DNA from: Cystobacter ferrugineus
GTDB lineage: Bacteria; Myxococcota; Myxococcia; Myxococcales; Myxococcaceae
Reading direction: 5' to 3'
Length of the DNA stretch: 64,000 nucleotides
NCBI RefSeq assembly: GCF_001887355.1
Contig: NZ_MPIN01000017.1
Location: 124,001-188,000 of the forward strand
Shown: in pieces, positions 1 to 64,000 of the stretch
How positions within the stretch are numbered: position 1 is the first letter of the stretch
How the letters are laid out: each line of letters starts with the position of its first letter
Position numbers and translations under genes: made by a program
The notes under the pieces: model-generated
What the model saw: only the letters and a program-made list of their open reading frames with translations
Databases searched by the model: none
Told to the model about the DNA's origin: nothing

Positions 1-1757
1 ACGGTGAGCGTGCCCGTCTTGTCGAAGGCGATGGCGCGCACGCCCGCGAGCAGCTCCAGGTAGATGCCACCCTTGACGAGCACGCCGCCGCGCGCCGCCG
101 CCGCCACCGCGGACAGCACCGCCGAGGGCGTGGAGATGGCGAGCGCGCAGGGTGAGGCCGCCACGAGCAGCGCCACCGCGCGCAGGACGGCCTCCTTGAG
201 CGGGGTGCCGAGCAGCACGAGCACCACCGGGAAGACGAGCGCGGCGATCATCACCAGGGGGGCGAACGTGCGCTCCAGGCGCTGGGCGAAGCGCTGGTTG
301 GGGCCCTTCTGGGCCTCGGCCTGGGCGACCATGTCCACCACCCGCGCGAGCACCGACTCCGAGGCGGGCCGCGTCACCTCCACCTCCAGCAGGGCCTCGC
401 AGTTGATGGTGCCGCTGAACACCTCGTCGCCGGGTTGTTTGGCCACGGGGATGGACTCGCCGGTGATGGCGGCCTGATCCAGCGAGCTCTTGCCCTCGCG
501 GATGATGCCGTCCAGGGGCACGCGGTCGCCGGGGCGCACGACGATGCGCGCGCCCTGGGCCACCTCTTCCACGGGAAGCTCGACGAGCTCCTCGCCCCGG
601 CGCACGCGAGCTACCTCGGGACGCAGGGCGCTGAGCGACTCGATGGACCGGCGGGCCTTGTCCATCGCCCGGTGCTCGAGCGCGTGGCCCGCGCTGAAGA
701 GGAAGAGCAGGAAGGCGCCCTCGAACCAGGCGCCGAGCACCGCCGCGCCCAGGGCCGCCACCACCATCATGGTCTCGATGTCGATGCGCCGCTGGAGCAG
801 CGACTGCACCGAGCCCTTGATGGCGAAGAAGCCACCGCTGGCCATGGACAGGGCCCAGACGAGCGTGGGGACCAGGGCGGGCACGGGGGCGAAGCGCTCG
901 AGCAGCCAGCCCACGGCGAGCAGCACGCCGGCGGCCACGACGAGGGGCATCTCGAGCAGGGGAGCGAGGCCGCCACCATGGGCATGGTGCGAGCAGACAT
1001 GGCCCGCGGTGGGCACTTCCAGCCCGTAGCCGAGCGACTTCACCCGGGCCTCGACGTCCTCGAGGGTGAGGGCCTCGCGGTCGTACTCGACCACGAGCCG
1101 CTCGCTGGCGTACGCCACGCTCGCCGAGAGGATGCCGTTCATGCGGCTCACGGCGTGCTCGATGACGGCCGCCGCGTCGCCCGAGTCCATGCCGCGCACG
1201 AACCAGGTGTGGTGGTGGTAGCGCCCGGCCACGGTGGCGCTGGTGTACTGGGCGAGCGTGAGCAGTTGCTGGGGCGCCACGCCCTCGGGCTGGTAGTGGA
1301 TGCACACCTCGGTGTGGCCCGCGTCGCGCCGCAGGTGCACGTCGGTGACACCGTGGTGGGACTTCAGGGCCGCTTCCAGCTTCTCGAAGCGGCCGACTTC
1401 ATCGGTCTCGCCCGGGAGCGCGCCTTCCAGGTCCAATTGGAGCGCGGTGCCTCCACCTTCCGCGGGCCGGTTGCCGGGCGGGCGGATCCGCTTCGGCCGG
1501 GGCGCGTGGTGGTGGTGACCGTGGTCGTGGTCATGGTTGCAGCCCGGGCCGTGGACGTGCGGCTTGTCCTCGTGCGCGTGGGCATGGCCGTGGCCATGGT
1601 CGTGGCCGTGCTTGCAGCCGGGGCCGTGCACGTGGGGCTCGTGCGCATGGTCATGGCCGTGGTCATGAGCATGGTCGTGCTTGCAGCCGGGGCCGTGCAC
1701 GTGCGGCTTCTTCTCCCGGATGTTGCTGAAGCGGGCGCTCTTCTTGGGCTCGGACAT
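1..1757 (-). CDS. Heavy-metal P1B-type ATPase, N-terminal part (gene runs off the window)
   Basis: Inner-membrane pump that would export a transition metal using ATP. 585 residues are visible; the rest of the catalytic core lies before base 1. Seen in order: a His-rich tail with three copies of an HVHGPGC-plus-His unit (about residues 12-75); two HMA-like domains lacking the usual CxxC (the second begins GMDSGD); membrane helices; the TGES actuator motif; an SPC motif in the transport helix (ASPCALAIS); and the phosphorylation motif DKTGTLT at the window edge. SPC rather than CPC is typical of P1B-4 pumps (Co, Zn, Ni or Fe(II)), so the metal is uncertain. The start is the ATG at 1757. Family is certain, substrate is not. 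Confidence 0.93.
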
Positions 1758-2062
1758 GGGGCTAGGGGCGGACGCGGTTCCGAAAACGGAACCGCGCACC
1801 GGAGGCTGGCGGGTGGTGGCGCGACCAGATCGACGGGGTGCTGCTGGCGGCCATGAGTTGGGACTGACCTCGATATTACTCGGTCGTTCCCTTTGGCGGG
1901 TTGCGCCGCTACGCCAAGAGGCTTGGTTCCCTGAGTCCCCCTTGCTCGGAGGGTGGCCAGGCTCGGTGTTGCTGATGGGGAGGTGCAGTCGCGGCGAGGT
2001 GGCGCGGCTGCCCGGGGGATGCTCTTGTCCGCACTTCACCCCGGTCAGTCACTGCCCCCCGT
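1758..2062. other. Gap upstream of the metal ATPase gene
   Basis: No convincing gene. It should hold the promoter of the minus-strand ATPase. Two weak dyads are visible: GACC...GGTC around an AT-rich centre at 1866-1885, and TTGGCG...CGCCAA at about 1894-1918. The first could be a metal-regulator operator, but its arms are imperfect. Confidence 0.3.
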
Positions 2063-2245
2063 TCATGCCCCCATGCCCTGGGGTTCATTTCGCGGGACGT
2101 TCTTCTCCGAGCCTTCCTCGGACTGTTTGGGGTGGGCCTCGTCCAGCGACTCGAGGCCTCGTGCCTGCCGCAGCCACTGCGGCCAGTGACGAATCTCCTC
2201 CTTGGCGTCGTCAATCTGCGCTTTGAGCCATCCCGGCTTACTCAC
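2063..2245 (-). CDS. Small hypothetical protein overlapping the dCTP deaminase gene
   Basis: A 60-residue charged protein (begins MSKPGWLKAQ, rich in Glu, Lys and Trp early, acidic tail) with no recognised family. The GTG start lies inside the end of the deaminase gene and overlaps its TAA stop by 8 nt. A strong GAGGAGG ribosome-binding site sits 6 nt upstream, which argues for coupled translation. Being co-expressed with an AvcD-like defence enzyme, it may be an accessory or modulator; that is inference. No signal peptide or membrane segment is seen. Confidence 0.6.
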   Translation of the reverse strand: MSKPGWLKAQIDDAKEEIRHWPQWLRQARGLESLDEAHPKQSEEGSEKNVPRNEPQGMGA

Positions 2246-3869
2246 TGGAGTCCTCCTCACCTGGTTCCACCGCCGTCCTGAAGTTAAGTCCGATTCGTTC
2301 CACAATGGAGGCGAATCGACCAAGATGTTCAACCTCCATGGCCCGGTACACAGTGTAGTTTCCTGGATGTTTCGGAACTACCTCCGTGGGCACCCAGGCG
2401 ACCACACTGCCGTCCTTGTCCTTCCGCTCTCCCTTGAGTTCGAAGAACTCCATGTATCGCCTCGGCGCCACACCCACGAACGGCGAGAAGATGACCTTCC
2501 CGGTGGAGCCTCCCTCCGATCCTTCCAGGGAAACGGAGTCTGAGTAGAGGTCCGCCGCGAGGCTCTTGGGGTAGGGATCGACGTAGACGACACGGGAGAT
2601 GCCCGCGGCAATGATGTGCCGCGCACACTCGTGGCAGGGGAAGGTGGTGACGTACATCACACTCCCCTGGACGGATACACCGCGCCGTGCGGCCTCCATG
2701 AGCGCGGCCATCTCCGCGTGAACAGGACGCATGAACTCGATGAGATTCGTCACGCGCGAGTCCCGCCAGGGTCCTGTTCCCTCCGCGTCTTTCTTCAAGA
2801 CCTGCGTGCGCAGTTCCTGCACATCCATCGTGCGGTAGGCGTCGGACAGCCACTGCTTTTCCTGCAAGAGCCGGAGGAGTTCGGAGATGAGGTCGTGCTT
2901 GTGCCGGTCACTCGTATCCACACCTCCCACGAAGTCGCGTCCATCTGGCTCGTCGCCCTCCCAGTACAAACCTCCCCCGGCCTTGGGGACTTCATTGGTG
3001 CCCACGGCGAGGAGTTCCCCCGTTGGAGTCGTGATGGCCGAACCCACTTGCCGTCCCAAGGCCGCGGAGCGCATGGCCGCGGCCTTCGCGAAGAAGATGC
3101 CCCATTCACTCTGGGTGGGCGTATGGAAGGGGTGGCCAAAGATGAGCCGTACGAAGCGCCGGATGCTGCGGTCCATTTCCCTCGGATTCGTCGCGTCGAT
3201 GAAAACATCCGCTTCGGGAAAGGCCCGTTGGACGTCCTGACCCATGGGCTCGTCCAGCTCGCGTTCATCGGTACGTACGAGGGCTTCCGCCTCGCTGCGC
3301 ATATCCATCGGACGCCGTTGACCACGGCTCTCGGAGATGCTCCGGGTGAGCTTGTCGACCCGCTTGTCTCTCGGGGCATAAGCCGACATGAGGAAGAAAG
3401 CGGGACCATAGATTTTTCGGAGTGACTCGACTTCCTCCCGTCGCTTGAGCGAATGCAGGATGTACGCACGCCGCCCGTTGCGACGATCCGCCATGAGCAG
3501 CTCATCCCTCGCCTGCCGGATGGCACTCAAGGCCAGCCACGCCATCGCGTCCGCGCGCCCCATCATCTGGCGCAGTTTGGTTCCCGCCTCCATGTGCTTC
3601 TCGTAATAGGAGAGCTTGTCCCCCTTCGAGTTCAGGTCGACGCCGAGTCCTTCGATTTCGTGCAGCAAGGACGAGAGCCGGATGGTTCTCGCCTGATAGG
3701 CCGCCTCTGCCATCAAGGCCGTGGAAAGCACCTTGGAAACTGCTTCCAGGTCTGTCCCGATGGCGCCAACCAGGCCGATGACAAGCTCCGGCGCTGATTG
3801 CGCGGCTCGTCGATTGAACTCGTCTTTTTTGTCTTTGGACAGATTGTTCTGCGGTCCTTCACCGGCCAT
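2238..3869 (-). CDS. avcD: Anti-phage dCTP/dCMP deaminase (AvcD-like)
   Basis: 543 residues with the two-part layout of AvcD-type anti-phage deaminases. The N-terminal half has a P-loop-like segment (GLVGAIGTD, residues 32-40). The C-terminal cytidine deaminase domain carries the zinc and catalytic signature: HAE at 384-386 and PCHEC with Cys412 and Cys415. In characterised relatives (V. cholerae and E. coli AvcD) phage infection releases the enzyme, which depletes dCTP/dCMP and blocks phage replication; an upstream RNA (AvcI) holds it inactive. The start is the ATG at 3869 behind a GGGGGG ribosome-binding site; an in-frame GTG at 3932 is less likely. A small ORF overlaps the 3' end. Catalytic residues are intact. 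Confidence 0.88.
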   Translation of the reverse strand: MAGEGPQNNLSKDKKDEFNRRAAQSAPELVIGLVGAIGTDLEAVSKVLSTALMAEAAYQARTIRLSSLLHEIEGLGVDLNSKGDKLSYYEKHMEAGTKLRQMMGRADAMAWLALSAIRQARDELLMADRRNGRRAYILHSLKRREEVESLRKIYGPAFFLMSAYAPRDKRVDKLTRSISESRGQRRPMDMRSEAEALVRTDERELDEPMGQDVQRAFPEADVFIDATNPREMDRSIRRFVRLIFGHPFHTPTQSEWGIFFAKAAAMRSAALGRQVGSAITTPTGELLAVGTNEVPKAGGGLYWEGDEPDGRDFVGGVDTSDRHKHDLISELLRLLQEKQWLSDAYRTMDVQELRTQVLKKDAEGTGPWRDSRVTNLIEFMRPVHAEMAALMEAARRGVSVQGSVMYVTTFPCHECARHIIAAGISRVVYVDPYPKSLAADLYSDSVSLEGSEGGSTGKVIFSPFVGVAPRRYMEFFELKGERKDKDGSVVAWVPTEVVPKHPGNYTVYRAMEVEHLGRFASIVERIGLNFRTAVEPGEEDSSE

Positions 3870-3924
3870 TGCATCGCCCCCCACATCGCAGTCGTAGCGC
3901 TGTTCGCCATCTGCCCAGAGAGGG

Positions 3925-3957
3925 GCTACCACGCTTCCACCCGACCGCTATGGTAGC
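3925..3957. promoter_or_regulatory. Perfect 7-bp dyad upstream of the deaminase gene
   Basis: GCTACCA (3925-3931) and TGGTAGC (3951-3957) form an inverted repeat with a 19-nt spacer, 56-88 nt upstream of the deaminase ATG. It could be an operator or part of a structured RNA, which is of interest because AvcD enzymes are controlled by an upstream RNA. Function is inferred from position only. Confidence 0.35.
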
Positions 3958-3988
3958 ACCCTCCTCATGACCTTGGAAGTCGTGACTG

Positions 3989-4966
3989 CTAGTGGCCGTG
4001 ACCGCGGTGCTTCCTGCGGGGGGCGGGGGCGCTCACCGGCTCGGGCTCGGGGGCGCGCTCCTCCTCGTGGTGGTCCTCATCCTCCTCGTGCTCCTCGGGG
4101 ATGGGCTGGGTGAAGCGCTGGCCCGCGACCTCCAGGGTGAAGGCCTTGCACGTGGCGGGCACGTCGAACTCGAGCACCGCGGGCAGCCGGCCCTCGTAGG
4201 TCTTCAGGGTGTTGCCCTGCTCGTCATAGACGGTGCCGCCGGCGGCGACCGTCATGGTCTCGTCCACGAGCACCGCGACGAGCTCCGCCATCTCCTCCAT
4301 GCGGTCGGCGATGCGGTGGCACCACAGGTGGCCCACGCCCGGGTAGGTCTCGTGGGAGATCTCCTCCATCTGCTCCTCGTCCACCTGCTCGCCCACGCCG
4401 ACGAACACGAAGTTCATCCGCGGCAGGCGGCCGGAGGCGATCTCCTTGGCCACCTGCGTGGCGTAGGCCATGACGTTGGGCGCGTCGGAGATCTGCGAGT
4501 CGGTGATGATGACGGCCAGGCCCCGCCGGGCGCCCACCTGGACCTGCTGCTTCATGTGGGCCACGAAGTCACGCAAGACGGGCAGCATCACCGTGGCCTT
4601 GCCGTAGGCGCGTGGGCCGGGGAAGCGGAAGTCCTTGCCCTGGGGGCCGGTCAGCTCGCCCACCTCCTCGAGCTGGCTGCCGTCACCCGTGGCCCAGTAG
4701 GCCACGCGCACCTTGCCGTCCCGGTCCTTGTTGGCCAGGTACTCGAGCATCCAGCGCATCTGCGGCTCGACCAGGTTCTTCACCGGCGCGAGCTTGGCGA
4801 GGATGCCGCGTGGTCCGTACTCGTCCTCCATGCTCGCCGAGCCGTCCATGTAGAGGGCCACGTCGAGCCCCTCCACCGTCGGATCATGCAGCAGTGTGGC
4901 CACCACCTTGTTGCCCAGGCGGTGGACGTCCGAGAACGGCTTCATGATGACTTCATGGCCCGCCAT
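3989..4966 (-). CDS. von Willebrand factor A domain protein (copy 1)
   Basis: 325 residues. The vWA domain starts at about residue 35 with an intact MIDAS motif (DGSAS, 41-45) and a later ITDSQ loop, so it should bind a divalent metal and act in protein-protein contact or complex assembly. A conserved stretch with VGHLWCHRIA follows, then a small beta-rich domain and an acidic, His-rich tail ending RGHGH. No signal peptide, so probably cytoplasmic. It is a paralogue of the next gene upstream, and its ATG overlaps that gene's stop (TGATG). With rtcB and an unknown ORF it forms a four-gene minus-strand unit. The biochemical role is unknown. Confidence 0.88.
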   Translation of the reverse strand: MAGHEVIMKPFSDVHRLGNKVVATLLHDPTVEGLDVALYMDGSASMEDEYGPRGILAKLAPVKNLVEPQMRWMLEYLANKDRDGKVRVAYWATGDGSQLEEVGELTGPQGKDFRFPGPRAYGKATVMLPVLRDFVAHMKQQVQVGARRGLAVIITDSQISDAPNVMAYATQVAKEIASGRLPRMNFVFVGVGEQVDEEQMEEISHETYPGVGHLWCHRIADRMEEMAELVAVLVDETMTVAAGGTVYDEQGNTLKTYEGRLPAVLEFDVPATCKAFTLEVAGQRFTQPIPEEHEEDEDHHEEERAPEPEPVSAPAPRRKHRGHGH

Positions 4967-5910
4967 CAGTGGTGATCCTCGTCTTCGTCTTCGTCGTGGT
5001 GGTCATCCCCGGTGGGCAGCGGCTGGGTGAAGCGCTGGCCGTTGACCTCGAGGGTGAAGCTGTTGGTGCCCTCGGGGACGTCGAACTCGAGCACCGCGGG
5101 CAGGCGGCCCTCGTACGTCTTGAGCACCTGGCCCCGGTCGCCGTAGATGGTGCCGCCGGCGGCGACGGTCATGTTCTCGTCCACGAGCACCGCGACGAGC
5201 TCGGCCACCTGGGTGATTTCCTGGGCGATGCGATGGCACCACAGGTGACCCACGCCGGGGAACTCCTCGTGGGCGATGTCCTCGAGCTGCTCCTCGTCGA
5301 TGTTGTCCCCCACGCCGACGAGCACGAAGTTGAGCCGGGGCAGCTTGCCGGAGGCGATGTCCTTGGCGACCTTCTTCGAGAACTTCTTCACCTCCTCCGC
5401 GTCGTTCAGGCGGCCGTCGGTGACGATGACGGCGCAGCCGCGACGGGCGCCCTGGCCCACCTGCTCCTTGAGGTAGCTCACGTAGTCACGCAGCGCGGGC
5501 TCGAGGTACGTGTGGTTGCCGAGCCGCTGGGGACCGGGGAACTTGTGCTGCTTGACCTCCGTGCCCTTGTACTCGCCGAGCACCTGGACGTCCCGGCCCG
5601 AGGCGCCGCAGGCCCAATAGGCCACGCGCAGCAGTCCGTTGCGATCCTTGGTGGCCAGGTACTCGAGCATCCAGCGCACCTGGGGCTCGACCTGGTTGGA
5701 CTCCTCCTTGAGCGGCGCGTCCTGCAGCCACTCCAGGAAGGAGCGCCTGGGACGCGTATACGTGTACTCCTCCTTCATGCTGCCCGAGGCGTCCATGTAG
5801 ATGGCCATGTCCAGGCCCTCCACCGTCGGATCATGCAGCAACACCGCGCGGACCTTTCCGTCCTCGACGTGGAGATCGGAGAACGGCTCGACTGGTTTTT
5901 CGTGTCCCAT
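4966..5910 (-). CDS. von Willebrand factor A domain protein (copy 2)
   Basis: 314 residues, clearly related along its whole length to its downstream neighbour: the same HDPTVEGLD lead-in, MIDAS (DASGS, 40-44), VTDGR loop, VGHLWCHRIA block and C-terminal RFTQP segment. The tail is a run of Asp, Glu and His. It contains an extra basic/aromatic insertion after the MIDAS (about 46-65) that copy 1 lacks. Start is the ATG at 5910 with a GGAGG ribosome-binding site just upstream. The duplication suggests the two act together, possibly as a heteromer with the rtcB-linked ORF. Cytoplasmic by absence of a leader. Confidence 0.88.
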   Translation of the reverse strand: MGHEKPVEPFSDLHVEDGKVRAVLLHDPTVEGLDMAIYMDASGSMKEEYTYTRPRRSFLEWLQDAPLKEESNQVEPQVRWMLEYLATKDRNGLLRVAYWACGASGRDVQVLGEYKGTEVKQHKFPGPQRLGNHTYLEPALRDYVSYLKEQVGQGARRGCAVIVTDGRLNDAEEVKKFSKKVAKDIASGKLPRLNFVLVGVGDNIDEEQLEDIAHEEFPGVGHLWCHRIAQEITQVAELVAVLVDENMTVAAGGTIYGDRGQVLKTYEGRLPAVLEFDVPEGTNSFTLEVNGQRFTQPLPTGDDHHDEDEDEDHH

Positions 5911-5967
5911 TTGTCCCCTCCTTTGCGCCCGGACGCTAGCGCTCGACGGGGGCGGGCGACAATCGGG

Positions 5968-7290
5968 TCAGTCCTCGAAATCCGACATCCACTCCGGCTT
6001 GGATGCCTGCTCTGGCGCGGAGGTGGCGGGTTTGGCTTTCTTCGAGGGCTTCGCGGGCTCCGGGGCGAAGTCCTTCATCCACTCCGCGGAGGTGTCCGGC
6101 GAGGGGCGCTGGGGCGGCGGCGCGGGCCGGGGAGGCGCGACGGCCGCGCGCGAGCGGGTGATGCGCGCCTGGGTGCCGCCCGGGCGGGCGTGCGCGTCGA
6201 GGAAGTCCTGCATCCAGTCGCTCGGGCGGGCGGGAGCGGGCGGAGCGCGGGGGGGCAGGGGCGCGGGAGGTGGGCGCGGCGCGGAGGGCGCGAGGGGCGT
6301 GGGGCTCGGGACGGTGGCCGGACCGGCGCGTTCCCGGGAGCGCAGCGCGCGCTCCGTCTCGCTCGGCCACCCCGGGAGGACGTCCAGGGCCCGACGCGCC
6401 AGGTCGAGGAACTCGGGCGTGCCGGCCTCGCGGGGGACCGTGAGCTTCTCGGGGTTGAGCCACTCGGCGATCCGGTTCACGAGCCCCGGGTGGTTGCGGC
6501 GGAGGATGGCCACGTCGCCCTTCACCTCGTAGCCGCGCGACTCCAGCTCCGCGATGGCCAGCATGCGGCTGGGCACGGGCAGCTCCAGCTCCGCGAGGGC
6601 CCGGGGGCCCCCATGCGCGCGGGCGGAGTGCTGGAGCGCCTCGAGCACCTCGTGCAGGAGCGTCGCGACGAGGGGGCCATTGCCGGCGTGGCGCGTCTGC
6701 ATGTCCAGGGGCACCGCGGGATAGGCGAGCACCAATCCCTCTCCCTGGGCGAGGTGCTCGGGCCGATCGCCGGGCAGCAGCGCGTGCCAGGCGCGCGGGG
6801 GCAGCCGGCTCTCGGGATCATGCGCGTAGTGCAGGGCGTCGGCGGCGCCGTGGACGAGCCCGGCGAGCAGGTCCCCCCGCGTCACGGTGAGCTGGCCCGG
6901 GACGCGCTGGGACGTGGTGCCGGGATGGGGACCCGACAGGCGCCCGTAGAGGTAGACGGGATCATTCACGCCCTGGGCATCCGCGGGGTGCTCGACGAGC
7001 TCCACGGACAGGAGGAAGAGGGCGGGGGCGAGGATGCGCCGGGGGGTGCGGCCGGAGACGAGCTCGTGGTGGGTGAACTGGGCGCGGGTGCTGGCCGGCA
7101 GGAGCTCGCGCTCCTCGGCGGGCACGCAGACCAGGTCCCCGGTGATGTCGGTGCACACGAGCCACTCCCGCTCGCCCGAGGGCCCGGCGAGGCGGAACGC
7201 GTCCACGGCGTGCACGAGGGCGGAGAGGTCGAGCGCGAGGGGCTCGGCGGGGCTGGTGGCGTGGGGGACGAAGTAGCGGGGAGGGCGCAC
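5968..7290 (-). CDS. Unknown protein with three C-terminal WMxDF motifs, between rtcB and vWA genes
   Basis: About 440 residues, no family recognised. An ordered N-terminal domain (roughly 1-300) is followed by a Pro/Ala-rich tail holding three short motifs: SDWMQDF (357-363), AEWMKDF (402-408) and PEWMSDFED at the very C-terminus (432-440). Such spaced repeats in a disordered tail usually bind a partner; the neighbouring vWA proteins are natural candidates, by inference. The start is uncertain: the GTG at 7290 is the first in-frame candidate after the rtcB stop, with a GGGGG run about 20 nt upstream. The frame stays open into rtcB, but that part is antiregister coding. Confidence 0.75.
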   Translation of the reverse strand: MRPPRYFVPHATSPAEPLALDLSALVHAVDAFRLAGPSGEREWLVCTDITGDLVCVPAEERELLPASTRAQFTHHELVSGRTPRRILAPALFLLSVELVEHPADAQGVNDPVYLYGRLSGPHPGTTSQRVPGQLTVTRGDLLAGLVHGAADALHYAHDPESRLPPRAWHALLPGDRPEHLAQGEGLVLAYPAVPLDMQTRHAGNGPLVATLLHEVLEALQHSARAHGGPRALAELELPVPSRMLAIAELESRGYEVKGDVAILRRNHPGLVNRIAEWLNPEKLTVPREAGTPEFLDLARRALDVLPGWPSETERALRSRERAGPATVPSPTPLAPSAPRPPPAPLPPRAPPAPARPSDWMQDFLDAHARPGGTQARITRSRAAVAPPRPAPPPQRPSPDTSAEWMKDFAPEPAKPSKKAKPATSAPEQASKPEWMSDFED

Positions 7291-7340
7291 GGGAGCGGCG
7301 GCGAGCGTCCCCCAAACCGGGCGGGAGGGGCAAGCTCCCG

Positions 7341-8693
7341 TCAGTCCGCGCCCTTGATGCAGGCCACCGGCTTGAGGCGCCGGGCCACCGTGGCCAGGCC
7401 CGCCATCTCCACCGTGTTGAGCACGTCGTCGAGGTTCTTGTAGCAGGGGCCCGACTCGTCCAGCGGCGTGGTGCGCGTGTTGAGGAGGATGTCGGCCTCC
7501 ATCATGCGCAGGTCCGTCTCGTCCTGGTCGAGCACCCGCCGCGCCTCGCCGCGCGACAGCCGCCGCCCCGCGCCGTGGTTCACCGAGTAGATGGACTGCG
7601 AGGCCCCCTTCTCGGCGAAGAGGATGGCGCTGCCGGTCTCCATGGAGCCGGGGATGAGGATGGGGTGGCCGCTCTTGGCCCAGGGCGTGCCGGTGAGGGC
7701 GGGGTGCCCGCCGGGGAAGGCGCGCGTGGCGCCCTTGCGTGCCACGAACCGGCCCGACTCCTTCTGGATGAGGTTGTGGGAGATCTCGTAGTAGATGCTC
7801 GCCGTGCCGCCGAACACGTCCTCGAGCGCCCCGCACACCGCCTCGCCGATGAGCAGCCGGTTGGCCACCGCGAAGTTGGCCGCCATGTTGTGCAGGTTCC
7901 AGTACTCCCGGCCCAGGCGGCTGTCGGCGTCCAGCCAGATGAAGTCCTCGCTGTGCTTGCCGAGTCCCAGCGCCGCCGCGCCCTCCACGAAGAAGTGCTT
8001 GGCGATGTTCCAGCCGAAGCCGCGGCTGCCCGTGTGCAGCATCACCCACACGCGCCCGGACTCGTCCACCTGCATCTCGGTGAAGTGGTTGCCCCCGCCG
8101 AGGCTGCCGAGCTGCTCGCGCTTCTCGTAGGCCCGCGTGGGGATGTCCACCCGGTCATCCTCCACCGGCAGGAAGTCCCGCTCGGTGGCGGACGCGTGGC
8201 GGCCGAGCGCCTGGGCTCCGTGTCGCACGACCTCGGCGAAGGTGCGCGCGTCGATGCGGCGCTGCTTCTGCACCCGTGACGCGCCCACGCCCACCGCGAT
8301 GCGCCGGGTGACCTCGTCGATCCACTGGCGGCGCCTGGCGGGGTCCGCCACGTCCTCGGCGGTGAGAGTGGTCTGCAACTGCACCATGCCGCAGCCGATG
8401 TCGTAACCGGCCGCGGTGGGCAGCAGCACGCCCTCGGTCTCCACCACCGTGCCGATGGGCACGCCGTAGCCCACGTGGCAGTCCGGCGTCACCGCCACGC
8501 GCGTGACACCCGGGAAGGAGGCGGCGTTGACCACCTGATTGAAGACGGCCTCCTCGAGCCCGGGCGACTCGGGGCCCTCGCCCCACAAGAGCTTGTCCGA
8601 GAGGAAGAGGTGGGCCTCCACCCGCATCGTCTTCGTCTTGGGCAGCACGAAGTGCCCCGGCGCGATCTTCTCCAACTGTTGCGTCCAACTCAT
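7341..8693 (-). CDS. rtcB: RNA-splicing ligase RtcB
   Basis: 450 residues. RtcB joins RNA 2',3'-cyclic phosphate or 3'-phosphate ends to 5'-OH ends using Mn and GTP, acting in RNA repair. Signatures seen: PDCHVGYG (70-77), DIGCGM with the metal-binding Cys101, GGGNHF, GSRGFGW, and the guanylylated histidine in NHGAGR (His373). Length is nearer the bacterial-type RtcB (about 400) than the archaeal form. The ATG at 8693 has a strong GGGAGGGAG site. It leads a minus-strand set with an unknown ORF and two vWA genes. I found neither rtcA nor an rtcR-type activator next to it. Confidence 0.96.
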   Translation of the reverse strand: MSWTQQLEKIAPGHFVLPKTKTMRVEAHLFLSDKLLWGEGPESPGLEEAVFNQVVNAASFPGVTRVAVTPDCHVGYGVPIGTVVETEGVLLPTAAGYDIGCGMVQLQTTLTAEDVADPARRRQWIDEVTRRIAVGVGASRVQKQRRIDARTFAEVVRHGAQALGRHASATERDFLPVEDDRVDIPTRAYEKREQLGSLGGGNHFTEMQVDESGRVWVMLHTGSRGFGWNIAKHFFVEGAAALGLGKHSEDFIWLDADSRLGREYWNLHNMAANFAVANRLLIGEAVCGALEDVFGGTASIYYEISHNLIQKESGRFVARKGATRAFPGGHPALTGTPWAKSGHPILIPGSMETGSAILFAEKGASQSIYSVNHGAGRRLSRGEARRVLDQDETDLRMMEADILLNTRTTPLDESGPCYKNLDDVLNTVEMAGLATVARRLKPVACIKGAD

Positions 8694-8898
8694 GGCGTTC
8701 TCCCTCCCTGGGCGTTTCTCAACACCCGGCAGCGACGCGAGCGTCCAGGGGGCCTGACGAAAGCGAGCGGCCAACCATGCGCCTGGCCCATGCCTGCGTG
8801 CACCGCATGGCACCGTACGCCGGCCCCAGTTGCACCCGCTCGGAAGAATTCCCACTTATTTCGCGAGTGGTGGCGTGGTGCATCAAGGGGGTAGGGAG

Positions 8899-9192
8899 AT
8901 GGGGCTTTTCGGAGCGTTGGTGGTGGCGATGGCGGTGCAGGCGGGTCCGGTCGAAGTGAAGGCGGCGCCGGTGTTCAATCCGTCGCTGTGCGCGAAGAAG
9001 CGCGTGGACTCGTGCGGTTGCCATCATGTCTATGGGGTGCGTCACTGCCACAGCAAGCGGCAGAGCGGCCACTGCGAGGGCCTGGTGAAGGCGGACGACG
9101 CCTCCCAGCGCGGCGCCTCCCAGGTGGACGACTTCCTCTCCACGCTGCCCGGCACCGCCGCGCACGAGCACGAGGACACCGTGACGCTCTGA
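8899..9192 (+). CDS. Small secreted Cys/His-rich protein
   Basis: 97 residues. A short signal peptide (MGLFGALVVAMAVQAGP) is followed by a segment with five cysteines and several histidines (SCGCHHVYGVRHCH is the core), then an acidic tail. The spacing suggests disulfides or metal binding, but no family was recognised. ATG at 8899 follows a GGGAG site. It is divergent from rtcB across about 205 bp and upstream of a response regulator gene in the same direction. Confidence 0.6.
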   Translation: MGLFGALVVAMAVQAGPVEVKAAPVFNPSLCAKKRVDSCGCHHVYGVRHCHSKRQSGHCEGLVKADDASQRGASQVDDFLSTLPGTAAHEHEDTVTL

Positions 9193-9306
9193 GCAGTCCG
9201 CTGGGTCTCCCGGGCGGTGAAAGGGCCCCCGTGCCCTTGCCGACCCGTCTTCGGACCTCCATCTTCCACCATGGAGGCGAAGACCCGACATGAAGGGCTG
9301 TACTGC

Positions 9307-9678
9307 ATGAGCGCATCGACTTCCAGCATCCTGCTGGTCGAGGATGATCCGGACATTCGCGACACGGTGTCCGAGCTGCTGGAGCTGGAAGGCTACCAGA
9401 TGGTCACTTCCCCCAACGGACAGGAGGCCCTGGAGCAGTTGCAGCGCATGAAGCGTCCCTGCCTCATCCTGTTGGACGTGATGATGCCCGTCATGGATGG
9501 CTATGCGTTCATGAAGGGGATGCGGGCGGACGGACACCTCGCGGACATTCCGGTGGTGGTGACGTCGGCGAGCCACAAGCCGCCCGAGGGTGCCTGCGCC
9601 TATGTGCCCAAGCCCATCGACGTGGATCGGCTGCTCGCGGTGGTGAAGACGTACTGCCGAGCCAACCCGGAGGAGTGA
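9307..9678 (+). CDS. Single-domain response regulator (CheY-like)
   Basis: 123 residues, one receiver domain only. The acidic pocket (EDD, 12-14), the phosphoacceptor Asp57 (LLDVMMP), the switch Ser/Thr (VVVTSAS) and the conserved Lys (VPKPID) are all present. With no output domain it must act by binding a partner. No kinase gene is adjacent, so it is an orphan. The ATG at 9307 follows GAAGG; an upstream ATG at 9271 is possible but would add a non-conserved leader. Confidence 0.9.
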   Translation: MSASTSSILLVEDDPDIRDTVSELLELEGYQMVTSPNGQEALEQLQRMKRPCLILLDVMMPVMDGYAFMKGMRADGHLADIPVVVTSASHKPPEGACAYVPKPIDVDRLLAVVKTYCRANPEE

Positions 9679-9700
9679 CGGGACATGGCGGCGCGCGGGC

Positions 9701-9889
9701 TCACGGGTGGGCCACGGGCTCCACGTTGGGCTCCTCGCCGCTGACGGCGTCCTCCTCCTCGGGCTCCGCCGCCGAGGGATCGAACACCACCAGTCCTGAC
9801 TTCGTGGGCTGCGGATGGCCCAGGGCCTTCTTGAGCTCCGTGTCCTCGATCCGGAGCGCCACGCCTCTCACGGGAACATCCAATGACAT
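9701..9889 (-). CDS. Small hypothetical protein
   Basis: 62 residues starting MSLDVPVRGV with a GGAGAGG site just upstream; the tail is acidic and Pro-rich. No family recognised. It converges on the response regulator gene (22 bp apart) and is divergent from the TadE-like operon. Codon use matches real genes here, which together with the ribosome-binding site is the only support. Confidence 0.5.
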   Translation of the reverse strand: MSLDVPVRGVALRIEDTELKKALGHPQPTKSGLVVFDPSAAEPEEEDAVSGEEPNVEPVAHP

Positions 9890-10081
9890 GAGCCTCTCCT
9901 CGCGACATGGGGTGGGAGACACCTCGCGCCAAGCGTGAACATGGCCCCGCCGGGTGGCCAGTGCGCTCCTCCTCGCGGGGTGCTCGTCCGCCTGCCCTGT
10001 TCACGCGCCGTGCGCGTCCTGGGCGTCCGGTTCTGGAGGCGCGCGCCTGGAGGGAGTGCAGGTAGATGGGGCTGCGACCAT

Positions 10082-10110
10082 TTGACCGATATCCAAATTA
10101 CCAAGAATCT
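10082..10110 (+). promoter_or_regulatory. Possible sigma-70-type promoter of the TadE/TadG-like operon
   Basis: TTGACC (10082-10087), 17 bp, then GAATCT (10105-10110), in an unusually AT-rich patch just before the AAGAGGAAG ribosome-binding site and the ATG at 10130. The -35 is good and the -10 poor, so this is a suggestion. Confidence 0.3.
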
Positions 10111-10129
10111 AAGAGGAAGCCCTTCCCCC

Positions 10130-10927
10130 ATGGCATCTTCCCCCTTCCAGCGAAGGCGTCGCGAATCCGGTCAGGCCGCTGTGGAGGCGGCATTGTGTCT
10201 GCCGCTGGTGGTGTTCCTCATCCTGGGCACGCTGCAACTGTTCATGCTGTTGCAGGCGCGCATCCTGGCGCAGGTGGCGGTGTACCGGGCGGTGCGCGCG
10301 GGCAGCCTCAATCACGCCAACTGCAAGGCGATGACGCACGCGGCCGTGGTGACGATGTTGCCCACGGTGGATGCCACCCCGACGGGCGCGAAGCTGGCGG
10401 AGGCCTTCCGGGAGCGCAGCGACAACCGCCTGCGCGTGCGCGGCTCGTCCGGGAAGTTGTTCTCCGAGGGGCCCATGGTGGAGATCGTCCGCGAGTCGCC
10501 GGACGTGGGCTGGGTGCGCGGGCTGGCCGGAGGCGAGGATCTGCTGTTCGACGCGCCCACGGACTCGGCGGCGGAGCTGCGGCGGCGCACGCTCGAGATC
10601 CGCATGGTGGCCTGGTACTACATGCGCATTCCGTTCGCGGACTGGGTGCTGAACCGCATGTTCCTCGCCCACTTCAAGCTCAAGCGCTACACGGCCGCCA
10701 ATCCGCTCATGCCCGCGCAGAAGAACGCGGGAGGCTGGGACGACGGCGGCGTGACGTTGCCATCGGGCGGCTGGCCCGGCGGTGACCTGGGCGATCGGAT
10801 GGTTCAATGGAGCGCGCAGGGCCACTACCTGTTCCCCATCCAGGTGCACGCGGCCATGCGGATGATGACGCCGGTGAAGGCCACCTACTTCCAGGGAGGT
10901 GCCGCATGCGGCCTGCACTCCTTCTGA
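10130..10927 (+). CDS. TadE-like pilus/secretion-associated membrane protein
   Basis: 265 residues. The N-terminus has the TadE signature, basic residues then SGQAAVEAAL leading into one transmembrane helix (about 14-40), with the rest outside the membrane. TadE-like proteins are pseudopilins of Flp/Tad systems. First of four tightly packed genes; the next ATG (10906) lies inside its 3' end. No Tad ATPase, TadB/C platform or Flp pilin gene is present nearby, so these may belong to a distant Tad locus or to a separate surface structure. The ATG at 10130 has AAGAGGAAG 10 nt upstream. Confidence 0.8.
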   Translation: MASSPFQRRRRESGQAAVEAALCLPLVVFLILGTLQLFMLLQARILAQVAVYRAVRAGSLNHANCKAMTHAAVVTMLPTVDATPTGAKLAEAFRERSDNRLRVRGSSGKLFSEGPMVEIVRESPDVGWVRGLAGGEDLLFDAPTDSAAELRRRTLEIRMVAWYYMRIPFADWVLNRMFLAHFKLKRYTAANPLMPAQKNAGGWDDGGVTLPSGGWPGGDLGDRMVQWSAQGHYLFPIQVHAAMRMMTPVKATYFQGGAACGLHSF

Positions 10928-12441
10928 GGCGCCCGCGAGGACAGGCCATGGTCCTGTTCGCGCTCACGCTCCTCCTGCTCACGTTGATGGTGCTGATGAC
11001 GCTGGGCTTCGGCATGCGCGCCAAGGAGCGCGTGGAAATCCAGATGGCGGCGGACGCGGCGGCCTACAGCCAGGCGGTGTCGGTGGCGCGCACGTTCAAC
11101 GCCATCGCGGTGATGAACCGCGCGCAGATCGCTCACATGGTGGCCATGGCCGGCACCCAATCGCTCATCAGCTACGGCAGCCAGCAGTACGCGGCGATGA
11201 TGTATGGCCCCTGCCCGATTCCCTCGCCGGAATGGTCCGCCCTCGACGAGGCGGCGGCCACCCAGGTGCAGCAGCTCCAGGGACGCGCGGGCGCCATGTA
11301 CCGGGCGTCGCTGGCGCTTTACGGCAAGTTGCTCGGCAACCACCTGGTGGGGCAGCAGCTCGCCGCGCGCATGGCCCGGGAAGTCAACCCGGAGCTGCGT
11401 GCCGTCCCGGAGGGCGACCGCAAGTCCTTGGCGGAAGTGAATGGTGGCAACGGCTCGCTGGATTACGACGATCTGATGGATCAGGAGCGCGACGGCACGG
11501 TGCCGGCCACCAGTGGCGCGGTGCTGCCGACCGGTGGCAACCAGGGCCGCGTCACCCTGAATGCCACCATGGGCAGTCTGGGCTGGACGTGGGTGCACAA
11601 CCGGGACTCGGGCAGCGCGGGCTTCGGCACCGGCGGCGCCGCGCAGAACCCGTCCTTCAAGCGCTACGGCTCCGCGTCACAGATGGACTCGTCCACCTAC
11701 GACACCGTGTCCGGACGCAACTCGTGGGCGCACGATCACGGGCGGGCGGTGGCCATCATCTGCCCGGATGGCTCCACCGTGCCGGACATCGAGGCGACGG
11801 ACACGTGGGTGATGTCCGACGAGAAGCAGACGAAGCAGGATCAGCACGTGTATGGCGCCAAGCCCCCGCCCGGCCAGGGCGCGGAGGGCGACACCACCGT
11901 GGACGAGCGGCACACGCTGGGCGCCTGCGTCGTCTGTCCCGGCATCTGGCCGTACTCGGTGGGCTTCAACGTGGGGCTGCTCCAGGGCAACGCGGCCCGC
12001 AACGACTTCGGCCAGCCCAAGCTCTACACCGTGCTGTCGCGCGACTACGCGAGCCCCTCGCGCCGGGCCCGGCCGGATCCGTGGAACCTGTTCTTCCGCT
12101 TCCGCTTCGCGGGCGACACCGTCGAGTTCGACAACGCCAGTCCCGAGGGGAGCATCCGCTCCACCGGCCGCGGGGACGTGCAGCGCCACCAGGTGGCCCT
12201 GTCCGCGGGGCTCGCCTACTACCACCGGCCCCGTCCGGAGGCGGAGGGCGGCGGCTGGAGCGAGCCTCCCAACTTCCTCAACCCCTTCTGGCGCGCCACG
12301 CTGGTGAGCCCCGAGGGCGCCGTCGACGACAAGCCCGCCGCCAGTCTGGAGCAGGCGGGCTTCACGGAGCACGCGGGCGCGCTGCGCCGGCTGGACGCAG
12401 TGGGTTTCCGGGGTGGCAGCCCCGAGGGCGCGAGGTACTGA
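10906..12441 (+). CDS. TadG-like membrane-anchored protein
   Basis: 511 residues. Begins with the RGQAMVLFAL signature and a single helix (about 15-35), followed by KERVEIQMAADAAAYS, the Tad_C/TadG-like segment (DUF2134-type), then a large extracytoplasmic region with Gly/Ser-rich stretches and a few Cys. Its start overlaps the preceding gene by 22 nt behind GGGAGGT, indicating coupled translation. Likely a minor or structural component of the same envelope assembly as its neighbours. Confidence 0.78.
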   Translation: MRPALLLRRPRGQAMVLFALTLLLLTLMVLMTLGFGMRAKERVEIQMAADAAAYSQAVSVARTFNAIAVMNRAQIAHMVAMAGTQSLISYGSQQYAAMMYGPCPIPSPEWSALDEAAATQVQQLQGRAGAMYRASLALYGKLLGNHLVGQQLAARMAREVNPELRAVPEGDRKSLAEVNGGNGSLDYDDLMDQERDGTVPATSGAVLPTGGNQGRVTLNATMGSLGWTWVHNRDSGSAGFGTGGAAQNPSFKRYGSASQMDSSTYDTVSGRNSWAHDHGRAVAIICPDGSTVPDIEATDTWVMSDEKQTKQDQHVYGAKPPPGQGAEGDTTVDERHTLGACVVCPGIWPYSVGFNVGLLQGNAARNDFGQPKLYTVLSRDYASPSRRARPDPWNLFFRFRFAGDTVEFDNASPEGSIRSTGRGDVQRHQVALSAGLAYYHRPRPEAEGGGWSEPPNFLNPFWRATLVSPEGAVDDKPAASLEQAGFTEHAGALRRLDAVGFRGGSPEGARY

Positions 12442-12446
12442 CGGCC

Positions 12447-13421
12447 ATGGCGAAGCGCGCGGCGGCTCGGCGAGGGCAGGCGCTGGTGGAAACGGCGCTG
12501 GGAGCGACGGTGTTCGTCACCATCCTGGTGTTCGGCATCTACTTCGCCGAGGTGGGTGCGTTGACGCTCAAGGTGCAGGAAGCGGCCAACTTCGCGCTCT
12601 GGGAGGCCACGGGCCACGTGCAGCACGATCCCCGGGACGGGGAGTTCCAGCGGCGGGGCGCGGTGGCGCAGGCGGAAGCGGAGGCCAACCGGCGCTATCG
12701 CGACTTCGATGGGCGCTCCAGTCAGGGGGGCGGCGCGATGACGGTTCAACTGGCCATCGCGCGCGCCAGGTCCCCGCAGGTGAGCTGTGAGCCGGGGCTT
12801 CCCGGAGGGGATCCCCTCATCGCGGGCATCCGCCCCTCGGACGCGGACGCGGGCTCGGCCGCGCTGGGACGGGCGATGGTCATCCAATCACCGGGCATGT
12901 CGTGCACGGCGTCCTCCGCGATGCGGGGCGCGCGCATCGGCCGCTTCCTGGAGCCGGGGTTCTTCAATGTGTCTCATCGCCGCGCCAGCGCGCTCTTCAC
13001 GGTGTGCGCCGCGGGGCGGGCCTCGGATGGCTCCTGCGGTGGGCGCTTCTCGCTGCTGCTGGACGACTGGGGCCTGGCCGGAGTGGCCGAGGGGCGCTCG
13101 TGCGCGCTCAACATCAACAACGGGCGGCGTTGCCAGAACCTCGACTACCACGACTGGGTGCAGCGTGTTTACCAGCGCAACGGCGGTGGCGGGAGCGCGG
13201 GCAGTGCGCTCGCGGCCGCCACCCGGGCCGGCGCGGGCATCGACGAGGACCAATTCTTCATGAGCTTCCGGGGCGAGGAAGACGATTACGAAGAGGACAT
13301 CGGCGCCTCGCACGCGGGCAACCAGCGGCGCTGGGAAGTGACGCCCTTCCGCGTTCCGAATGGAGGATTGAACTACACGGTCCACCGGGACAACCGCTGG
13401 CTCGGAGGGGTGCCGCATTGA
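12447..13421 (+). CDS. TadE-like membrane-anchored protein
   Basis: 324 residues. Third protein in a row with the signature RRGQALVETALGA and a single helix (about 15-37). The periplasmic part contains pairs of cysteines likely to form disulfides and a His/Trp/Tyr-rich end. Only 5 bp separate it from the previous gene, and its TGA overlaps the next start. Same proposed complex as its two neighbours. Confidence 0.75.
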   Translation: MAKRAAARRGQALVETALGATVFVTILVFGIYFAEVGALTLKVQEAANFALWEATGHVQHDPRDGEFQRRGAVAQAEAEANRRYRDFDGRSSQGGGAMTVQLAIARARSPQVSCEPGLPGGDPLIAGIRPSDADAGSAALGRAMVIQSPGMSCTASSAMRGARIGRFLEPGFFNVSHRRASALFTVCAAGRASDGSCGGRFSLLLDDWGLAGVAEGRSCALNINNGRRCQNLDYHDWVQRVYQRNGGGGSAGSALAAATRAGAGIDEDQFFMSFRGEEDDYEEDIGASHAGNQRRWEVTPFRVPNGGLNYTVHRDNRWLGGVPH

Positions 13422-14116
13422 GCCGGACCGTGCGAACGGTGAGGCGCGCCTGGGCGCTGCTCGTGGCGTTGTCGCTGCCGGCCCTGGCGGGGGATGGGGG
13501 GACGCCGGAGCCCGCGCGCTTCGTGTGGCCGAAGCTCCAGGTGTTGGAGCAGGTGGAATCGAATGAGATGGTCGAGGCGGGCGGCGTGCCGGTGGCGCTG
13601 CGCGCGGTGCACGTGAAGGAGTCCGCGCGCGAGCTGGTGCAGCGCTTCGCGGATGCCTTCCGCGACGGGGGGCTCTACGTGCCGCCGGGCAAGGAGCAGC
13701 CGCAGCTCGCGAGCAACGCGGCCATGCTCACCGCGGTCGATCCCCGCCGCCGCATCACGTACACGGTCATCCTCCAGCCCCAGCCGGACGGCACCACCAC
13801 GCTGTACCTGGGCGAGGCCAACCATGCGCTGGCGCGAGCGCCCGGCAAGGACACGGACTTCGCGCCGTTGCCTCCGGGGGCGCAGGGGGTGTTGCGCATC
13901 AACGGCGAGGGCTCGCGCACGCTGACCTTCCACGTGCCGCTCACGGGCGAGCAGGTGCGGACGTTCTACGACGGGGCGCTCGCCAAGGCCGGGTGGAAGC
14001 GGGGGGACGAGGCGGGCGTGTACATGCGGTCGGGTGAGGAATTGCGGCTCGTGCACGAGCCCGGCGAGGGCGGCCAGCGCGCGGTGGTGCTGCTGCTCCA
14101 GTCCCGGGCGCGCTGA
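13418..14116 (+). CDS. Exported hypothetical protein of the TadE/TadG-like operon
   Basis: 232 residues; signal peptide (WALLVALSLPALAGDGG) then a soluble domain of unknown family. The proposed start is a TTG overlapping the previous stop (ATTGA) with GGAGGGG about 8 nt upstream; a GTG at 13430 is an alternative. Two similar-looking alpha/beta segments (about 60-120 and 160-225, the second beginning near FHVPLTGEQVRTFYDGAL) suggest a membrane-complex accessory. It closes the four-gene operon and is likely periplasmic. Confidence 0.72.
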   Translation: MSRTVRTVRRAWALLVALSLPALAGDGGTPEPARFVWPKLQVLEQVESNEMVEAGGVPVALRAVHVKESARELVQRFADAFRDGGLYVPPGKEQPQLASNAAMLTAVDPRRRITYTVILQPQPDGTTTLYLGEANHALARAPGKDTDFAPLPPGAQGVLRINGEGSRTLTFHVPLTGEQVRTFYDGALAKAGWKRGDEAGVYMRSGEELRLVHEPGEGGQRAVVLLLQSRAR

Positions 14117-14201
14117 AGCGGGGCGCTCGCTGTTTGACTGGCGGAGCGGGATTGTTCTCTCTGGGTGTGTTAGGCTGAGCCTGTCACTCCGGGGGGGAGC
14201 A

Positions 14202-14447
14202 ATGCACCGTGGGCACATTCCCGTCTTGCTGTGGGTCCTCTTCGCCAGTGCTGCATGTCCGCACACCTTCCGTAAGGGAGGCGCGATTGATCAGTCCGTG
14301 CTCAAGGTCATGCATGAGTCCTTCAGACCGATGAATCGCACCGACTGCGAGCCAGCAACCCTCCATGCTGTGTGTCACCCGGAAAAACTCGCGGACTGTG
14401 AGCGGCAATGCAGAGAGGCTCTCGAGGCGAGCGAGGAGGAGTGGTGA
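14202..14447 (+). CDS. Small lipoprotein, unknown
   Basis: 81 residues with a lipoprotein signal (LLWVLFASAAC, lipid Cys at 19) and four further cysteines in the mature part. GGGGGGGAGC precedes the ATG. Its stop overlaps the GTG start of the next, Cys-rich gene, so the two are probably made together at the cell surface. No family recognised. Confidence 0.7.
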   Translation: MHRGHIPVLLWVLFASAACPHTFRKGGAIDQSVLKVMHESFRPMNRTDCEPATLHAVCHPEKLADCERQCREALEASEEEW

Positions 14448-15346
14448 ATTGGCGTATTCCAGCCGCAGTCCTGATGGCAGTGCTGCTGCCAGCGCCCATC
14501 ATGGCGGTCATCTCCCTTCACTGGCTCGGGCCCCTCTCGAAGCGTGTAGCGGAGCAGACAAAGGCCGTGGTTCCGATGCTCTCGTGGGAACAGCGCCGTG
14601 AGCGCCCGACCTGGCGACAGCCTTGTTGGCGGAGCGCCGACTGTGATTTGCCCCTGGCCTGCTTTTTCGACACGAACGTTCATGGCTTCTACTGCACGGA
14701 CAGCGAGTGCGAGACTGATTCCCAATGCCAGACAGGGTTCGTTTGTAGGAGCGTGGAGACCTGGGGCGGCGAGGTCCTGAACCGGTGCGTCTTGGAGGGA
14801 GAGCGGGGGGAAGGAGAGCGCTGCAATCCCCTGTCGAGAAAATACGCGAGCGCCTGCGCACCGGGATTGCTCTGCGACGATTGGTGTGGACGGCCATGCA
14901 AACCCGAGGAGCCAGGGAGTTGCCCCGAGGGTTTCTTCTGCCCGGCGGAGGGTGGCCCCCAGGGCGCCTCCTGTCTTCCCACCTGCGAGTCGCGCGGCTG
15001 CCCTCCGGGTCAGGCCTGTATCCGCTTCCATCAGGGGAGTTCGGTCTGCTCGGTGGTTCATGGTACGAACTGCCAGCAATCCCCCTGTCCCGAGGGGCAG
15101 GTGTGCGAGACGCATGCCGTGCCGGAAAGGTCGGGGGCGGTCTGGATGCGGTGCGAGCTTCCATGTACGAGCAACGGCTCGTCCTGCCCGGAAGGCTCCT
15201 TCTGTCACATGGCGCGTTGTGTGCGCGCCTGTGAGCCGGACGCGCGGGGCACTTGTGGGCCGGGCGAGAAGTGCGCGCGGCTCCGGGTTGGCGGGCTCCA
15301 GGCCTGTCTCTTCGATGAAGAGACCGAGGCCGCCCCCACTCCATGA
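14444..15346 (+). CDS. Cysteine-rich exported repeat protein
   Basis: 300 residues. A signal or anchor helix (about 5-25) is followed by many spaced Cys pairs of the type CPEGxxC / CxSxGCPPGQxC, about 30 cysteines in all, resembling the Cys-rich extracellular repeats common in myxobacterial surface proteins. Probably disulfide-bonded and outside the cytoplasm; no enzymatic motif. The GTG at 14444 overlaps the previous TGA; GAGGAGGA lies just upstream. Confidence 0.7.
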   Translation: MNWRIPAAVLMAVLLPAPIMAVISLHWLGPLSKRVAEQTKAVVPMLSWEQRRERPTWRQPCWRSADCDLPLACFFDTNVHGFYCTDSECETDSQCQTGFVCRSVETWGGEVLNRCVLEGERGEGERCNPLSRKYASACAPGLLCDDWCGRPCKPEEPGSCPEGFFCPAEGGPQGASCLPTCESRGCPPGQACIRFHQGSSVCSVVHGTNCQQSPCPEGQVCETHAVPERSGAVWMRCELPCTSNGSSCPEGSFCHMARCVRACEPDARGTCGPGEKCARLRVGGLQACLFDEETEAAPTP

Positions 15347-15387
15347 GCCGCGCCAGGATGTCTGGCTTCAGGAGGTGAGTCTCAGGC

Positions 15388-15996
15388 TCAGTGCTGGAGC
15401 AGCACCTCCCGCGGGTAGCTCGGCTCCGTCACCTGCTCGAGGTCATCCACCTCGTAGGTGAGCAGGGGCGTTTGCGAGGACACCACGTACCAGGGCATGC
15501 CCGGCCCCAGCCGCACCGCGAGGGCGTTGTCCGACAGGCGCCTCAACTCCGGCTGGGGGGGCACGGCCTCGAGCGGCTCACTCCGAGGAGCGCTCTTCTG
15601 CCACGCGCGCGGCTGCTCCCTCTCCGGTGGGTACTCGAACAGTGCCTCGGGTGCCGTGAGCGAGGCAGACCGTGCCTCCTCCTCGCCCGCGGGCGATAGC
15701 TGCTCCAGCGCCTGCGCCACCTCTTTGTTCCGGGGATTCAACTCCAACGCCGCCTTCAGCGCCGCGCGTGCCCCGGCCCTGTCTCCTTGATCCAACAGCA
15801 GCTCGGCCGCCATCCGGTACGCCTTGAGGGCCTCGCGCCGCGAGCCCGCGCTCCAGTACGCCTCGGCCTGACCCATGTACAGCGAGGGATCCCTCGGGTT
15901 CACCTCCAGCAATCGCTCATAGGTCTGCACGCACTCGGTGAACCGCCGCTGGGCGTACAGATCCAACGCCTCTTCCTTCAATTCCTTCACACCCAC
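15388..15996 (-). CDS. TPR repeat protein
   Basis: About 202 residues. Helical TPR repeats span roughly residues 5-105 (the unit beginning YAQRRFTECVQTYERLL and those after it), then a Pro-rich linker and a C-terminal domain of unknown fold. TPRs bind other proteins, so it is likely a scaffold. The GTG at 15996 is chosen because the repeat-type N-terminus KELKEEAL begins there and GAGGGGG lies 9 nt upstream; the ATG at 16047 would add 17 poorly conserved residues. Confidence 0.72.
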   Translation of the reverse strand: MGVKELKEEALDLYAQRRFTECVQTYERLLEVNPRDPSLYMGQAEAYWSAGSRREALKAYRMAAELLLDQGDRAGARAALKAALELNPRNKEVAQALEQLSPAGEEEARSASLTAPEALFEYPPEREQPRAWQKSAPRSEPLEAVPPQPELRRLSDNALAVRLGPGMPWYVVSSQTPLLTYEVDDLEQVTEPSYPREVLLQH

Positions 15997-16390
15997 CGTC
16001 CCATCCCCCTCGGCTTGCGCCGCGATCGACTCACCCCAAGCAAGCACGGGCTGTGCCGGGCGCCCGCTGTCCTCCCTCGCCGCGCGCGGCCGCTCTTTGT
16101 CCGATCACGCACTCTGGATTTGTCAGCCTCCGGGCATCCGGAGGGCTCTCGTACTGGCGAACACCTGAATATTGTCTTCTTCCCGTTCAAGCCGCCTTCT
16201 CGGACCCTGTAAGGAGGACGGAAACGTCTCCTTCTGACGCCGTCATTTTTTCAGGTCGCGGCGCATGTCTGCTCTTCCATCTGTCGGCTACCAGGGTGAG
16301 CGCCTATCCCCGGGCGCCAGGCCCAAATCCGGAAGCGCACCCTCTTGCGCCTGCACCTGGTGGAGAACGGTGCGCGAGCCCTGAGCGGCG
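15997..16390. other. Intergenic region with stem-loops, no protein gene
   Basis: Between two minus-strand TPR genes. No convincing ORF. The part from 16100 to 16255 is less GC-rich than its surroundings and holds two tight hairpins and a T run, annotated separately as a candidate small RNA. The remainder shows nothing I can name. Confidence 0.5.
16126..16251 (+). ncRNA. Candidate structured small RNA
   Basis: CCTCCGG-GCAT-CCGGAGG (16127-16144) is a perfect 7-bp hairpin with a 4-nt loop. AAGGAGgACG-GAAA-CGTCTCCTT (16211-16233) is a second hairpin with a GNRA-type loop and one bulge. A short TGAC...GTCA element and six T residues (16246-16251) follow, like a Rho-independent end read on the plus strand. 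The nearest plus-strand gene ends 780 bp upstream, so the terminator-like end has no obvious owner. No promoter was identified. Confidence 0.3.
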
Positions 16391-17113
16391 TCAGGCCGTC
16401 TCCCCAAGCCCGCGGCGCAGTGCTTCCACCAGCTCGGCGGGGTCTCCCTCGCGCAGCGCGGCCCGTCCCGCCTCGAAGTCCGCCCGGGCTCCCTCCAGGT
16501 CCCCCAGGCGCGCGCGCAACTGCCCCCGGTCGCGCAAGAGCTCCGCGTCCACCGGGTCTCCCTCGGTGGCCGCGAGCGCGCGGGTGATGTCCTCCACGGC
16601 CTCGCGTGTGCGCCCCAGCCGGGCCCGCGCGAGCGCGCGCCGGTGCAGCAGCCACGGGTTGCCCGCGTCCTCGTCGAGGGCGCGCGTCCAGTCCCGCTCG
16701 GCGTCCTCGTCCCGGCCGAGCACCTCCAGCGACTCGGCGCGCCGCATGTACAGCACGAGCGCCTTGCGGAACTCTCCCTCCGCCAGCGCGTCGAAGTCGG
16801 CCACGGCCTCGGCGTGGCGGCCGAGCCGCGCCAGGGCGAGCGCGCGGTGCAGGTGCCCCGAGGCATGGCCCGGAGCCAGCTCCAGCGCGCGCTCGTACCA
16901 GGGCAGGGCCTCGGCGGGCTGGCCTCCCCAGATGGCGAGTGTCATCCCCATCTCCAGCAGGACGCGCACCTGCCGCGGGTAGCTCTCGGTGAGCGCCCTC
17001 ATGCGCGCGAGCGCTTCCTCGTACCGGCCGGCGCGCCGCAACCGATCCACCTTGCGCAGCAGCTCGGTGAGCTCCGGCGGCCACGCCTCGCGTCCGTTGC
17101 GCTCCTGGGTCAT
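16391..17113 (-). CDS. TPR repeat protein downstream of the receptor kinase
   Basis: 240 residues almost wholly made of TPR units (consensus A-ALARLGRHAEAVADFDAA-type helices from about residue 15 to 235). No signal peptide, so cytoplasmic. It starts 9 bp after the Ser/Thr kinase gene ends and is surely cotranscribed; it may be a partner or substrate of that kinase. Start is the ATG at 17113. Confidence 0.82.
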   Translation of the reverse strand: MTQERNGREAWPPELTELLRKVDRLRRAGRYEEALARMRALTESYPRQVRVLLEMGMTLAIWGGQPAEALPWYERALELAPGHASGHLHRALALARLGRHAEAVADFDALAEGEFRKALVLYMRRAESLEVLGRDEDAERDWTRALDEDAGNPWLLHRRALARARLGRTREAVEDITRALAATEGDPVDAELLRDRGQLRARLGDLEGARADFEAGRAALREGDPAELVEALRRGLGETA

Positions 17114-17122
17114 GCGCTCCCT

Positions 17123-20080
17123 CTACCCGTCGTTGGGGCGCTCGGCCAGCCACGCCTGGACCTGGGCGCGCAGTGCCTCGGTGCCCGAGCGCTCCAGCGT
17201 GTGCTCGGCCTCGCGGGCCAACAGACGGGCGCGGGACGAGTCCGGGTGCGTCTCCCACAGGGCGCGGGCCAGGGCGAAGCGGGTCTCGGCGAGGGCCTCG
17301 GGAGGTACGGTGTGGGTGGAGCGCAGCACGAGGGCGCGCTCCAGGGGCGCGAGGGCCTCGGGGGCGCGGCCCAGCTTCAACAACGCCTCGCCCTGGCCGG
17401 TGAGGGGCGCGGCCAGCTCCGGGTGCTGGGGGCCCAGGGCGCGCTCGCGCAGGCGCAGGGCGCGGGTGAAGAGCGTCAGGGCCTCTCCGGGACGTCCCTG
17501 AGCCACGAGCACCCGCCCCAGGGTGGTGCAGGGCTGGGCGGTGTCGGGGTGCTCGGGTCCCCGCGCCCGCTCCGACGCCTCCACCGCCCGGCGCAACACC
17601 CGCCGCGCCTCCTCGCCCTGTCCCGCGTGCCACAGGGCCGCGCCCAGGGCGTCCAGCGCCGTCGCCTGGAAGGGGTGGTGGGGCGGCAGGCTGCGCGCCA
17701 CGATGTCCACGCCCTGTCGCAGCGCGGTGAGCGCCTCGGTGGGACGGTCCAGGGCGCTCAAGGAGCCACCGATACTCACCAGGGCGGTGCCCACGCGCGG
17801 GTGCTCCGCGCCGAGCGTCTGGATGAAGGCCGCGTGCGCGCGCAGGTTCTCCGCCAGCGCCTCCGCGTGCCGCCCCTGGGCCGAGAGCGCGAGGCCCAAC
17901 CGGCGCAGCACGATGGCGCCCTCGGGGCTCTCCAGGGCGGAGGCCTTCTCCAGCTCGGCGAGGGCCTTGAGTTGGGAGGCCTCGGCGGCGAGCGGATCCC
18001 CCTGGGCGGCGTACACGAGTCCGTGGGCGCTCTCGAGCTCCGCGAGCAGCCGGCCCTGGCGCCGGGTGCGTGAGAGCAGGGCGCGCGCCTGCTGATACCA
18101 GTCATGCCCGTCCTGGGCGCGCGCGGCGTCGTAGGCGACGAGCCGGGTGAGGGTCACCAGGGCCTCGGCGCGCACCTCGTCCAGACCCACCTCGTCCGCC
18201 GTCCACGCCGCCTCGCGCAGGGTGCGCTCGGCCTGGGCATTCCCCGCGATGAGCTGCTGCCGTCCCAGCTCCAGCAGGGCCTCGGCCTTCAAGGGCGCAT
18301 CCCCCTGGACGCGGGCCTCGCCCGCCAGGGTGGTGGCCGCGGAGAGCCCGGCGACGTACTGGCCGGCGAGGCGCAGCGCGCGGGCGCGCGCGAGCTGGGT
18401 ATAGCCCCCCTCCAGGTGGGCGGGCCTGCCCGTGTCCCGGGGCGCCGGGGCGGGCGCGGGGACGCCGTCCACCGAAGCGCAGGGGCCGAGTTCGGACAGG
18501 CCGCGCACGGCTTCCACGGCGTGCTCCACCACGGCGCTGTCCGCCTCGGCGAGCAGCCCGGTGAGGGCCTTGAGTTCGGAGCGCCGGCGCTCGAGGCAGG
18601 CGGTGTGCACGGCGAAGCGCTCCTCGGACGTCTCGCCGCGCAGGCGCGTGGCCTCACAGGCCTGGCGCTGCTGGTCCATCCAGGCGGAGGCATAGGTGTC
18701 CAGTGCGCGCTTCACACCAGTCCACGCGTCGGCCGCGTAGGGCTGGCCGGTGGCGAGCAGGGCCCGGCGCACGGCCTCCTGGCGCGGCGCGTCCCACACG
18801 CCGTTCATCCGGCTGGTCACGTCCTGGCAGAGGCTCTGCTCCTGGTGCCACTGGCCCACGGCGCCGGCCACCACCGCGCCGAGGAAGACCACGGCCACGG
18901 CGGCGAGCACCTGGCGCCAGCGCCGCGCGCGCGGCTCGCCCTGGAGCACCTCGAGCAGCTCCTCCATGGAGGCATAGCGCTGCTCGGGCCGCGGGCTCAA
19001 CCCCCGGAGAATCACCTGCCGCACCCAGCCCGGCACGTCCGAGTCCCGGGGCACGGGACGCAGCCGGCCCTCCAGCGTGGCGCGCGCGAGCGACGCGGCG
19101 CCGTTGCCCTCGAAGGCGTGCTCCCCGTACAGGGCGTAGTGCAGCGTGGCGCAGAAGCTGAATTGATCCGCGTGGCCGGTGAGGGGCTCGTGGCGGTACT
19201 GCTCGGGGGCCATGTAGCCCGGGGTGCCCATGATGAGGCCGGCGCGCGTGACCGGCGTCTCCAGGGGCTCGCGGGTGTTCAGACAGGCGAAGGCGTCCGC
19301 GTCGGGCACGGGCGGCTCGGTGCCGAGCAGCGCGCCGAGGTCCACCGGCACGGGGGCGCGGGAGGAGCCCGTGCCCTGCTCGCACGCGAGTCCGAAGTCA
19401 TAGACGAGCACGCGTCCGTCGCGGCCCACCAGCACGTTGTCCGGCTTGAAGTCGCGGTGGACGAGCCCCGCGGCATGGGCGGCGGCGAGCCCCTCGCCGG
19501 CCTGGGCGAGCACCCGCAGCACCTCGCGCCAGGGCCGCCTGGCTTCCTTGAGCCACTGCCGCAGGGTGCTGCCCTCCACGTGCTCCAGGGCGATGAAGAC
19601 GCGGTCACCGTGCTCGCCGATGTCGTAGACGGGCAGCACGTGCGGGTGGGACAGGCGCGCCATGGACTGCGCCTCGCGCATCAGCCGCAGCCGGGCCTTG
19701 CCGGGGTTCTGTCCCTCGCCTCCGGGCAGGAGCAACTTGAGCGCCACGCGCCGGTTGAGCTGCGGATCGAACGCCGCGTACACCTCGCCCATACCGCCCG
19801 TGCCCAGGCGCTCCAGCACCAGGTAGCGTCCCACCCCGGTGCCCCGGGTGAGCGGCTCGGGCTCGACGCGCACCAGTGGCGCCAGGGGCTCCGGAGGGCC
19901 GACCACGCGTGTGGGTTCCTCTTCTCCCAGTTGCATCGCCTTCTGGGCGCGCTCCAGCTCCTCTTCCAGCACGTCCATCGCGCCGTCGAGCTGACCTTTG
20001 CCGTCGTCCAGGCGCTCGGGACCCTCGGCTTCGGACCGGGCCTCCTGCTCTACTGGCTGTGACGGTTCAAGACGCTCCAC
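17123..20080 (-). CDS. Ser/Thr protein kinase with transmembrane segment and TPR sensor domain
   Basis: About 985 residues. Hanks-type kinase at roughly 85-370: glycine loop GTGGMGEVY, the Lys of VALKLL, catalytic loop HRDFKPDN and DFG are all intact, and APEQ is present, so it should be active. A single membrane helix (VLAAVAVVFLGAVVAGAVG) follows, then a long region of TPR units to the C-terminus. This kinase-TM-TPR layout is common in myxobacterial signalling. The start is chosen at the GTG (20080) with AGGGAGAG 5-6 nt upstream; an in-frame ATG at 20113 has a poorer site. A TPR protein gene follows immediately. Confidence 0.9.
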   Translation of the reverse strand: MERLEPSQPVEQEARSEAEGPERLDDGKGQLDGAMDVLEEELERAQKAMQLGEEEPTRVVGPPEPLAPLVRVEPEPLTRGTGVGRYLVLERLGTGGMGEVYAAFDPQLNRRVALKLLLPGGEGQNPGKARLRLMREAQSMARLSHPHVLPVYDIGEHGDRVFIALEHVEGSTLRQWLKEARRPWREVLRVLAQAGEGLAAAHAAGLVHRDFKPDNVLVGRDGRVLVYDFGLACEQGTGSSRAPVPVDLGALLGTEPPVPDADAFACLNTREPLETPVTRAGLIMGTPGYMAPEQYRHEPLTGHADQFSFCATLHYALYGEHAFEGNGAASLARATLEGRLRPVPRDSDVPGWVRQVILRGLSPRPEQRYASMEELLEVLQGEPRARRWRQVLAAVAVVFLGAVVAGAVGQWHQEQSLCQDVTSRMNGVWDAPRQEAVRRALLATGQPYAADAWTGVKRALDTYASAWMDQQRQACEATRLRGETSEERFAVHTACLERRRSELKALTGLLAEADSAVVEHAVEAVRGLSELGPCASVDGVPAPAPAPRDTGRPAHLEGGYTQLARARALRLAGQYVAGLSAATTLAGEARVQGDAPLKAEALLELGRQQLIAGNAQAERTLREAAWTADEVGLDEVRAEALVTLTRLVAYDAARAQDGHDWYQQARALLSRTRRQGRLLAELESAHGLVYAAQGDPLAAEASQLKALAELEKASALESPEGAIVLRRLGLALSAQGRHAEALAENLRAHAAFIQTLGAEHPRVGTALVSIGGSLSALDRPTEALTALRQGVDIVARSLPPHHPFQATALDALGAALWHAGQGEEARRVLRRAVEASERARGPEHPDTAQPCTTLGRVLVAQGRPGEALTLFTRALRLRERALGPQHPELAAPLTGQGEALLKLGRAPEALAPLERALVLRSTHTVPPEALAETRFALARALWETHPDSSRARLLAREAEHTLERSGTEALRAQVQAWLAERPNDG

Positions 20081-20113
20081 GCGGCTCTCCCTGGGAACGG
20101 AAGGTATCCTCAT

Positions 20114-20464
20114 GCGGACGGCTTCATTGGATTGTTGCGGGTATATGGAAGAGAAAGGTCTGGGAAACGGGGCTCCTGAACGAGGAGGAACGTTCTACAG
20201 CGCGTCACATTCGGAACCCAGGATGTATCCACGGCATGTGACTGGCGTATGGACTCCCGGTGACAGCCCCCCAAGCACACCCTACTTCTAATGGAAGGTC
20301 GACAGGCCCGCTCGCCAAACACGTTAGGGGGCGAGATGGCAACCCAAAGGGCAACTGAGTGCAGGGCGGGCGCGGAAGGTCGGGAGTGAGGTTCTCCGGC
20401 CGCTGTTGAGCGCGCGATCTAGTCTGCGCCCCCTTTCATCTGCGCCAGACCCTTCCGAGGAGCC
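20114..20464. other. Divergent intergenic region between the receptor kinase and amidohydrolase genes
   Basis: No gene. It must hold two divergent promoters. Visible dyads: GTCACAT (20204-20210) with ATGTGAC (20236-20242), and CTCGCC (20311-20316) with GGCGAG (20330-20335). The first could be a regulator site; neither matches a motif I can name. Confidence 0.3.
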
Positions 20465-23400
20465 GTGGTGATTCGAACCCGTCTGTCCTGCCTCGCGCTG
20501 CTGCTCACGAGCGCGTTGCCTCTGTCCGTTCGCGCGCAAGCGCCGGCATCCGTCCCTGCCCCCGTCCCCGTCCCCGTCCCCCTTCCCCTGCCGTTGCCGG
20601 GCAAGCCCGACGCGCCCCGCTGGGACGTGAACGCCCCGGGCTTTCCCGAGCACACGGTGCAGCTCGACGTCACCGAGGGCACGTGGATGAGCGTGGACGT
20701 GAGCCCGAAGGGGGACGAGCTCGTCTTCGATCTGCTGGGCGACCTCTACGCGCTGCCCATCGCGGGGGGCGAGGCCCGGGCGCTCACGAGTGGAACCGCC
20801 TGGGACATGCAGCCGCGCTACAGCCCGGACGGGCAGTTCATCGCCTTCACGAGCGACCGGGGCGGCGGCGACAACCTCGTCGTGATGAAGCGCGACGGGA
20901 GCGAGCCCACGGCGGTGACGCAGGAGTCGTTCCGCCTGCTCAACAGCCCCGCGTGGTCGCCGGACGGCCAGTTCCTCATCGCGCGCAAGCACTACACGGC
21001 GCGGCGCTCGCTGGGCGCGGGAGAGATCTGGATGTACCACCGCTCGGGCGGCGAGGGCGTGCAGCTCACCGAGCGTCCCAATGAGCAGAAGGACGTGGGC
21101 GAGCCCGCGTTCTCTCCGGACGGCAAATACATCTATTACAGCCAGGACATCACGCCCGGCCCGGTGTTCGAGTACAACAAGGACCCGAGCGGCGAAATCT
21201 ATGTCATCCAACGGCTGAACCTGGACACGCGGAAGACGGAGCGCTTCGTGTCGGGGCCGGGAGGCTCCATCCGGCCCACGCCGTCGCCGGATGGCAAGTC
21301 ATTGGCCTTCATCCGCCGGGTGCGGGGCAAGAGCGTGCTGTACGTGGCGGACGTGGTGAGCGGCGCCGAGCGTCCCCTGTTCGACGGGCTCGACCGGGAC
21401 ATGCAGGAGACGTGGGCCATCCACGGCGTCTACCCGGCGATGGCGTGGACGCCCGACAACCGCTCGCTGGTGTTCTGGGCGGGCGGTGGGCTGCGGCGCA
21501 TCGACGTGGCGACGAAGAAGGTGACGCCCATTCCCTTCCACGTGAAGGGCACGCGCACCGTCTACGAGGCGCTGCGCTTTGCCCAGCAGGTGGCGCCCGA
21601 CACCTTCCCGGTGAAGATGCTGCGCTGGGTGCAGGTGTCGCCCAAGGGCGACAAGGTGGTGTACCAGGCGCTGGGCCACCTGTACGTGAGGGATCTGCCC
21701 AACGGCACGCCCCGGCGGCTCACGAGGCAGACGGAGCACGCGGAACTCTACCCGTCGTTCTCCCGCGATGGCCGGAGCATCGTCTACACGACGTGGGACG
21801 ACGAGAAGTTCGGCACCATCCGGGTGGTGCCGGTGACGGGCGGCGAGGGGCGGGTGGTGTCCACGGGGCCGGGGCACTACGCGGAGCCCGCGCTGTCGCC
21901 GGATGGCAAGACGCTCGTCTACCGCGCGCTGGGCGGAGGCTATCTGCGCAGCGGCCTCTACAGCCGGGAGCGGGGCTTGTTCGTGATGCCTTTGGCCGGG
22001 GGCACGCCGCGCCGGCTGGTGGAGGACGGCGAGCAGCCGCACTTCGGAGTGGGCTCGGAGCGGGTGTTCTTCCTGGAGGTGTCGCAGCGCGAGAAGGATG
22101 ACGAGCGCGCGCTCAAGAGCATCCGCCTGGACGGCACCGAGCCGCGCACGCACCTGACGAGCGACGAGGCGACGGAGTACCGCGTGTCGCCGGACGAGAA
22201 GTGGGTGGCCTTCCGGGAGAACTTCAACGCGTTCATCATGGCGCTGCCGCGCGGGCCGAAGGCGGCGGTGGCGAGCCCCGAGACGAAGGCGCTGCCGGTG
22301 AGCCGCGTGTCGCGCGACGCGGGCGAGTGGCTGCACTGGTCCGGGGACGGCAAGCGGCTGCACTGGGCGCTCGGGCCCGAGCTGTACACGCGCGAGCTCA
22401 AGGACAGCTTCCGCTTCATGGCGGGCGCGCCCCAGACGCTGCCGGAGCTCGCGGCCAAGGGGCTCAACATCGCCTTCGAGGCGAAGACGGACGCGCCCAC
22501 GGGCACGGTGGCGCTGGTGGGCGGCCGCGTCATCACCCTCAAGGGGGACGAGGTCATCGAGGACGGCGTGGTGGTGGTGAAGGGCAACCGGCTGCTGGCG
22601 GTGGGTCCGCGGAGCCAGGTGACGGTGCCCGCGGGGGCCCGGGTGGTGGACGTGAAGGGCAAGACGATCATCCCGGGCCTGGTGGACGTGCACTGGCACG
22701 GCTCCATGGAGGACGACGGCATCCTGCCGGAGCAGAACTGGAAGCTGTTGTCCTCGCTCGCCTACGGGGTGACGACGATCCACGATCCGTCGAACGACAC
22801 GGGCGCCATCTTCGCCACGAGCGAGCTGGTGCGCTCGGGCGGCATGGTGGGGCCGCACGTGTACTCCACGGGCACCATCCTGTACGGCGCTTCGGGAGCG
22901 TTCCGCGCGCCCATCGACACGCTGGAGGACGCGCGCAGCCACCTGCGGCGCATGAAGGCGGTGGGAGCCTTCAGCGTGAAGAGCTACAACCAGCCGCGGC
23001 GGGATCAGCGGCAGAAGGTGCTCAAGGCGGCGCGCGAGCTGGAGATGATGGTGGTGCCCGAGGGCGGCTCGCTCTACCACCACAACATGAGCATGGTGGT
23101 GGATGGGCACACGGGCATCGAGCACTCGCTGCCGGTGGCCCAGGCCTACGAGGACGTGCGCCAGCTCTGGTCGGGCACGCAGGTGGGCTACACCCCCACG
23201 CTCATCGTGGCCTACGGCGGCATCATGGGGGAGAACTACTGGTACGCGAAGACGAAGGTGTGGGATGACGAGCGGCTGCTCTCGTTCGTTCCCCGGCGCA
23301 TCGTGGACGCGAGAAGCCGGCGGCGGGTGGACGCGCCCGACGAGGAGTACGGCCACGTCCAGACGGCCGAGGTGGCCAGGGCGCTCAATGACCGGGGCGT

Positions 23401-23782
23401 GAGCGTGCAGCTCGGCGCGCACGGCCAGCGCGAGGGCCTGGGCGCGCACTGGGAGCTGTGGATGTTCGCCCAGGGCGGCATGACCCCCATGCAGGCGCTC
23501 CGGGCGGCGACGCTCTCGGGCGCGCGCTACCTCGGGCTGGACAAGGACATCGGCTCGCTGGAGCCCGGCAAGCTCGCGGACCTGGTGGTGCTGGATGCCA
23601 ATCCCCTGGAGGATCTGCGCCAGAGCACGTCCATCCGCTACACCATGGTGGGCGGACGGCTCTATGACGCGAAGACGCTCGACGAGGTGGGCGCCTCACG
23701 CAAGCGCGAGCCCCTCTACTTCCAGCGCGAGGGGCAGGGCGCCTGGGGTCCGTCCTCGTCCTGGGGAACCCACCAGGACTGA
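20465..23782 (+). CDS. Secreted TolB-like beta-propeller / amidohydrolase fusion
   Basis: 1105 residues. A signal peptide (ending near VRAQA) is followed by a Pro-Val/Pro-Leu run, then TolB/WD40-like propeller repeats (SPDGQFIAF, SPDGKYIYY, SPDGKSLAF and others, about 70-650), then an amidohydrolase domain (about 680-1080) with the HxH metal motif (His743, His745 in VDVHWHG), a later HTGIEHS and the C-terminal DANPLEDL segment. Predicted periplasmic or secreted metal-dependent hydrolase; substrate unknown, possibly peptides or cyclic amides. The start is GTG (20465 or 20468) after CGAGGAG. Family layout is known in other proteobacteria. Confidence 0.9.
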   Translation: MVIRTRLSCLALLLTSALPLSVRAQAPASVPAPVPVPVPLPLPLPGKPDAPRWDVNAPGFPEHTVQLDVTEGTWMSVDVSPKGDELVFDLLGDLYALPIAGGEARALTSGTAWDMQPRYSPDGQFIAFTSDRGGGDNLVVMKRDGSEPTAVTQESFRLLNSPAWSPDGQFLIARKHYTARRSLGAGEIWMYHRSGGEGVQLTERPNEQKDVGEPAFSPDGKYIYYSQDITPGPVFEYNKDPSGEIYVIQRLNLDTRKTERFVSGPGGSIRPTPSPDGKSLAFIRRVRGKSVLYVADVVSGAERPLFDGLDRDMQETWAIHGVYPAMAWTPDNRSLVFWAGGGLRRIDVATKKVTPIPFHVKGTRTVYEALRFAQQVAPDTFPVKMLRWVQVSPKGDKVVYQALGHLYVRDLPNGTPRRLTRQTEHAELYPSFSRDGRSIVYTTWDDEKFGTIRVVPVTGGEGRVVSTGPGHYAEPALSPDGKTLVYRALGGGYLRSGLYSRERGLFVMPLAGGTPRRLVEDGEQPHFGVGSERVFFLEVSQREKDDERALKSIRLDGTEPRTHLTSDEATEYRVSPDEKWVAFRENFNAFIMALPRGPKAAVASPETKALPVSRVSRDAGEWLHWSGDGKRLHWALGPELYTRELKDSFRFMAGAPQTLPELAAKGLNIAFEAKTDAPTGTVALVGGRVITLKGDEVIEDGVVVVKGNRLLAVGPRSQVTVPAGARVVDVKGKTIIPGLVDVHWHGSMEDDGILPEQNWKLLSSLAYGVTTIHDPSNDTGAIFATSELVRSGGMVGPHVYSTGTILYGASGAFRAPIDTLEDARSHLRRMKAVGAFSVKSYNQPRRDQRQKVLKAARELEMMVVPEGGSLYHHNMSMVVDGHTGIEHSLPVAQAYEDVRQLWSGTQVGYTPTLIVAYGGIMGENYWYAKTKVWDDERLLSFVPRRIVDARSRRRVDAPDEEYGHVQTAEVARALNDRGVSVQLGAHGQREGLGAHWELWMFAQGGMTPMQALRAATLSGARYLGLDKDIGSLEPGKLADLVVLDANPLEDLRQSTSIRYTMVGGRLYDAKTLDEVGASRKREPLYFQREGQGAWGPSSSWGTHQD
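20556..20597 (+). repeat. Short tandem repeat coding a Pro-Val run
   Basis: Repeats of CCCGTC (some CCCCTT variants) within the amidohydrolase gene encode alternating Pro-Val and Pro-Leu just after the signal peptide. Its length may vary between strains by slippage without breaking the frame, because the unit is six bases. Confidence 0.6.
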
Positions 23783-23811
23783 GCCCGGCGGGAGTGGTGG
23801 GCGCGCCGGGC
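23783..23811. terminator. Hairpin between convergent genes
   Basis: GCCCGGCG (23783-23790) and CGCCGGGC (23804-23811) form an 8-bp GC stem with a 13-nt loop exactly between two converging stop codons. No T run follows, so any terminator role for both strands is inferred from position. Confidence 0.45.
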
Positions 23812-23825
23812 CGCTTCCCGGCGCG

Positions 23826-24992
23826 TCACCACCCGAGTCCCGTCTGGGTCTGGATGAGATTGCCCAGAGCCTCGGCCATGCGCTGGTGCTCCTCGGCGGT
23901 GGGGTGCCAGTCCTCGCCGTAGGAGCCGCTCGAGGCGGGCGGATGGGCCATGTAGAAGACGTTGGAGTCCACGAGCGACTCGACCATCTCCTTCACGTAC
24001 TGCTGGATGAGCGTCCAGTGCTGGCGGTCCTTGGGGTAGTAGTCACTCATCGTCGGACCGACGGTGCAGATGATCTTCGCGGAGGGGTAGTACCCGCTCA
24101 GCTCGCGGATGAAGTTCGCGTAGGCCTTCTTGAAGCTCTCGGGGTCCGGGGCGGTGGGGGTGTTGGTCTCATCGCGCACGGCGAAGTCGCTGACGCCCAG
24201 GTTGAGGATGATGACGTCGGGGACGTATCGGCGGGTGTCCCAGACTCTCTCCTCGCTGTCGTCGTCGGGATAGATGCGCTTGTAGCGCATGGGAAGGGTG
24301 TCCTCGGTGGAGCCGTCGGGGTTGCGTTGCACGCCCCGGTAGGACATGCACGTGGTGACGACCTGGGCATCGAACCGGCGGCCGAGGAGCGCTCCATAGG
24401 CCTTGGAGTTGTCCTCGTTCTTGGAGTGGTAGCCGGTGTTGGGCTCCGTGTTGTTGGGGGCCTTGATGCTCACCTCGTTGCCGTAGCCACAGGAGACGGT
24501 CTCGCCGATGACCTCGATGCGCCGCTCGGGGAGGGGAGGGGGATCCAACAGGACGCCCTGCACGCTGATGCCCCGGAACTGGATGGTGCCCGCGTAGGGC
24601 CCGGTGCGCTTGACGAACTCGATGGTGTGCTCACCCGGTTTCAGGCCGCGGATGCCCTTGATCAGCTCGCCATTCTTCGTCCGCGGGAGCTTGAGCACGG
24701 CGGTCTGCTTGCCATCGACGATGACGTTGACGAAGTTGGTGCGCTTGTCGTCGCCCGAGCCCTCGTCCTCGAAGGCCACGTCCACGCCGGTGCAGTCGCA
24801 GCGCAGGCGCACGGTCGTGCCAGGGTAGGTATACCGGAAGCCCTCGTCATCGACGAGCTGCATGCGCCCGATGAGTTGCAGCTTCGGGTCCATCGCGCCG
24901 TAGTCGTCCCACGGCAGGAACGGCTCGCAGCTCACCAGCAGGCTCACCAGGGCGGACGCCGCGACCCGCGCGGCCCCATGAAAGCGGTTCAT
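23826..24992 (-). CDS. SGNH/GDSL esterase-like lipoprotein (CE2 type) with altered active-site block
   Basis: 388 residues. Lipoprotein signal (SLLVSC, Cys22). An N-terminal beta-sandwich (about 35-150) and a C-terminal SGNH domain match carbohydrate esterase family 2 (deacetylases of plant-type polysaccharides). The nucleophile block, normally GDSITCGYG, reads GETVSCGYG at 163-171, so Thr165 replaces the catalytic Ser and Glu the Asp. Block III, normally GTNDF, reads GVSDF. The acid/base block DWHPT is intact. It may be weakly active, have shifted chemistry through Ser167, or be a binding protein. ATG at 24992 follows GAGGAGGAA. Confidence 0.82.
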   Translation of the reverse strand: MNRFHGAARVAASALVSLLVSCEPFLPWDDYGAMDPKLQLIGRMQLVDDEGFRYTYPGTTVRLRCDCTGVDVAFEDEGSGDDKRTNFVNVIVDGKQTAVLKLPRTKNGELIKGIRGLKPGEHTIEFVKRTGPYAGTIQFRGISVQGVLLDPPPLPERRIEVIGETVSCGYGNEVSIKAPNNTEPNTGYHSKNEDNSKAYGALLGRRFDAQVVTTCMSYRGVQRNPDGSTEDTLPMRYKRIYPDDDSEERVWDTRRYVPDVIILNLGVSDFAVRDETNTPTAPDPESFKKAYANFIRELSGYYPSAKIICTVGPTMSDYYPKDRQHWTLIQQYVKEMVESLVDSNVFYMAHPPASSGSYGEDWHPTAEEHQRMAEALGNLIQTQTGLGW

Positions 24993-25219
24993 TTCTCGTT
25001 CCTCCTCGGGCTGGAGCGGAAGTATCCCCCCCCGCCTTTCGTCTTGGAAGGACCCCTTCCGCTACCTCGCGGGGTGGAGTTGATCCGTCAGGACTCGCTC
25101 ATGGCGCCTCAGCGGGGAGCTGGCGGCCAGGCGTTCCACCGATGTGGCCAGTTCGGGTCTCAGTGAGCCGGGGCGGAGGATGAAGTGGCGCAGTTCGAGG
25201 CAGTGCTCCGGGAACCCGG

Positions 25220-25690
25220 TCAACTACCGGGCTTGTCCCTCTTATTTCTCTTCCGTCTGTCAGCACCAGTGCGCTCCGTGCGCGGTCGGCTTCGCTTGCT
25301 CGGTGAGGCCGGGCGGGTTGGTTGTTCCGCGGCATCCTTGGCAGGATCGAGGGTCCATGAGCCGCTTTCCCAATTCTTCAGCACTTGCGAGGCTTCGAAC
25401 GATACCAACCCCTTACCCTTCGCCGCTTCTTCAAGTATCGCGCGGGCCTCTGTCGTCCGGTATCGGAGCAAATACGCAGCGGCCGAGACCCGAACGTCCA
25501 TGCGAGGGTGAGTAAACAGGACGGTGAGCGCATCGCGCCCGACATCGCCATGTGCGGTCAACTTGCCGAATGCCGCTATGTATCGTTTGGCGTGTTTGTT
25601 GCCGGTCTTCGCGTCACCTTTCCAGACTGAGTCCGTCTGCGCGGCCACGTTCTCGGCGAACTCCGCAACAAGCTTCTCAAGCTCAGTCAC
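25220..25690 (-). CDS. DUF2019-type protein, possible immunity protein
   Basis: 156 residues. The first 110 form a HEAT-like helical domain (pattern DALTVLFTHPRMDVRVSAAAYLL) matching DUF2019, followed by a strongly basic Lys/Arg-rich tail. DUF2019 genes often sit directly after polymorphic-toxin genes. Its GTG start overlaps the stop of a short upstream frame, the arrangement expected of a toxin-immunity pair; here only a fragment of a possible toxin remains. Cytoplasmic by absence of a leader. Confidence 0.68.
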   Translation of the reverse strand: MTELEKLVAEFAENVAAQTDSVWKGDAKTGNKHAKRYIAAFGKLTAHGDVGRDALTVLFTHPRMDVRVSAAAYLLRYRTTEARAILEEAAKGKGLVSFEASQVLKNWESGSWTLDPAKDAAEQPTRPASPSKRSRPRTERTGADRRKRNKRDKPGS

Positions 25691-25815
25691 CAGATGCCCC
25701 TTGAAACGTTCTTGATGGCCAGCAAACCGGACTTGCGCTGGGCCTCATAGGATTGAGTGCTGAGCCACTGCCGCACGGTAATCCCGAGGACGATTCCGGG
25801 ATGAGGTGGGATTTC
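25687..25815 (-). pseudogene. Possible C-terminal remnant of a toxin-like gene
   Basis: A 42-residue frame (EIPPHPGIVL... to ...NVSRGIW) ends exactly at the DUF2019 start with a TGA/GTG overlap. It has no start codon near its beginning other than a late GTG, and the frame upstream is low-complexity antisense sequence of the M28 gene. It reads like the last part of a protein whose upstream portion is lost. Family not identified. Confidence 0.33.
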
Positions 25816-25911
25816 TCGCCACCGAGTCGTCCGGCGTGGCGAAGCGGGGCTTGCGAGCCGCCGCTCCGGGGACGAGAGTGAGAGCCCTCTTCTTGCCGCT
25901 GGAGTCTCGCC

Positions 25912-27327
25912 GTGCCCGCCGCCCTGCCGCTCTCCGCCGCCCTGCTCTGTCTTCTCTCCGCGCCGCCCAAGTCCCCGGCCAAGGCCCCCGCGCCCCTGGG
26001 TCCCTCCCCCCAGGTGGCCGAGCAGCTCATCGGCGCGGCGCTCACTGACGGCCATGCCTACGCCCGCCTCGCCGAGCTCACCGACAGCATCGGCCAGCGG
26101 CTCTCCGGCTCGGAGGGCGCGGACGCCGCGGTGCGTTGGGCGAAGCGGAGCTTCGAGGCGGACGGGGTGAAGGTCTGGCTCGAGCCCGTGAAGGTTCCCC
26201 ACTGGGTGCGCGGCGAGGGCTCCGCGCGTGTGCTCGCCTCGGACACCCGGCGCGAGCAGAAGCTCGCCGTGCTGGCGCTGGGTGGCAGCGTGGCCACTCC
26301 CCCCGAGGGCCTCACCGCCGAGGTCGTCGAGGTGCGCTCGTTCGAGGAGGTGGCCGCGCTCGGGGACAAGGTGAAGGGAAAGGTGGTCTTCTTCAACCAC
26401 TCCATGGCGGAGACGAAGGACTATGGCCCCGCCGCCGCGCTGCGCACCCGGGGCGCGTCGGTGGCGGCGAAGGCGGGGGCGGTGGGCATGCTCATCCGCT
26501 CGCTGGCCACCGCGTCGCTGCGCACGCCGCACACGGGCGCCCTGCGCTACGACGAGGGGGTGCCGGCCATTCCCGCCGCGGCGGTGTCGGTGGAGGACGC
26601 GCAGCTCTTGCACCGCCTGCTCGGCGCGGGGCCGGTGAAGGTGGAGCTGAAGCTGTCGTGCCAGACGCTGCCGGACGCGGACTCCTTCAACGTGGTGGCC
26701 GAGGTGAAGGGCCGCGAGAAGCCGCGCGAGGTGGTGCTGCTCGGCGCGCACCTGGACTCGTGGGACGTGGGCACGGGCGCGCACGATGACGGGGCCGGCG
26801 TGACGATGGTGATGGAGGCGGCGCGGCTGCTCGCCCGGCTCAAGCCCGCGCCCCGGCGCACGGTGCGCGTGGTGCTCTTCATGAACGAGGAGAACGGGCT
26901 GCGCGGAGGCCGCGCCTACGCCGAGGCGCATGCGGCGGAGCTGGGCGAGCACGTGGCCGCGCTGGAGATGGACGCGGGGGGAGGCAGGCCCCTGGGGGTG
27001 GTGCTGCGCGCGGGCCCCGGTGGCGACGCGCTGGTGAAGCCCTGGCTGCGTCCGCTCGAGGCTCTGGGCGCGGGCGTGCTCCTGCCGGGCGAGGCGGGGG
27101 GCGCGGACATCTCGCCGCTCATGCCGGCGCGGGTGCCCTTCGTGGGGGTGCGGGTGGACGCCAGCCGCTACTTCGACGTGCACCACTCGGAGGCGGACAC
27201 GCTGGACAAGGTGGACCCGAAGGACCTGGCGCAGAGCACGGCGGCGCTCGCGTGGGTGAGCTACGTGCTGGCCGAGGTCCCCGGCGTGCTGCCTCGTCCC
27301 GATGCTCCCGCGACTCCCCTCCCATGA
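25912..27327 (+). CDS. Secreted M28-family aminopeptidase/carboxypeptidase
   Basis: 471 residues. Signal peptide (ALPLSAALLCLLSAPPKS), then an M28 fold with a PA-type insertion (about 110-250). The two-zinc ligands are all visible: GAHLDSWD, HDDGAG, NEENG, EMDAGG and HHSEAD. It resembles carboxypeptidase Q/aminopeptidase-like members that hydrolyse peptides outside the cytoplasm. The GTG at 25912 has TGGAG upstream. The stop overlaps the next ATG (ATGA). Confidence 0.9.
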   Translation: MPAALPLSAALLCLLSAPPKSPAKAPAPLGPSPQVAEQLIGAALTDGHAYARLAELTDSIGQRLSGSEGADAAVRWAKRSFEADGVKVWLEPVKVPHWVRGEGSARVLASDTRREQKLAVLALGGSVATPPEGLTAEVVEVRSFEEVAALGDKVKGKVVFFNHSMAETKDYGPAAALRTRGASVAAKAGAVGMLIRSLATASLRTPHTGALRYDEGVPAIPAAAVSVEDAQLLHRLLGAGPVKVELKLSCQTLPDADSFNVVAEVKGREKPREVVLLGAHLDSWDVGTGAHDDGAGVTMVMEAARLLARLKPAPRRTVRVVLFMNEENGLRGGRAYAEAHAAELGEHVAALEMDAGGGRPLGVVLRAGPGGDALVKPWLRPLEALGAGVLLPGEAGGADISPLMPARVPFVGVRVDASRYFDVHHSEADTLDKVDPKDLAQSTAALAWVSYVLAEVPGVLPRPDAPATPLP

Positions 27328-27698
27328 GCGATCATCCCGAGAACGAGAATCAGCGGGGCTCGCGCCGGGGCCGGCTCCGCCCGGAGCGGCGCGAGCAGGT
27401 GCTGGAGGCGCTCATCGAGGTGCGTGCGCGGGCCCAGTCCGCCTGGCCCGAGGAGAAGAGTCCGCAGCTCTCGCAGGGCTGGGTGGATCGGCGCCGGCTG
27501 CTGCTGTTGGACCTGGTGCTGGGCGTGGGCGAGGAGCTGATGCGGGCCGAGACGCTGGGCGCGCGCGAGCTGGCCGAGCGGCTGCATCCGGTGCTGGTGG
27601 CGGCGCAGGAGCTGGCGCCGGGCTATTCGCTGGGCAAGGCGGCGGATCTCGTGCTGGAGGCGCTGGAGGAGGGCGAGCCGGGACTCGAGGTGGATTGA
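27324..27698 (+). CDS. Small cytoplasmic helical protein, unknown
   Basis: 124 residues, charged and mostly helical, with a basic N-terminus (RRGRLRPERREQ) and an acidic end. No family recognised. Its ATG overlaps the peptidase stop, so it is translationally coupled to that gene. Confidence 0.68.
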   Translation: MSDHPENENQRGSRRGRLRPERREQVLEALIEVRARAQSAWPEEKSPQLSQGWVDRRRLLLLDLVLGVGEELMRAETLGARELAERLHPVLVAAQELAPGYSLGKAADLVLEALEEGEPGLEVD

Positions 27699-27743
27699 AG
27701 TCCGCCCCGAGTTCACTATCCTGCCCGCTCCTGAGGAGGAAGC

Positions 27744-28502
27744 ATGGCGAGACAGGAGGGTCGTCGGGCGCGGGCGCGGGCCTTCATGGCGCTGATGGAC
27801 CGGCTGCGCATCATCGAGGACGAGGCGGCGGAACAGACGTTGCTCGAGGAGCTCACGCGCGTCGAGCGTCCCCTCATCCTCTCCTTCGTCAACGCGCACG
27901 CGGTGAACCTGGGGTGGGATCAGCCGGGCATGTTGGAGGGGCTGATGCGCTCGGACGTGCTGCTGCGCGATGGCATCGGGGTGAAGCTGGGCCTGCGTGC
28001 CTTCCACCGGCGCTACGGGCTGAACATGAACGGCACGGACTTCATCCCGCGCCTGGCCCGGGCGTACGCGGGGCGGAGCGTGGCGCTCTTCGGCACGCGC
28101 TCGCCGTGGTTGGACAACGCGCGGCGCACGCTGGAGGGGTGGGGCCTGAAGGTGGTGGCCTGCCACGAGGGGTTCGATCCGCCGGAGACCTACCTGCGGC
28201 TCGCCGCCGGGTCCAAGCCGGACCTCATCCTCATGGCCATGGGCATGCCCAAGCAGGAGGAGGTCTCGGTGAAGCTGCGCGAGGCCCTGTCGCACCCGGT
28301 GCTCATCGTCAACGGGGGCGCGGTGTTGGACTACATCGGGGGCAAGGTGCCGCGGGCGCCGTGGGTGATGCGTCGGACGGGCATGGAATGGCTCTTCCGT
28401 CTGGCAGTGGAACCCCGGCGGTTGTTCCGCCGTTACGTGGTGGGCATTCCCGTCTATTTCGCCCACGTGGCCGAGGTTCGCCTGTCATCGCATCGGGAGT
28501 GA
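27744..28502 (+). CDS. WecG/TagA/CpsF-family glycosyltransferase
   Basis: 252 residues covering the complete GT26 domain, with the hallmarks RDGIGV, NGTDF, MGMPKQE, and a C-terminal RRTGMEWLFRLAVEPRR segment that associates with the membrane. Members transfer ManNAc/ManNAcA or related sugars to lipid-linked GlcNAc, typically the second step of polysaccharide assembly. First gene of a plus-strand group that converges on the eps run, probably part of the same pathway (in M. xanthus a WecG-type enzyme, EpsA, lies at the end of the eps locus). GAGGAGGAA precedes the ATG. Confidence 0.92.
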   Translation: MARQEGRRARARAFMALMDRLRIIEDEAAEQTLLEELTRVERPLILSFVNAHAVNLGWDQPGMLEGLMRSDVLLRDGIGVKLGLRAFHRRYGLNMNGTDFIPRLARAYAGRSVALFGTRSPWLDNARRTLEGWGLKVVACHEGFDPPETYLRLAAGSKPDLILMAMGMPKQEEVSVKLREALSHPVLIVNGGAVLDYIGGKVPRAPWVMRRTGMEWLFRLAVEPRRLFRRYVVGIPVYFAHVAEVRLSSHRE

Positions 28503-28641
28503 TGAACCAGACACCGGAGGGAGACGCTCGCGCGAGGCCGGGTCCTTCGACAGACACGGGAAGGACTCGGGGCGGGACAGCGTGGCGCGGCGGACGGAAG
28601 GGATGCACGGGAGGGCGAGCCCGGACGCGTTGAGAGGGATT

Positions 28642-28670
28642 GGGAAGTCTGCGTTGTTTGAACGCTTCCC
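28642..28670 (+). promoter_or_regulatory. Inverted repeat abutting the acyltransferase start codon
   Basis: GGGAAG (28642-28647) pairs with CTTCCC (28665-28670), and an inner CGTT/AACG extends it. The ATG follows at once, so an RNA hairpin here would cover the translation start and the only purine-rich stretch. Possibly a translational control element or an operator. Confidence 0.3.
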
Positions 28671-29843
28671 ATGCCCTCCGCCGACACTGCCCCCCAGGTG
28701 TTCCTGCCCCATCAGGCGTTCCTGCGCACCCGGACCTTCAAGGCCTTGGATGGGTTGAGAGCACTCGCCATCTTCGCCGTGGTCTTCTACCACGTGTCCG
28801 AGTGGCGGGAGGGCTTCGTGGGCCGCTTCTATCTGAGCGTCTCGCTCTTCTTCGCCATCAGCGGCTTTCTCATCACCACGCTGCTGTTGCGCGAGCGCGA
28901 CGCCACCGGGGGCATCTCGCTCATGAAGTTCTACGTCCGGCGCTCGCTGCGCATCTTTCCGCTCTATTACGCCGTGTGCGCGCTCTACATCGTGCTCGTG
29001 GCCGGGCTCGAGCAGGACGTCCTGGTGCGCGCCACGTTCTTCGACAACGTGCGCTATTACCTCACGTACACGTCGAACTGGTTCATCCCGCTGAGCGAGG
29101 GCCGCGTCGTCTTCTTCTTCGCCTGGAGCATGGCCACCGAGGAGCAGTTCTACCTGCTGTGGCCGTGCGTGGTGCGCCACTTCAAGCGCCGGGGTGGCCC
29201 GGTGGTCTTCATGTCGGGTCTGCTCCTCGTGGGGTGGCTCGCCGACTGGGGCGTGCGCTCCGGCGTGCTCGACACCCGCTGGCTGTGGGTGCGCATGCTC
29301 GACAGCATCTCCATTTCCATCTGCATGGGGTGCCTGGCGGCGTACCTCACGCACTCCCCGCGCTCCTTCGCGTGGACGTGGAAGGTGCTCGGCCAGCCGT
29401 GGAGCGTCCCGGTGCTCGTCGTGCTCACGGCCGCCGCCGTCCGCTACCGGGAGACGCCGCTCGTGGTGTCCTCGCTGCTGTTCACCGCCCTGACGGTGGC
29501 CATGTGCATCCGGCCCCGCCACGTGCTGGCGCCGCTCGTGGAGCACCCGGCCCTGCGCTACGTGGGCTCCATCTCCTATGGCATCTACTTGATGCACATG
29601 CTCGCGCTCAATCTCGTGCGCCGCCTGGTGCCGCACGACGTGGTGCCGTCCCCGCTGGTGGTGCACTACGTGCTGACGCTGGCGGTGAGCATCGGCCTGG
29701 CCACGTTGAGCTACCGCTATTTCGAGTCGCCTTTTTTGAGGCTCAAGAATCGCTTCGCCTGGCGCGACGGGGCGTCCCCTCGTCTGACGGCCCGGTCCCC
29801 GGTGGTGCCTTCCGAGTTGGGTGCTCCGGTGAGCCCGGGGTAG
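28671..29843 (+). CDS. Acyltransferase 3 (OafA/NodX-type) membrane protein
   Basis: 390 residues with about ten transmembrane helices. The conserved opening FKALDGLRALAIFAVVFYHV holds the proposed catalytic His, with a following SLFFAISGFLIT and RRSLRIFPLYY segments. These enzymes O-acylate (usually acetylate) polysaccharides or lipids at the inner membrane. Placement between a glycosyltransferase and the eps genes suggests it decorates the exopolysaccharide. Confidence 0.9.
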   Translation: MPSADTAPQVFLPHQAFLRTRTFKALDGLRALAIFAVVFYHVSEWREGFVGRFYLSVSLFFAISGFLITTLLLRERDATGGISLMKFYVRRSLRIFPLYYAVCALYIVLVAGLEQDVLVRATFFDNVRYYLTYTSNWFIPLSEGRVVFFFAWSMATEEQFYLLWPCVVRHFKRRGGPVVFMSGLLLVGWLADWGVRSGVLDTRWLWVRMLDSISISICMGCLAAYLTHSPRSFAWTWKVLGQPWSVPVLVVLTAAAVRYRETPLVVSSLLFTALTVAMCIRPRHVLAPLVEHPALRYVGSISYGIYLMHMLALNLVRRLVPHDVVPSPLVVHYVLTLAVSIGLATLSYRYFESPFLRLKNRFAWRDGASPRLTARSPVVPSELGAPVSPG

Positions 29844-29903
29844 GCGAGTTGGGGTAGGTTCCTCGCCGGGGGGGACCTGGGTCCCTCGACGAGGAGCTCC
29901 ATC

Positions 29904-31184
29904 ATGACGACACCCGCTCGGCCACCCATCCTGCTGACGATGGCCGACTACTACGGCACGCTGGCGGCGGTGCGCAGCCTGGGCCGGCTCGGCATCCCCA
30001 TCACCATGGCCGAGTCCAAGCTGCTCGCGCCCGCGCGCTGGAGCCGCTACGTGACGCGGCGGGTGAGCTGCCCGAACGTGGGGGACTCGGACGCCTTCAT
30101 GGAGTGGCTCGTGCGCTTCGGCGAGCGCGAGCCGGGCCACGTGCTCTACCCCACGAGCGACGACATGGCGTGGCTCTTCGCCCTGCACCGCGAGGAGCTC
30201 GCGCGCCACTTCCTCATGTACCAGCCGGACGTGAAGGCCATCTACGGGCTGCTCAACAAGCAGCGGCTGCACGACCTGTGCGAGGGCGTGGGGCTGGACG
30301 TGCCGGACACCTGGTTCCCGGAGAACGAGGCCGCGGTGGAGCGCGTGGCGGCCGAGGCGCGCTTCCCGGTGCTGCTCAAGCCGCAGACGCAGATCCTCTT
30401 CGAGAGCCACGTGAAGGGCGCGCAGGTGGAGCGCGCGAGCGAGCTGTTGCCGCGCTACCGCGAGTTCCTCGAGCGCAACCACTACGGGCGCAAGCTGCTC
30501 GCGTATGACTCGCGGGCCAACCGGCCCATGGTGCAGGCCTTCTACACGGAGGCGGCGCAGAACATCTTCAGCATGAGCGGCTTCGTGGACCGCACGGGCG
30601 AGCTGTTCGTGGCGCGCGGGTCGCTCAAGGTGTTGCAGCGGCCGCGCAAGCTGGGCATCGGCCTGTGCTTCGAGGAGGTGCCGGTGGACGAGGAGCTGGC
30701 GGAGAAGGTGCGCCGGCTGTGCAAGAAGCTCGGCTATCACGGCACGTTCGAGGTGGAGTTCATCCGCGTGGGCGGGCGGCAGTTGCTCATCGACTTCAAC
30801 CCGCGCTTCTTCAGCCAGATGGGCTTCGACGTGGCGCGGGGCATGCCGCTGCCCTTGTTCGTCTACGAGGCGGCCAGTGGCAACGAGGAGCGGCTGGCCC
30901 AGGTGGCGCGCGAGGCGCTCGCGTGGAAGGGCACGGGCCAGTACATCTATTGCCACCGGGGCATCTTCGAGCTGCTCTTGCGCGCGCAGGGGTTGTCGGG
31001 CCGGCTGTCCTCGCAGGAGGTGCGGCAGTGGCGCGAGTGGTACGCGCGTCACAGCGAGCGCGCGGTGGACGCCGTCATCGACATCGGGGACTGGGTGCCG
31101 TGGGTGGTGGACGTGGCCATGCACCTGCGCTTCTACGCGCGCCACCCCAAGAGCTTCATCCGCACCATGGTGCTGGACAAGTAG
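29904..31184 (+). CDS. ATP-grasp family enzyme
   Basis: 426 residues. The central part (about 110-300) is an ATP-grasp fold: a PVLLKPQTQ lysine, a Glu/Asn metal site (FEVEFIRVGGRQLLIDFNPRF) and an N-terminal Rossmann-like section. It resembles carbamoyl-phosphate-synthase-like carboxylate ligases, which join a carboxylate to an amine through an acyl phosphate. Substrate unknown. GAGGAG precedes the ATG. It lies between an acyltransferase and a desaturase, suggesting modification of a lipid or a sugar substituent. Confidence 0.85.
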   Translation: MTTPARPPILLTMADYYGTLAAVRSLGRLGIPITMAESKLLAPARWSRYVTRRVSCPNVGDSDAFMEWLVRFGEREPGHVLYPTSDDMAWLFALHREELARHFLMYQPDVKAIYGLLNKQRLHDLCEGVGLDVPDTWFPENEAAVERVAAEARFPVLLKPQTQILFESHVKGAQVERASELLPRYREFLERNHYGRKLLAYDSRANRPMVQAFYTEAAQNIFSMSGFVDRTGELFVARGSLKVLQRPRKLGIGLCFEEVPVDEELAEKVRRLCKKLGYHGTFEVEFIRVGGRQLLIDFNPRFFSQMGFDVARGMPLPLFVYEAASGNEERLAQVAREALAWKGTGQYIYCHRGIFELLLRAQGLSGRLSSQEVRQWREWYARHSERAVDAVIDIGDWVPWVVDVAMHLRFYARHPKSFIRTMVLDK

Positions 31185-31374
31185 GTCCTCCGGGTCCGAG
31201 GTGGCTGCCGGGGTGCTTCCCTGGCTGCTGGGCCACCTGCGGAGGAGGGCGGGCCTGTCGCTTTGCCCATCCCGGGAGCGCGGGGCTTTCTTGTATGCTC
31301 CGCGTCATTTCCCGCCGCTGCCGCACCGTCCTCCTCCTGGAGGGGGGTTCGGACGGCTCCTTCACGGAAAGCGC

Positions 31375-32268
31375 ATGACCCTGTTCCGGTATCGCGAAGA
31401 TCGCATCCCCGTCCTGCTGTTCCTGTGCCTGTTCGCGCTGGACCTGACGGTGTACTTCCTGGCGAGCAATTGGTGGTTGCCCATCCTGTGGTTCGGCGCG
31501 CTCATCATCCCGAAGGGGTGGGTCTGCTCGTGGAACCACAACCACCAGCACCTGCCGATGTTCCGCCACGCGCTGCCCAACCGCCTCCTGGAGGTGGTGT
31601 TCGGCTTCCAGACGGGAATCACCTCGCACGCCTGGTTCCTGCACCACGTGGTGGGCCACCACAAGAACTACCTGGACCAGGAGAAGGACGAGTCGCGCTG
31701 GAAGCGCGATGACGGGACGACGATGGGCGAGGTGGAGTACTCGCTCAAGACGGCGCTCACGGCCTATCCGCGGGCCTTCCGCGTGGGCCTGGAGCAGCCC
31801 CAGCACCGCAAGGCGCTGCGCACCTTCGTGGGCATGGCCGCGCTGCAGGTGGTGCTCTTGGGCGTGCTCTTCTGGCACAACTGGTACAACGCGCTCTTCG
31901 TCTTCCTGCTGCCCATGGCGGTGTCGCTCTACGTGACGGTGTGGGCCACCTACTTCCACCACGTGGGTCTGGAGACGGACGACCACAACCAGGCCTCGTA
32001 CAACATCCTCCACCGGGGCTACAACCTGATGACGGGCAACCTGGGCTACCACACCGCGCACCATTCGCGGCACGGCCTGCACTGGTCGAAGCTGCCCGAG
32101 CTGCACGCGCAGCTCGCGCGCGACATCCCCGCCCATCTCTACCGCCAGCCGGGCATCCCGTTCGTGTGGCGCGAGTCCGAGGCCAAGCTGGTGCTGACCG
32201 ACGAGCAGGTGGAAGCGCTCGCGTCCTCCGCCGTGTCGCCGCCGCCCAAGCGGGCCGCCGCGGCCTGA
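31375..32268 (+). CDS. Membrane fatty acid desaturase/hydroxylase family protein
   Basis: 297 residues with four membrane helices and the histidine boxes of the membrane di-iron family: HNHQH, HHVVGHH and HTAHHSRHGLHW. These proteins desaturate or hydroxylate acyl chains (some act on carotenoids or amides) at the cytoplasmic face. ATG at 31375 behind GGAAAG. Last gene of the plus-strand group; it converges on the GH44 gene. Confidence 0.88.
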   Translation: MTLFRYREDRIPVLLFLCLFALDLTVYFLASNWWLPILWFGALIIPKGWVCSWNHNHQHLPMFRHALPNRLLEVVFGFQTGITSHAWFLHHVVGHHKNYLDQEKDESRWKRDDGTTMGEVEYSLKTALTAYPRAFRVGLEQPQHRKALRTFVGMAALQVVLLGVLFWHNWYNALFVFLLPMAVSLYVTVWATYFHHVGLETDDHNQASYNILHRGYNLMTGNLGYHTAHHSRHGLHWSKLPELHAQLARDIPAHLYRQPGIPFVWRESEAKLVLTDEQVEALASSAVSPPPKRAAAA

Positions 32269-32328
32269 GTCACCCGGGGGAGGGGCCCCTCGAGACGGGC
32301 CTCTCTCCGCCGGGCGCGCGGCGGCCGC

Positions 32329-35139
32329 CTACCGCGCGAGCTTCAGGTCCAGCACGGACATGGACCAGGAGGGCAGCGCGAGCTGCACGGTGTTGCCCGA
32401 CGTCTGGAAGGTCTGGAGCTGGGTGAAGCCCGCGGACCCGCCCCGGTAGCCGAACACCCGCACGCTCTCGACGTTGCCGCACCCCTTGAACTCCACCTGG
32501 GTGGTGCGCGACGTGTCCGCGTCCAGGTTGAGCGCGACGGCGACCATGTGCTCGCCACTCTCGTCACGCGAGGCGAACAGCGACGTCGTCCGGGCGTCCG
32601 CCGGCCTGTCGAAGCGCGAGGGCACGTACTGGTCGAGGAAGCGACCGCCCTGGCCATCGAAGTTGCGGAACGCGCGGAACGCCCAGAAGGTGGGGCTGTT
32701 GCGGGGCGGGTAGGTGTACATGAAGGCCGAGGTGATGCCCTGCTCGGCGAAGCGTCCGAGCGCCTCGGCCTGCGCGAGCCCGCCGCTCATGTGCGTGGTG
32801 GCGCCGAAGTTGTACTCCCCGATGGAGATGCCCCGCTTGGGGTAGTACTCGGCGATCCACCGCTTGAGGCGGGGGATGAGCTCGACGTTGTCGTCGATCC
32901 ACGACTCGTCCCGGTAGGTGGGGTCCCACAGCGCGCGCACCGAGCGGATGCGCCGCGCGGAGGTGTCGGCATCGGTGGCGCCCCGCTCCTCCATGCCCAT
33001 GCCCTCGCCCTGGGGGTAGAAGTGGACGTCCACCACGTCGAGGATGCGGGTGCCCGTCTGCTGCTCGTGCTCGCGCAGCTTCTTGAGGTACCAGGGCAGG
33101 AGCGGCAGGTTGCCGTGGGCCTTGATGTCCCGCTTGCCGCCGCCGGGCGCCACGTCCGCCGCCGAGTGGAAGTAGTTCGTCCAGCCCCACTCGGCCGGGC
33201 CGGCGATGACGGCGTCGGGGTCGGCCTGACGCACGGCGGTGCCGTAGGCGATGGTGCGCTCGAGCAGCTCGTCATAGGTGACGGGCTCCGGGTGCACGTC
33301 GCGGTGCGTGGTGTTCCAGAGCATCGGCTCGTTGTCGAGGATGTACATCTGGACGCTGCGCCCGCGCTTCTTGTCCTTCTCGCGCAGCGAGCGCACCCAC
33401 TCGTTGATGAAGGCGGGGGGCGCCTCGACGCTCGTCTGGGTGGGCACGGGCGGGGGCAGGGCCTCGCCCGAGGACGTGAGTCCATTGCCGGCCTCGGGCA
33501 CGTCCGGATCCATCTTCTGCTGGGGGCCGAAGAGCGAGCGGGGGAAGCTCGTGGAGGTGGCGTCCTTGGCCACCCAGCCGATGAGGGGCACGGTGAGGGC
33601 GGACTGGAGCCCGTGCTGGAGGTTGGCCTGGAGGAAGCTGTCGGCGGTGTAGTCGGGGCGGGTGCCGAGGACGACGTTGCGGAAGTACCAGTCGTTGGCC
33701 GTGTTCCAGACGTTGCCAATCTTCCAGTTGTAGCGGGAGGTGGGGTTGCCTCCCCAGCGGCGCGCGGTGGCGCCCAGCTCCCACTGGTGGGACTCCTTGA
33801 GCTCGCGCAGGTTGCTGAAGGCGATGCCGTAGATGAGCGGGCTGATGCGGTGGCCGGGCGCGGTGCAGTCCACCACCACGTGCGAGCCCTTGGCGTTGCC
33901 GAAGCCCGAGGAGCCGCCGAAGCTCGAGCGGACTCCGCCCCCCGTGACGGCGGGAGTGGGGGCGGGGGTGGAAGAGGAGGGCGGCGGGCGGGGAGGGCTT
34001 CCCGCCTGGGCGACGGCGGGAGGGGGCCGGGGCGGCGTCGGGGTGGCGCGGTCGGCGAGCCGCGCGAGGCCCAACTGGCTGATCTCCACCCAATCCGAGC
34101 CCACCGGCTTGTAGGCGCGCAGCACGAGCTGCGTGAAGGCCTCCTTGCGCGGGTTGAGCTCGCTCATGGGGATGAACACCTGCGTCCAATCCCCGTCGCG
34201 GGCGACGACGTGCGCGTCGGACACGCGCACGCGGTGAAAGAGCGTCTCGCCCTCGGAGTCCAGCCGCACCTCGAGGAAGTCCCCGAAGCTCTTGGGCGCG
34301 CGGTAGCGCAGCGTGAGGCCGCCGTAGTCGGTCCCGAGCTCCTTCTTGGACAGGCTCCACCCGCCCAGCTTGTGCAGGCGCAGCTTCGCGGGGGCCGCGC
34401 CCTCCAGCTCGTGCTCGGCCCACCCGCGATCCTCCCAGCCCGGGAGCAGGCCGTTGTCGTAGGCCAGGTCCATGGGCTCGACGACGGCGCCGGATGGGGT
34501 CGCGCTGGCCTGGAGTTCCTGGGAAGCGCTGGTGGTGCCCGAGGCGGGCGTCATGCCGCCGGGCGCGGTGAGTCCGAGTTGATCGATCTCCACCCAGTCC
34601 CCGCCCACCTTCTTGTAGGCGCGCAGCACGACGCTGCTGAACTCGGCCCGCTGGGGATTGAGCTGCTCGAGCGGGATGAAGAGCTGGACCCAGTCCCCAT
34701 CGCGGCGCGCCACGTGGCTCGCGTTCACCTTCACGCGGGGGAAGAGGGTCTCGCCCTCCGTCTCCAGGCGCACCTCGAGGAAGTCGCCGAAGTCCGAGGG
34801 GGCGCGGTAGCGCAGCGCGAGTCCCCCGAACTCCCCCTGGAGGCCCTTCTTGTGCAGCATCCAGCCGCCCATCTTGTCCATGCGCAGCCGGGCCGGGCCG
34901 GGGGGCTTCAGCTCCCGCTCGGACCAACCCTCGTCGACCCACCCCTCGCGCAGGAAGCCCTCGCTCCAGATGCCCTCGGTGATGGCGGGGATGTCATAGA
35001 CGGCCGGGCCGCTGGCGCTGGCCTCCTGGGAGGAGGAGCCGCACCTGCACGAGCTGAGCAGGGGCGCGCCGAGGCAGACGCCGGACAGGAGGGCGACGCG
35101 GGACCAGCGGCCGCGCCATGACGAGAAGACGGGCCGCAT
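32329..35139 (-). CDS. GH44 glycoside hydrolase lipoprotein with duplicated N-terminal module
   Basis: 936 residues. Lipoprotein signal (APLLSSC, Cys31). Two similar beta-sandwich modules (about 67-191 and 235-359, each with RDGDW, FGDFLEVRL and DWVEI..QLGL) look like tandem carbohydrate-binding domains. A Pro-rich linker leads to a GH44 catalytic domain (about 420-936). The acid/base Glu604 (LDNEPMLW) and nucleophile Glu775 (SIGEYNFG) are present, so it should cleave beta-glucan or mannan-type chains. Its start overlaps the preceding stop (TGATG). Within a polysaccharide operon it probably trims or releases the product; M. xanthus eps also encodes a glycosyl hydrolase (EpsB). Confidence 0.88.
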   Translation of the reverse strand: MRPVFSSWRGRWSRVALLSGVCLGAPLLSSCRCGSSSQEASASGPAVYDIPAITEGIWSEGFLREGWVDEGWSERELKPPGPARLRMDKMGGWMLHKKGLQGEFGGLALRYRAPSDFGDFLEVRLETEGETLFPRVKVNASHVARRDGDWVQLFIPLEQLNPQRAEFSSVVLRAYKKVGGDWVEIDQLGLTAPGGMTPASGTTSASQELQASATPSGAVVEPMDLAYDNGLLPGWEDRGWAEHELEGAAPAKLRLHKLGGWSLSKKELGTDYGGLTLRYRAPKSFGDFLEVRLDSEGETLFHRVRVSDAHVVARDGDWTQVFIPMSELNPRKEAFTQLVLRAYKPVGSDWVEISQLGLARLADRATPTPPRPPPAVAQAGSPPRPPPSSSTPAPTPAVTGGGVRSSFGGSSGFGNAKGSHVVVDCTAPGHRISPLIYGIAFSNLRELKESHQWELGATARRWGGNPTSRYNWKIGNVWNTANDWYFRNVVLGTRPDYTADSFLQANLQHGLQSALTVPLIGWVAKDATSTSFPRSLFGPQQKMDPDVPEAGNGLTSSGEALPPPVPTQTSVEAPPAFINEWVRSLREKDKKRGRSVQMYILDNEPMLWNTTHRDVHPEPVTYDELLERTIAYGTAVRQADPDAVIAGPAEWGWTNYFHSAADVAPGGGKRDIKAHGNLPLLPWYLKKLREHEQQTGTRILDVVDVHFYPQGEGMGMEERGATDADTSARRIRSVRALWDPTYRDESWIDDNVELIPRLKRWIAEYYPKRGISIGEYNFGATTHMSGGLAQAEALGRFAEQGITSAFMYTYPPRNSPTFWAFRAFRNFDGQGGRFLDQYVPSRFDRPADARTTSLFASRDESGEHMVAVALNLDADTSRTTQVEFKGCGNVESVRVFGYRGGSAGFTQLQTFQTSGNTVQLALPSWSMSVLDLKLAR

Positions 35140-36743
35140 CACTGGCCGTCCACGTCCCGGCGCGGGAAGATGCGGGCGGGGATGCCCACGGCCACGCTGT
35201 CGGGGGGCACGTCCTGGAGCACCACCGCGTTGGCGCCGATGCGCGAGCGGGCGCCAATGGTGATGGGGCCGAGGATGCGCGCGCCGGCGCCCACCCACAC
35301 GTCGTCCTCGATGGTGGGGTAGCCGTCATCCTTGGCGGTGCCCACGGTGTTGTTGCCGTAGAAGCGCACGCGGTTGCCAATCTTCGCGTCGCCGCCAATC
35401 ACGGTGCCCAGGCTGTGGACGAAGTAGACGCCGGTGCCCAGTTGCACGTCCTTGCCAATCTCCACGCCGAGCAGCGCCGTCTGGGCCACGCGCAGCGCGT
35501 GGTTGCCCAGCGGAATGCCCAGGCCCCGCGCCGCCTCGCGCAGCCGCTGCAGCGCGAGCACCCGGTAGCCGTCCGACGTGAGCACCATGGAGGCCACGGC
35601 CTTCGGGCCCGCGTGGCCGTGGTGCTCCGAGCGCGTCGCCTCCAGCGCGTCCTCCTGGAGCGCCTGGACGAGCCGCCGCACCTGGCCGGGCCCGCCCGAG
35701 GTGAGGGCGAAGCGCGCCACGTGCCGAGCCGCCTCGGTGAGCGAGCCCGCCTCGGCGCGCGCCCCACGCAGGTACTCCATGGCGTACGTCACCGAGGTGC
35801 CCATGAAGGCCAGCTTCGCGTAGCCCGCCTCGTCGGCCCGCCGCGCCGCGCCCATCACCGCCTCCGTCAGCGGGCGCGAGGCCTCGGGCGCCAGCACCGC
35901 GGCGGCGAGCAGCGGCCGGGCCAGCGGGTTCATCTCGAAGAGGAAGCGCCAGGGGTCCACCTGTGGCACGTCCGGGTGCTTGTCCGCCACGCGCGAGTCG
36001 AAGACGCCATAGCGGTGGGCGCGCTTGAGCCACTTCTCGTAGCTGGTGTGATCCGAGCCGTGCAGCACGTGCGCGGCGGCGCAGAACTCGAAGCGGCAGC
36101 CGGCCTTCTCCAGGCGCACGCCCAGCTCGATGTCCTCGGACTGGCCCAGGCTCTTGTCGAAGCCGCCCGCGGCCACGTAGTCCGCGCGCCGGAAGGAGAC
36201 GTTGCCGGTGAAGAGCTGCCAGCCGTGGGCGCGCCGCTTGGGGCCACTCATGCTCGCGGCGATGCGGTTGTTGAGCCACGCATACCAGCGCTCGAACAGC
36301 GGCATGTCGGAGATGGCGGGGTCCGGGCGGATGCCGCCAAGCACCACGTTGCGCGAGCCCTGGGGGTGGCGCGCGAGGTGCCGGGCGAGGAAGTCCTCGG
36401 CCACCTGCATGTCGTCATCGGTGATGAGGACGATGTCACCCCGGGCCGCGAGCACGCCCCGGTGGCGCGCGGCCGCCGCGCCGGCGTTGGCCTGCGTCTC
36501 CACGCGCAGGGTGTAGGGCAGCGAGAGCTTGTCCAGAATGGGCGCCACCGGCTCGCGCGAGCCGTCATCCACCACCACCACCTCGAAGTCCGAGGGGGGC
36601 AGCGTCTGCCGGGCGAGCTGGTGGAGCAGGCGCTGGATGAGATCCGCGCGGTTGTAGGTGGCAACGACCACACTCAGCCGCGGGCGCGAGGCCTCGGGCC
36701 GAGGAGGAACAACGGCGCCAGGGGCGCCGGAAGCTGCATTCAT
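35139..36743 (-). CDS. GT2 glycosyltransferase fused to a hexapeptide acetyltransferase
   Basis: 534 residues. N-terminal GT-A domain (about 20-260): VVVATYNR, a VVVDDGS stretch and DDDMQ as the metal site. C-terminal left-handed beta-helix (about 400-530) of serine-acetyltransferase type with repeated IG/VG units and GIPARI. One protein may add a sugar and acetylate the product. The start (ATG, 36743) overlaps the upstream TGA. In M. xanthus eps an acetyltransferase (EpsC) and glycosyltransferases are separate genes; here the functions are joined. Confidence 0.9.
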   Translation of the reverse strand: MNAASGAPGAVVPPRPEASRPRLSVVVATYNRADLIQRLLHQLARQTLPPSDFEVVVVDDGSREPVAPILDKLSLPYTLRVETQANAGAAAARHRGVLAARGDIVLITDDDMQVAEDFLARHLARHPQGSRNVVLGGIRPDPAISDMPLFERWYAWLNNRIAASMSGPKRRAHGWQLFTGNVSFRRADYVAAGGFDKSLGQSEDIELGVRLEKAGCRFEFCAAAHVLHGSDHTSYEKWLKRAHRYGVFDSRVADKHPDVPQVDPWRFLFEMNPLARPLLAAAVLAPEASRPLTEAVMGAARRADEAGYAKLAFMGTSVTYAMEYLRGARAEAGSLTEAARHVARFALTSGGPGQVRRLVQALQEDALEATRSEHHGHAGPKAVASMVLTSDGYRVLALQRLREAARGLGIPLGNHALRVAQTALLGVEIGKDVQLGTGVYFVHSLGTVIGGDAKIGNRVRFYGNNTVGTAKDDGYPTIEDDVWVGAGARILGPITIGARSRIGANAVVLQDVPPDSVAVGIPARIFPRRDVDGQ

Positions 36744-37396
36744 TTCTTCAGGGCTCCGGACGGGGGCTGGAGGGTAACGCTTCCGAGGAAGCGCTCCTTC
36801 CCAATCAGGTCCAGCGTCCGGCGGGCCGAAGTATAATCCGAGGAGCCGAGCGTCACGCTCAAGAGCGCCTTCTCGGCCGCCAGCGCGATTTCCAGCCCCA
36901 GGGGGTTGGCGACGACGGAGTCGATGAGGACGACCACCCGGTCTCCCTGCTCCACGTACGCCCGCATCTCACTGACCACGTGCTGCGAGGCGCCCAGCTC
37001 CAGGCCCTCGGCGTCCAGGAAGTGCAGGGGGATGCTGCTCTGCCGGTTGGCGACCTCCAGGATGGCCTGGACGGCCTGCAACCCCGAGCCCCCCGGATGC
37101 GAGGGCACCACCACCAGCGAGGACCAGCGATGACGCTGGTTGAGCATCGCCCACAGCTGCAACAGCGTGCTCGACGGCACACCGGGCGTGGGGGCATACT
37201 GCGGCTGAGCCGTCTCCGCCGCGACCGTGGCCACCGTGCCATCGGCCTCCAGCGCCCGCTCCGGGGCCGGAGGAGAGGGCTGCGGCCGGCTCCCACGCAC
37301 GACGGACAGCGGCTGCACCACGCGCCGCGTATCTGGTGACGTGGGGCCTCCCGTGCGCGAGCCACCCTTCGTCTTCTTGTCGTGAGGCTCGAACAT
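36740..37396 (-). CDS. Degenerate BY-kinase-like (CpsD/Wzc C-domain) protein
   Basis: 218 residues. After a disordered N-terminus (about 1-75) the fold follows the tyrosine autokinase domain of Wzc/CpsD proteins, with LVVVPSHPGGSG where Walker A should be, VVVLIDS for Walker A' and LGSSDYTSARRTLDLI near the end. The P-loop Lys is missing, so ATP binding and kinase activity are unlikely and a structural or regulatory role with EpsV is proposed. There is no clear ribosome-binding site; TATAGT ends 7 nt before the ATG, which fits a leaderless transcript. Its end overlaps the next gene by 4 nt. Confidence 0.7.
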   Translation of the reverse strand: MFEPHDKKTKGGSRTGGPTSPDTRRVVQPLSVVRGSRPQPSPPAPERALEADGTVATVAAETAQPQYAPTPGVPSSTLLQLWAMLNQRHRWSSLVVVPSHPGGSGLQAVQAILEVANRQSSIPLHFLDAEGLELGASQHVVSEMRAYVEQGDRVVVLIDSVVANPLGLEIALAAEKALLSVTLGSSDYTSARRTLDLIGKERFLGSVTLQPPSGALKK

Positions 37397-37503
37397 GGCC
37401 GGAACTATACTACCGCGTCCTGGGGCGATTGGCACCCCCGAAGATGCCGGACCTGGGCGCGGAGTGTCATATTTCCGTGGCCGCTTGGGCTTTCGGTGCG
37501 GTA

Positions 37504-39054
37504 TCATACAAGATTTCCCGTTTGGGTGCGAGTTCCCCCAACTGGAACGACTCCAGAAGTTTTCGCGGCATGGGGGCTCGGCCAGGCGCCCGTCAAAGTG
37601 GCCAGCTTGCCCACGCAGGTGGTCGCCATGGCGATGAGAATGGTGCCCAGCCAGCTGATGCTGCCCATGTCGCCGAAGCACTGGTTGGTATAGGCCACGA
37701 TGATGGCCATGGCCACCAAAGTGCCGGCGCGGTGCATGGGTTCCCGGGCGCGGGGGTAGGTGCGCACCGTCAAGAAAACGGCCACGGAAATCCAGGCCCA
37801 CAGGCCGCTGAAGCCCACCACCCCGCCGAAGGCGAGCATGCCCAGCACCGAGTTGTGCGGGTGGTAGAGGTAGTCGGCGAAGGCGTGGGAGATGTCGGGC
37901 AGGGGGATGATCTCCTCGAACTCCTGGCCCCACCCGCGGCCGAGCACGGGGTTCTTCTCCCAGGTGTGGATGACGTCGAGGTTCTCGATGTCGCGGTAGT
38001 CCATCTGCCCCTTCTCCAGGTTCTCTCCCTCCAGCACCGAGCGGAAGATGCCCACCGGGCCGAAGATGCCCGTGGGCGTCTGCCAGCCCACCGCCAGGTA
38101 GAAGGGGAAGAAGGGCAGGAGCACCACTCCCAGCCGGAGGAACTTGAGCTTGAGCGGGCTGCGGGGCGTGATCAGGAAGGCGGCGATGAGCGAGAAGACG
38201 AACTCCACGTAGCCCAGGCGCCGGTCGTTGTAGTGCATGCCCATGAAGATGACGGCGCTCACGATGACCATGCGCCAGAAGTGCTTGCGCGTGGGCTGCT
38301 CGAACCACGACATCATCACCGTCATCAGGCCCGCGACGTACAGCATCGAGTCCGAGTGCGTGGTGGCGTACTCGAAGTACAGGCCCCGCGGCCGGGCGAT
38401 CATCACGATGAACCAGGCGCCCAGGAACGCCTTGGTGCAGCAGCCCACGACGATCATCCGGCCGAGGGTGCGGAAGTCCTCGGGCCCGCGCAGCGCGACG
38501 TTGAAGAGCAGCACCAGCAGCGGGAGCGCCGCCATCTGGTGCCACTGCCACGTGGCCACGCGCGAGTTGCCCCCGTTGATGTAGATGCCGAGCACCTGCA
38601 TCCAGAGGATGGTGGCGGGCAGTACCAGCAGCCCGATGACGAGCGGCTTGGGCAGGGGCGTCGTGTAGTCGTCGATCTCGATGCGGTTGGCGCGCCGGTA
38701 GGCGTACAGCGCGAGGAAGCCCAGGGTGGCGATGTCCAGCAGGGGAAAGCCCAGGCCGGGCACGCCCACCACGTTGCTCAGGTTGATGAAGAGCAGCTTG
38801 CCGGGGAAGTACAGCGGGGACTTCCACTCGCCCTCGTAGGGCACCTCGGGCACCAGGTCCACCGTGACGGCCATGGCGAACAGGGCGAGCGTGAGCTTGC
38901 GCACCGGCTGCTGGCAAATCCAATACAGCGCGGCGGCGAGCACCATGGGCAGCACCGCCACCTGGGGCGCGAGGATGACGAGCCCCATCGTGGCCGCCAC
39001 CAGCAGGGCCAGCAGCGACAGGAAGACGGGCGTGCGCGAGAGGAAGGCCTCCAT
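37504..39054 (-). CDS. wzy: Wzy-type polysaccharide polymerase / O-antigen ligase family
   Basis: 516 residues with about eleven helices and a large periplasmic loop containing HTWEKNPVLGRGWGQ and YLYHPHNSVLGMLA, the pattern of Wzy/WaaL O-antigen ligase-like proteins. It would polymerise undecaprenol-linked repeat units at the outer face of the inner membrane. The ATG at 39054 is preferred over the GTG at 39060 because AGG lies 8 nt upstream. It follows epsU by 10 bp. Confidence 0.86.
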   Translation of the reverse strand: MEAFLSRTPVFLSLLALLVAATMGLVILAPQVAVLPMVLAAALYWICQQPVRKLTLALFAMAVTVDLVPEVPYEGEWKSPLYFPGKLLFINLSNVVGVPGLGFPLLDIATLGFLALYAYRRANRIEIDDYTTPLPKPLVIGLLVLPATILWMQVLGIYINGGNSRVATWQWHQMAALPLLVLLFNVALRGPEDFRTLGRMIVVGCCTKAFLGAWFIVMIARPRGLYFEYATTHSDSMLYVAGLMTVMMSWFEQPTRKHFWRMVIVSAVIFMGMHYNDRRLGYVEFVFSLIAAFLITPRSPLKLKFLRLGVVLLPFFPFYLAVGWQTPTGIFGPVGIFRSVLEGENLEKGQMDYRDIENLDVIHTWEKNPVLGRGWGQEFEEIIPLPDISHAFADYLYHPHNSVLGMLAFGGVVGFSGLWAWISVAVFLTVRTYPRAREPMHRAGTLVAMAIIVAYTNQCFGDMGSISWLGTILIAMATTCVGKLATLTGAWPSPHAAKTSGVVPVGGTRTQTGNLV

Positions 39055-39064
39055 CGTCACCGCC

Positions 39065-40255
39065 TCAGGTCTTGGGCGTCTCGCGCGTGGTGCGCACCCA
39101 CTCGCCCTTCTTCTCCTCGGGGCGGGTCGTCAAGAGCCACAGCTTCCAGCCCACGTAGAAGGGCGCCCGCGCGAGCGCCAGCAGGCCGCGCAAGCCCATG
39201 CCGGACACCCACCAGCCGCGCATGACGTAGAGCACCAGGCTCGTCACCGCGAAGGCCGCCGCCCACGCGCTCCAGGCCAGGTGCCCCCGCGCGAGCGACA
39301 GCGCCACCGAGGCCCCCGCGAGCGCGAGCGCCCCCAGCACCACCCACGTGAGCGGCAGCACGAGCAGATCCATCGCCAGGTCCACGAGGATGCGGTCGCG
39401 CTTGCCGAGCCCCTCGGCGAGCAGCGGCAGGCCGTGCTGGCGCAGCATCGCCATGCGGCCGCCTTCCCACCGGCGGCGCTGCGAGCGCGAGGCCTTCTCC
39501 CCGGACACCATCTCCCCGAGCGCCTCGGCCTCCCACGCGTAGTGCACGCGCTCGCCCGCCTGCCCCAGGCGGATGCCGTACTCCAGGTCCTCCACGATGG
39601 AGAAGGCCTCGTGGGGCACCCGGCGGATGATGGCGTGGGTGAAGCACATGCCGTTGCCGCGCAGGCCGCACGACACGCCCAGGCGCTCGCGGCCCAGGGA
39701 GCGCACCTTGTGGAAGAGCGCCATGGACACGGCCATGAGCTGCGTGCGCCACGAGGCCTCCGGGTTGAGCACGCCGTAGTGGGCCTGCACCGCGTGCGCT
39801 CCCGCCTCCAGCCGCAGCGCGAAGGCGTGCAGCAGGTTGGGCGTCACCTCCGTGTCCGCGTCCACCACCACCACCGCGTCGGCGAAGCCCTCCTCGAGGC
39901 TCTTGTCGAAGGCGAGCTGCAGGGCGTAGCCCTTGCCGCGCAGCTCCTGGTTGTGCCGCACGAGCACCGTGGCGCCGGCCTCCCGCGCGCGCTCGGCCGT
40001 GGCATCCGTGCAGTTGTCCGCCACCACGAGGATGCGCCGGAGCTGCTCCGGCCAGTCCAGCCGCGACAGGTTGCCCACCGTGCGCGCGATGCCCGCCTCC
40101 TCGTTGTGGGCGGGGATGATGATGTCGAACTTGAGCCGTGGGGGCACCCGGGGCGGCGCTGGCTTCTGCCCGGACAACAGCGTGAGCAGTAGCAGGTACC
40201 CCGAGGCGGCGAGTACCGGCAGGGCCAGGAGGATGAGCGTCAGATCGAGCAACAT
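39065..40255 (-). CDS. epsU: Membrane GT2 glycosyltransferase, EpsU-like
   Basis: 396 residues. An N-terminal helix, then a processive GT2 domain with IIPAHNEE, VVVDADTE (metal site) and SQRRRW (the Q/RxxRW product-binding motif), followed by two or three helices. Such enzymes elongate the lipid-linked repeat unit. Position after epsV matches epsU in the M. xanthus locus, which supports the name. Start is ATG at 40255 (GTG 40258 is possible). Confidence 0.85.
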   Translation of the reverse strand: MLLDLTLILLALPVLAASGYLLLLTLLSGQKPAPPRVPPRLKFDIIIPAHNEEAGIARTVGNLSRLDWPEQLRRILVVADNCTDATAERAREAGATVLVRHNQELRGKGYALQLAFDKSLEEGFADAVVVVDADTEVTPNLLHAFALRLEAGAHAVQAHYGVLNPEASWRTQLMAVSMALFHKVRSLGRERLGVSCGLRGNGMCFTHAIIRRVPHEAFSIVEDLEYGIRLGQAGERVHYAWEAEALGEMVSGEKASRSQRRRWEGGRMAMLRQHGLPLLAEGLGKRDRILVDLAMDLLVLPLTWVVLGALALAGASVALSLARGHLAWSAWAAAFAVTSLVLYVMRGWWVSGMGLRGLLALARAPFYVGWKLWLLTTRPEEKKGEWVRTTRETPKT

Positions 40256-40298
40256 CACGGGGCGGGGAACTCCAGTGGGGGCATGGCGAGGCGCCGCG

Positions 40299-41807
40299 CT
40301 AGCGGGACTGGCTCTCCAGGGGAAGGGTCTCCATCTCCGCCAGCACGGGCAGACCCAGCCCGCGCTTGACCTGCCAGGACTGCAACAGCCGGCCGCTGAG
40401 CACGTCGCGGGCGATCGCCGCGAACACGCCCAGCAGGAGCCCCGCGAGGATGCCTCCCAGGGCGATCACCTTGGCGTTGGGCTTGATGGGACTGCGGGGG
40501 AACTCGGCCGGGGTGAGCACGGTGTAGCGGTACTTGAAGTTCGCCCGGGCGATGTCGCGCTCGAGCCTGGTCGCGTCGATGCGCTTGCGCGCCTGCTGCA
40601 GCGCGATGGTGCGCGCCTGCACTTCGTCCATCGCCGTGCGCACCCTGGGATTCTCCAGCATGCCCGGCAGGATGCCCATGAGCACCCGCTCCAGGCCGTA
40701 CGGGTCCGGCATGGGCTCGTCGGGGAAGGGCACCGAGCCGCCTCCCATGCGCGCGTACTCGCGCGCGAGCTGGTCCTCCTCCTTCTGCAGCACGTGCACC
40801 TGGGGAGAGCCGTTGGCCGCCAGCGCCGCCACGCTCTGCTCCAGGTCCACGATGGACGGGTGGTTCTCCCCGTACAGCCGGCTCTTGGCCTTCATCTCCG
40901 CGCGCATCTCCTCCAGGCGCCGGTTGTGCTTCTCCTCGGCGTCGGAGATGGCGCGCCGCTTGGCGCGGATGAGGAAGCGCATCTCCGCCATGCGCTCGTT
41001 CGTGTTGAAGCCTCCCACGCGCGGGTCTCCCACCGCGCGCCGGCGCTCGATCATGATCTGCGCGAAGATCTTGTCGAACTCGAGCACCGAGGCCTTGTAG
41101 TTCTCCAGCGCCGTCTTCTCGTAGCCCTCGAGAATGGCCAGCGCCTCGTCGATGGTGGCCATGTCCTCGCGCTGGCGCGACTCGAGGAAGTTCTGCTGCG
41201 CGGCGTCGGCCAGCTCGTAGGCGAGCTGGGGATCCGGCCAGGTGACGGACAGGCTCACCCGGCCATCGTCCGTGTTCACGCTGAGCTGCTTCTCCAGCAT
41301 GCCCACCATGGCGTCCAGCTTGATGTCCTCGGTGGGACGGCCGGAGATGAGGTGCACCAGCGTGTCCTTGAGGCGCAGGAGCGGGGCGCGCGTGGCCTCC
41401 CAGCGGTCCAGCAGGTTCACCCGCTTGATGAGCGACACGATGTTCTCGCGCTTCATCACCGCCCGCGCCGTCGAGCGCGTCACCGAGTCGATTTCCCCCG
41501 GCGGACGCACGGGGCTGGGCGCCTCGGGCTCCAGCGCGGAGATGCGCTCGGGGTTGACCAGCGCGCCGATGATGGCGGTGCGCTTGGTCAGGAGGATGGA
41601 CTCCGCGTAGAACGTGCGCGGCAGGAACTTGGCGAGCGCCAGCCCCAGCGACGCCGTCACCACGAAGGTGCCCAGCGCCAGGAGCTTGTGGCGCAGCACG
41701 GCGTTCTTCACGTAGCTGTAGTAGTCGTGCATCGCCTCCCAGTCGAAGAGCTGGGACTGGGCGCGCTCCACCTCGGGGAGTTCTTCGTTCGAGGGCATGC
41801 CGCTCAT
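40299..41807 (-). CDS. epsV: Polysaccharide co-polymerase (Wzz/Wzc family without kinase domain), EpsV
   Basis: 502 residues. Two membrane helices (about 40-62 and 455-478) enclose a coiled-coil-rich periplasmic domain, the Wzz architecture that sets chain length and links polymerase to the export pore. The Pro-rich EFPRSPIKPN motif precedes the second helix as in PCP proteins. There is no C-terminal tyrosine kinase domain; a degenerate one is encoded separately at 36740. The ATG overlaps the epsW stop (ATGA) behind AAGGAGG. Confidence 0.9.
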   Translation of the reverse strand: MSGMPSNEELPEVERAQSQLFDWEAMHDYYSYVKNAVLRHKLLALGTFVVTASLGLALAKFLPRTFYAESILLTKRTAIIGALVNPERISALEPEAPSPVRPPGEIDSVTRSTARAVMKRENIVSLIKRVNLLDRWEATRAPLLRLKDTLVHLISGRPTEDIKLDAMVGMLEKQLSVNTDDGRVSLSVTWPDPQLAYELADAAQQNFLESRQREDMATIDEALAILEGYEKTALENYKASVLEFDKIFAQIMIERRRAVGDPRVGGFNTNERMAEMRFLIRAKRRAISDAEEKHNRRLEEMRAEMKAKSRLYGENHPSIVDLEQSVAALAANGSPQVHVLQKEEDQLAREYARMGGGSVPFPDEPMPDPYGLERVLMGILPGMLENPRVRTAMDEVQARTIALQQARKRIDATRLERDIARANFKYRYTVLTPAEFPRSPIKPNAKVIALGGILAGLLLGVFAAIARDVLSGRLLQSWQVKRGLGLPVLAEMETLPLESQSR

Positions 41808-42202
41808 GCCTCCTTGCGAGGACGGGCCGCCAGCACCCGCTCCAACTGGTGACGGAACTCCTCGGGCGTGAAGGGCTTGATGAGGTAGCCGCTCACCCCC
41901 GCCTCCTCCGCCTGGGCCCGATCCATCGTCTGCGTGCGCGCGGAAATCATCAAAACCGGGATGTCTTGGAGAACGGGCGTGGAGCGGATGAACTCGCACA
42001 CCTCGTAACCCGAGATATCCGGCAGCGTCAGATCCAGGCACACCAGCACCGGGCGGTGCTCGGCGAGGAACTCCAGCGCGGCCTGTCCGCTGCCGGCCTC
42101 CTGCACCCGTGAGAAGCCCATCGACTGGAGCAGATCGCTCACCATCCGGCGGAACATGGGTGAGTCCTCGACGACGAGAACTGCTCCTTGCTGCTGCTCC
42201 AT
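41804..42202 (-). CDS. epsW: Single-domain response regulator EpsW
   Basis: 132 residues with a complete receiver domain: VEDS acidic pocket, phospho-Asp57 (LVCLDLTLP), the switch region LMISA and the Lys of LIKPF. No output domain. Co-translated with epsV by a 4-nt overlap, which suggests phosphorylation-dependent control of polysaccharide synthesis. A CheY-like EpsW occupies the same place in M. xanthus. Confidence 0.9.
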   Translation of the reverse strand: MEQQQGAVLVVEDSPMFRRMVSDLLQSMGFSRVQEAGSGQAALEFLAEHRPVLVCLDLTLPDISGYEVCEFIRSTPVLQDIPVLMISARTQTMDRAQAEEAGVSGYLIKPFTPEEFRHQLERVLAARPRKEA

Positions 42203-42221
42203 ACGCGTCTCTCTGGCCTTT

Positions 42222-42395
42222 TCAGCCTTCCATCGACATCCAGACGACCAGGACGACGAAGATGTAGAAGAAGTTGTACGCCACGAACATCGCCACCGCG
42301 CGTTTTACGCCGCGCGCCGCGTTGGGCTCTCGCGCCGCCAGACCCGGGAGCACGAGCAGTGCGTACAACACGGACATCAACAGGAACTTCTTCAT
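42222..42395 (-). CDS. Small two-helix membrane protein between epsX and epsW
   Basis: 57 residues: MKKFLLMSVLYALLVLPGLA as the first helix, a short basic loop (AREPNAARGVKRA) and a second helix through FFYIFVVLVVWM. The frame lies in the gap between two eps genes and has gene-like codon use. Too short for many gene callers. It could assist the inner-membrane export complex. A gene of similar place (between epsX and epsW) exists in the M. xanthus eps locus; equivalence is inferred. Confidence 0.65.
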   Translation of the reverse strand: MKKFLLMSVLYALLVLPGLAAREPNAARGVKRAVAMFVAYNFFYIFVVLVVWMSMEG

Positions 42396-42407
42396 GGCCT
42401 GATGGTC

Positions 42408-43652
42408 TCAAAGCCTACCACGGTCATAGCGCACGACCAATCCAACGCTCGTGAGCCACTGGACAACCGGAGCGAACGTCTCCAGGTCGCGGCTGAACGA
42501 CAGGACGGCATGATTGCGCCAACTGAACTGTCCCTTCGCCTGCAGGAAGAGGTAGCGGGAGAGCGGCAGGGGCAGCAGCGCCTCCAGATCCGCCCGTACT
42601 TCTTGATCGTTACGGTGCAGTCCAGAGGTAAGTGGGTGGGCATAGCGGACGCCGCCGGTCACCTTGGCCTCGCGCCGGCCCTCCCACTTCAAGTCCACGC
42701 CCAACTCACCCCGCGGGACGAGTTGGGTGGTGAGCGGATCCATGTACGGCACGTATCGGGCGCGCAGCCGGGCCTTCACCGGCCAGTGATGGCCCAGGGG
42801 CACGGGGGCGTCGAGTTGGGCCTCCAGGGTGGGCATGGTCACGTTGAATGGCTCCAGGTCCTGCCGGCGTGGGTACACCCGGCCCAGCGCGATGCCCGGC
42901 GAGAGGCTCAAGTCCACCAGGGGGCTGAAGGCGTGTTTGATTCCCGGCGCCACCTGGAGCAGCGAGTCCCGGTTGGCGGTGGAGAAATGCACGTCCTGGC
43001 CGAGCACCATCAGGGAGAGGTAGTCGCGGCGGGTGGCGCCGTAGACGGCATCCAGGCGGAGCTGGGGCAGGCGCTGCTGGGGGTAGGCGGCCTCACCGCG
43101 CTTGAGCGGATGCACCGGGTAGTCCAACAGGCCGTTGACGATCCACCCGAGGGTGCCCGCCACGTTCAGGCGCTTGACGCCGAAGGAGCTCTGAAAGCCC
43201 GCCAGGGTCTCCGTGTAGACGTAGGAGCTGCTCAGCAGGAACCCCTGGGACTCGCCGGGATTGACCGGCAGATCGCTGCCCCCGGCGCCCCGGAAGTCGC
43301 TGAGCGGGAAGGTGCCGAAGGTGGTGGTGTGGACGGCCACCAGCGAGAAGTCGCGGCGCAGCTTGTATTCGACCCACGCGTAGGTCGACAGCAGGAACTC
43401 GACGGTGGTGTTCAGCGGCACCTGGCGCAGGAAGATCTGCGGCTCGGCGACGAACTTCACGTCCAGCCGGTTGGTGTACAGCTCGCTGTCCAGGCGCGGC
43501 GCGATCAGCACGTCCGTCACCACGTTGCTGTCGGCCGTTTCGGTCAGCAGCTTCGTGCGGGTGACGGAGGTCACGCTTGCCTGGGCCTTGTATTTGATGG
43601 CCGGAACGGAGGCCACCATCAACCAGCCGATCGCCAGGGCAGGCAGCGCCAT
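42408..43652 (-). CDS. epsX: Outer-membrane beta-barrel protein EpsX
   Basis: 414 residues. Signal peptide (MALPALAIGWLMVASVPA) then alternating hydrophobic/polar strands consistent with a large beta-barrel ending in an aromatic-containing strand. In M. xanthus short OPX lipoproteins pair with such barrels to make the outer-membrane polysaccharide pore; EpsX is the eps barrel. It begins 4 bp after epsY, supporting a complex with it. Confidence 0.83.
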   Translation of the reverse strand: MALPALAIGWLMVASVPAIKYKAQASVTSVTRTKLLTETADSNVVTDVLIAPRLDSELYTNRLDVKFVAEPQIFLRQVPLNTTVEFLLSTYAWVEYKLRRDFSLVAVHTTTFGTFPLSDFRGAGGSDLPVNPGESQGFLLSSSYVYTETLAGFQSSFGVKRLNVAGTLGWIVNGLLDYPVHPLKRGEAAYPQQRLPQLRLDAVYGATRRDYLSLMVLGQDVHFSTANRDSLLQVAPGIKHAFSPLVDLSLSPGIALGRVYPRRQDLEPFNVTMPTLEAQLDAPVPLGHHWPVKARLRARYVPYMDPLTTQLVPRGELGVDLKWEGRREAKVTGGVRYAHPLTSGLHRNDQEVRADLEALLPLPLSRYLFLQAKGQFSWRNHAVLSFSRDLETFAPVVQWLTSVGLVVRYDRGRL

Positions 43653-43656
43653 GCGT

Positions 43657-44298
43657 CTACTCCACCACCACCACGTCGCCCGTCTTCAGGCGGAAGCTGG
43701 CGGCACTGCCCTCGTTGCGGCTGAGGTTCTCCCACGTGAAGCGGATGCGCACCGGATCCTGGTAGCCGGGCTCGCGGCGCAGCACGTAGATGCCGTCGTC
43801 GCGCGCGTAGTCGGTGAAGCCGCCGGCCTCGGAGATGGCCTGCAACAGCCCCGCGCCCCACTCGAGCCTCTTCTGGCCCGCGTTGCGCACCTCGCCCAGC
43901 ACGGACACCTTGATGAGCTGCGCCTCCTGCACCATGACGGTGACGACGGGGTTGGCCACCAGCTCCTTGAGCTTCTGCTCCACCGCGCGCGCGAGCGCCG
44001 CGGGCGTCTGCCCGGCGGCATCCACGTCGTTGATGAGCGGCAGGCTGATGCGGCCGTCGTCGCGCACGCGCGGCCGACTGGAGATGCGATCCTGGTTCCA
44101 CACGTTGACGTCGAGCAGATCCCCATTGCGGATGAGGTAGCTGTCGTCCTGCTGCGACGGCGGGGGCTCGCGGTAGTCATCCACCCAGACGAAGCGGCCG
44201 GGGTGGTAGCAGGCCGAGACGAACAGCAGGGCGGCCAGGGCGGCCAGGCGCGGGGCCCGGCGACGGGCGGGACTCATGGGGGGCGGAAGGGTCTTCAT
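43657..44298 (-). CDS. epsY: Short OPX export lipoprotein EpsY (Wza-like)
   Basis: 213 residues. Lipoprotein signal (LLFVSAC, Cys30), a Poly_export (PES) domain with IRNGDLLDVNVWN, and one SLBB domain (about 120-200, VSVLGEVRNAG). The C-terminal helical pore domain of E. coli Wza is absent, which explains the need for the adjacent barrel EpsX. The ATG overlaps the wzx stop by 4 nt. Confidence 0.92.
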   Translation of the reverse strand: MKTLPPPMSPARRRAPRLAALAALLFVSACYHPGRFVWVDDYREPPPSQQDDSYLIRNGDLLDVNVWNQDRISSRPRVRDDGRISLPLINDVDAAGQTPAALARAVEQKLKELVANPVVTVMVQEAQLIKVSVLGEVRNAGQKRLEWGAGLLQAISEAGGFTDYARDDGIYVLRREPGYQDPVRIRFTWENLSRNEGSAASFRLKTGDVVVVE

Positions 44299-45866
44299 GC
44301 GGCGCGCTCCTCCGGGAGGGGGGACTGCGCGGTGGCGGCGGACTTGCGGCGATCCTTCACCCGGCGCACCAGCGCGAGCACCTCGTCCCGGCGCACCGCG
44401 CCGGTGACGAGGACGAGGGACAGGTAGACAGCTCCATCCACCACCAGCCGGGCGAGCCCGCGCGGCAGGTCGCGCGCGTCCAGCCCCGCGCGGCCCAGCA
44501 GCAGATGGACGGCGGTGACGGCGGCGCACACCCCGAGCGTCTTGCCCAGTACGGTGAGCCCCCGGGCATCGAAGGCACGCGAGCCGATGGCGCTCACGAG
44601 GATGAGGGTGACGACGATCTCGCACAGGGCGAGCGACAGGGCGGTGGCGCTCGCGCCGCCCGTGGGCCCGAGCCGCGCGAGCAAGAGGGGGATGAGCAGC
44701 AGGTTGAGGGCGGGATTCATCACCGCGGCGAGGAGGGAGGTGCGCGTGACCGTCCAGGTGCGGCCACTGGCCATGAGCCAGCTTCCACACACCGTGGCCA
44801 CGTAGGTGAGCACGAAGATGGGCGCGAGCAGCCGCAGCACCGGCGCGGCCGGCAGGTAGGCCTCGCCAATCATCAACCGCACCCACGTCTCCGCGCCCAG
44901 CGCGAGCGCCAGCGTCACCGGCACGGACACCACGAGGATGCCCTCCAGGCCCCGGCGCAGGATGCGGGTGGACTCCTCGGGCGAGGTCGCCGCCGCGCGC
45001 GACATCATCGGCAGCAGCACCCAGCCGAGGATGGGCGAGAGCAGCATCGTCATGCCGGCGATGCCCCAGACGGCGCCGTAGTAGCCCACCTCCGTCTTGT
45101 TGGCCACGACGCCCAGGAGGCTCACGTCCACGCGGCCATTGGTGGCCAGCGCCGCGTCGTTGAGGAAGAAGGGCAGGGCGGCCAGCAGCGCCCCCAGGGT
45201 GGAGCGCACGTCCAGCCGCAGCTTCAGCCCGGCGTGCGCGCGCGTGAGCTGGAAGAGATAGACGGCCTTGAAGACCTCCGCGCCGATGAAGGGCGCGGCG
45301 AGCCAGGGCAGGGGCAGCCCCAACACCAGCACCAGCACCAGCCCACCACCCCAGATGCACTTCATGGCGACGTGCGCCACCGACAGCCCGTCCACCCGCT
45401 CGCGCGCGTGCAGCACCGCGGCGAGGATGGCGTTGAGCCGGAAGAAGAACTGGTAGCCGCCGAGCAGCAGGGCCAGGCGCTGCACCTCGGGTGGCTCGCC
45501 GCTGGCGCGCATCACCCACCACATGGCCCCCGTCAGCCCCAGCGCGAGCCCCACCTGCAAGAGCAGCGTGCCGCCGAAGAACTCACTGGCGTGCTCGGGC
45601 CGGACGGACACCTCCTTGCGGATGTAGACGTCCAGCCCCAACGCGCTGAGCACGAAGAACGCCCCGGAGAAGCCATCCGCCCAGTTGTAGCGGCCAAAGC
45701 CCTCGGGCCCCAGGTAGCGCGGCAACACCATGCGCATCACCAGCGCGATGCCATACGTCACCAGCAGCGAGCCGCCCAGCTTCAGGGCGTTGCGCAGCGA
45801 CGTATGGGTATCCACCTGGGGAGAAACGGGCTCGGCTCCGGTGGGCGCCGCGCTCGTGGGAGGCAT
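44295..45866 (-). CDS. wzx: Wzx-type polysaccharide flippase
   Basis: 523 residues with about fourteen helices, the MATE/Wzx fold (opening LGGSLLVTYGIALVMRMVLP, then YLGPEGFGRYNWA). It moves undecaprenol-linked repeat units across the inner membrane for Wzy. It follows the priming transferase gene by a 222-bp gap and overlaps epsY. In M. xanthus the equivalent (WzxX) has the same neighbours. Confidence 0.92.
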   Translation of the reverse strand: MPPTSAAPTGAEPVSPQVDTHTSLRNALKLGGSLLVTYGIALVMRMVLPRYLGPEGFGRYNWADGFSGAFFVLSALGLDVYIRKEVSVRPEHASEFFGGTLLLQVGLALGLTGAMWWVMRASGEPPEVQRLALLLGGYQFFFRLNAILAAVLHARERVDGLSVAHVAMKCIWGGGLVLVLVLGLPLPWLAAPFIGAEVFKAVYLFQLTRAHAGLKLRLDVRSTLGALLAALPFFLNDAALATNGRVDVSLLGVVANKTEVGYYGAVWGIAGMTMLLSPILGWVLLPMMSRAAATSPEESTRILRRGLEGILVVSVPVTLALALGAETWVRLMIGEAYLPAAPVLRLLAPIFVLTYVATVCGSWLMASGRTWTVTRTSLLAAVMNPALNLLLIPLLLARLGPTGGASATALSLALCEIVVTLILVSAIGSRAFDARGLTVLGKTLGVCAAVTAVHLLLGRAGLDARDLPRGLARLVVDGAVYLSLVLVTGAVRRDEVLALVRRVKDRRKSAATAQSPLPEERAA

Positions 45867-46088
45867 GTCGATGACGGATTCCTCGATGAGAAAGTCCGTG
45901 CAGTGAACGACAGCAGTGCGCCCTCGTCAAACTAACGGCTACAGGTCTGTAGGGCCGGCGGGCGGGCCCGGGCTCGCTTCAACCGGGGTGGGCGGGCGGC
46001 CTCGTGCCGCGCCTCCTCCCTCGGGAGCACACCCTCTTTCCGGGCCCGGGGAGCGCACGCCCAGTGCCCCCCAGCGGCCCGGTGGACG

Positions 46089-47675
46089 CTAGCTCGCGCC
46101 GCTGCCGGTGATGACCACCGGAACCGTCTTGAGGATGAGGTTGAGGTCGTTCTTGAGGCTCCAATGATCGATGTACTGCATGTCCAGATACATCCAGTTC
46201 TCGAAGGAGATCTGGTTGCGGCCGGACACCTGCCAGATGCAGGTGAGGCCCGGGCGCACCGACAGACGGCGGCGCTGCCAGGCGGCGTACTTCGCCACTT
46301 CCTTGGGGATGGGCGGACGCGGTCCCACCACGCTCATCTCGCCGCGCAGCACGTTGATGAGCTGCGGCAGCTCGTCGATGGAGTACTTGCGGATGAAGCG
46401 GCCCACCCGGGTGATGCGCGGGTCGTTCTTCATCTTGAAGACGGGACCCGTCTGCTCGTTGAGCGCCTCCAGCTTGGCCTTGAGCTCCTCGGCGTTGACC
46501 ACCATGGAGCGGAACTTGAGCATCCCGAAGGTCCGGCCGTGCAGCCCCACGCGCTCCTGCTTGAAGAAGATGGGGCCGCGGCTGGTGAGCTTCACCGCCA
46601 GCGCCACCGTGATGAGCAGCGGCGAGAGCACCAGCAGCGCCGCCGCGGAGCTGACGATGTCGAACAGCCGCTTGAGCGCCATCTGGTGCGGCAGGAAGGC
46701 GTGGGTGACGAAGTGCAGGTAGCCGTCGGAGATGGCGTTGCCATCCACCGGCCGGGCCCGGTCGAAGCGCATCTGGTAGGCCGGCAGGGCGAACGGAATG
46801 CCGAACTTCTCACACACCTTCACCGCCGCCTGCATCTCCGGGTGGTGCTTCACGAGGTTGCCGGAGATGTAGACCTCGTTCACCGGCACCGTGCACAGCA
46901 CGCTCTCCAGATCCTTCGTCGTGCCCAGCACGGGCGCGGGCGTCTCCACCGAGGACGACTCGCCGCTGAACTTCAGGTAGCCGACCACCTTGCGGCGGTG
47001 CTTGTGGTGGAGATCCTCTCCGGTGAGCCGGCCCATGGCGCCCACCCCCAGGATGAGCACCTCGTCCAGCGGCTCCTCGCGCACCGCCAGCCGCCGGAAG
47101 ACACTCAGGCGCAGCAGCGCCACCGAGGGCCACAAGACCAGCGGAAAGAGGCTGAGCGCGACGATCCACGACTCGGTGCCCATCACCAGCCGGGTGACGA
47201 AGAGCACCGCCGTGACGGCCAGCACCTGCACGGACAGGAGCGCCAGATCATCCAGGCGCTCGCGCTGCGCGAAGCGCGTGTCATACAGGCACAGCGCCGT
47301 GCCCGACACCAGCCAGGAGACGACGCCCACGCCCAGCAACACCCAGACGTCCGTGCGCTCCAGGCGCAGATCATGCCCCATGAGCGTCGTGGAGGTGAGC
47401 AGCGCGGCCACCACGAGCACCAGGTCCGTCAGCAGGTTCACCTTGGCGGTGAAGCCGGGCGCGAAGAGAGAGGGAGGTACGGGGGCCGGAGGCGAGGGCA
47501 CCACCGAGAGCGGCACCGGGGTGGGGGCGCTGTCCGACCCGGGCGCGAACGGATCCACCGCGGAAGCCACCGCCACGTTGGAACGGGCGTCCGCTCCCGC
47601 GGATGCGTCGGTGGTTCGTGGCTCGCTGGAGGGGGCTCCGACTGGTGAAGCGGGTCGCATTGCTGAGCCTGTCAT
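46089..47675 (-). CDS. epsZ: Polyprenyl-phosphate glycosyl-1-phosphate transferase EpsZ
   Basis: 528 residues. A disordered N-terminus (about 1-65), five helices with a CoA-binding-like domain between, and the C-terminal bacterial sugar transferase domain (KRLFDIVSSAAALL, KQERVGLHGRTFGMLKFRSM, DELPQLINVLRGEMSVVGPRP). It transfers sugar-1-phosphate to undecaprenyl phosphate, starting the repeat unit. First gene of the minus-strand eps run. Start ATG 47675; ATG 47660 is an alternative. Confidence 0.93.
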   Translation of the reverse strand: MTGSAMRPASPVGAPSSEPRTTDASAGADARSNVAVASAVDPFAPGSDSAPTPVPLSVVPSPPAPVPPSLFAPGFTAKVNLLTDLVLVVAALLTSTTLMGHDLRLERTDVWVLLGVGVVSWLVSGTALCLYDTRFAQRERLDDLALLSVQVLAVTAVLFVTRLVMGTESWIVALSLFPLVLWPSVALLRLSVFRRLAVREEPLDEVLILGVGAMGRLTGEDLHHKHRRKVVGYLKFSGESSSVETPAPVLGTTKDLESVLCTVPVNEVYISGNLVKHHPEMQAAVKVCEKFGIPFALPAYQMRFDRARPVDGNAISDGYLHFVTHAFLPHQMALKRLFDIVSSAAALLVLSPLLITVALAVKLTSRGPIFFKQERVGLHGRTFGMLKFRSMVVNAEELKAKLEALNEQTGPVFKMKNDPRITRVGRFIRKYSIDELPQLINVLRGEMSVVGPRPPIPKEVAKYAAWQRRRLSVRPGLTCIWQVSGRNQISFENWMYLDMQYIDHWSLKNDLNLILKTVPVVITGSGAS

Positions 47676-48142
47676 GAATTGGGATCGAGGCGGCCTGATG
47701 ATAGAGGATCGCGCCGTCAGCCAGAAGCGGGGACGCACCCCCTCTGTTCAGATGCGGCGGGCTCCAAGATTTCTGCTGACGACAGCGTAAAAGGTTGAGC
47801 AGAAATTCGTCAACCCTATCTGAACTCGTCCGCTCCCATTGAAGTCGGCACGTGGGCAGCCGAGCATTCCCCACACCCGAGAAGAGCCGCCGGGTTGCTC
47901 TTGACGGAAGGGACGTCATGGGTTCCGTGCGCGAGCGTGGGAGAGGTCCGCACATGCACATGCACATGCGGGGGGAGTGGTCATCCGTCGGGGATTGTCC
48001 TCTCCGCCGGGGGGCCACCCGTTGGGAGGTGCTCCAATGAATCACTGGCATTTCCGAGATGCCTTGTCAGCGATTGGAATCGTGTAGCCTCGCTGGCCCA
48101 AACCCACGCGGTCCGTGCGGTGACGGGCCGGGGAGAAACACC
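47676..48142. other. Divergent intergenic region upstream of epsZ
   Basis: 467 bp without a gene. It should contain the eps promoter (minus) and the promoter of the oxidoreductase gene (plus). Features: two overlapping perfect dyads at 47769-47815, a TATCAT hexamer about 20 nt before the epsZ ATG on the minus strand, and three tandem ACATGC units near 47952-47969. Confidence 0.5.
47769..47815. promoter_or_regulatory. Overlapping perfect dyads upstream of epsZ
   Basis: ATTTCTGCT (47769-47777) pairs with AGCAGAAAT (47798-47806), and GGTTGA (47793-47798) pairs with TCAACC (47810-47815). The block is AT-richer than its surroundings and lies 94-140 bp upstream of the epsZ ATG, a typical activator position. 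M. xanthus eps is under transcriptional control; no specific regulator motif was matched. Confidence 0.45.
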
Positions 48143-49117
48143 ATGCGCGCGTTGCAGCTCGAGCGGTTGGACGGTCCCGAGGGCTTGAAGCTGGTGGAGC
48201 TGCCCGAGCCCGAGGTGGGAGATCAGGTGCTCATCGACGTGGTGGCGGCGGGGCTGAGCTTTCCGGATCTGCTGCTGTCGCGAGGCCAGTACCAGATGAA
48301 GCCCGCGCTGCCCTTCGTGCCCGGAGTGGAGGTGGCGGGGGTGGTGCGCAGCGCTCCGGCGGGGGCGGCGGTGAAGGTGGGACAGCGGGTGATGGCCTTC
48401 ACGATGCTGGGGGGCTGGGCGGACGTGGTGGCGGCGGCGCCCTCGCTGACGTTTCCGATTCCCGAGGGGTGGAGCTTCGAGGCGGCGGCGGGGACGGTGA
48501 TGAACTACCACACGGCGCACTTCGCGCTGCACCGCCGGGGCCGGCTCGAGACAGGCGAGACGGTGCTGGTGCACGGCGCGGCGGGTGGGGTGGGCACGGC
48601 GAGCCTCCAGGTGGCGCGGGGGGCGGGAGCGCGGGTGCTCGCGGTGGTGAGCAGCGAGGAGAAGGCGGAGGTGGCGCGCAGCGCGGGCGCGGACCAGGCC
48701 TTCCTCTCCACCCAGGACTGGGTGGCGCAGGTGAAGGAGGCGACCCAGGGGAGGGGCGTGGACGTGGTGGTGGACCCCGTGGGCGGGGACATGTTCGACC
48801 TGAGCCTCAAGTGCCTGGCGCCCGAGGGCCGGCTCCTGGTGGTGGGCTTCGCGGGCGGGCGCATCCCCGAGGTGAAGGTGAACCGGCTGCTGCTCAAGAA
48901 CGTGGACGTGGTGGGCGTGGCCTGGGGCGGCTTCCTCGTGCAGGAGCCCGGCATCTCGGCGGAGATCGCCCGGGAGCTGGCGGTGCTCGCGGAGAAGGGC
49001 TTCGTCGAGCCCGTGGTGGGCCGGGTGTTTCCCCTGGAGCAGGCGGCCCAGGGCCTGCGCGAGCTGGAAGCACGCAAGGCCACGGGCAAGGTGGTGCTGC
49101 GGCTGCGCGAGGCGTGA
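48143..49117 (+). CDS. Zinc-independent alcohol dehydrogenase / quinone oxidoreductase (MDR family)
   Basis: 324 residues of the medium-chain dehydrogenase/reductase fold: a GroES-like N-terminus (PFVPGVEVAGVV) and a Rossmann domain with HGAAGGVGTASLQVA as the NADP site. The structural and catalytic zinc Cys residues are missing, which points to the NADPH:quinone oxidoreductase (QOR) branch. Probably reduces quinones or enoyl compounds. Followed by an acyl-CoA ligase, so a lipid role is possible. Confidence 0.92.
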   Translation: MRALQLERLDGPEGLKLVELPEPEVGDQVLIDVVAAGLSFPDLLLSRGQYQMKPALPFVPGVEVAGVVRSAPAGAAVKVGQRVMAFTMLGGWADVVAAAPSLTFPIPEGWSFEAAAGTVMNYHTAHFALHRRGRLETGETVLVHGAAGGVGTASLQVARGAGARVLAVVSSEEKAEVARSAGADQAFLSTQDWVAQVKEATQGRGVDVVVDPVGGDMFDLSLKCLAPEGRLLVVGFAGGRIPEVKVNRLLLKNVDVVGVAWGGFLVQEPGISAEIARELAVLAEKGFVEPVVGRVFPLEQAAQGLRELEARKATGKVVLRLREA

Positions 49118-49232
49118 GGCCCGCCGCGTCCGTGTGACTTCGTGCGTCATCCCCCGGGGCACCTTCCCGTGGGTACTCCGGGGCACGTGGGACCGGTAGC
49201 ATGAGGGCCCTCTTTCGCCGCGAGGTGCACCG

Positions 49233-50870
<1,638 letters not shown>

Positions 50871-50953
50871 TCGGGCGACGGACGCTCTTGCTCCGGAGGT
50901 CGTGCCTGGAGAGAGGTGACGCCTTGGGACCCGGCCAGGGTAGGGTGCTTCAC

Positions 50954-51628
50954 ATGGATTACACTTGTCGTCTTTCGCGCCCGCTCTGGGTGATTCTCTC
51001 GTGGGTACTGCTCTCGGGCTGTGCGACGGGCTCCGCATCGCTCGAACCGGTTCGCGAGGAGTCGGTGGCGCAGATGCATTCGCCCGCCGCCGAGGAACTC
51101 TCCCACTTCGTGCTCCTCCTTCAAGAGGGCACGGACGGCCAGATGACGCACGCATGGCGCCGGGCCGAGCTGTTCGATCTGTCCGCGTACAAGCGTCCGC
51201 CACGAACCCGAGGCACGGAGGGGGAGATCGTGTTCGTTTCCATGCGGCCTCGCGACTGCCATGCGGAATACCTCGAGTGTTTCGACAAGTGCATGGCGCG
51301 TCCTCTTGCTCCGGGGTTTGGGCACATAACGAGGCGCAAGGGAAAGGGGGGCAAAAAGAGCTTCTGTGAGGAAGAATGCCTGCGGCCCTATATGGATTGC
51401 GAGGAGGCGCAGGGGCGTCAAACCCACGAGTTCTCGACCACGGACAAGGCCGTGGGTTGGCTGACGGACAACCGCCAGGCGCTTCTCGCGGGAAGCGTGG
51501 TGGTCATCGCGGGAGTCGTTTTCGTCACGGTGTCCGGGGGCGCGGGATTGTTCGTCCTCGTGCCCGCGGTGCTCCTGTCCGATGCGGGTCTCGGGGTCGA
51601 GCCTCACGCTCTGGTGGCCATCCAATGA
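50954..51628 (+). CDS. SitA-like lipoprotein without recognisable toxin domain
   Basis: 224 residues. Lipoprotein signal (SWVLLSGC, Cys23), then the module shared by myxobacterial SitA-type and AHH-toxin lipoproteins: ELSHFVLLLQEG, RPRDCHAEYLECFDKCM, a FCEEECLRPYMDCEE Cys block, FSTTDKAVGWLTDNR and a hydrophobic hairpin (SVVVIAGVVFVTV...FVLVPAVLL). SitA proteins are moved between cells by TraAB outer-membrane exchange and carry a C-terminal toxin. Here only about 17 residues follow the hydrophobic hairpin, so the toxin is missing or replaced. Its stop overlaps the next gene. Confidence 0.78.
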   Translation: MDYTCRLSRPLWVILSWVLLSGCATGSASLEPVREESVAQMHSPAAEELSHFVLLLQEGTDGQMTHAWRRAELFDLSAYKRPPRTRGTEGEIVFVSMRPRDCHAEYLECFDKCMARPLAPGFGHITRRKGKGGKKSFCEEECLRPYMDCEEAQGRQTHEFSTTDKAVGWLTDNRQALLAGSVVVIAGVVFVTVSGGAGLFVLVPAVLLSDAGLGVEPHALVAIQ

Positions 51629-52209
51629 CCATCCAGAAACGCATCATGCGGGTGCAGGAGTTGCTCGGGTTGGCTCACGAAAACGCCCAGTCTCCCGAGG
51701 ACAAGGAACTGCTCCTCACGGCCATCGAGGCGCTCTGGTTCATCTGGCGCAACGGGCAGCTCCATGAGTTCGAGGAGTACTACGAGGACGAGGGCACGAA
51801 TGCTCCTGAGCGGATCATCGCCGCGTTCGACACCTTGGAGGAGGCACAGGCCTGGCTGAAGGCGCGACCCATCCCGCCTGACATGGCTCATGTTCTGATC
51901 GCGAACGAGTACCACATCATCATGTCCTCGGCCGATCGCCAGAAGCGATACCTCCCGCCATCTCCCACGCTCGCCTACCACATCGCGGAGATGACGCGTG
52001 ATGGGCTCCCGCCAGCCGTGGCCCACTTCGCTACCCGAGAGGAGGCGTGGGATTGGTTCAAGGCCCAGACCGCGCCACCTCTCCAGTCCGTCCTCCAGAT
52101 TGGTGGCGAGCACTACCTGGCGGTCTACTACCGCAACATCCAGCACCGGGCCCTGTTCCCCTTCTCCGTCGCCGACAGGCTCAAGAAGACGCCACCCTCC
52201 GCGCCTTGA
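51625..52209 (+). CDS. Repeat-containing partner of the SitA-like lipoprotein
   Basis: 194 residues, no leader. Two copies of a motif of about 40 residues: FDTLEEAQAWLKARPIPP with VLIANEYHIIM (68-110), and FATREEAWDWFKAQTAPP with VLQIGGEHYLAVYY (135-180). The ATG overlaps the preceding TGA, as expected of a toxin-immunity pair, so it may be an immunity protein or, alternatively, a separately encoded effector. Family not recognised. Confidence 0.7.
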   Translation: MTIQKRIMRVQELLGLAHENAQSPEDKELLLTAIEALWFIWRNGQLHEFEEYYEDEGTNAPERIIAAFDTLEEAQAWLKARPIPPDMAHVLIANEYHIIMSSADRQKRYLPPSPTLAYHIAEMTRDGLPPAVAHFATREEAWDWFKAQTAPPLQSVLQIGGEHYLAVYYRNIQHRALFPFSVADRLKKTPPSAP

Positions 52210-52216
52210 TGGAGCC

Positions 52217-53962
52217 TCAGTCCTTCGTGGCCTCCATCCACTGGTCCGCGCACCGGCCGGCGAACTCGGCGCTCACCACGTCCCCCTTCACCTGGTAGCG
52301 CCCGCGCCACTGCCGGTCCCTCACCCGCCGCACGTACTCCAAGAGCCGGTCCACGTCGCTCTCGTCGTTGTACAGGCCCACGCTCGCGCGCACCGCGCCC
52401 GTGGGTACCTCCCCGCCCGCCGCCTTCGCCCGCGCCGCGAGCAGCTTGTCCATGTACAGGTGCGAGCAGAAGCGCCCATTGCGCACCGCGATCGCTCCCT
52501 CCTCGGACAGCACCGCCGCCGTCAGCAGGTCCGACACCCCGTCCACGTTGAAGGTCGCCACCCCCAGGCGCTTGTGCGCATCCGGCGGCCCGTACAGCGT
52601 GATGCCGCCCAGCTCCCGCAGCCCCCGGAGCATGCGCTCCGTCAGCCGCACCTCGTGCTCCCGCACCTCCTCCATTCCAATGGCTTGCAGGAAGGCGAGC
52701 GCTCGCGCCATGCCCACCACGCCCGCGATGTTGGGCGTCCCTCCGTGGTGCCGGTCCGGCGCGGGAAGGTACTCGGCGCCGCTCGCCGTCACCCGCGAGG
52801 CCGTGCCTCCCCCCGGAATGTACGGCGGCACCTCGCTCAGCAGCGCGCGCGGTCCATACAGGAAGCCCGCCCCGAACGGCGCATAGGCCTTGTGCCCCGC
52901 GCCCGCCAGGAAGTCGATGTGCTCGGGATCATCCAGGTCGCGCACGTCGATGGGCATGCGCGCGAGCGCCTGGGCCGCGTCCACCAGCACCAGCGCGCCG
53001 TGCTCGTGCGCCAGGCGCGCCACCCGGCGCAGGTCCGGCATCACCCCGGTCACGTTGGAGCCCGCCGTCACCGCCACCAGCTTCACCCGGTTGCCGCGCA
53101 GCAGCTCCTCCAGGTGCCCCAGGTCCAGCTCGCCCTCGTCCGTCACCCGGGCGCGCAGCGTGGGTCCCCTCCGGCGGTGGGGCAGCTCGTTGGAGTGGTG
53201 CTCCATCTCCGTGGTGACGACCAGGCCCGGCCGCTCCGCCAGGACGTGCGCGCACAAATCAATGGCCTGCGTGGTGTTGCTCGTGAAGCAGATGGTGCCC
53301 CGCTGCAACTCGGCGCCCACGTGGCGCGCGATGATGCCGTAGCACTCCTCGAAGCGCTCGGTGGCCTTGCGCGACAGGTGGTGCGTGCCCCGGTGGATGT
53401 TGGCGTACTCGCGCGCCACGAACTCGGTGTACGCCCCGAGCACCGACGAGGGCGCGTGGGTGCTCGCCGCGTGGTCCATGTACACGAGCGCTCGCTCCCC
53501 CTCGCCGAGCACCGGCACGCACCGCGCCACGATGGCGAACTCGCGCCGCACCTCGTCCCAGCCGAGCTTCTTCCCCGGCGGCGGCCGCACCCCGGCGCCC
53601 CCGGTGATGGGCAGGCCCAGCCGCCGCCAGCGCTCGAAGCCGCCCGCCAGGCTGCGCACCCGCGTGTAGCCCATCTTCAGGAGCACGTCCGCCGCCAGCG
53701 CCGAGCGGTTGCCCCCGCCGCAGTAGACGACCACCGGCGTGTCGCGCCGCGCCACGTGCTCCTGCACCCGCAGCTCCAGCAGGCCCCGCGGCAGGTGCAC
53801 CGCGCCCTCCAGCGTGCCCCCCGCCGTCTCCTCCGCCTCGCGCACGTCCAGCAGGACCATCTCCTGGCGGGACGTGCCGTGGTGCAGTTCCTCGGCGGCG
53901 ATCTCCGTCACGCGGCCGCGCGCGTCCTTGACGAGATCCTCGAGTGTCCAGGGCTGTGTCAT
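52217..53962 (-). CDS. Rhodanese domain fused to class V cysteine desulfurase
   Basis: 581 residues. Rhodanese domain (about 15-120) with catalytic Cys81 in VVYCGGGNRSA, then a class V aminotransferase/NifS-SufS-like domain (about 150-560) with His256, Asp328 (DAAQ), the PLP Lys358 (AGHKAY) and a candidate sulfur-carrying Cys499 (GRFCSH). The fusion could pass sulfane sulfur from Cys to the rhodanese thiol and on to acceptors. It converges with the SitA-like pair, 7 bp apart. Cytoplasmic. Confidence 0.9.
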   Translation of the reverse strand: MTQPWTLEDLVKDARGRVTEIAAEELHHGTSRQEMVLLDVREAEETAGGTLEGAVHLPRGLLELRVQEHVARRDTPVVVYCGGGNRSALAADVLLKMGYTRVRSLAGGFERWRRLGLPITGGAGVRPPPGKKLGWDEVRREFAIVARCVPVLGEGERALVYMDHAASTHAPSSVLGAYTEFVAREYANIHRGTHHLSRKATERFEECYGIIARHVGAELQRGTICFTSNTTQAIDLCAHVLAERPGLVVTTEMEHHSNELPHRRRGPTLRARVTDEGELDLGHLEELLRGNRVKLVAVTAGSNVTGVMPDLRRVARLAHEHGALVLVDAAQALARMPIDVRDLDDPEHIDFLAGAGHKAYAPFGAGFLYGPRALLSEVPPYIPGGGTASRVTASGAEYLPAPDRHHGGTPNIAGVVGMARALAFLQAIGMEEVREHEVRLTERMLRGLRELGGITLYGPPDAHKRLGVATFNVDGVSDLLTAAVLSEEGAIAVRNGRFCSHLYMDKLLAARAKAAGGEVPTGAVRASVGLYNDESDVDRLLEYVRRVRDRQWRGRYQVKGDVVSAEFAGRCADQWMEATKD

Positions 53963-54067
53963 CGGTGTCTCCCAGTCGGGGCCCTCGGGGGGTGGTCCGC
54001 TCCCGCGGAGGAGGGCGTCGGGGCGGGTCCTGATACCACGAGGGCGGCGCGGCGCGAGGCCGGCGGT

Positions 54068-54925
54068 TCAGAAGCTCAGGCCCACGCCCGCGAACGGTCC
54101 GCCAATGCCATCCTTGTGGACGACGCGATCCACCCGCCCGCGATCATCCAGGTACAGCCCCCGCCAGCCCCCGCGCAGGGTGAGCGCGCCCAGGTGCAGC
54201 GCGAGGCCAATCTGCCCGTCCACCTGCAGGTGCGGCAGGGGCACCCATTGGATCTTCCCCTCCAGGTCCAGGGCACCCAGCAGGCAGCGCTCGAAGGACA
54301 TCGCCAGGCTCGGCCCCACGAAGGTGGCGTCCGGCGCGCGCACCGCCGCCAGGCCCGTTTCAATCCGCAGCCGGCCCCGCTGGCTCACGGCCGCGGCGTA
54401 CGTCACGTGGACATCCGCCAGATACAGCCGGTCCCTCCCGACCGCGTCGTCCTCCGCCTTCAAGGACAGCCCTCCCAGCCGCGTGGCGATGCCCCAGCGC
54501 TCCTCCTCCAGCCCGAAGTGGAAGCCCAGCGCGCGGCCCTGCTTCGCCGACTGGCCCTCCAGGCCCAGGCGGACCAGATAGGTGGAGGACTCCTCCTCCT
54601 CGGGTTGCTCCTGGCGCGCCGGGTAGTAGCGGTGCCGCTGATAGGCGGCGACGAAGGCGGCCCCGGGGACCCACCCGGCCCTCGGGACGATCAGCCCCCG
54701 CCGGGGACGGATCGCCGGGGGCTCGGCCCGGGGCGTCGGTGCCGGGGCTCGCGGCTCCGTCCTCACGGGCGAGGCGTCATGGGGGCGCGGGTCCCGCGAC
54801 TCCGAGGCGCGGGCGTCTTCCGGGGTGGACTCGCTCGACCTGCCGAAGCGCGCCTCGGCGAGCGGGGCGGTGAAGACACATCCCGCCGCGAGGGCGGCGC
54901 ACCACGTGGGTCTGGAAGACGGCAT
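54068..54925 (-). CDS. Exported beta-rich hypothetical protein
   Basis: 285 residues. Signal peptide (CAALAAGCVFTAPLAEA), a Pro/Arg-rich disordered segment, then a C-terminal half of alternating strands that could form a small outer-membrane barrel or sandwich ending GVGLSF. No family recognised. ATG 54925 behind GGAGGTCC. Confidence 0.68.
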   Translation of the reverse strand: MPSSRPTWCAALAAGCVFTAPLAEARFGRSSESTPEDARASESRDPRPHDASPVRTEPRAPAPTPRAEPPAIRPRRGLIVPRAGWVPGAAFVAAYQRHRYYPARQEQPEEEESSTYLVRLGLEGQSAKQGRALGFHFGLEEERWGIATRLGGLSLKAEDDAVGRDRLYLADVHVTYAAAVSQRGRLRIETGLAAVRAPDATFVGPSLAMSFERCLLGALDLEGKIQWVPLPHLQVDGQIGLALHLGALTLRGGWRGLYLDDRGRVDRVVHKDGIGGPFAGVGLSF

Positions 54926-55067
54926 GGGAGGACCTCCGAGCCCGCGCATCTCACCACGTCCCCGGCCCCCTGTTGCCTCCGGATGACGCAATGTCCCACT
55001 CATGAACACCGCTCCGCTGGCAACGTTCGCGGGGAGGCACATGAGATGCTCCGCGGTGAGGTGACCC

Positions 55068-55721
55068 ATGCTGTTCTTCGACCTGGAGGCCTATGCCCCT
55101 CCGGACGATCGCACCGCGAGCCGGAGCTCGCTCATCGTGAACCCCGCGCGGCCGGGGCATGTGCTGCTGGGAGGTGCTTTCTACAGCAAGCGTTTCGCGG
55201 ACCCCATCCCCGAGGCGCCGCGCATCGACGGGTTGTGGCTGTGGCACTTCGGCTCCGAGGCGGCGCTGCTCGGCGCCATCCAGCGGCGCTTCGAGGAGGA
55301 GTGGGAGCGGCAGCGCGCGGAGAACGCGCGCATCCTGGGCAAGCCCGCGGTGGACCTGGTCGTCTGCGGCGCGGGAATCACCAAGTTCGACCTGCCCGCT
55401 CTCTACTGCCGCTCGCTCCTGCACGACGCCGCCCGCTCGGCCGACTGGTTCGAGCTCTTCTTCAAGGCGCGGCCCATCGACCTCGCCCACGAGGCGAGCT
55501 TCCTGTTTCCCGAGGAGCCCGTGCTCTATCCCAAGACGACGCGGGAGATGGCCGGGCGCCTGGGCCTGCGCGAGCGCAAGGGCTCGAGCAAGGGCGTGTG
55601 GGAGAGCTACGAGCGCGGCGACCATGGCGCCATCGAGCAGCGCACGGCGGAGGAGCTGCGGCTGGTGCTGGAGCTCTACGCGCGCCTGCAGCAGCGGGTG
55701 GCCGGTGCCGCCCGTCCCTGA
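55068..55721 (+). CDS. RNase H-fold 3'-5' exonuclease-like protein (YprB type)
   Basis: 217 residues matching the predicted exonuclease fold: FFDLEAY supplies the first Asp and Glu (D5, E7), GAGITKFDLP the second Asp and YERGDHGAI a later acidic residue. These DEDD-like proteins act on DNA or RNA 3' ends. Stand-alone gene; it is divergent from the exported beta-rich protein gene. Confidence 0.72.
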   Translation: MLFFDLEAYAPPDDRTASRSSLIVNPARPGHVLLGGAFYSKRFADPIPEAPRIDGLWLWHFGSEAALLGAIQRRFEEEWERQRAENARILGKPAVDLVVCGAGITKFDLPALYCRSLLHDAARSADWFELFFKARPIDLAHEASFLFPEEPVLYPKTTREMAGRLGLRERKGSSKGVWESYERGDHGAIEQRTAEELRLVLELYARLQQRVAGAARP

Positions 55722-55814
55722 CACGTCCGCGCCTGGGGATGATCCGGGGTCTCGCCTGCCGGTGGCGCTCCGTGAGAGCATGGGGGGCGTGCGGGGGCTC
55801 TCCGAGGGGTGGCC

Positions 55815-57542
55815 ATGACGATTCGCGCCAGGATCCTGCTGGTCGCGGGGGTGGCGGTCACGCTGGTGTGCCTCATGGCCCTGCTCCTGTATTCCGGGGC
55901 GCGCCGGGGCCAGCGGTTGCGGCAGCAGTTGGTGTCCATCCAGAAGCAGATCGACAGCCTCGAGCGGCTGCATTCGTTCGCCTGGCCCTTTCTCAACCAG
56001 CTCGCCCAGGCGCGGCAGATCCGGGAGGACACCGGGCCGGTGCTCCGGGAGATGACGGCCGCGGTGGAGGTGGCGTCGGCGCGGCTCATGGAAGGTCAGA
56101 CCCTGGAGCTCAAGGGGCGCGTGCTGGCCGGCGTGGACTGGTCGGAGGTGGTGGCGGAGCAGCAGGAGCAGCAGGCGCAGCAGGAGATCCGGCAGATGTT
56201 GCTGGACTGGGCGGCCCTGGCGGAGCGGCGCGTGCGCGAGCTGCCCTCCTCCGTGCCCTTGGAGCCCCAGGTGGAGTGGTTGCTGTACTCGGAGTTCGAG
56301 CAGACGGTGGGCCAGCGCATCGTGGAGGCACAGGACAAGGAGCGCGCCGAAGCGGCGTCTCTCGAGGCGCTGCTGGATGACCACGTGTGGCAGGCCCGGT
56401 GGGTGGCGGTGTTCGTGCCCACCTTCGGCCTGCTGCTCATGGGACTCGTCACCGCCGCCATCCTGGCTCCCCTTCGCCGCTCGCTGCTCGAACTCACCGA
56501 CGTGGCGCGGCGCATCGGCCAGGGGGACTTCGACATCGACGTGATCCCCTCCTCCGTGCCCCCGGACGACCTGGGCATGCTCTCGCACGCCATCGGCCGC
56601 ATGGCCCGTGAGCTGCGTGAGTCCCTGGAGGAGAAGCAGCGGATGATCCGCGCCGAGGCCGAGTCCTCCGAGCGCGAGGCCCTGCGCTACCAGGCCCTGC
56701 TGGAGGACACCGTGCGCGCGCGCACCGCGGAGCTCGCCGAGGCCAACACCCGCCTGCGCGAGAGCCTCCAGGAGCTGCAATCCACCCAGGAGCAGCTCCT
56801 GTCCGCCGACCGGCTCGCCTCCGTGGGCCGGCTCGCCGCGGGTGTGGGACATGAGATCAACAACCCGCTCGCCTTCATCCTCAGCAACCTGCGCTATGCG
56901 CACCAGGAGCTGAACGAGCTGAGCGGCGCCCCGAGCGAGGAGCTGCGCCAGGAGTTGATCTCCGCGCTCGCCGAGGCGAGCGAGGGCGCCGAGCGCGTGC
57001 GCCTCATCGTGCAGGATTTGAAGACGCTCGCGCGGCCGGACGACGTGGCGCTTGGCCCGGTGAACGTGGCGGCGGTGGTGCGCAGCGCGGTGAAGATGGC
57101 CCGGCACGAGACGCGCGACCGGGCGCTCCTGGTGGAGGAGTGCGAGGGCGTGCCCCCGGTGCACGCCAACGCCGCGCGCCTGGGCCAGGTGTTCCTCAAC
57201 CTCCTCATCAACGCGGCGCACGCCATCGAGCCGGGGCGGGTCCGGGAGAATGAGATCCGCGTGGTGGCGCGCGTGTCCGTGCCCGGCCAGGTCACCGTGG
57301 AGGTGCGCGACACGGGGGCCGGTATTCCCCCCGAGCACCTGCGGCGCATCTTCGATCCGTTCTTCACCACCAAGCCAGTGGGCGTGGGCACGGGGCTGGG
57401 GCTGTCGGTGTGCCACCGCATCATCACCTCGCTGGGCGGAGACATCCGCGTGGAGAGCGAGCCGGGACGCGGCACGTGCTTCTTCGTCTCGCTGCCCGTG
57501 TCCGCCGACTCCCAGGAGAGTGCCTCCCCGCCCGCGGCCTGA
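55815..57542 (+). CDS. Membrane sensor histidine kinase
   Basis: 575 residues. Two helices (about 7-27 and 196-218) enclose a periplasmic helical sensor, then HAMP (about 219-270), a coiled coil, and HisKA/HATPase domains: His346 in GVGHEINNP, an N-box near LLINAAHAIEP, DTGAGIPP and GTGLGLSV. It phosphorylates a response regulator not encoded next to it, so it is an orphan kinase. Start is ATG 55815 (GTG 55809 possible). Confidence 0.94.
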   Translation: MTIRARILLVAGVAVTLVCLMALLLYSGARRGQRLRQQLVSIQKQIDSLERLHSFAWPFLNQLAQARQIREDTGPVLREMTAAVEVASARLMEGQTLELKGRVLAGVDWSEVVAEQQEQQAQQEIRQMLLDWAALAERRVRELPSSVPLEPQVEWLLYSEFEQTVGQRIVEAQDKERAEAASLEALLDDHVWQARWVAVFVPTFGLLLMGLVTAAILAPLRRSLLELTDVARRIGQGDFDIDVIPSSVPPDDLGMLSHAIGRMARELRESLEEKQRMIRAEAESSEREALRYQALLEDTVRARTAELAEANTRLRESLQELQSTQEQLLSADRLASVGRLAAGVGHEINNPLAFILSNLRYAHQELNELSGAPSEELRQELISALAEASEGAERVRLIVQDLKTLARPDDVALGPVNVAAVVRSAVKMARHETRDRALLVEECEGVPPVHANAARLGQVFLNLLINAAHAIEPGRVRENEIRVVARVSVPGQVTVEVRDTGAGIPPEHLRRIFDPFFTTKPVGVGTGLGLSVCHRIITSLGGDIRVESEPGRGTCFFVSLPVSADSQESASPPAA

Positions 57543-57551
57543 GCGCGGGCC

Positions 57552-58556
57552 TCAGCGCTCCAGCGCTTCCTGGTACACGTGCCAGAGCGCCTGGGCCTCG
57601 TGCGCCACGCCGAAGCGCGCGCGGGCCTCCTCGGCGGCGGCACGGCCCGCGGCCCGGGCGCGCTCGGGCTCGCGCATGAGCAGGCGCAGGTGCTCGCGCA
57701 ACGTCGTCACGTCCCCGGGGTCGAAGAGAAAGCCCGTGCGCCCGTGCTCGACGATGGCGGGCACGTGGGGCAGCCGCGTCGCCACCAGGCAGCACCCGCT
57801 GGCCATGGCCTCCAGCAGCACCATGCCGAAGGACTCGCCGTGCGAGGGTTGCACGATGATGTCCATGCCCTGGTACCAGGGCACCACGTTCGCGTGCTCG
57901 CCCGCCAGCACCAGGGCGTCCGCGGTGGACGCGCGCAGCTTCCGGGCCCACGCCCTGTCCTTGCGGCCCCGCGCCTGGCCCACCAGCACGGAGCGCCACT
58001 CGGGGAACTCGGAGAGCAGCGGACGCACCGCCTCCACGAAGTCGCCCTGGCCCTTGGCGGGACGGATGCGCCCCACCACGCCCACGCCGTGACGGCCGCC
58101 CAGCCCCAGCGCCTTCCACGCCACGTCGCGGTCCGCCGGGGGCACGAAGCGCGAGAGATCCACCCCGTGGCCGATGAGCGCCGAGGGCATGCCCATCCAC
58201 TCGGCGCCCTGGGCGTTGAGGGTGATGAGGCGCTCGGCCCGGCGGGCCAGCAGCCGCGTGAGGCGCCCCGGCTCGTTGCCGCCATGGCGCGTGTAGACGA
58301 GCCGCACCTGGCGGCCCAGCAGCCGCAACAGCAGACCGAAGAGCATCTCGTTGTTGCGGTGCGCGTGCCAGACGACGGGCTCCTGGCGGATGCGCCGCCA
58401 CAGCTCGCTCCAGGCGATGCGCGGCACGTGCGCCGCCAGGTGCCGGCCCAGCGCCCGCGTCTCCGAGGTGCGTGCGAGCTCCGACACGACGATCTCGGTA
58501 TGGGCCGTCACGCCGGTGCGGCGCCGGTGGAAGTGGGGGTGCACGACGAGTGGCAT
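57552..58556 (-). CDS. GT4-family glycosyltransferase
   Basis: 334 residues with two Rossmann-like halves. The donor half carries the GT4 signature GESFGMVLLEAMASGCCLVATRLP and the preceding VVGRIRPAKGQ. It transfers a sugar from a nucleotide sugar to a lipid or glycan acceptor. The N-terminus PLVVHPHFHRRRTGVTAHTE resembles lipopolysaccharide-core GTs. Start placed at ATG 58556; a GTG at 58577 is possible. Confidence 0.9.
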   Translation of the reverse strand: MPLVVHPHFHRRRTGVTAHTEIVVSELARTSETRALGRHLAAHVPRIAWSELWRRIRQEPVVWHAHRNNEMLFGLLLRLLGRQVRLVYTRHGGNEPGRLTRLLARRAERLITLNAQGAEWMGMPSALIGHGVDLSRFVPPADRDVAWKALGLGGRHGVGVVGRIRPAKGQGDFVEAVRPLLSEFPEWRSVLVGQARGRKDRAWARKLRASTADALVLAGEHANVVPWYQGMDIIVQPSHGESFGMVLLEAMASGCCLVATRLPHVPAIVEHGRTGFLFDPGDVTTLREHLRLLMREPERARAAGRAAAEEARARFGVAHEAQALWHVYQEALER

Positions 58557-58715
58557 GGCGGCCGCCGTTTCTAACACGGGCGGCCAGGGGGCTGTCCGGG
58601 GGGCGGCCAGCCCAGGGGCGGGTCACGGCCCCCGGAGAACAAGGACCCGAGGCACGAGGTTGACTCCAGTATGTGACTTTCGAAGTCCTCTTCTCCGTCT
58701 CTCCTGGAGGGGTCC

Positions 58716-60035
58716 ATGGCGCGCACCGGTAGCGCGGACCTTCCGCTGCACTCGGGCCGGGTGCCGGACTGGCTCGCCGAGCGCATGGCGCGCATGAGCC
58801 GCGTGCTCGTGGAGGCGCTCGTGCTGCACTATGGCCGTCACGAGGTGCTGCGCCGGCTCGCGCACCCCTTCTGGTTCCAGTCGCTCGGGGCCGTCATGGG
58901 CATGGACTGGCACTCCTCGGGCGTCACCACCACGGTGCTCGGTGCGCTCAAGCGGGGGCTCACCCCGGGCGGGCGCCAGCTCGGGTTGTATGTCGTGGGC
59001 GGCAAGGGCGTGCAGGCGCGCCGCGTGCCCGACGAGCTGAGCATCATCGGTGACCGGGTGGGCATCGACGCCTCCTCGCTCATCCGCGCCAGCCGTCTCA
59101 CCGCCCGTGTGGACAGCGCCGCGGTGCAGGACGGCTTCGAGCTGTACTCCCACAGCCTCATCCTCGCGGACGACAACGCGTGGGCGGTGGTGCAGCAGGG
59201 GATGAACCCGGAGGCCCGGCAGGCCCGGCGCTACCACTGGCTGTCCGAGGGCCTCTCCAGCTTCGTGGAGCAGCCCCATGCCGCCATCGACGGGCCGTCC
59301 CAGGGCGTCATCGTCAACCTCACGGACCGGCGCGCCTCGCGCACGCGTGCCGCGTTGGTGGAGCTGGTGTCCCAGGGGCCGGACGTGGTGACGGGGGCCT
59401 TGCGACAACGGCTCCCCCAGCCGGCCCCGCGGCCCGTGACGCCGGTGCTGCCCCACCTGCAACTGCCCGCCCACGAGGAGGTGACGCGCGAGGATGTGCT
59501 CCTGCGCCGTCTGCATGGCACGCTCGCCGCGGCGGCCGAGCAGGGCCCGCGCGACTTCGCCGAGCTGCTGCTCACCCCCGGCGTGGGCCCCCGCACGGTG
59601 GCGGCGCTCGCCAGCGTCGCGGAAGTCCTTCACGGCACGCCGTCCCGCTTCACGGATCCCGCGCGCTTCTCGCTCGCCCAGGGAGGCAAGGATCGGCACC
59701 CCTTCCCGGTGCGGCTGGACGTCTATGACGAGACGCTGCGGGTGATGCGCGCGGCGGTGGACGCGGCCCGGCTCGGCAACGACGAGCGGCTCCAGGCGGT
59801 CCGCGAGCTCGACAGGCAGGCGCGCCGCCTCGAGGCCGTGGCCACCGGGCCCTCCTTCGATGAGCTCGTCCAGGCGGGGTGGGCGGATGCCGGGGAGCTG
59901 TTGCCCACCGATGCGCCGCCCCGCCGCTTCTCGCGCTCCTCCAGCGCGCGCCGGACCCGGGTGCCCCGGAGCCAGTTGGAGCTCCCGGGCCTGTCCGAGG
60001 AGGGCGCCGGTGTGCCTTCCCCCCACTCGGGATAG
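58716..60035 (+). CDS. DUF763 protein
   Basis: 439 residues. The N-terminal half matches DUF763 (ADLPLHSGRVPDWL, HSSGVTTTVLGALKRGL, SLILADD). A helix-hairpin-helix motif (LLTPGVGPRTVAALA) near residues 286-300 suggests nucleic-acid binding. The C-terminus is basic and disordered. DUF763 proteins are widespread in archaea and some bacteria and of unknown function. Cytoplasmic. Confidence 0.85.
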   Translation: MARTGSADLPLHSGRVPDWLAERMARMSRVLVEALVLHYGRHEVLRRLAHPFWFQSLGAVMGMDWHSSGVTTTVLGALKRGLTPGGRQLGLYVVGGKGVQARRVPDELSIIGDRVGIDASSLIRASRLTARVDSAAVQDGFELYSHSLILADDNAWAVVQQGMNPEARQARRYHWLSEGLSSFVEQPHAAIDGPSQGVIVNLTDRRASRTRAALVELVSQGPDVVTGALRQRLPQPAPRPVTPVLPHLQLPAHEEVTREDVLLRRLHGTLAAAAEQGPRDFAELLLTPGVGPRTVAALASVAEVLHGTPSRFTDPARFSLAQGGKDRHPFPVRLDVYDETLRVMRAAVDAARLGNDERLQAVRELDRQARRLEAVATGPSFDELVQAGWADAGELLPTDAPPRRFSRSSSARRTRVPRSQLELPGLSEEGAGVPSPHSG

Positions 60036-60188
60036 GGGCTCACGGGATGTCGGAGGAGGTGCGCACCCGAGTCCGGCGCGGGGGCTGCCGCGTCCGGCCG
60101 ACCGTGTAGGCGGGAGCCGGGTGCTCCCCGTGCAAGCGGACAAGAGCGACTTCCCACCACGGAGGTGGGCGCGATATAGCGATGCGTC

Positions 60189-60782
60189 ATGTCGGATACC
60201 CCCCTCGTCTTCAACCACACCGTCCAGGGACTGTTCTCCCGTGCCTTCCCCCAGGGTGTGCCCGCGTCGCTCAAGGAGAAGCTGCGCGCGGCGGGGGTGG
60301 ACCTGGACAAGCCTTTGCTGCCCGCCTACTCCATCGAGACGTGGAGCCAGTGCATCACGCTCAGCGCTCCGGTGGCCTTCCCCAACGAGCTGCCGTCGGT
60401 GGCGTGGCACAAGCTGGGCGAGCGGATGATCGACGGCTACCAGGAGACGATGATCGGCCGCGCCATGTTCGCCTCGCTGCGGCTGCTCGGGCCCCGGCGC
60501 ATGTTGCAGCGCGCCCGGCGCAGCTTCCGCTCGGGCAACAACTACACCGAGGTCCAGTTCACCGACGTCTCCGAGACGGAGATGGACCTGTGGTTCAACG
60601 AGACCCACGAGGTGCTGCGCCACTTCACCGCGGGTCTGGTGATGGCGGGCATGCGCATGGGTGGCGCCGAGCTGCCCCAGGTGGGCATCCTCCACACCGA
60701 CGCCCGGGGCGTGACGTTCCGGGCCTCGTGGGCGCAGAAGGGGGCCGCCGCCCGGGCCCACGTGGGCGGCCCTCCCGCCTGA
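60189..60782 (+). CDS. DUF2378 (TIGR02265) family protein
   Basis: 197 residues. The sequence fits TIGR02265, a family of Myxococcales, with motifs VQGLFSRAF, WHKLGERMIDGY and NYTEVQF. These fold like heme- or ligand-binding chemosensor domains of the HNOB type, but no heme His is obvious. Stand-alone, cytoplasmic. Good taxonomic marker; function unknown. Confidence 0.87.
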   Translation: MSDTPLVFNHTVQGLFSRAFPQGVPASLKEKLRAAGVDLDKPLLPAYSIETWSQCITLSAPVAFPNELPSVAWHKLGERMIDGYQETMIGRAMFASLRLLGPRRMLQRARRSFRSGNNYTEVQFTDVSETEMDLWFNETHEVLRHFTAGLVMAGMRMGGAELPQVGILHTDARGVTFRASWAQKGAAARAHVGGPPA

Positions 60783-60795
60783 GGCGCGCGGGTGC

Positions 60796-61251
60796 TCAGC
60801 GCGCCGCGAGCAGCTCCACGTCGAAGATGAGCACGGAGTTGGGCGGGATGCCGTAGTTGCCCTGCTCGCCGTAGGCCAGGTCGGAGGGGATGACGAGCCG
60901 GCGCTTGCCGCCCACCTTCATGCCCACCAGGCCCTCGTCCCACCCCCGGATGACCCGGCCCTGGCCGAGCGTGAAGGAGAAGGGGCTGCGGCCCAGGCTG
61001 GTGTCGAAGAGCGAGCCATCGGGCAGCCAGCCGGAGTAGTTCACCTGCAGGAGGCGGCCGTTGGTGGCCTCGAGGCCGGTGCCCACCACCTGGTCCTGCG
61101 TGTAGAGGCCGGACTCACTGCGGTTCATGAGGGTCAGGTCCACGCCCAGCTCGGGCGCGTAGGTGACCTGGGTGGGGTCTCCCGAGCCCGAGTCGCACGC
61201 GGCCACGGTGAGCAGGAGGCAGAGGGAGAGCAGGGGGCAAAGACGCGTCAT
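60796..61251 (-). CDS. FKBP-type peptidyl-prolyl isomerase lipoprotein
   Basis: 151 residues. Lipoprotein signal (LLLTVAAC, Cys19) then one FKBP domain with NYSGWLPDGSLFDTS, FTLGQGRVIRGWDEGL and YGIPPNSVLIFDVELL, all active-site residues present. It assists folding of exported proteins in the envelope. It converges on the DUF2378 gene. Confidence 0.94.
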   Translation of the reverse strand: MTRLCPLLSLCLLLTVAACDSGSGDPTQVTYAPELGVDLTLMNRSESGLYTQDQVVGTGLEATNGRLLQVNYSGWLPDGSLFDTSLGRSPFSFTLGQGRVIRGWDEGLVGMKVGGKRRLVIPSDLAYGEQGNYGIPPNSVLIFDVELLAAR

Positions 61252-61293
61252 GGATGAGGATTCCCGTGTTGAGCGAAGTGGGCGCCCACCCTA

Positions 61294-62022
61294 TCAGCGG
61301 CGTCGGGCGCGCGAGCCACTCGCGGCCCATTGGTAGCCCACGGTGGAGCCCGAGCCGATGAAGCCCAGGGCGATGGCCTTGCGGAAGGACGCGAGCGCGT
61401 CGCGGTTGCCCACCACTTCCTCCATCACGCCATGCAGGGCCACGCCGAGCAGTGTGCCCACGGCCGCGCCGCCCAGGGCGCCGAGGAAGGCCCGGCCCTG
61501 GCCGCCCCCGCCGGCGAGCTCGCCCACGCCCCAGGTGCCGAGGGCCGCCAGGGGAGGGGTGAGCACCAGCCCCGCGCCGAACGCCGCCACGTCCGCTTCC
61601 GCCCACCGGCCGCCCGCCTCCGGGGGTTGGAGGAAGAGCAGCGAGCCGGGCAGTGCCCCCACCGCGGTGCCCGCCGCCGTCTGCGCCGCCGTCACCCAGA
61701 GGCGCTCGCCGTCCAGGCGGCTCGCTCCATAGAGGCCCCCGAGCGGCACCAGCGTGAAGGCGCCGTACACCGCCCAGGCGCCCGCGGGCACGGGGGCGTC
61801 CAGGGCCATCTGCGGCGAGGCATTCACCGGCCGCCGGCCGAGGGGCCGCTGGGCGGGCAGTGGCGGCTCGATGTTCCGCGGCGCGTCCCCTCCTTCCGGC
61901 ATCAGCGCGAGCCGCGTGGGCGCGTCCCCGGCGTCGGGGGCGGGCTCCTGCGCCGCGGGCGAGGCGAGTGGGCACAGCATGAGGAGCAGCGAGGCGAAGG
62001 TGGCGAAGACAGGGCGGCTCAT
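61294..62022 (-). CDS. Exported/membrane hypothetical protein
   Basis: 242 residues. Signal peptide (FASLLLMLCPLASPAAQ), a Pro-rich linker, then four to five Gly/Ala-rich hydrophobic segments in the C-terminal half that look like membrane helices or glycine-zipper repeats. No family recognised. It ends 42 bp upstream of the FKBP gene, so the two may be cotranscribed. Confidence 0.66.
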   Translation of the reverse strand: MSRPVFATFASLLLMLCPLASPAAQEPAPDAGDAPTRLALMPEGGDAPRNIEPPLPAQRPLGRRPVNASPQMALDAPVPAGAWAVYGAFTLVPLGGLYGASRLDGERLWVTAAQTAAGTAVGALPGSLLFLQPPEAGGRWAEADVAAFGAGLVLTPPLAALGTWGVGELAGGGGQGRAFLGALGGAAVGTLLGVALHGVMEEVVGNRDALASFRKAIALGFIGSGSTVGYQWAASGSRARRR

Positions 62023-62246
62023 GGTGTCCAGACGAGGGCCCGAAGGGTCTTCCCGGCCCGGCTTCCCGGGCTCGGGGGACGTGGGGGGCCCCTCGGGGCA
62101 GGGATGGGATCGGGTGGGCGCACCGTCCACCCGGAGCCCGCGGCGCGGCGCGCGTCAGCGGACAGTGTGGGGGCCCATGTGTCGCCGGGTGGACGCACCG
62201 GGGTGGACCAGGGTCCAGGGCTGGGCGCCGTGACTAGCTTTCGCGG

Positions 62247-63503
62247 GTGAAGATCCGTTGGCTCCTGCTCGTACTCGCCGTGTTCCTCGCGGGCTGTCCG
62301 CTGCCCAATCACCGGCTCGCGCTGCGCATCCGCGACGACATCCCCACCACACCCGAGGGGCGCTCCCTGGCCTGGTATCAGACGGTGGGCGTGGAGCTGG
62401 AGCCCGGCAACCGGGTGGAGCTCATCAACAACGGCCACGTGTTCGACGTGCTCGAGCAGGAGATCCGCGCGGCGCGCTCCAGCATCCACATCCTCGTCTA
62501 CATCTGGCGCGCGGGAGACCCCTCGGACCGCATCATCCAGGCGTTGCGTGAGCGCCGGCCCGGGGTGGCGTGCCGCATCCTGGTGGATCCGCTGGGCAGC
62601 ATTCGCTTCGAGAACACGGTGGGGCCGCACCTGGTGGCGGCCGGGTGCGAGGTGCGCATCTTCCGGCCCCTGCAGGGCACCCTGTCGGCGTTGGACCTCA
62701 AGCGCTTCCAGTCGCGGCTGCACCGCAAGGTGGCCGTCTTCGACGGGGTGCGTGGGGTGACGGGAGGCTGGGGCATCTGGAAGTCGTGGCTCGGCGAGGG
62801 GCGGGAGCCCGAGCACTGGCGCGATGCGAGCCTCTGGGTGGAGGGCCCGGCGGTGCGCGGCATGCAACTGGCCTTCGCGCAGAACTGGCAGGAGGCTGGA
62901 GGGGGCATGCTGCCAGCCGAGGCCTTTCCCGACCCCATCCCCTCCGCCGGGCAGGCGCGCGCGGGTTTCGTCACCCACACGGGTGCTCCCGTGCTCACCA
63001 ACGCCGAGCGCATGACGCTGCTCGCCATCGCCTCGGCGAAGCGGCGGCTGTGGATCGCCAACTCCTACTTCATCCCCACCGGCGCCATGCAGGACATGCT
63101 CATCGCCAAGGCGAAGGCGGGGGTGGATGTGCGGGTGCTCACTCCCGCCAGCCGCCACCATGACGTCGGCCCCGTGCTGGCGGGGCAGCTCGCCATCTAT
63201 GACCGGCTGCTGGAGAACGGGGTGCGCATCTTCGAGTACGAGGTGTCGATGATGCATTCCAAGACAGTGCTCGTGGACGACGAGCTGTCCATGGTGGGCT
63301 CGACGAACCTGGATCCGCTCGCGCTGAGCGCCGAGGAGGGCTCCCTGGTGGTGGACGACGCACGGATGGCCGCACGGCTCGCCCACACCTTCGAGGAAGA
63401 CTTGAAGCATTCCGTCGAGATCCGCTGGGACTCCTGGCGCCGCCGCGGTCTGCTCAGACGTCTGTCCGAACGGGTGACGATCCTCTTCGGCGAATACCTC
63501 TGA
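62247..63503 (+). CDS. Phospholipase D / cardiolipin synthase-type lipoprotein
   Basis: 418 residues. Lipoprotein-like signal (VLAVFLAGC, Cys17) and two HKD motifs: HRKVAVFD (His159) and HSKTVLVD (His337), each followed by its GG or GSTN segment. Such enzymes hydrolyse or transfer phosphatidyl groups; lipidation suggests action in the periplasm or on the outer membrane. The length fits bacterial ClsB-like enzymes. Start GTG 62247 has a weak ribosome-binding site. Confidence 0.9.
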   Translation: MKIRWLLLVLAVFLAGCPLPNHRLALRIRDDIPTTPEGRSLAWYQTVGVELEPGNRVELINNGHVFDVLEQEIRAARSSIHILVYIWRAGDPSDRIIQALRERRPGVACRILVDPLGSIRFENTVGPHLVAAGCEVRIFRPLQGTLSALDLKRFQSRLHRKVAVFDGVRGVTGGWGIWKSWLGEGREPEHWRDASLWVEGPAVRGMQLAFAQNWQEAGGGMLPAEAFPDPIPSAGQARAGFVTHTGAPVLTNAERMTLLAIASAKRRLWIANSYFIPTGAMQDMLIAKAKAGVDVRVLTPASRHHDVGPVLAGQLAIYDRLLENGVRIFEYEVSMMHSKTVLVDDELSMVGSTNLDPLALSAEEGSLVVDDARMAARLAHTFEEDLKHSVEIRWDSWRRRGLLRRLSERVTILFGEYL

Positions 63504-63601
63504 CGCCCAGGCAGCCGCCCAGGGGTCGAGCGGCCGGGAGCTTCTTGGCCTCGCGTGTCATCGGACGGGCGTGCTCGTCACCGGCTCGCTCACGGCCGCT
63601 T

Positions 63602-63631
63602 CCCCGGTTAAGCTGGGTCAATTAACCGGGG
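63602..63631. promoter_or_regulatory. Perfect 10-bp inverted repeat upstream of the sterol desaturase-family gene
   Basis: CCCCGGTTAA (63602-63611) and TTAACCGGGG (63622-63631) are exact inverted arms around a 10-nt centre, 63-92 nt before the ATG. Likely an operator for a dimeric regulator. It could also terminate the upstream phospholipase gene, but no T run follows. Confidence 0.5.
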
Positions 63632-63693
63632 GGCGAGATGGCGGGGCGGTGATTTCACGCCTTCCATACACGCTTCACCGCGGGAGGGCGGAC

Positions 63694-64000
63694 ATGGAAG
63701 GCGCCATTGGTTTTCTCAAGGGCTTCTTGGCGATGTACCAAGACGAGCGCTTCTTCCTCGTCGGCGTCTGTTCCACGCTCTTGAGTGTGGGTGCTTTCCT
63801 CGCCTTCGCGCTGCCCTGGACGTGGGTGGCCTACAAGAACCCCGAGTCGCTGCGCCGCTACCGGGTGCAGGGGCGTGACTTCCCCATCAAGCACTGGTTC
63901 TGGCCCTCGCTGGGCCGCCTGGCCATCAACAGCCTGCTGTCCTTCCTCGGACTGGTGCTCGCCTGGCCCCTCATGCGCCACCTGTCGGGCATCCACATGG
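63694..64000 (+). CDS. Sterol desaturase / fatty acid hydroxylase-family protein, N-terminal part
   Basis: 102 residues are visible, then the window ends. A first helix (FLVGVCSTLLSVGAFLAFAL) and PWTWVAYKNPESLRRYRVQG match the start of the FA_hydroxylase/sterol desaturase superfamily; the His boxes lie beyond base 64000. ATG at 63694 behind GGGAGGG. Identity rests on the N-terminal region only. Confidence 0.75.
   Translation, partial: MEGAIGFLKGFLAMYQDERFFLVGVCSTLLSVGAFLAFALPWTWVAYKNPESLRRYRVQGRDFPIKHWFWPSLGRLAINSLLSFLGLVLAWPLMRHLSGIHM

Follow-up and report, generated by a model that had tools for sequence, protein, structure and literature searches.

A conserved WPxW microprotein encoded directly downstream of an anti-phage-family deaminase in Cystobacter ferrugineus is a candidate protein regulator

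AvcD-type deaminases are taken as RNA-controlled. In the AvcID systems, according to the portions of PMC10511110 and PMC12409362 that we drew on, the AvcI RNA antitoxin is about 280 nt long and is encoded next to avcD. The literature covered here, which comprises those portions together with parts of PMC10121019 and has the founding studies of Hsueh et al. 2022 and Tal et al. 2022 outside its scope, holds no description of a downstream protein partner; the main text of PMC9122126 makes no mention of a deaminase. The enzyme is already known. Within the limits of this coverage, the downstream partner and its exchange from clade to clade look new. The locus described here lies in a 64,000-nt stretch of Cystobacter ferrugineus DNA (contig NZ_MPIN01000017.1, positions 124,001 to 188,000 of the forward strand), the whole of which is referred to as the window. 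Its features are listed in Table 1.

Table 1. Features of the deaminase and microprotein locus, in window coordinates
Feature	Position	Strand	Basis or remark
Accessory module (deaminase, microprotein, about 300 nt)	1764..3985		Block absent from same-genus genome G003
WPxW microprotein ORF, 60 aa	2063..2245	-	GTG at 2245; position, motif, first-half constraint
WPQW codons, microprotein residues 21-24	2174..2185	-	Sequence
Deaminase, 543 aa	2238..3869	-	ATG at 3869, stop ends at 2238; P-loop-kinase-like N-terminal half and dCMP-deaminase-like half
Shine-Dalgarno-like GAGGAGG	2252..2258	-	6 nt before the microprotein GTG
PCHEC zinc motif	2625..2639	-	PCHxC in 94/94 aligned deaminases
HAE catalytic motif	2712..2720	-	In 94/94 aligned deaminases
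P-loop-like GLVGAIGTDL	3747..3776	-	Sequence and alignment; without Walker-A lysine
Upstream gap, 119 nt	3870..3988	-	VWA-like gene stop to deaminase ATG

The deaminase frame is intact, with a second candidate start at GTG 3932. It scored 434.8 bits against the NCBIfam model NF041025, 'anti-phage dCTP deaminase' (curated cut-off 400 bits), with residues 28–483 covering the whole profile, and 509.5 bits against the PADLOC dCTPase model; Pfam dCMP_cyt_deam_1 also matched. Judged by these profiles, the window deaminase is a member of the anti-phage dCTP deaminase family. A previous sequence-only reading of this DNA had described an intact deaminase with HAE and PCHEC motifs, both of which are present, and a P-loop-like N-terminal half. 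The predicted fold (mean pLDDT 84.9, pTM 0.83) has two halves, and in Foldseek searches the model matched dCMP deaminases (human, T4 and S. mutans) and also 3h0k and 3lw7 (adenylate-kinase-related protein). These last matches point to a P-loop-kinase-like N-terminal half, as does the profile search, and they agree with that description although the Walker-A lysine is missing. It is likewise missing throughout the two WPxW groups described below (25 rows, 24 of which have letters at the site).

Just upstream of the deaminase are two tandem, weakly VWA-like genes (window 3989–5910; Pfam E 0.11 and 0.00036, both below cut-off). A reverse-strand gene at window 1490–1758, which we take to be heavy-metal-ATPase-like, begins with a His-rich stretch in which HVHGPGC units recur.

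The sequence-only reading had also drawn attention to a 60-aa ORF with a strong ribosome-binding site, overlapping the deaminase stop. This observation was confirmed: the GAGGAGG string is in place and the overlap is 8 nt (GTGAGTAA). We looked for loss or frameshift of the small ORF beside close homologues of the deaminase and found the same 60-codon ORF, in frame and with GAGGAGG ahead of its GTG start, in all three distinct ones: L003 from the same genus, L032 from Hyalangium versicolor, and L039 (L036 is identical in sequence to L032 and was not counted separately). The deaminase frame is longer in L032 and L039, where the overlap with the small ORF is 59 and 38 nt, respectively. Comparing these three ORFs and that of the window, the first half (30 codons) is constrained, with dN of 0–0.044 in all six pairs and dS of 0.24–0.49 in five of the six, the L032–L039 pair being without synonymous change. 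The second half is much less constrained, dN reaching 0.5; in the pair of the window and L003, its dN (0.099) was greater than its dS (0.05). Across the pairs, the ratio for the whole ORF was 0.24–0.48.

High G+C DNA is rich in chance ORFs, so the small ORF might be no more than a chance open frame. However, a WPxW small ORF was found close after the deaminase stop at 16 of the 91 non-redundant loci with at least 400 nt of downstream sequence, compared with 9 of 6450 background windows taken from the rest of this DNA; among other small ORFs, the count was 5 of 4573. This background control and the constraint on the first half, together with the motif and the position, led us to reject a chance origin, which we regard as scarcely credible.

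The window microprotein reads WPQWL after a predicted helix and is encoded directly downstream of the deaminase, in keeping with the family pattern (a helix, then WPxW[KRML]). Among 13 aligned partners, W21 is invariant and P22 and W24 are each found in at least 90%. The fold model, which is of low confidence (mean pLDDT 66), places helices at residues 6–19 and 23–28. The constant features of these partners are the translation-coupled place directly downstream, the small size and the helix–WPxW core. Searches of the window microprotein against Pfam, NCBIfam and PADLOC gave no match over a curated cut-off, and a search against PDB sequences gave none at E up to 1. It was recovered weakly (E 0.042; best background ORF 0.58) by a profile built from the sister clade.

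Other myxobacteria were where the sequence-only reading had suggested seeking the small ORF beside AvcD homologues. Of 193 Myxococcota genomes, 13 score above the NF041025 cut-off, and all 13 have a downstream partner, which is a WPxW microprotein directly downstream in eight and a longer gene in five. Elsewhere, WPxW hosts include Vibrio nigripulchritudo (L065, on a plasmid), contigs classed as viral (L078, L080, L081, L083, L085 and L098) and E. coli. In E. coli L161, the pair is flanked on one side by a phage polarity suppression gene and on the other by an integrase at tRNA-Sec, as in a P4-like satellite. Close copies of the L161 deaminase were present in 12 of 5426 E. coli genomes, and all 12 retain the microprotein; because they are at least 99% identical, they count as one lineage. 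The breadth outside Myxococcota comes from the plasmid, phage, viral-contig and E. coli collections, since the single-protein contig scan gave one relative. From these collections we took in 15 of the 54 plasmid records, 2 of the 5 phage records and 4 of the 83 E. coli genomes that had a match. Searching plasmids with single partners by tblastn gave nothing convincing.

The microprotein could simply share the operon and play no direct part in control of the deaminase. Translation coupling alone is no proof of joint function, and three deaminases near the WPxW rows in the tree described below, L162 (E. coli), L066 and L095, have no recognisable WPxW ORF. The partner is therefore not always needed. 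Against this explanation, the WPxW partner recurs in unrelated hosts beside deaminases that share only about 30–45% identity, and we consider a bystander role very unlikely. The E. coli locus, from strain 789, has a WPxW-group deaminase and no recognisable partner either upstream or downstream.

By identity of the last 250 residues, 112 deaminase frames were reduced to 96. L091 and L158 were left out for want of a full deaminase frame and L073 because its deaminase is in two genes. As to natural fusions of deaminase and microprotein, which would be a sign of contact between the two, WPxW was not found within any of the 96 non-redundant frames. L073, on a Mycolicibacterium fortuitum plasmid, has the deaminase annotated as two overlapping genes, one for the P-loop half and one for the deaminase half, after which comes a 57-aa gene, again overlapping.

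Two partial or too short sequences (L143 and L160) were dropped to give a quick maximum-likelihood tree of 94 rows, with SH-aLRT support only and a midpoint root. Partner type follows this tree: with the labels D, Q and 'degenerate' assigned by eye, the label changed 11 times, where shuffling gave a mean of 40.8 and none of 200 shuffles went as low. In a first WPxW group (support 99), 11 of 13 rows have a WPxW partner. The window-type deaminases form a group of four rows (support 100), nested in a wider and looser group of 12 (support 85), where five rows have WPxW, five have a degenerate or doubtful motif and two have neither. Of the six rows labelled 'degenerate WPxW', only L084 is supported by profile (E 0.16 and 0.00093). 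The next starred set around this wider group also contains 24 rows without a partner; these make up, together with 22 rows that group with the ETEC AvcD and four others, the 50 rows that have none of these partners.

Two further partner types each fall in one group. The partners of about 70 aa with a 'QLxLxF' motif (12 rows; support 85) are found at L072, L128, L130, L134, L135, L137, L138, L147, L149, L151, L154 and L155 and span about 62–94 aa; QLxLxF/L stands at the start of 6 of the 12, against a shuffle mean of 0.13. Partners of 170–214 aa (10 rows; support 97, with one unlabelled row in the group) are found at L035, L038, L043, L044, L045, L074, L077, L142, L150 and L152. A QLxLF-type motif occurs in 5 of these 10 (shuffle mean 0.56), and one of the three longer partners scanned, L035, contains Pfam DUF488 (1.2e-9). 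The QLxLF/QLxLxF motifs of these sister-clade partners resemble the bacterial sliding-clamp-binding motif, and the partner of about 62–94 aa is, by its motif, possibly a replisome-linked adaptor. The class of downstream partner, whether WPxW, 170–214 aa, QLxLxF of about 70 aa or none, goes with the deaminase clade.

The ETEC AvcD (L071) belongs to a 22-row clade with support 100. In the quick tree, the window deaminase lies outside this clade, several starred branches away. Of the earlier designation 'AvcD-type', membership of the anti-phage deaminase family stands, while a grouping with the AvcI-RNA systems that own the name AvcID does not. The clade with the published AvcI-RNA systems has none of the three downstream partner types.

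Upstream of avcD, 14 of the 22 rows of the AvcID clade have a short ORF, nine of these ending in a lone W and five in [FL]D. The short ORF (L068–L071, L075, L076, L079, L127, L140, L144, L153, L156, L163 and L164) sits where AvcI is described. An upstream short ORF of this type was found in 0 of 19 WPxW-type and near rows, several rows in both sets having little upstream sequence. The upstream regions of eight AvcID-clade loci align poorly, with a mean column identity of 42%.

Since only 119 nt separate the window deaminase from the gene upstream, there is no room there for a free-standing AvcI of the roughly 280 nt given in the portions of the AvcID papers used here. A scan of positions 1700–4300 against Rfam gave no family over its threshold. 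With a gap of this size, no Rfam family and no AvcI-type ORF, an AvcI hidden upstream of the window deaminase is not supported; an AvcI-like RNA may begin inside the upstream gene.

We then turn to loci where the enzyme is missing or damaged. A profile of the 13 partners, run over the 193 Myxococcota genomes, gave at least 11 strong matches, all at E 1.3e-11 or lower, from nine genomes; five of the 11 are rows of the profile itself. There were 22 matches in all, the other 11 at E 0.002–0.008; as 34 candidates were scored per genome, the count is a lower bound. Eight strong matches lie beside an intact deaminase, one beside a frameshifted deaminase and two beside scraps of it only. At G154:C7 the microprotein is open and the deaminase is in two frames, where an assembly error is possible. 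At G122:C1, 12 identical residues of the deaminase N-terminus open the microprotein frame and the remaining enzyme is gone. G189:C46 has an intact microprotein preceded, in the right position, by 16 residues that resemble the C-terminus of the deaminase (E 0.27). The remnants at these last two loci are short. In the same genus as the window, a blastn comparison of window positions 1–9000 with stretches of G003 and G002 defined the block that G003 lacks. From this joint absence and the three myxobacterial loci, it follows that enzyme and microprotein move together and that the microprotein can outlast a decaying enzyme.

A small protein encoded beside a presumed toxin is the gene layout of type II toxin–antitoxin systems, and the window pair has this layout. 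A partner that persists after its enzyme has gone is what one expects of an antitoxin that does no harm by itself, and the enzyme-less loci thus count in favour of an antitoxin role. Because the microprotein outlives the enzyme in three loci, we take inhibition as its most likely function. We tentatively propose that the deaminase and the downstream 60-aa WPxW microprotein constitute a two-gene anti-phage module. As family membership suggests, the deaminase would convert dCTP/dCMP and so starve phage DNA synthesis. The microprotein, whose translation is probably coupled to the end of the deaminase gene, would regulate the deaminase as a protein, most likely by binding and inhibiting it in the manner of an antitoxin. 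It would be lost once infection shuts down host gene expression, and it would stand in for the AvcI RNA of the AvcID systems. For the window pair, we infer binding, inhibition, release on infection and protection against phage. This is the explanation that we favour, and we hold it at somewhat short of even confidence. Points that weigh against it are the partnerless loci L162, L066 and L095, the modest support (85) of the wider group around the window deaminase, the weak profile recovery of the window microprotein and its lack of a PHROG match, the short remnants at the two deletion loci with the possible assembly error at G154:C7, and the phage modules described next, which have no deaminase close by in the stretches read.

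The helix–WPxW module is also found in phage proteins. With a partner as query we reached two small proteins, one of 38 aa in Erwinia phage Kaldavass and one of 37 aa in Xanthomonas phage XbC2, each encoded near a polynucleotide kinase. The same route led to the tail of a 108-aa Peat1 protein that phiTE has as well, and a wider search added longer proteins of phages D3, CHA_P1 and AAS21, those of D3 and CHA_P1 reading WPxY. Among 4667 background ORFs, a 10-partner profile found the Kaldavass protein at E 4e-10 and the XbC2 protein at 7e-8; the phage proteins as a whole ranged from 4e-10 to 0.03, with the best background ORF at 0.58. In the reverse direction, a profile of the phage proteins found partners at 2e-7 and the window microprotein at 0.028. 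The PHROG family phrog_38465 matches 7 of the 13 partners, the best (E 1e-14) being one encoded on a faecal contig labelled as phage; it also matches both of the 37–38 aa jumbo-phage microproteins. The window microprotein itself had no match in PHROG at E up to 1, phrog_38465 and phrog_29728 included; for these two phage protein families no function is given. In the stretches read around the phage modules, no deaminase was found.

One explanation of the phage copies is counter-defence, in which the WPxWK module would inhibit WPxW-type deaminases as a borrowed antitoxin. The two-way profile matches and the link through phrog_38465 speak for it. However, the link is partly by design, because for some of the phage proteins it was a partner that served as the query, and most further matches are weak, with 61 of 75 phage records at about E 0.1 or weaker, or not listed. 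The module also lies inside longer phage proteins that lack an assigned function. We consider counter-defence unlikely; it is compatible with an inhibitory microprotein and would support that explanation. A wider scheme, which strikes us as rather unlikely, is that in one branch of these deaminases the microprotein is the bacterial copy of a short helix and WPxWK module that phages carry too. The host copy would hold the deaminase, and the phage copy would either free the enzyme by competing, the module then being the trigger, or act as a borrowed antitoxin and silence it. Here the control element would be swapped across clades between RNA, WPxW, QLxLxF and 170–214 aa forms.

The microprotein could instead be an activator, an adaptor or a sensor of infection, sensing a phage product or tethering a deaminase, idle alone, to the site where it acts. 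The occurrence of the module in phage proteins, free-standing or within larger ones, is what would be expected of an interaction module, and the QLxLF/QLxLxF motifs of the sister-clade partners suggest adaptors through their likeness to the clamp motif. On the other side, microproteins are retained where the deaminase is deleted or broken, clamp binding is a resemblance of motifs only and the WPxW class itself falls outside that motif. We regard an activator or sensor as a serious possibility, nearly as possible as an inhibitor: it would give the same linkage of the two genes, and inhibition itself is something that we infer.

If large branches of these deaminases are protein-controlled and the control is swapped by clade, constructs carrying the deaminase only may misreport its activity. 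On the same two conditions, infection sensing by these deaminases becomes testable with a protein of 50–70 aa. The common phage module is a concrete candidate for trigger or counter-defence.

Compared with AvcID, a type III toxin–antitoxin system of Vibrio and E. coli (ETEC), the window deaminase is of the same family, with the same two-half architecture and the HAE and PCHxC motifs. AvcID as described in the portions used here has an RNA of about 280 nt beside avcD, whereas at the window locus the upstream gap is 119 nt, a microprotein follows downstream and the deaminase falls elsewhere in the tree. The window deaminase scores above the cut-off of NF041025, and this model and PADLOC dCTPase cover the enzyme only, with no partner. 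With ToxIN-like defence, in which a toxin is freed when host transcription is shut off, the proposed common logic would be release on infection; the difference is that the regulator in the window system would be a protein.
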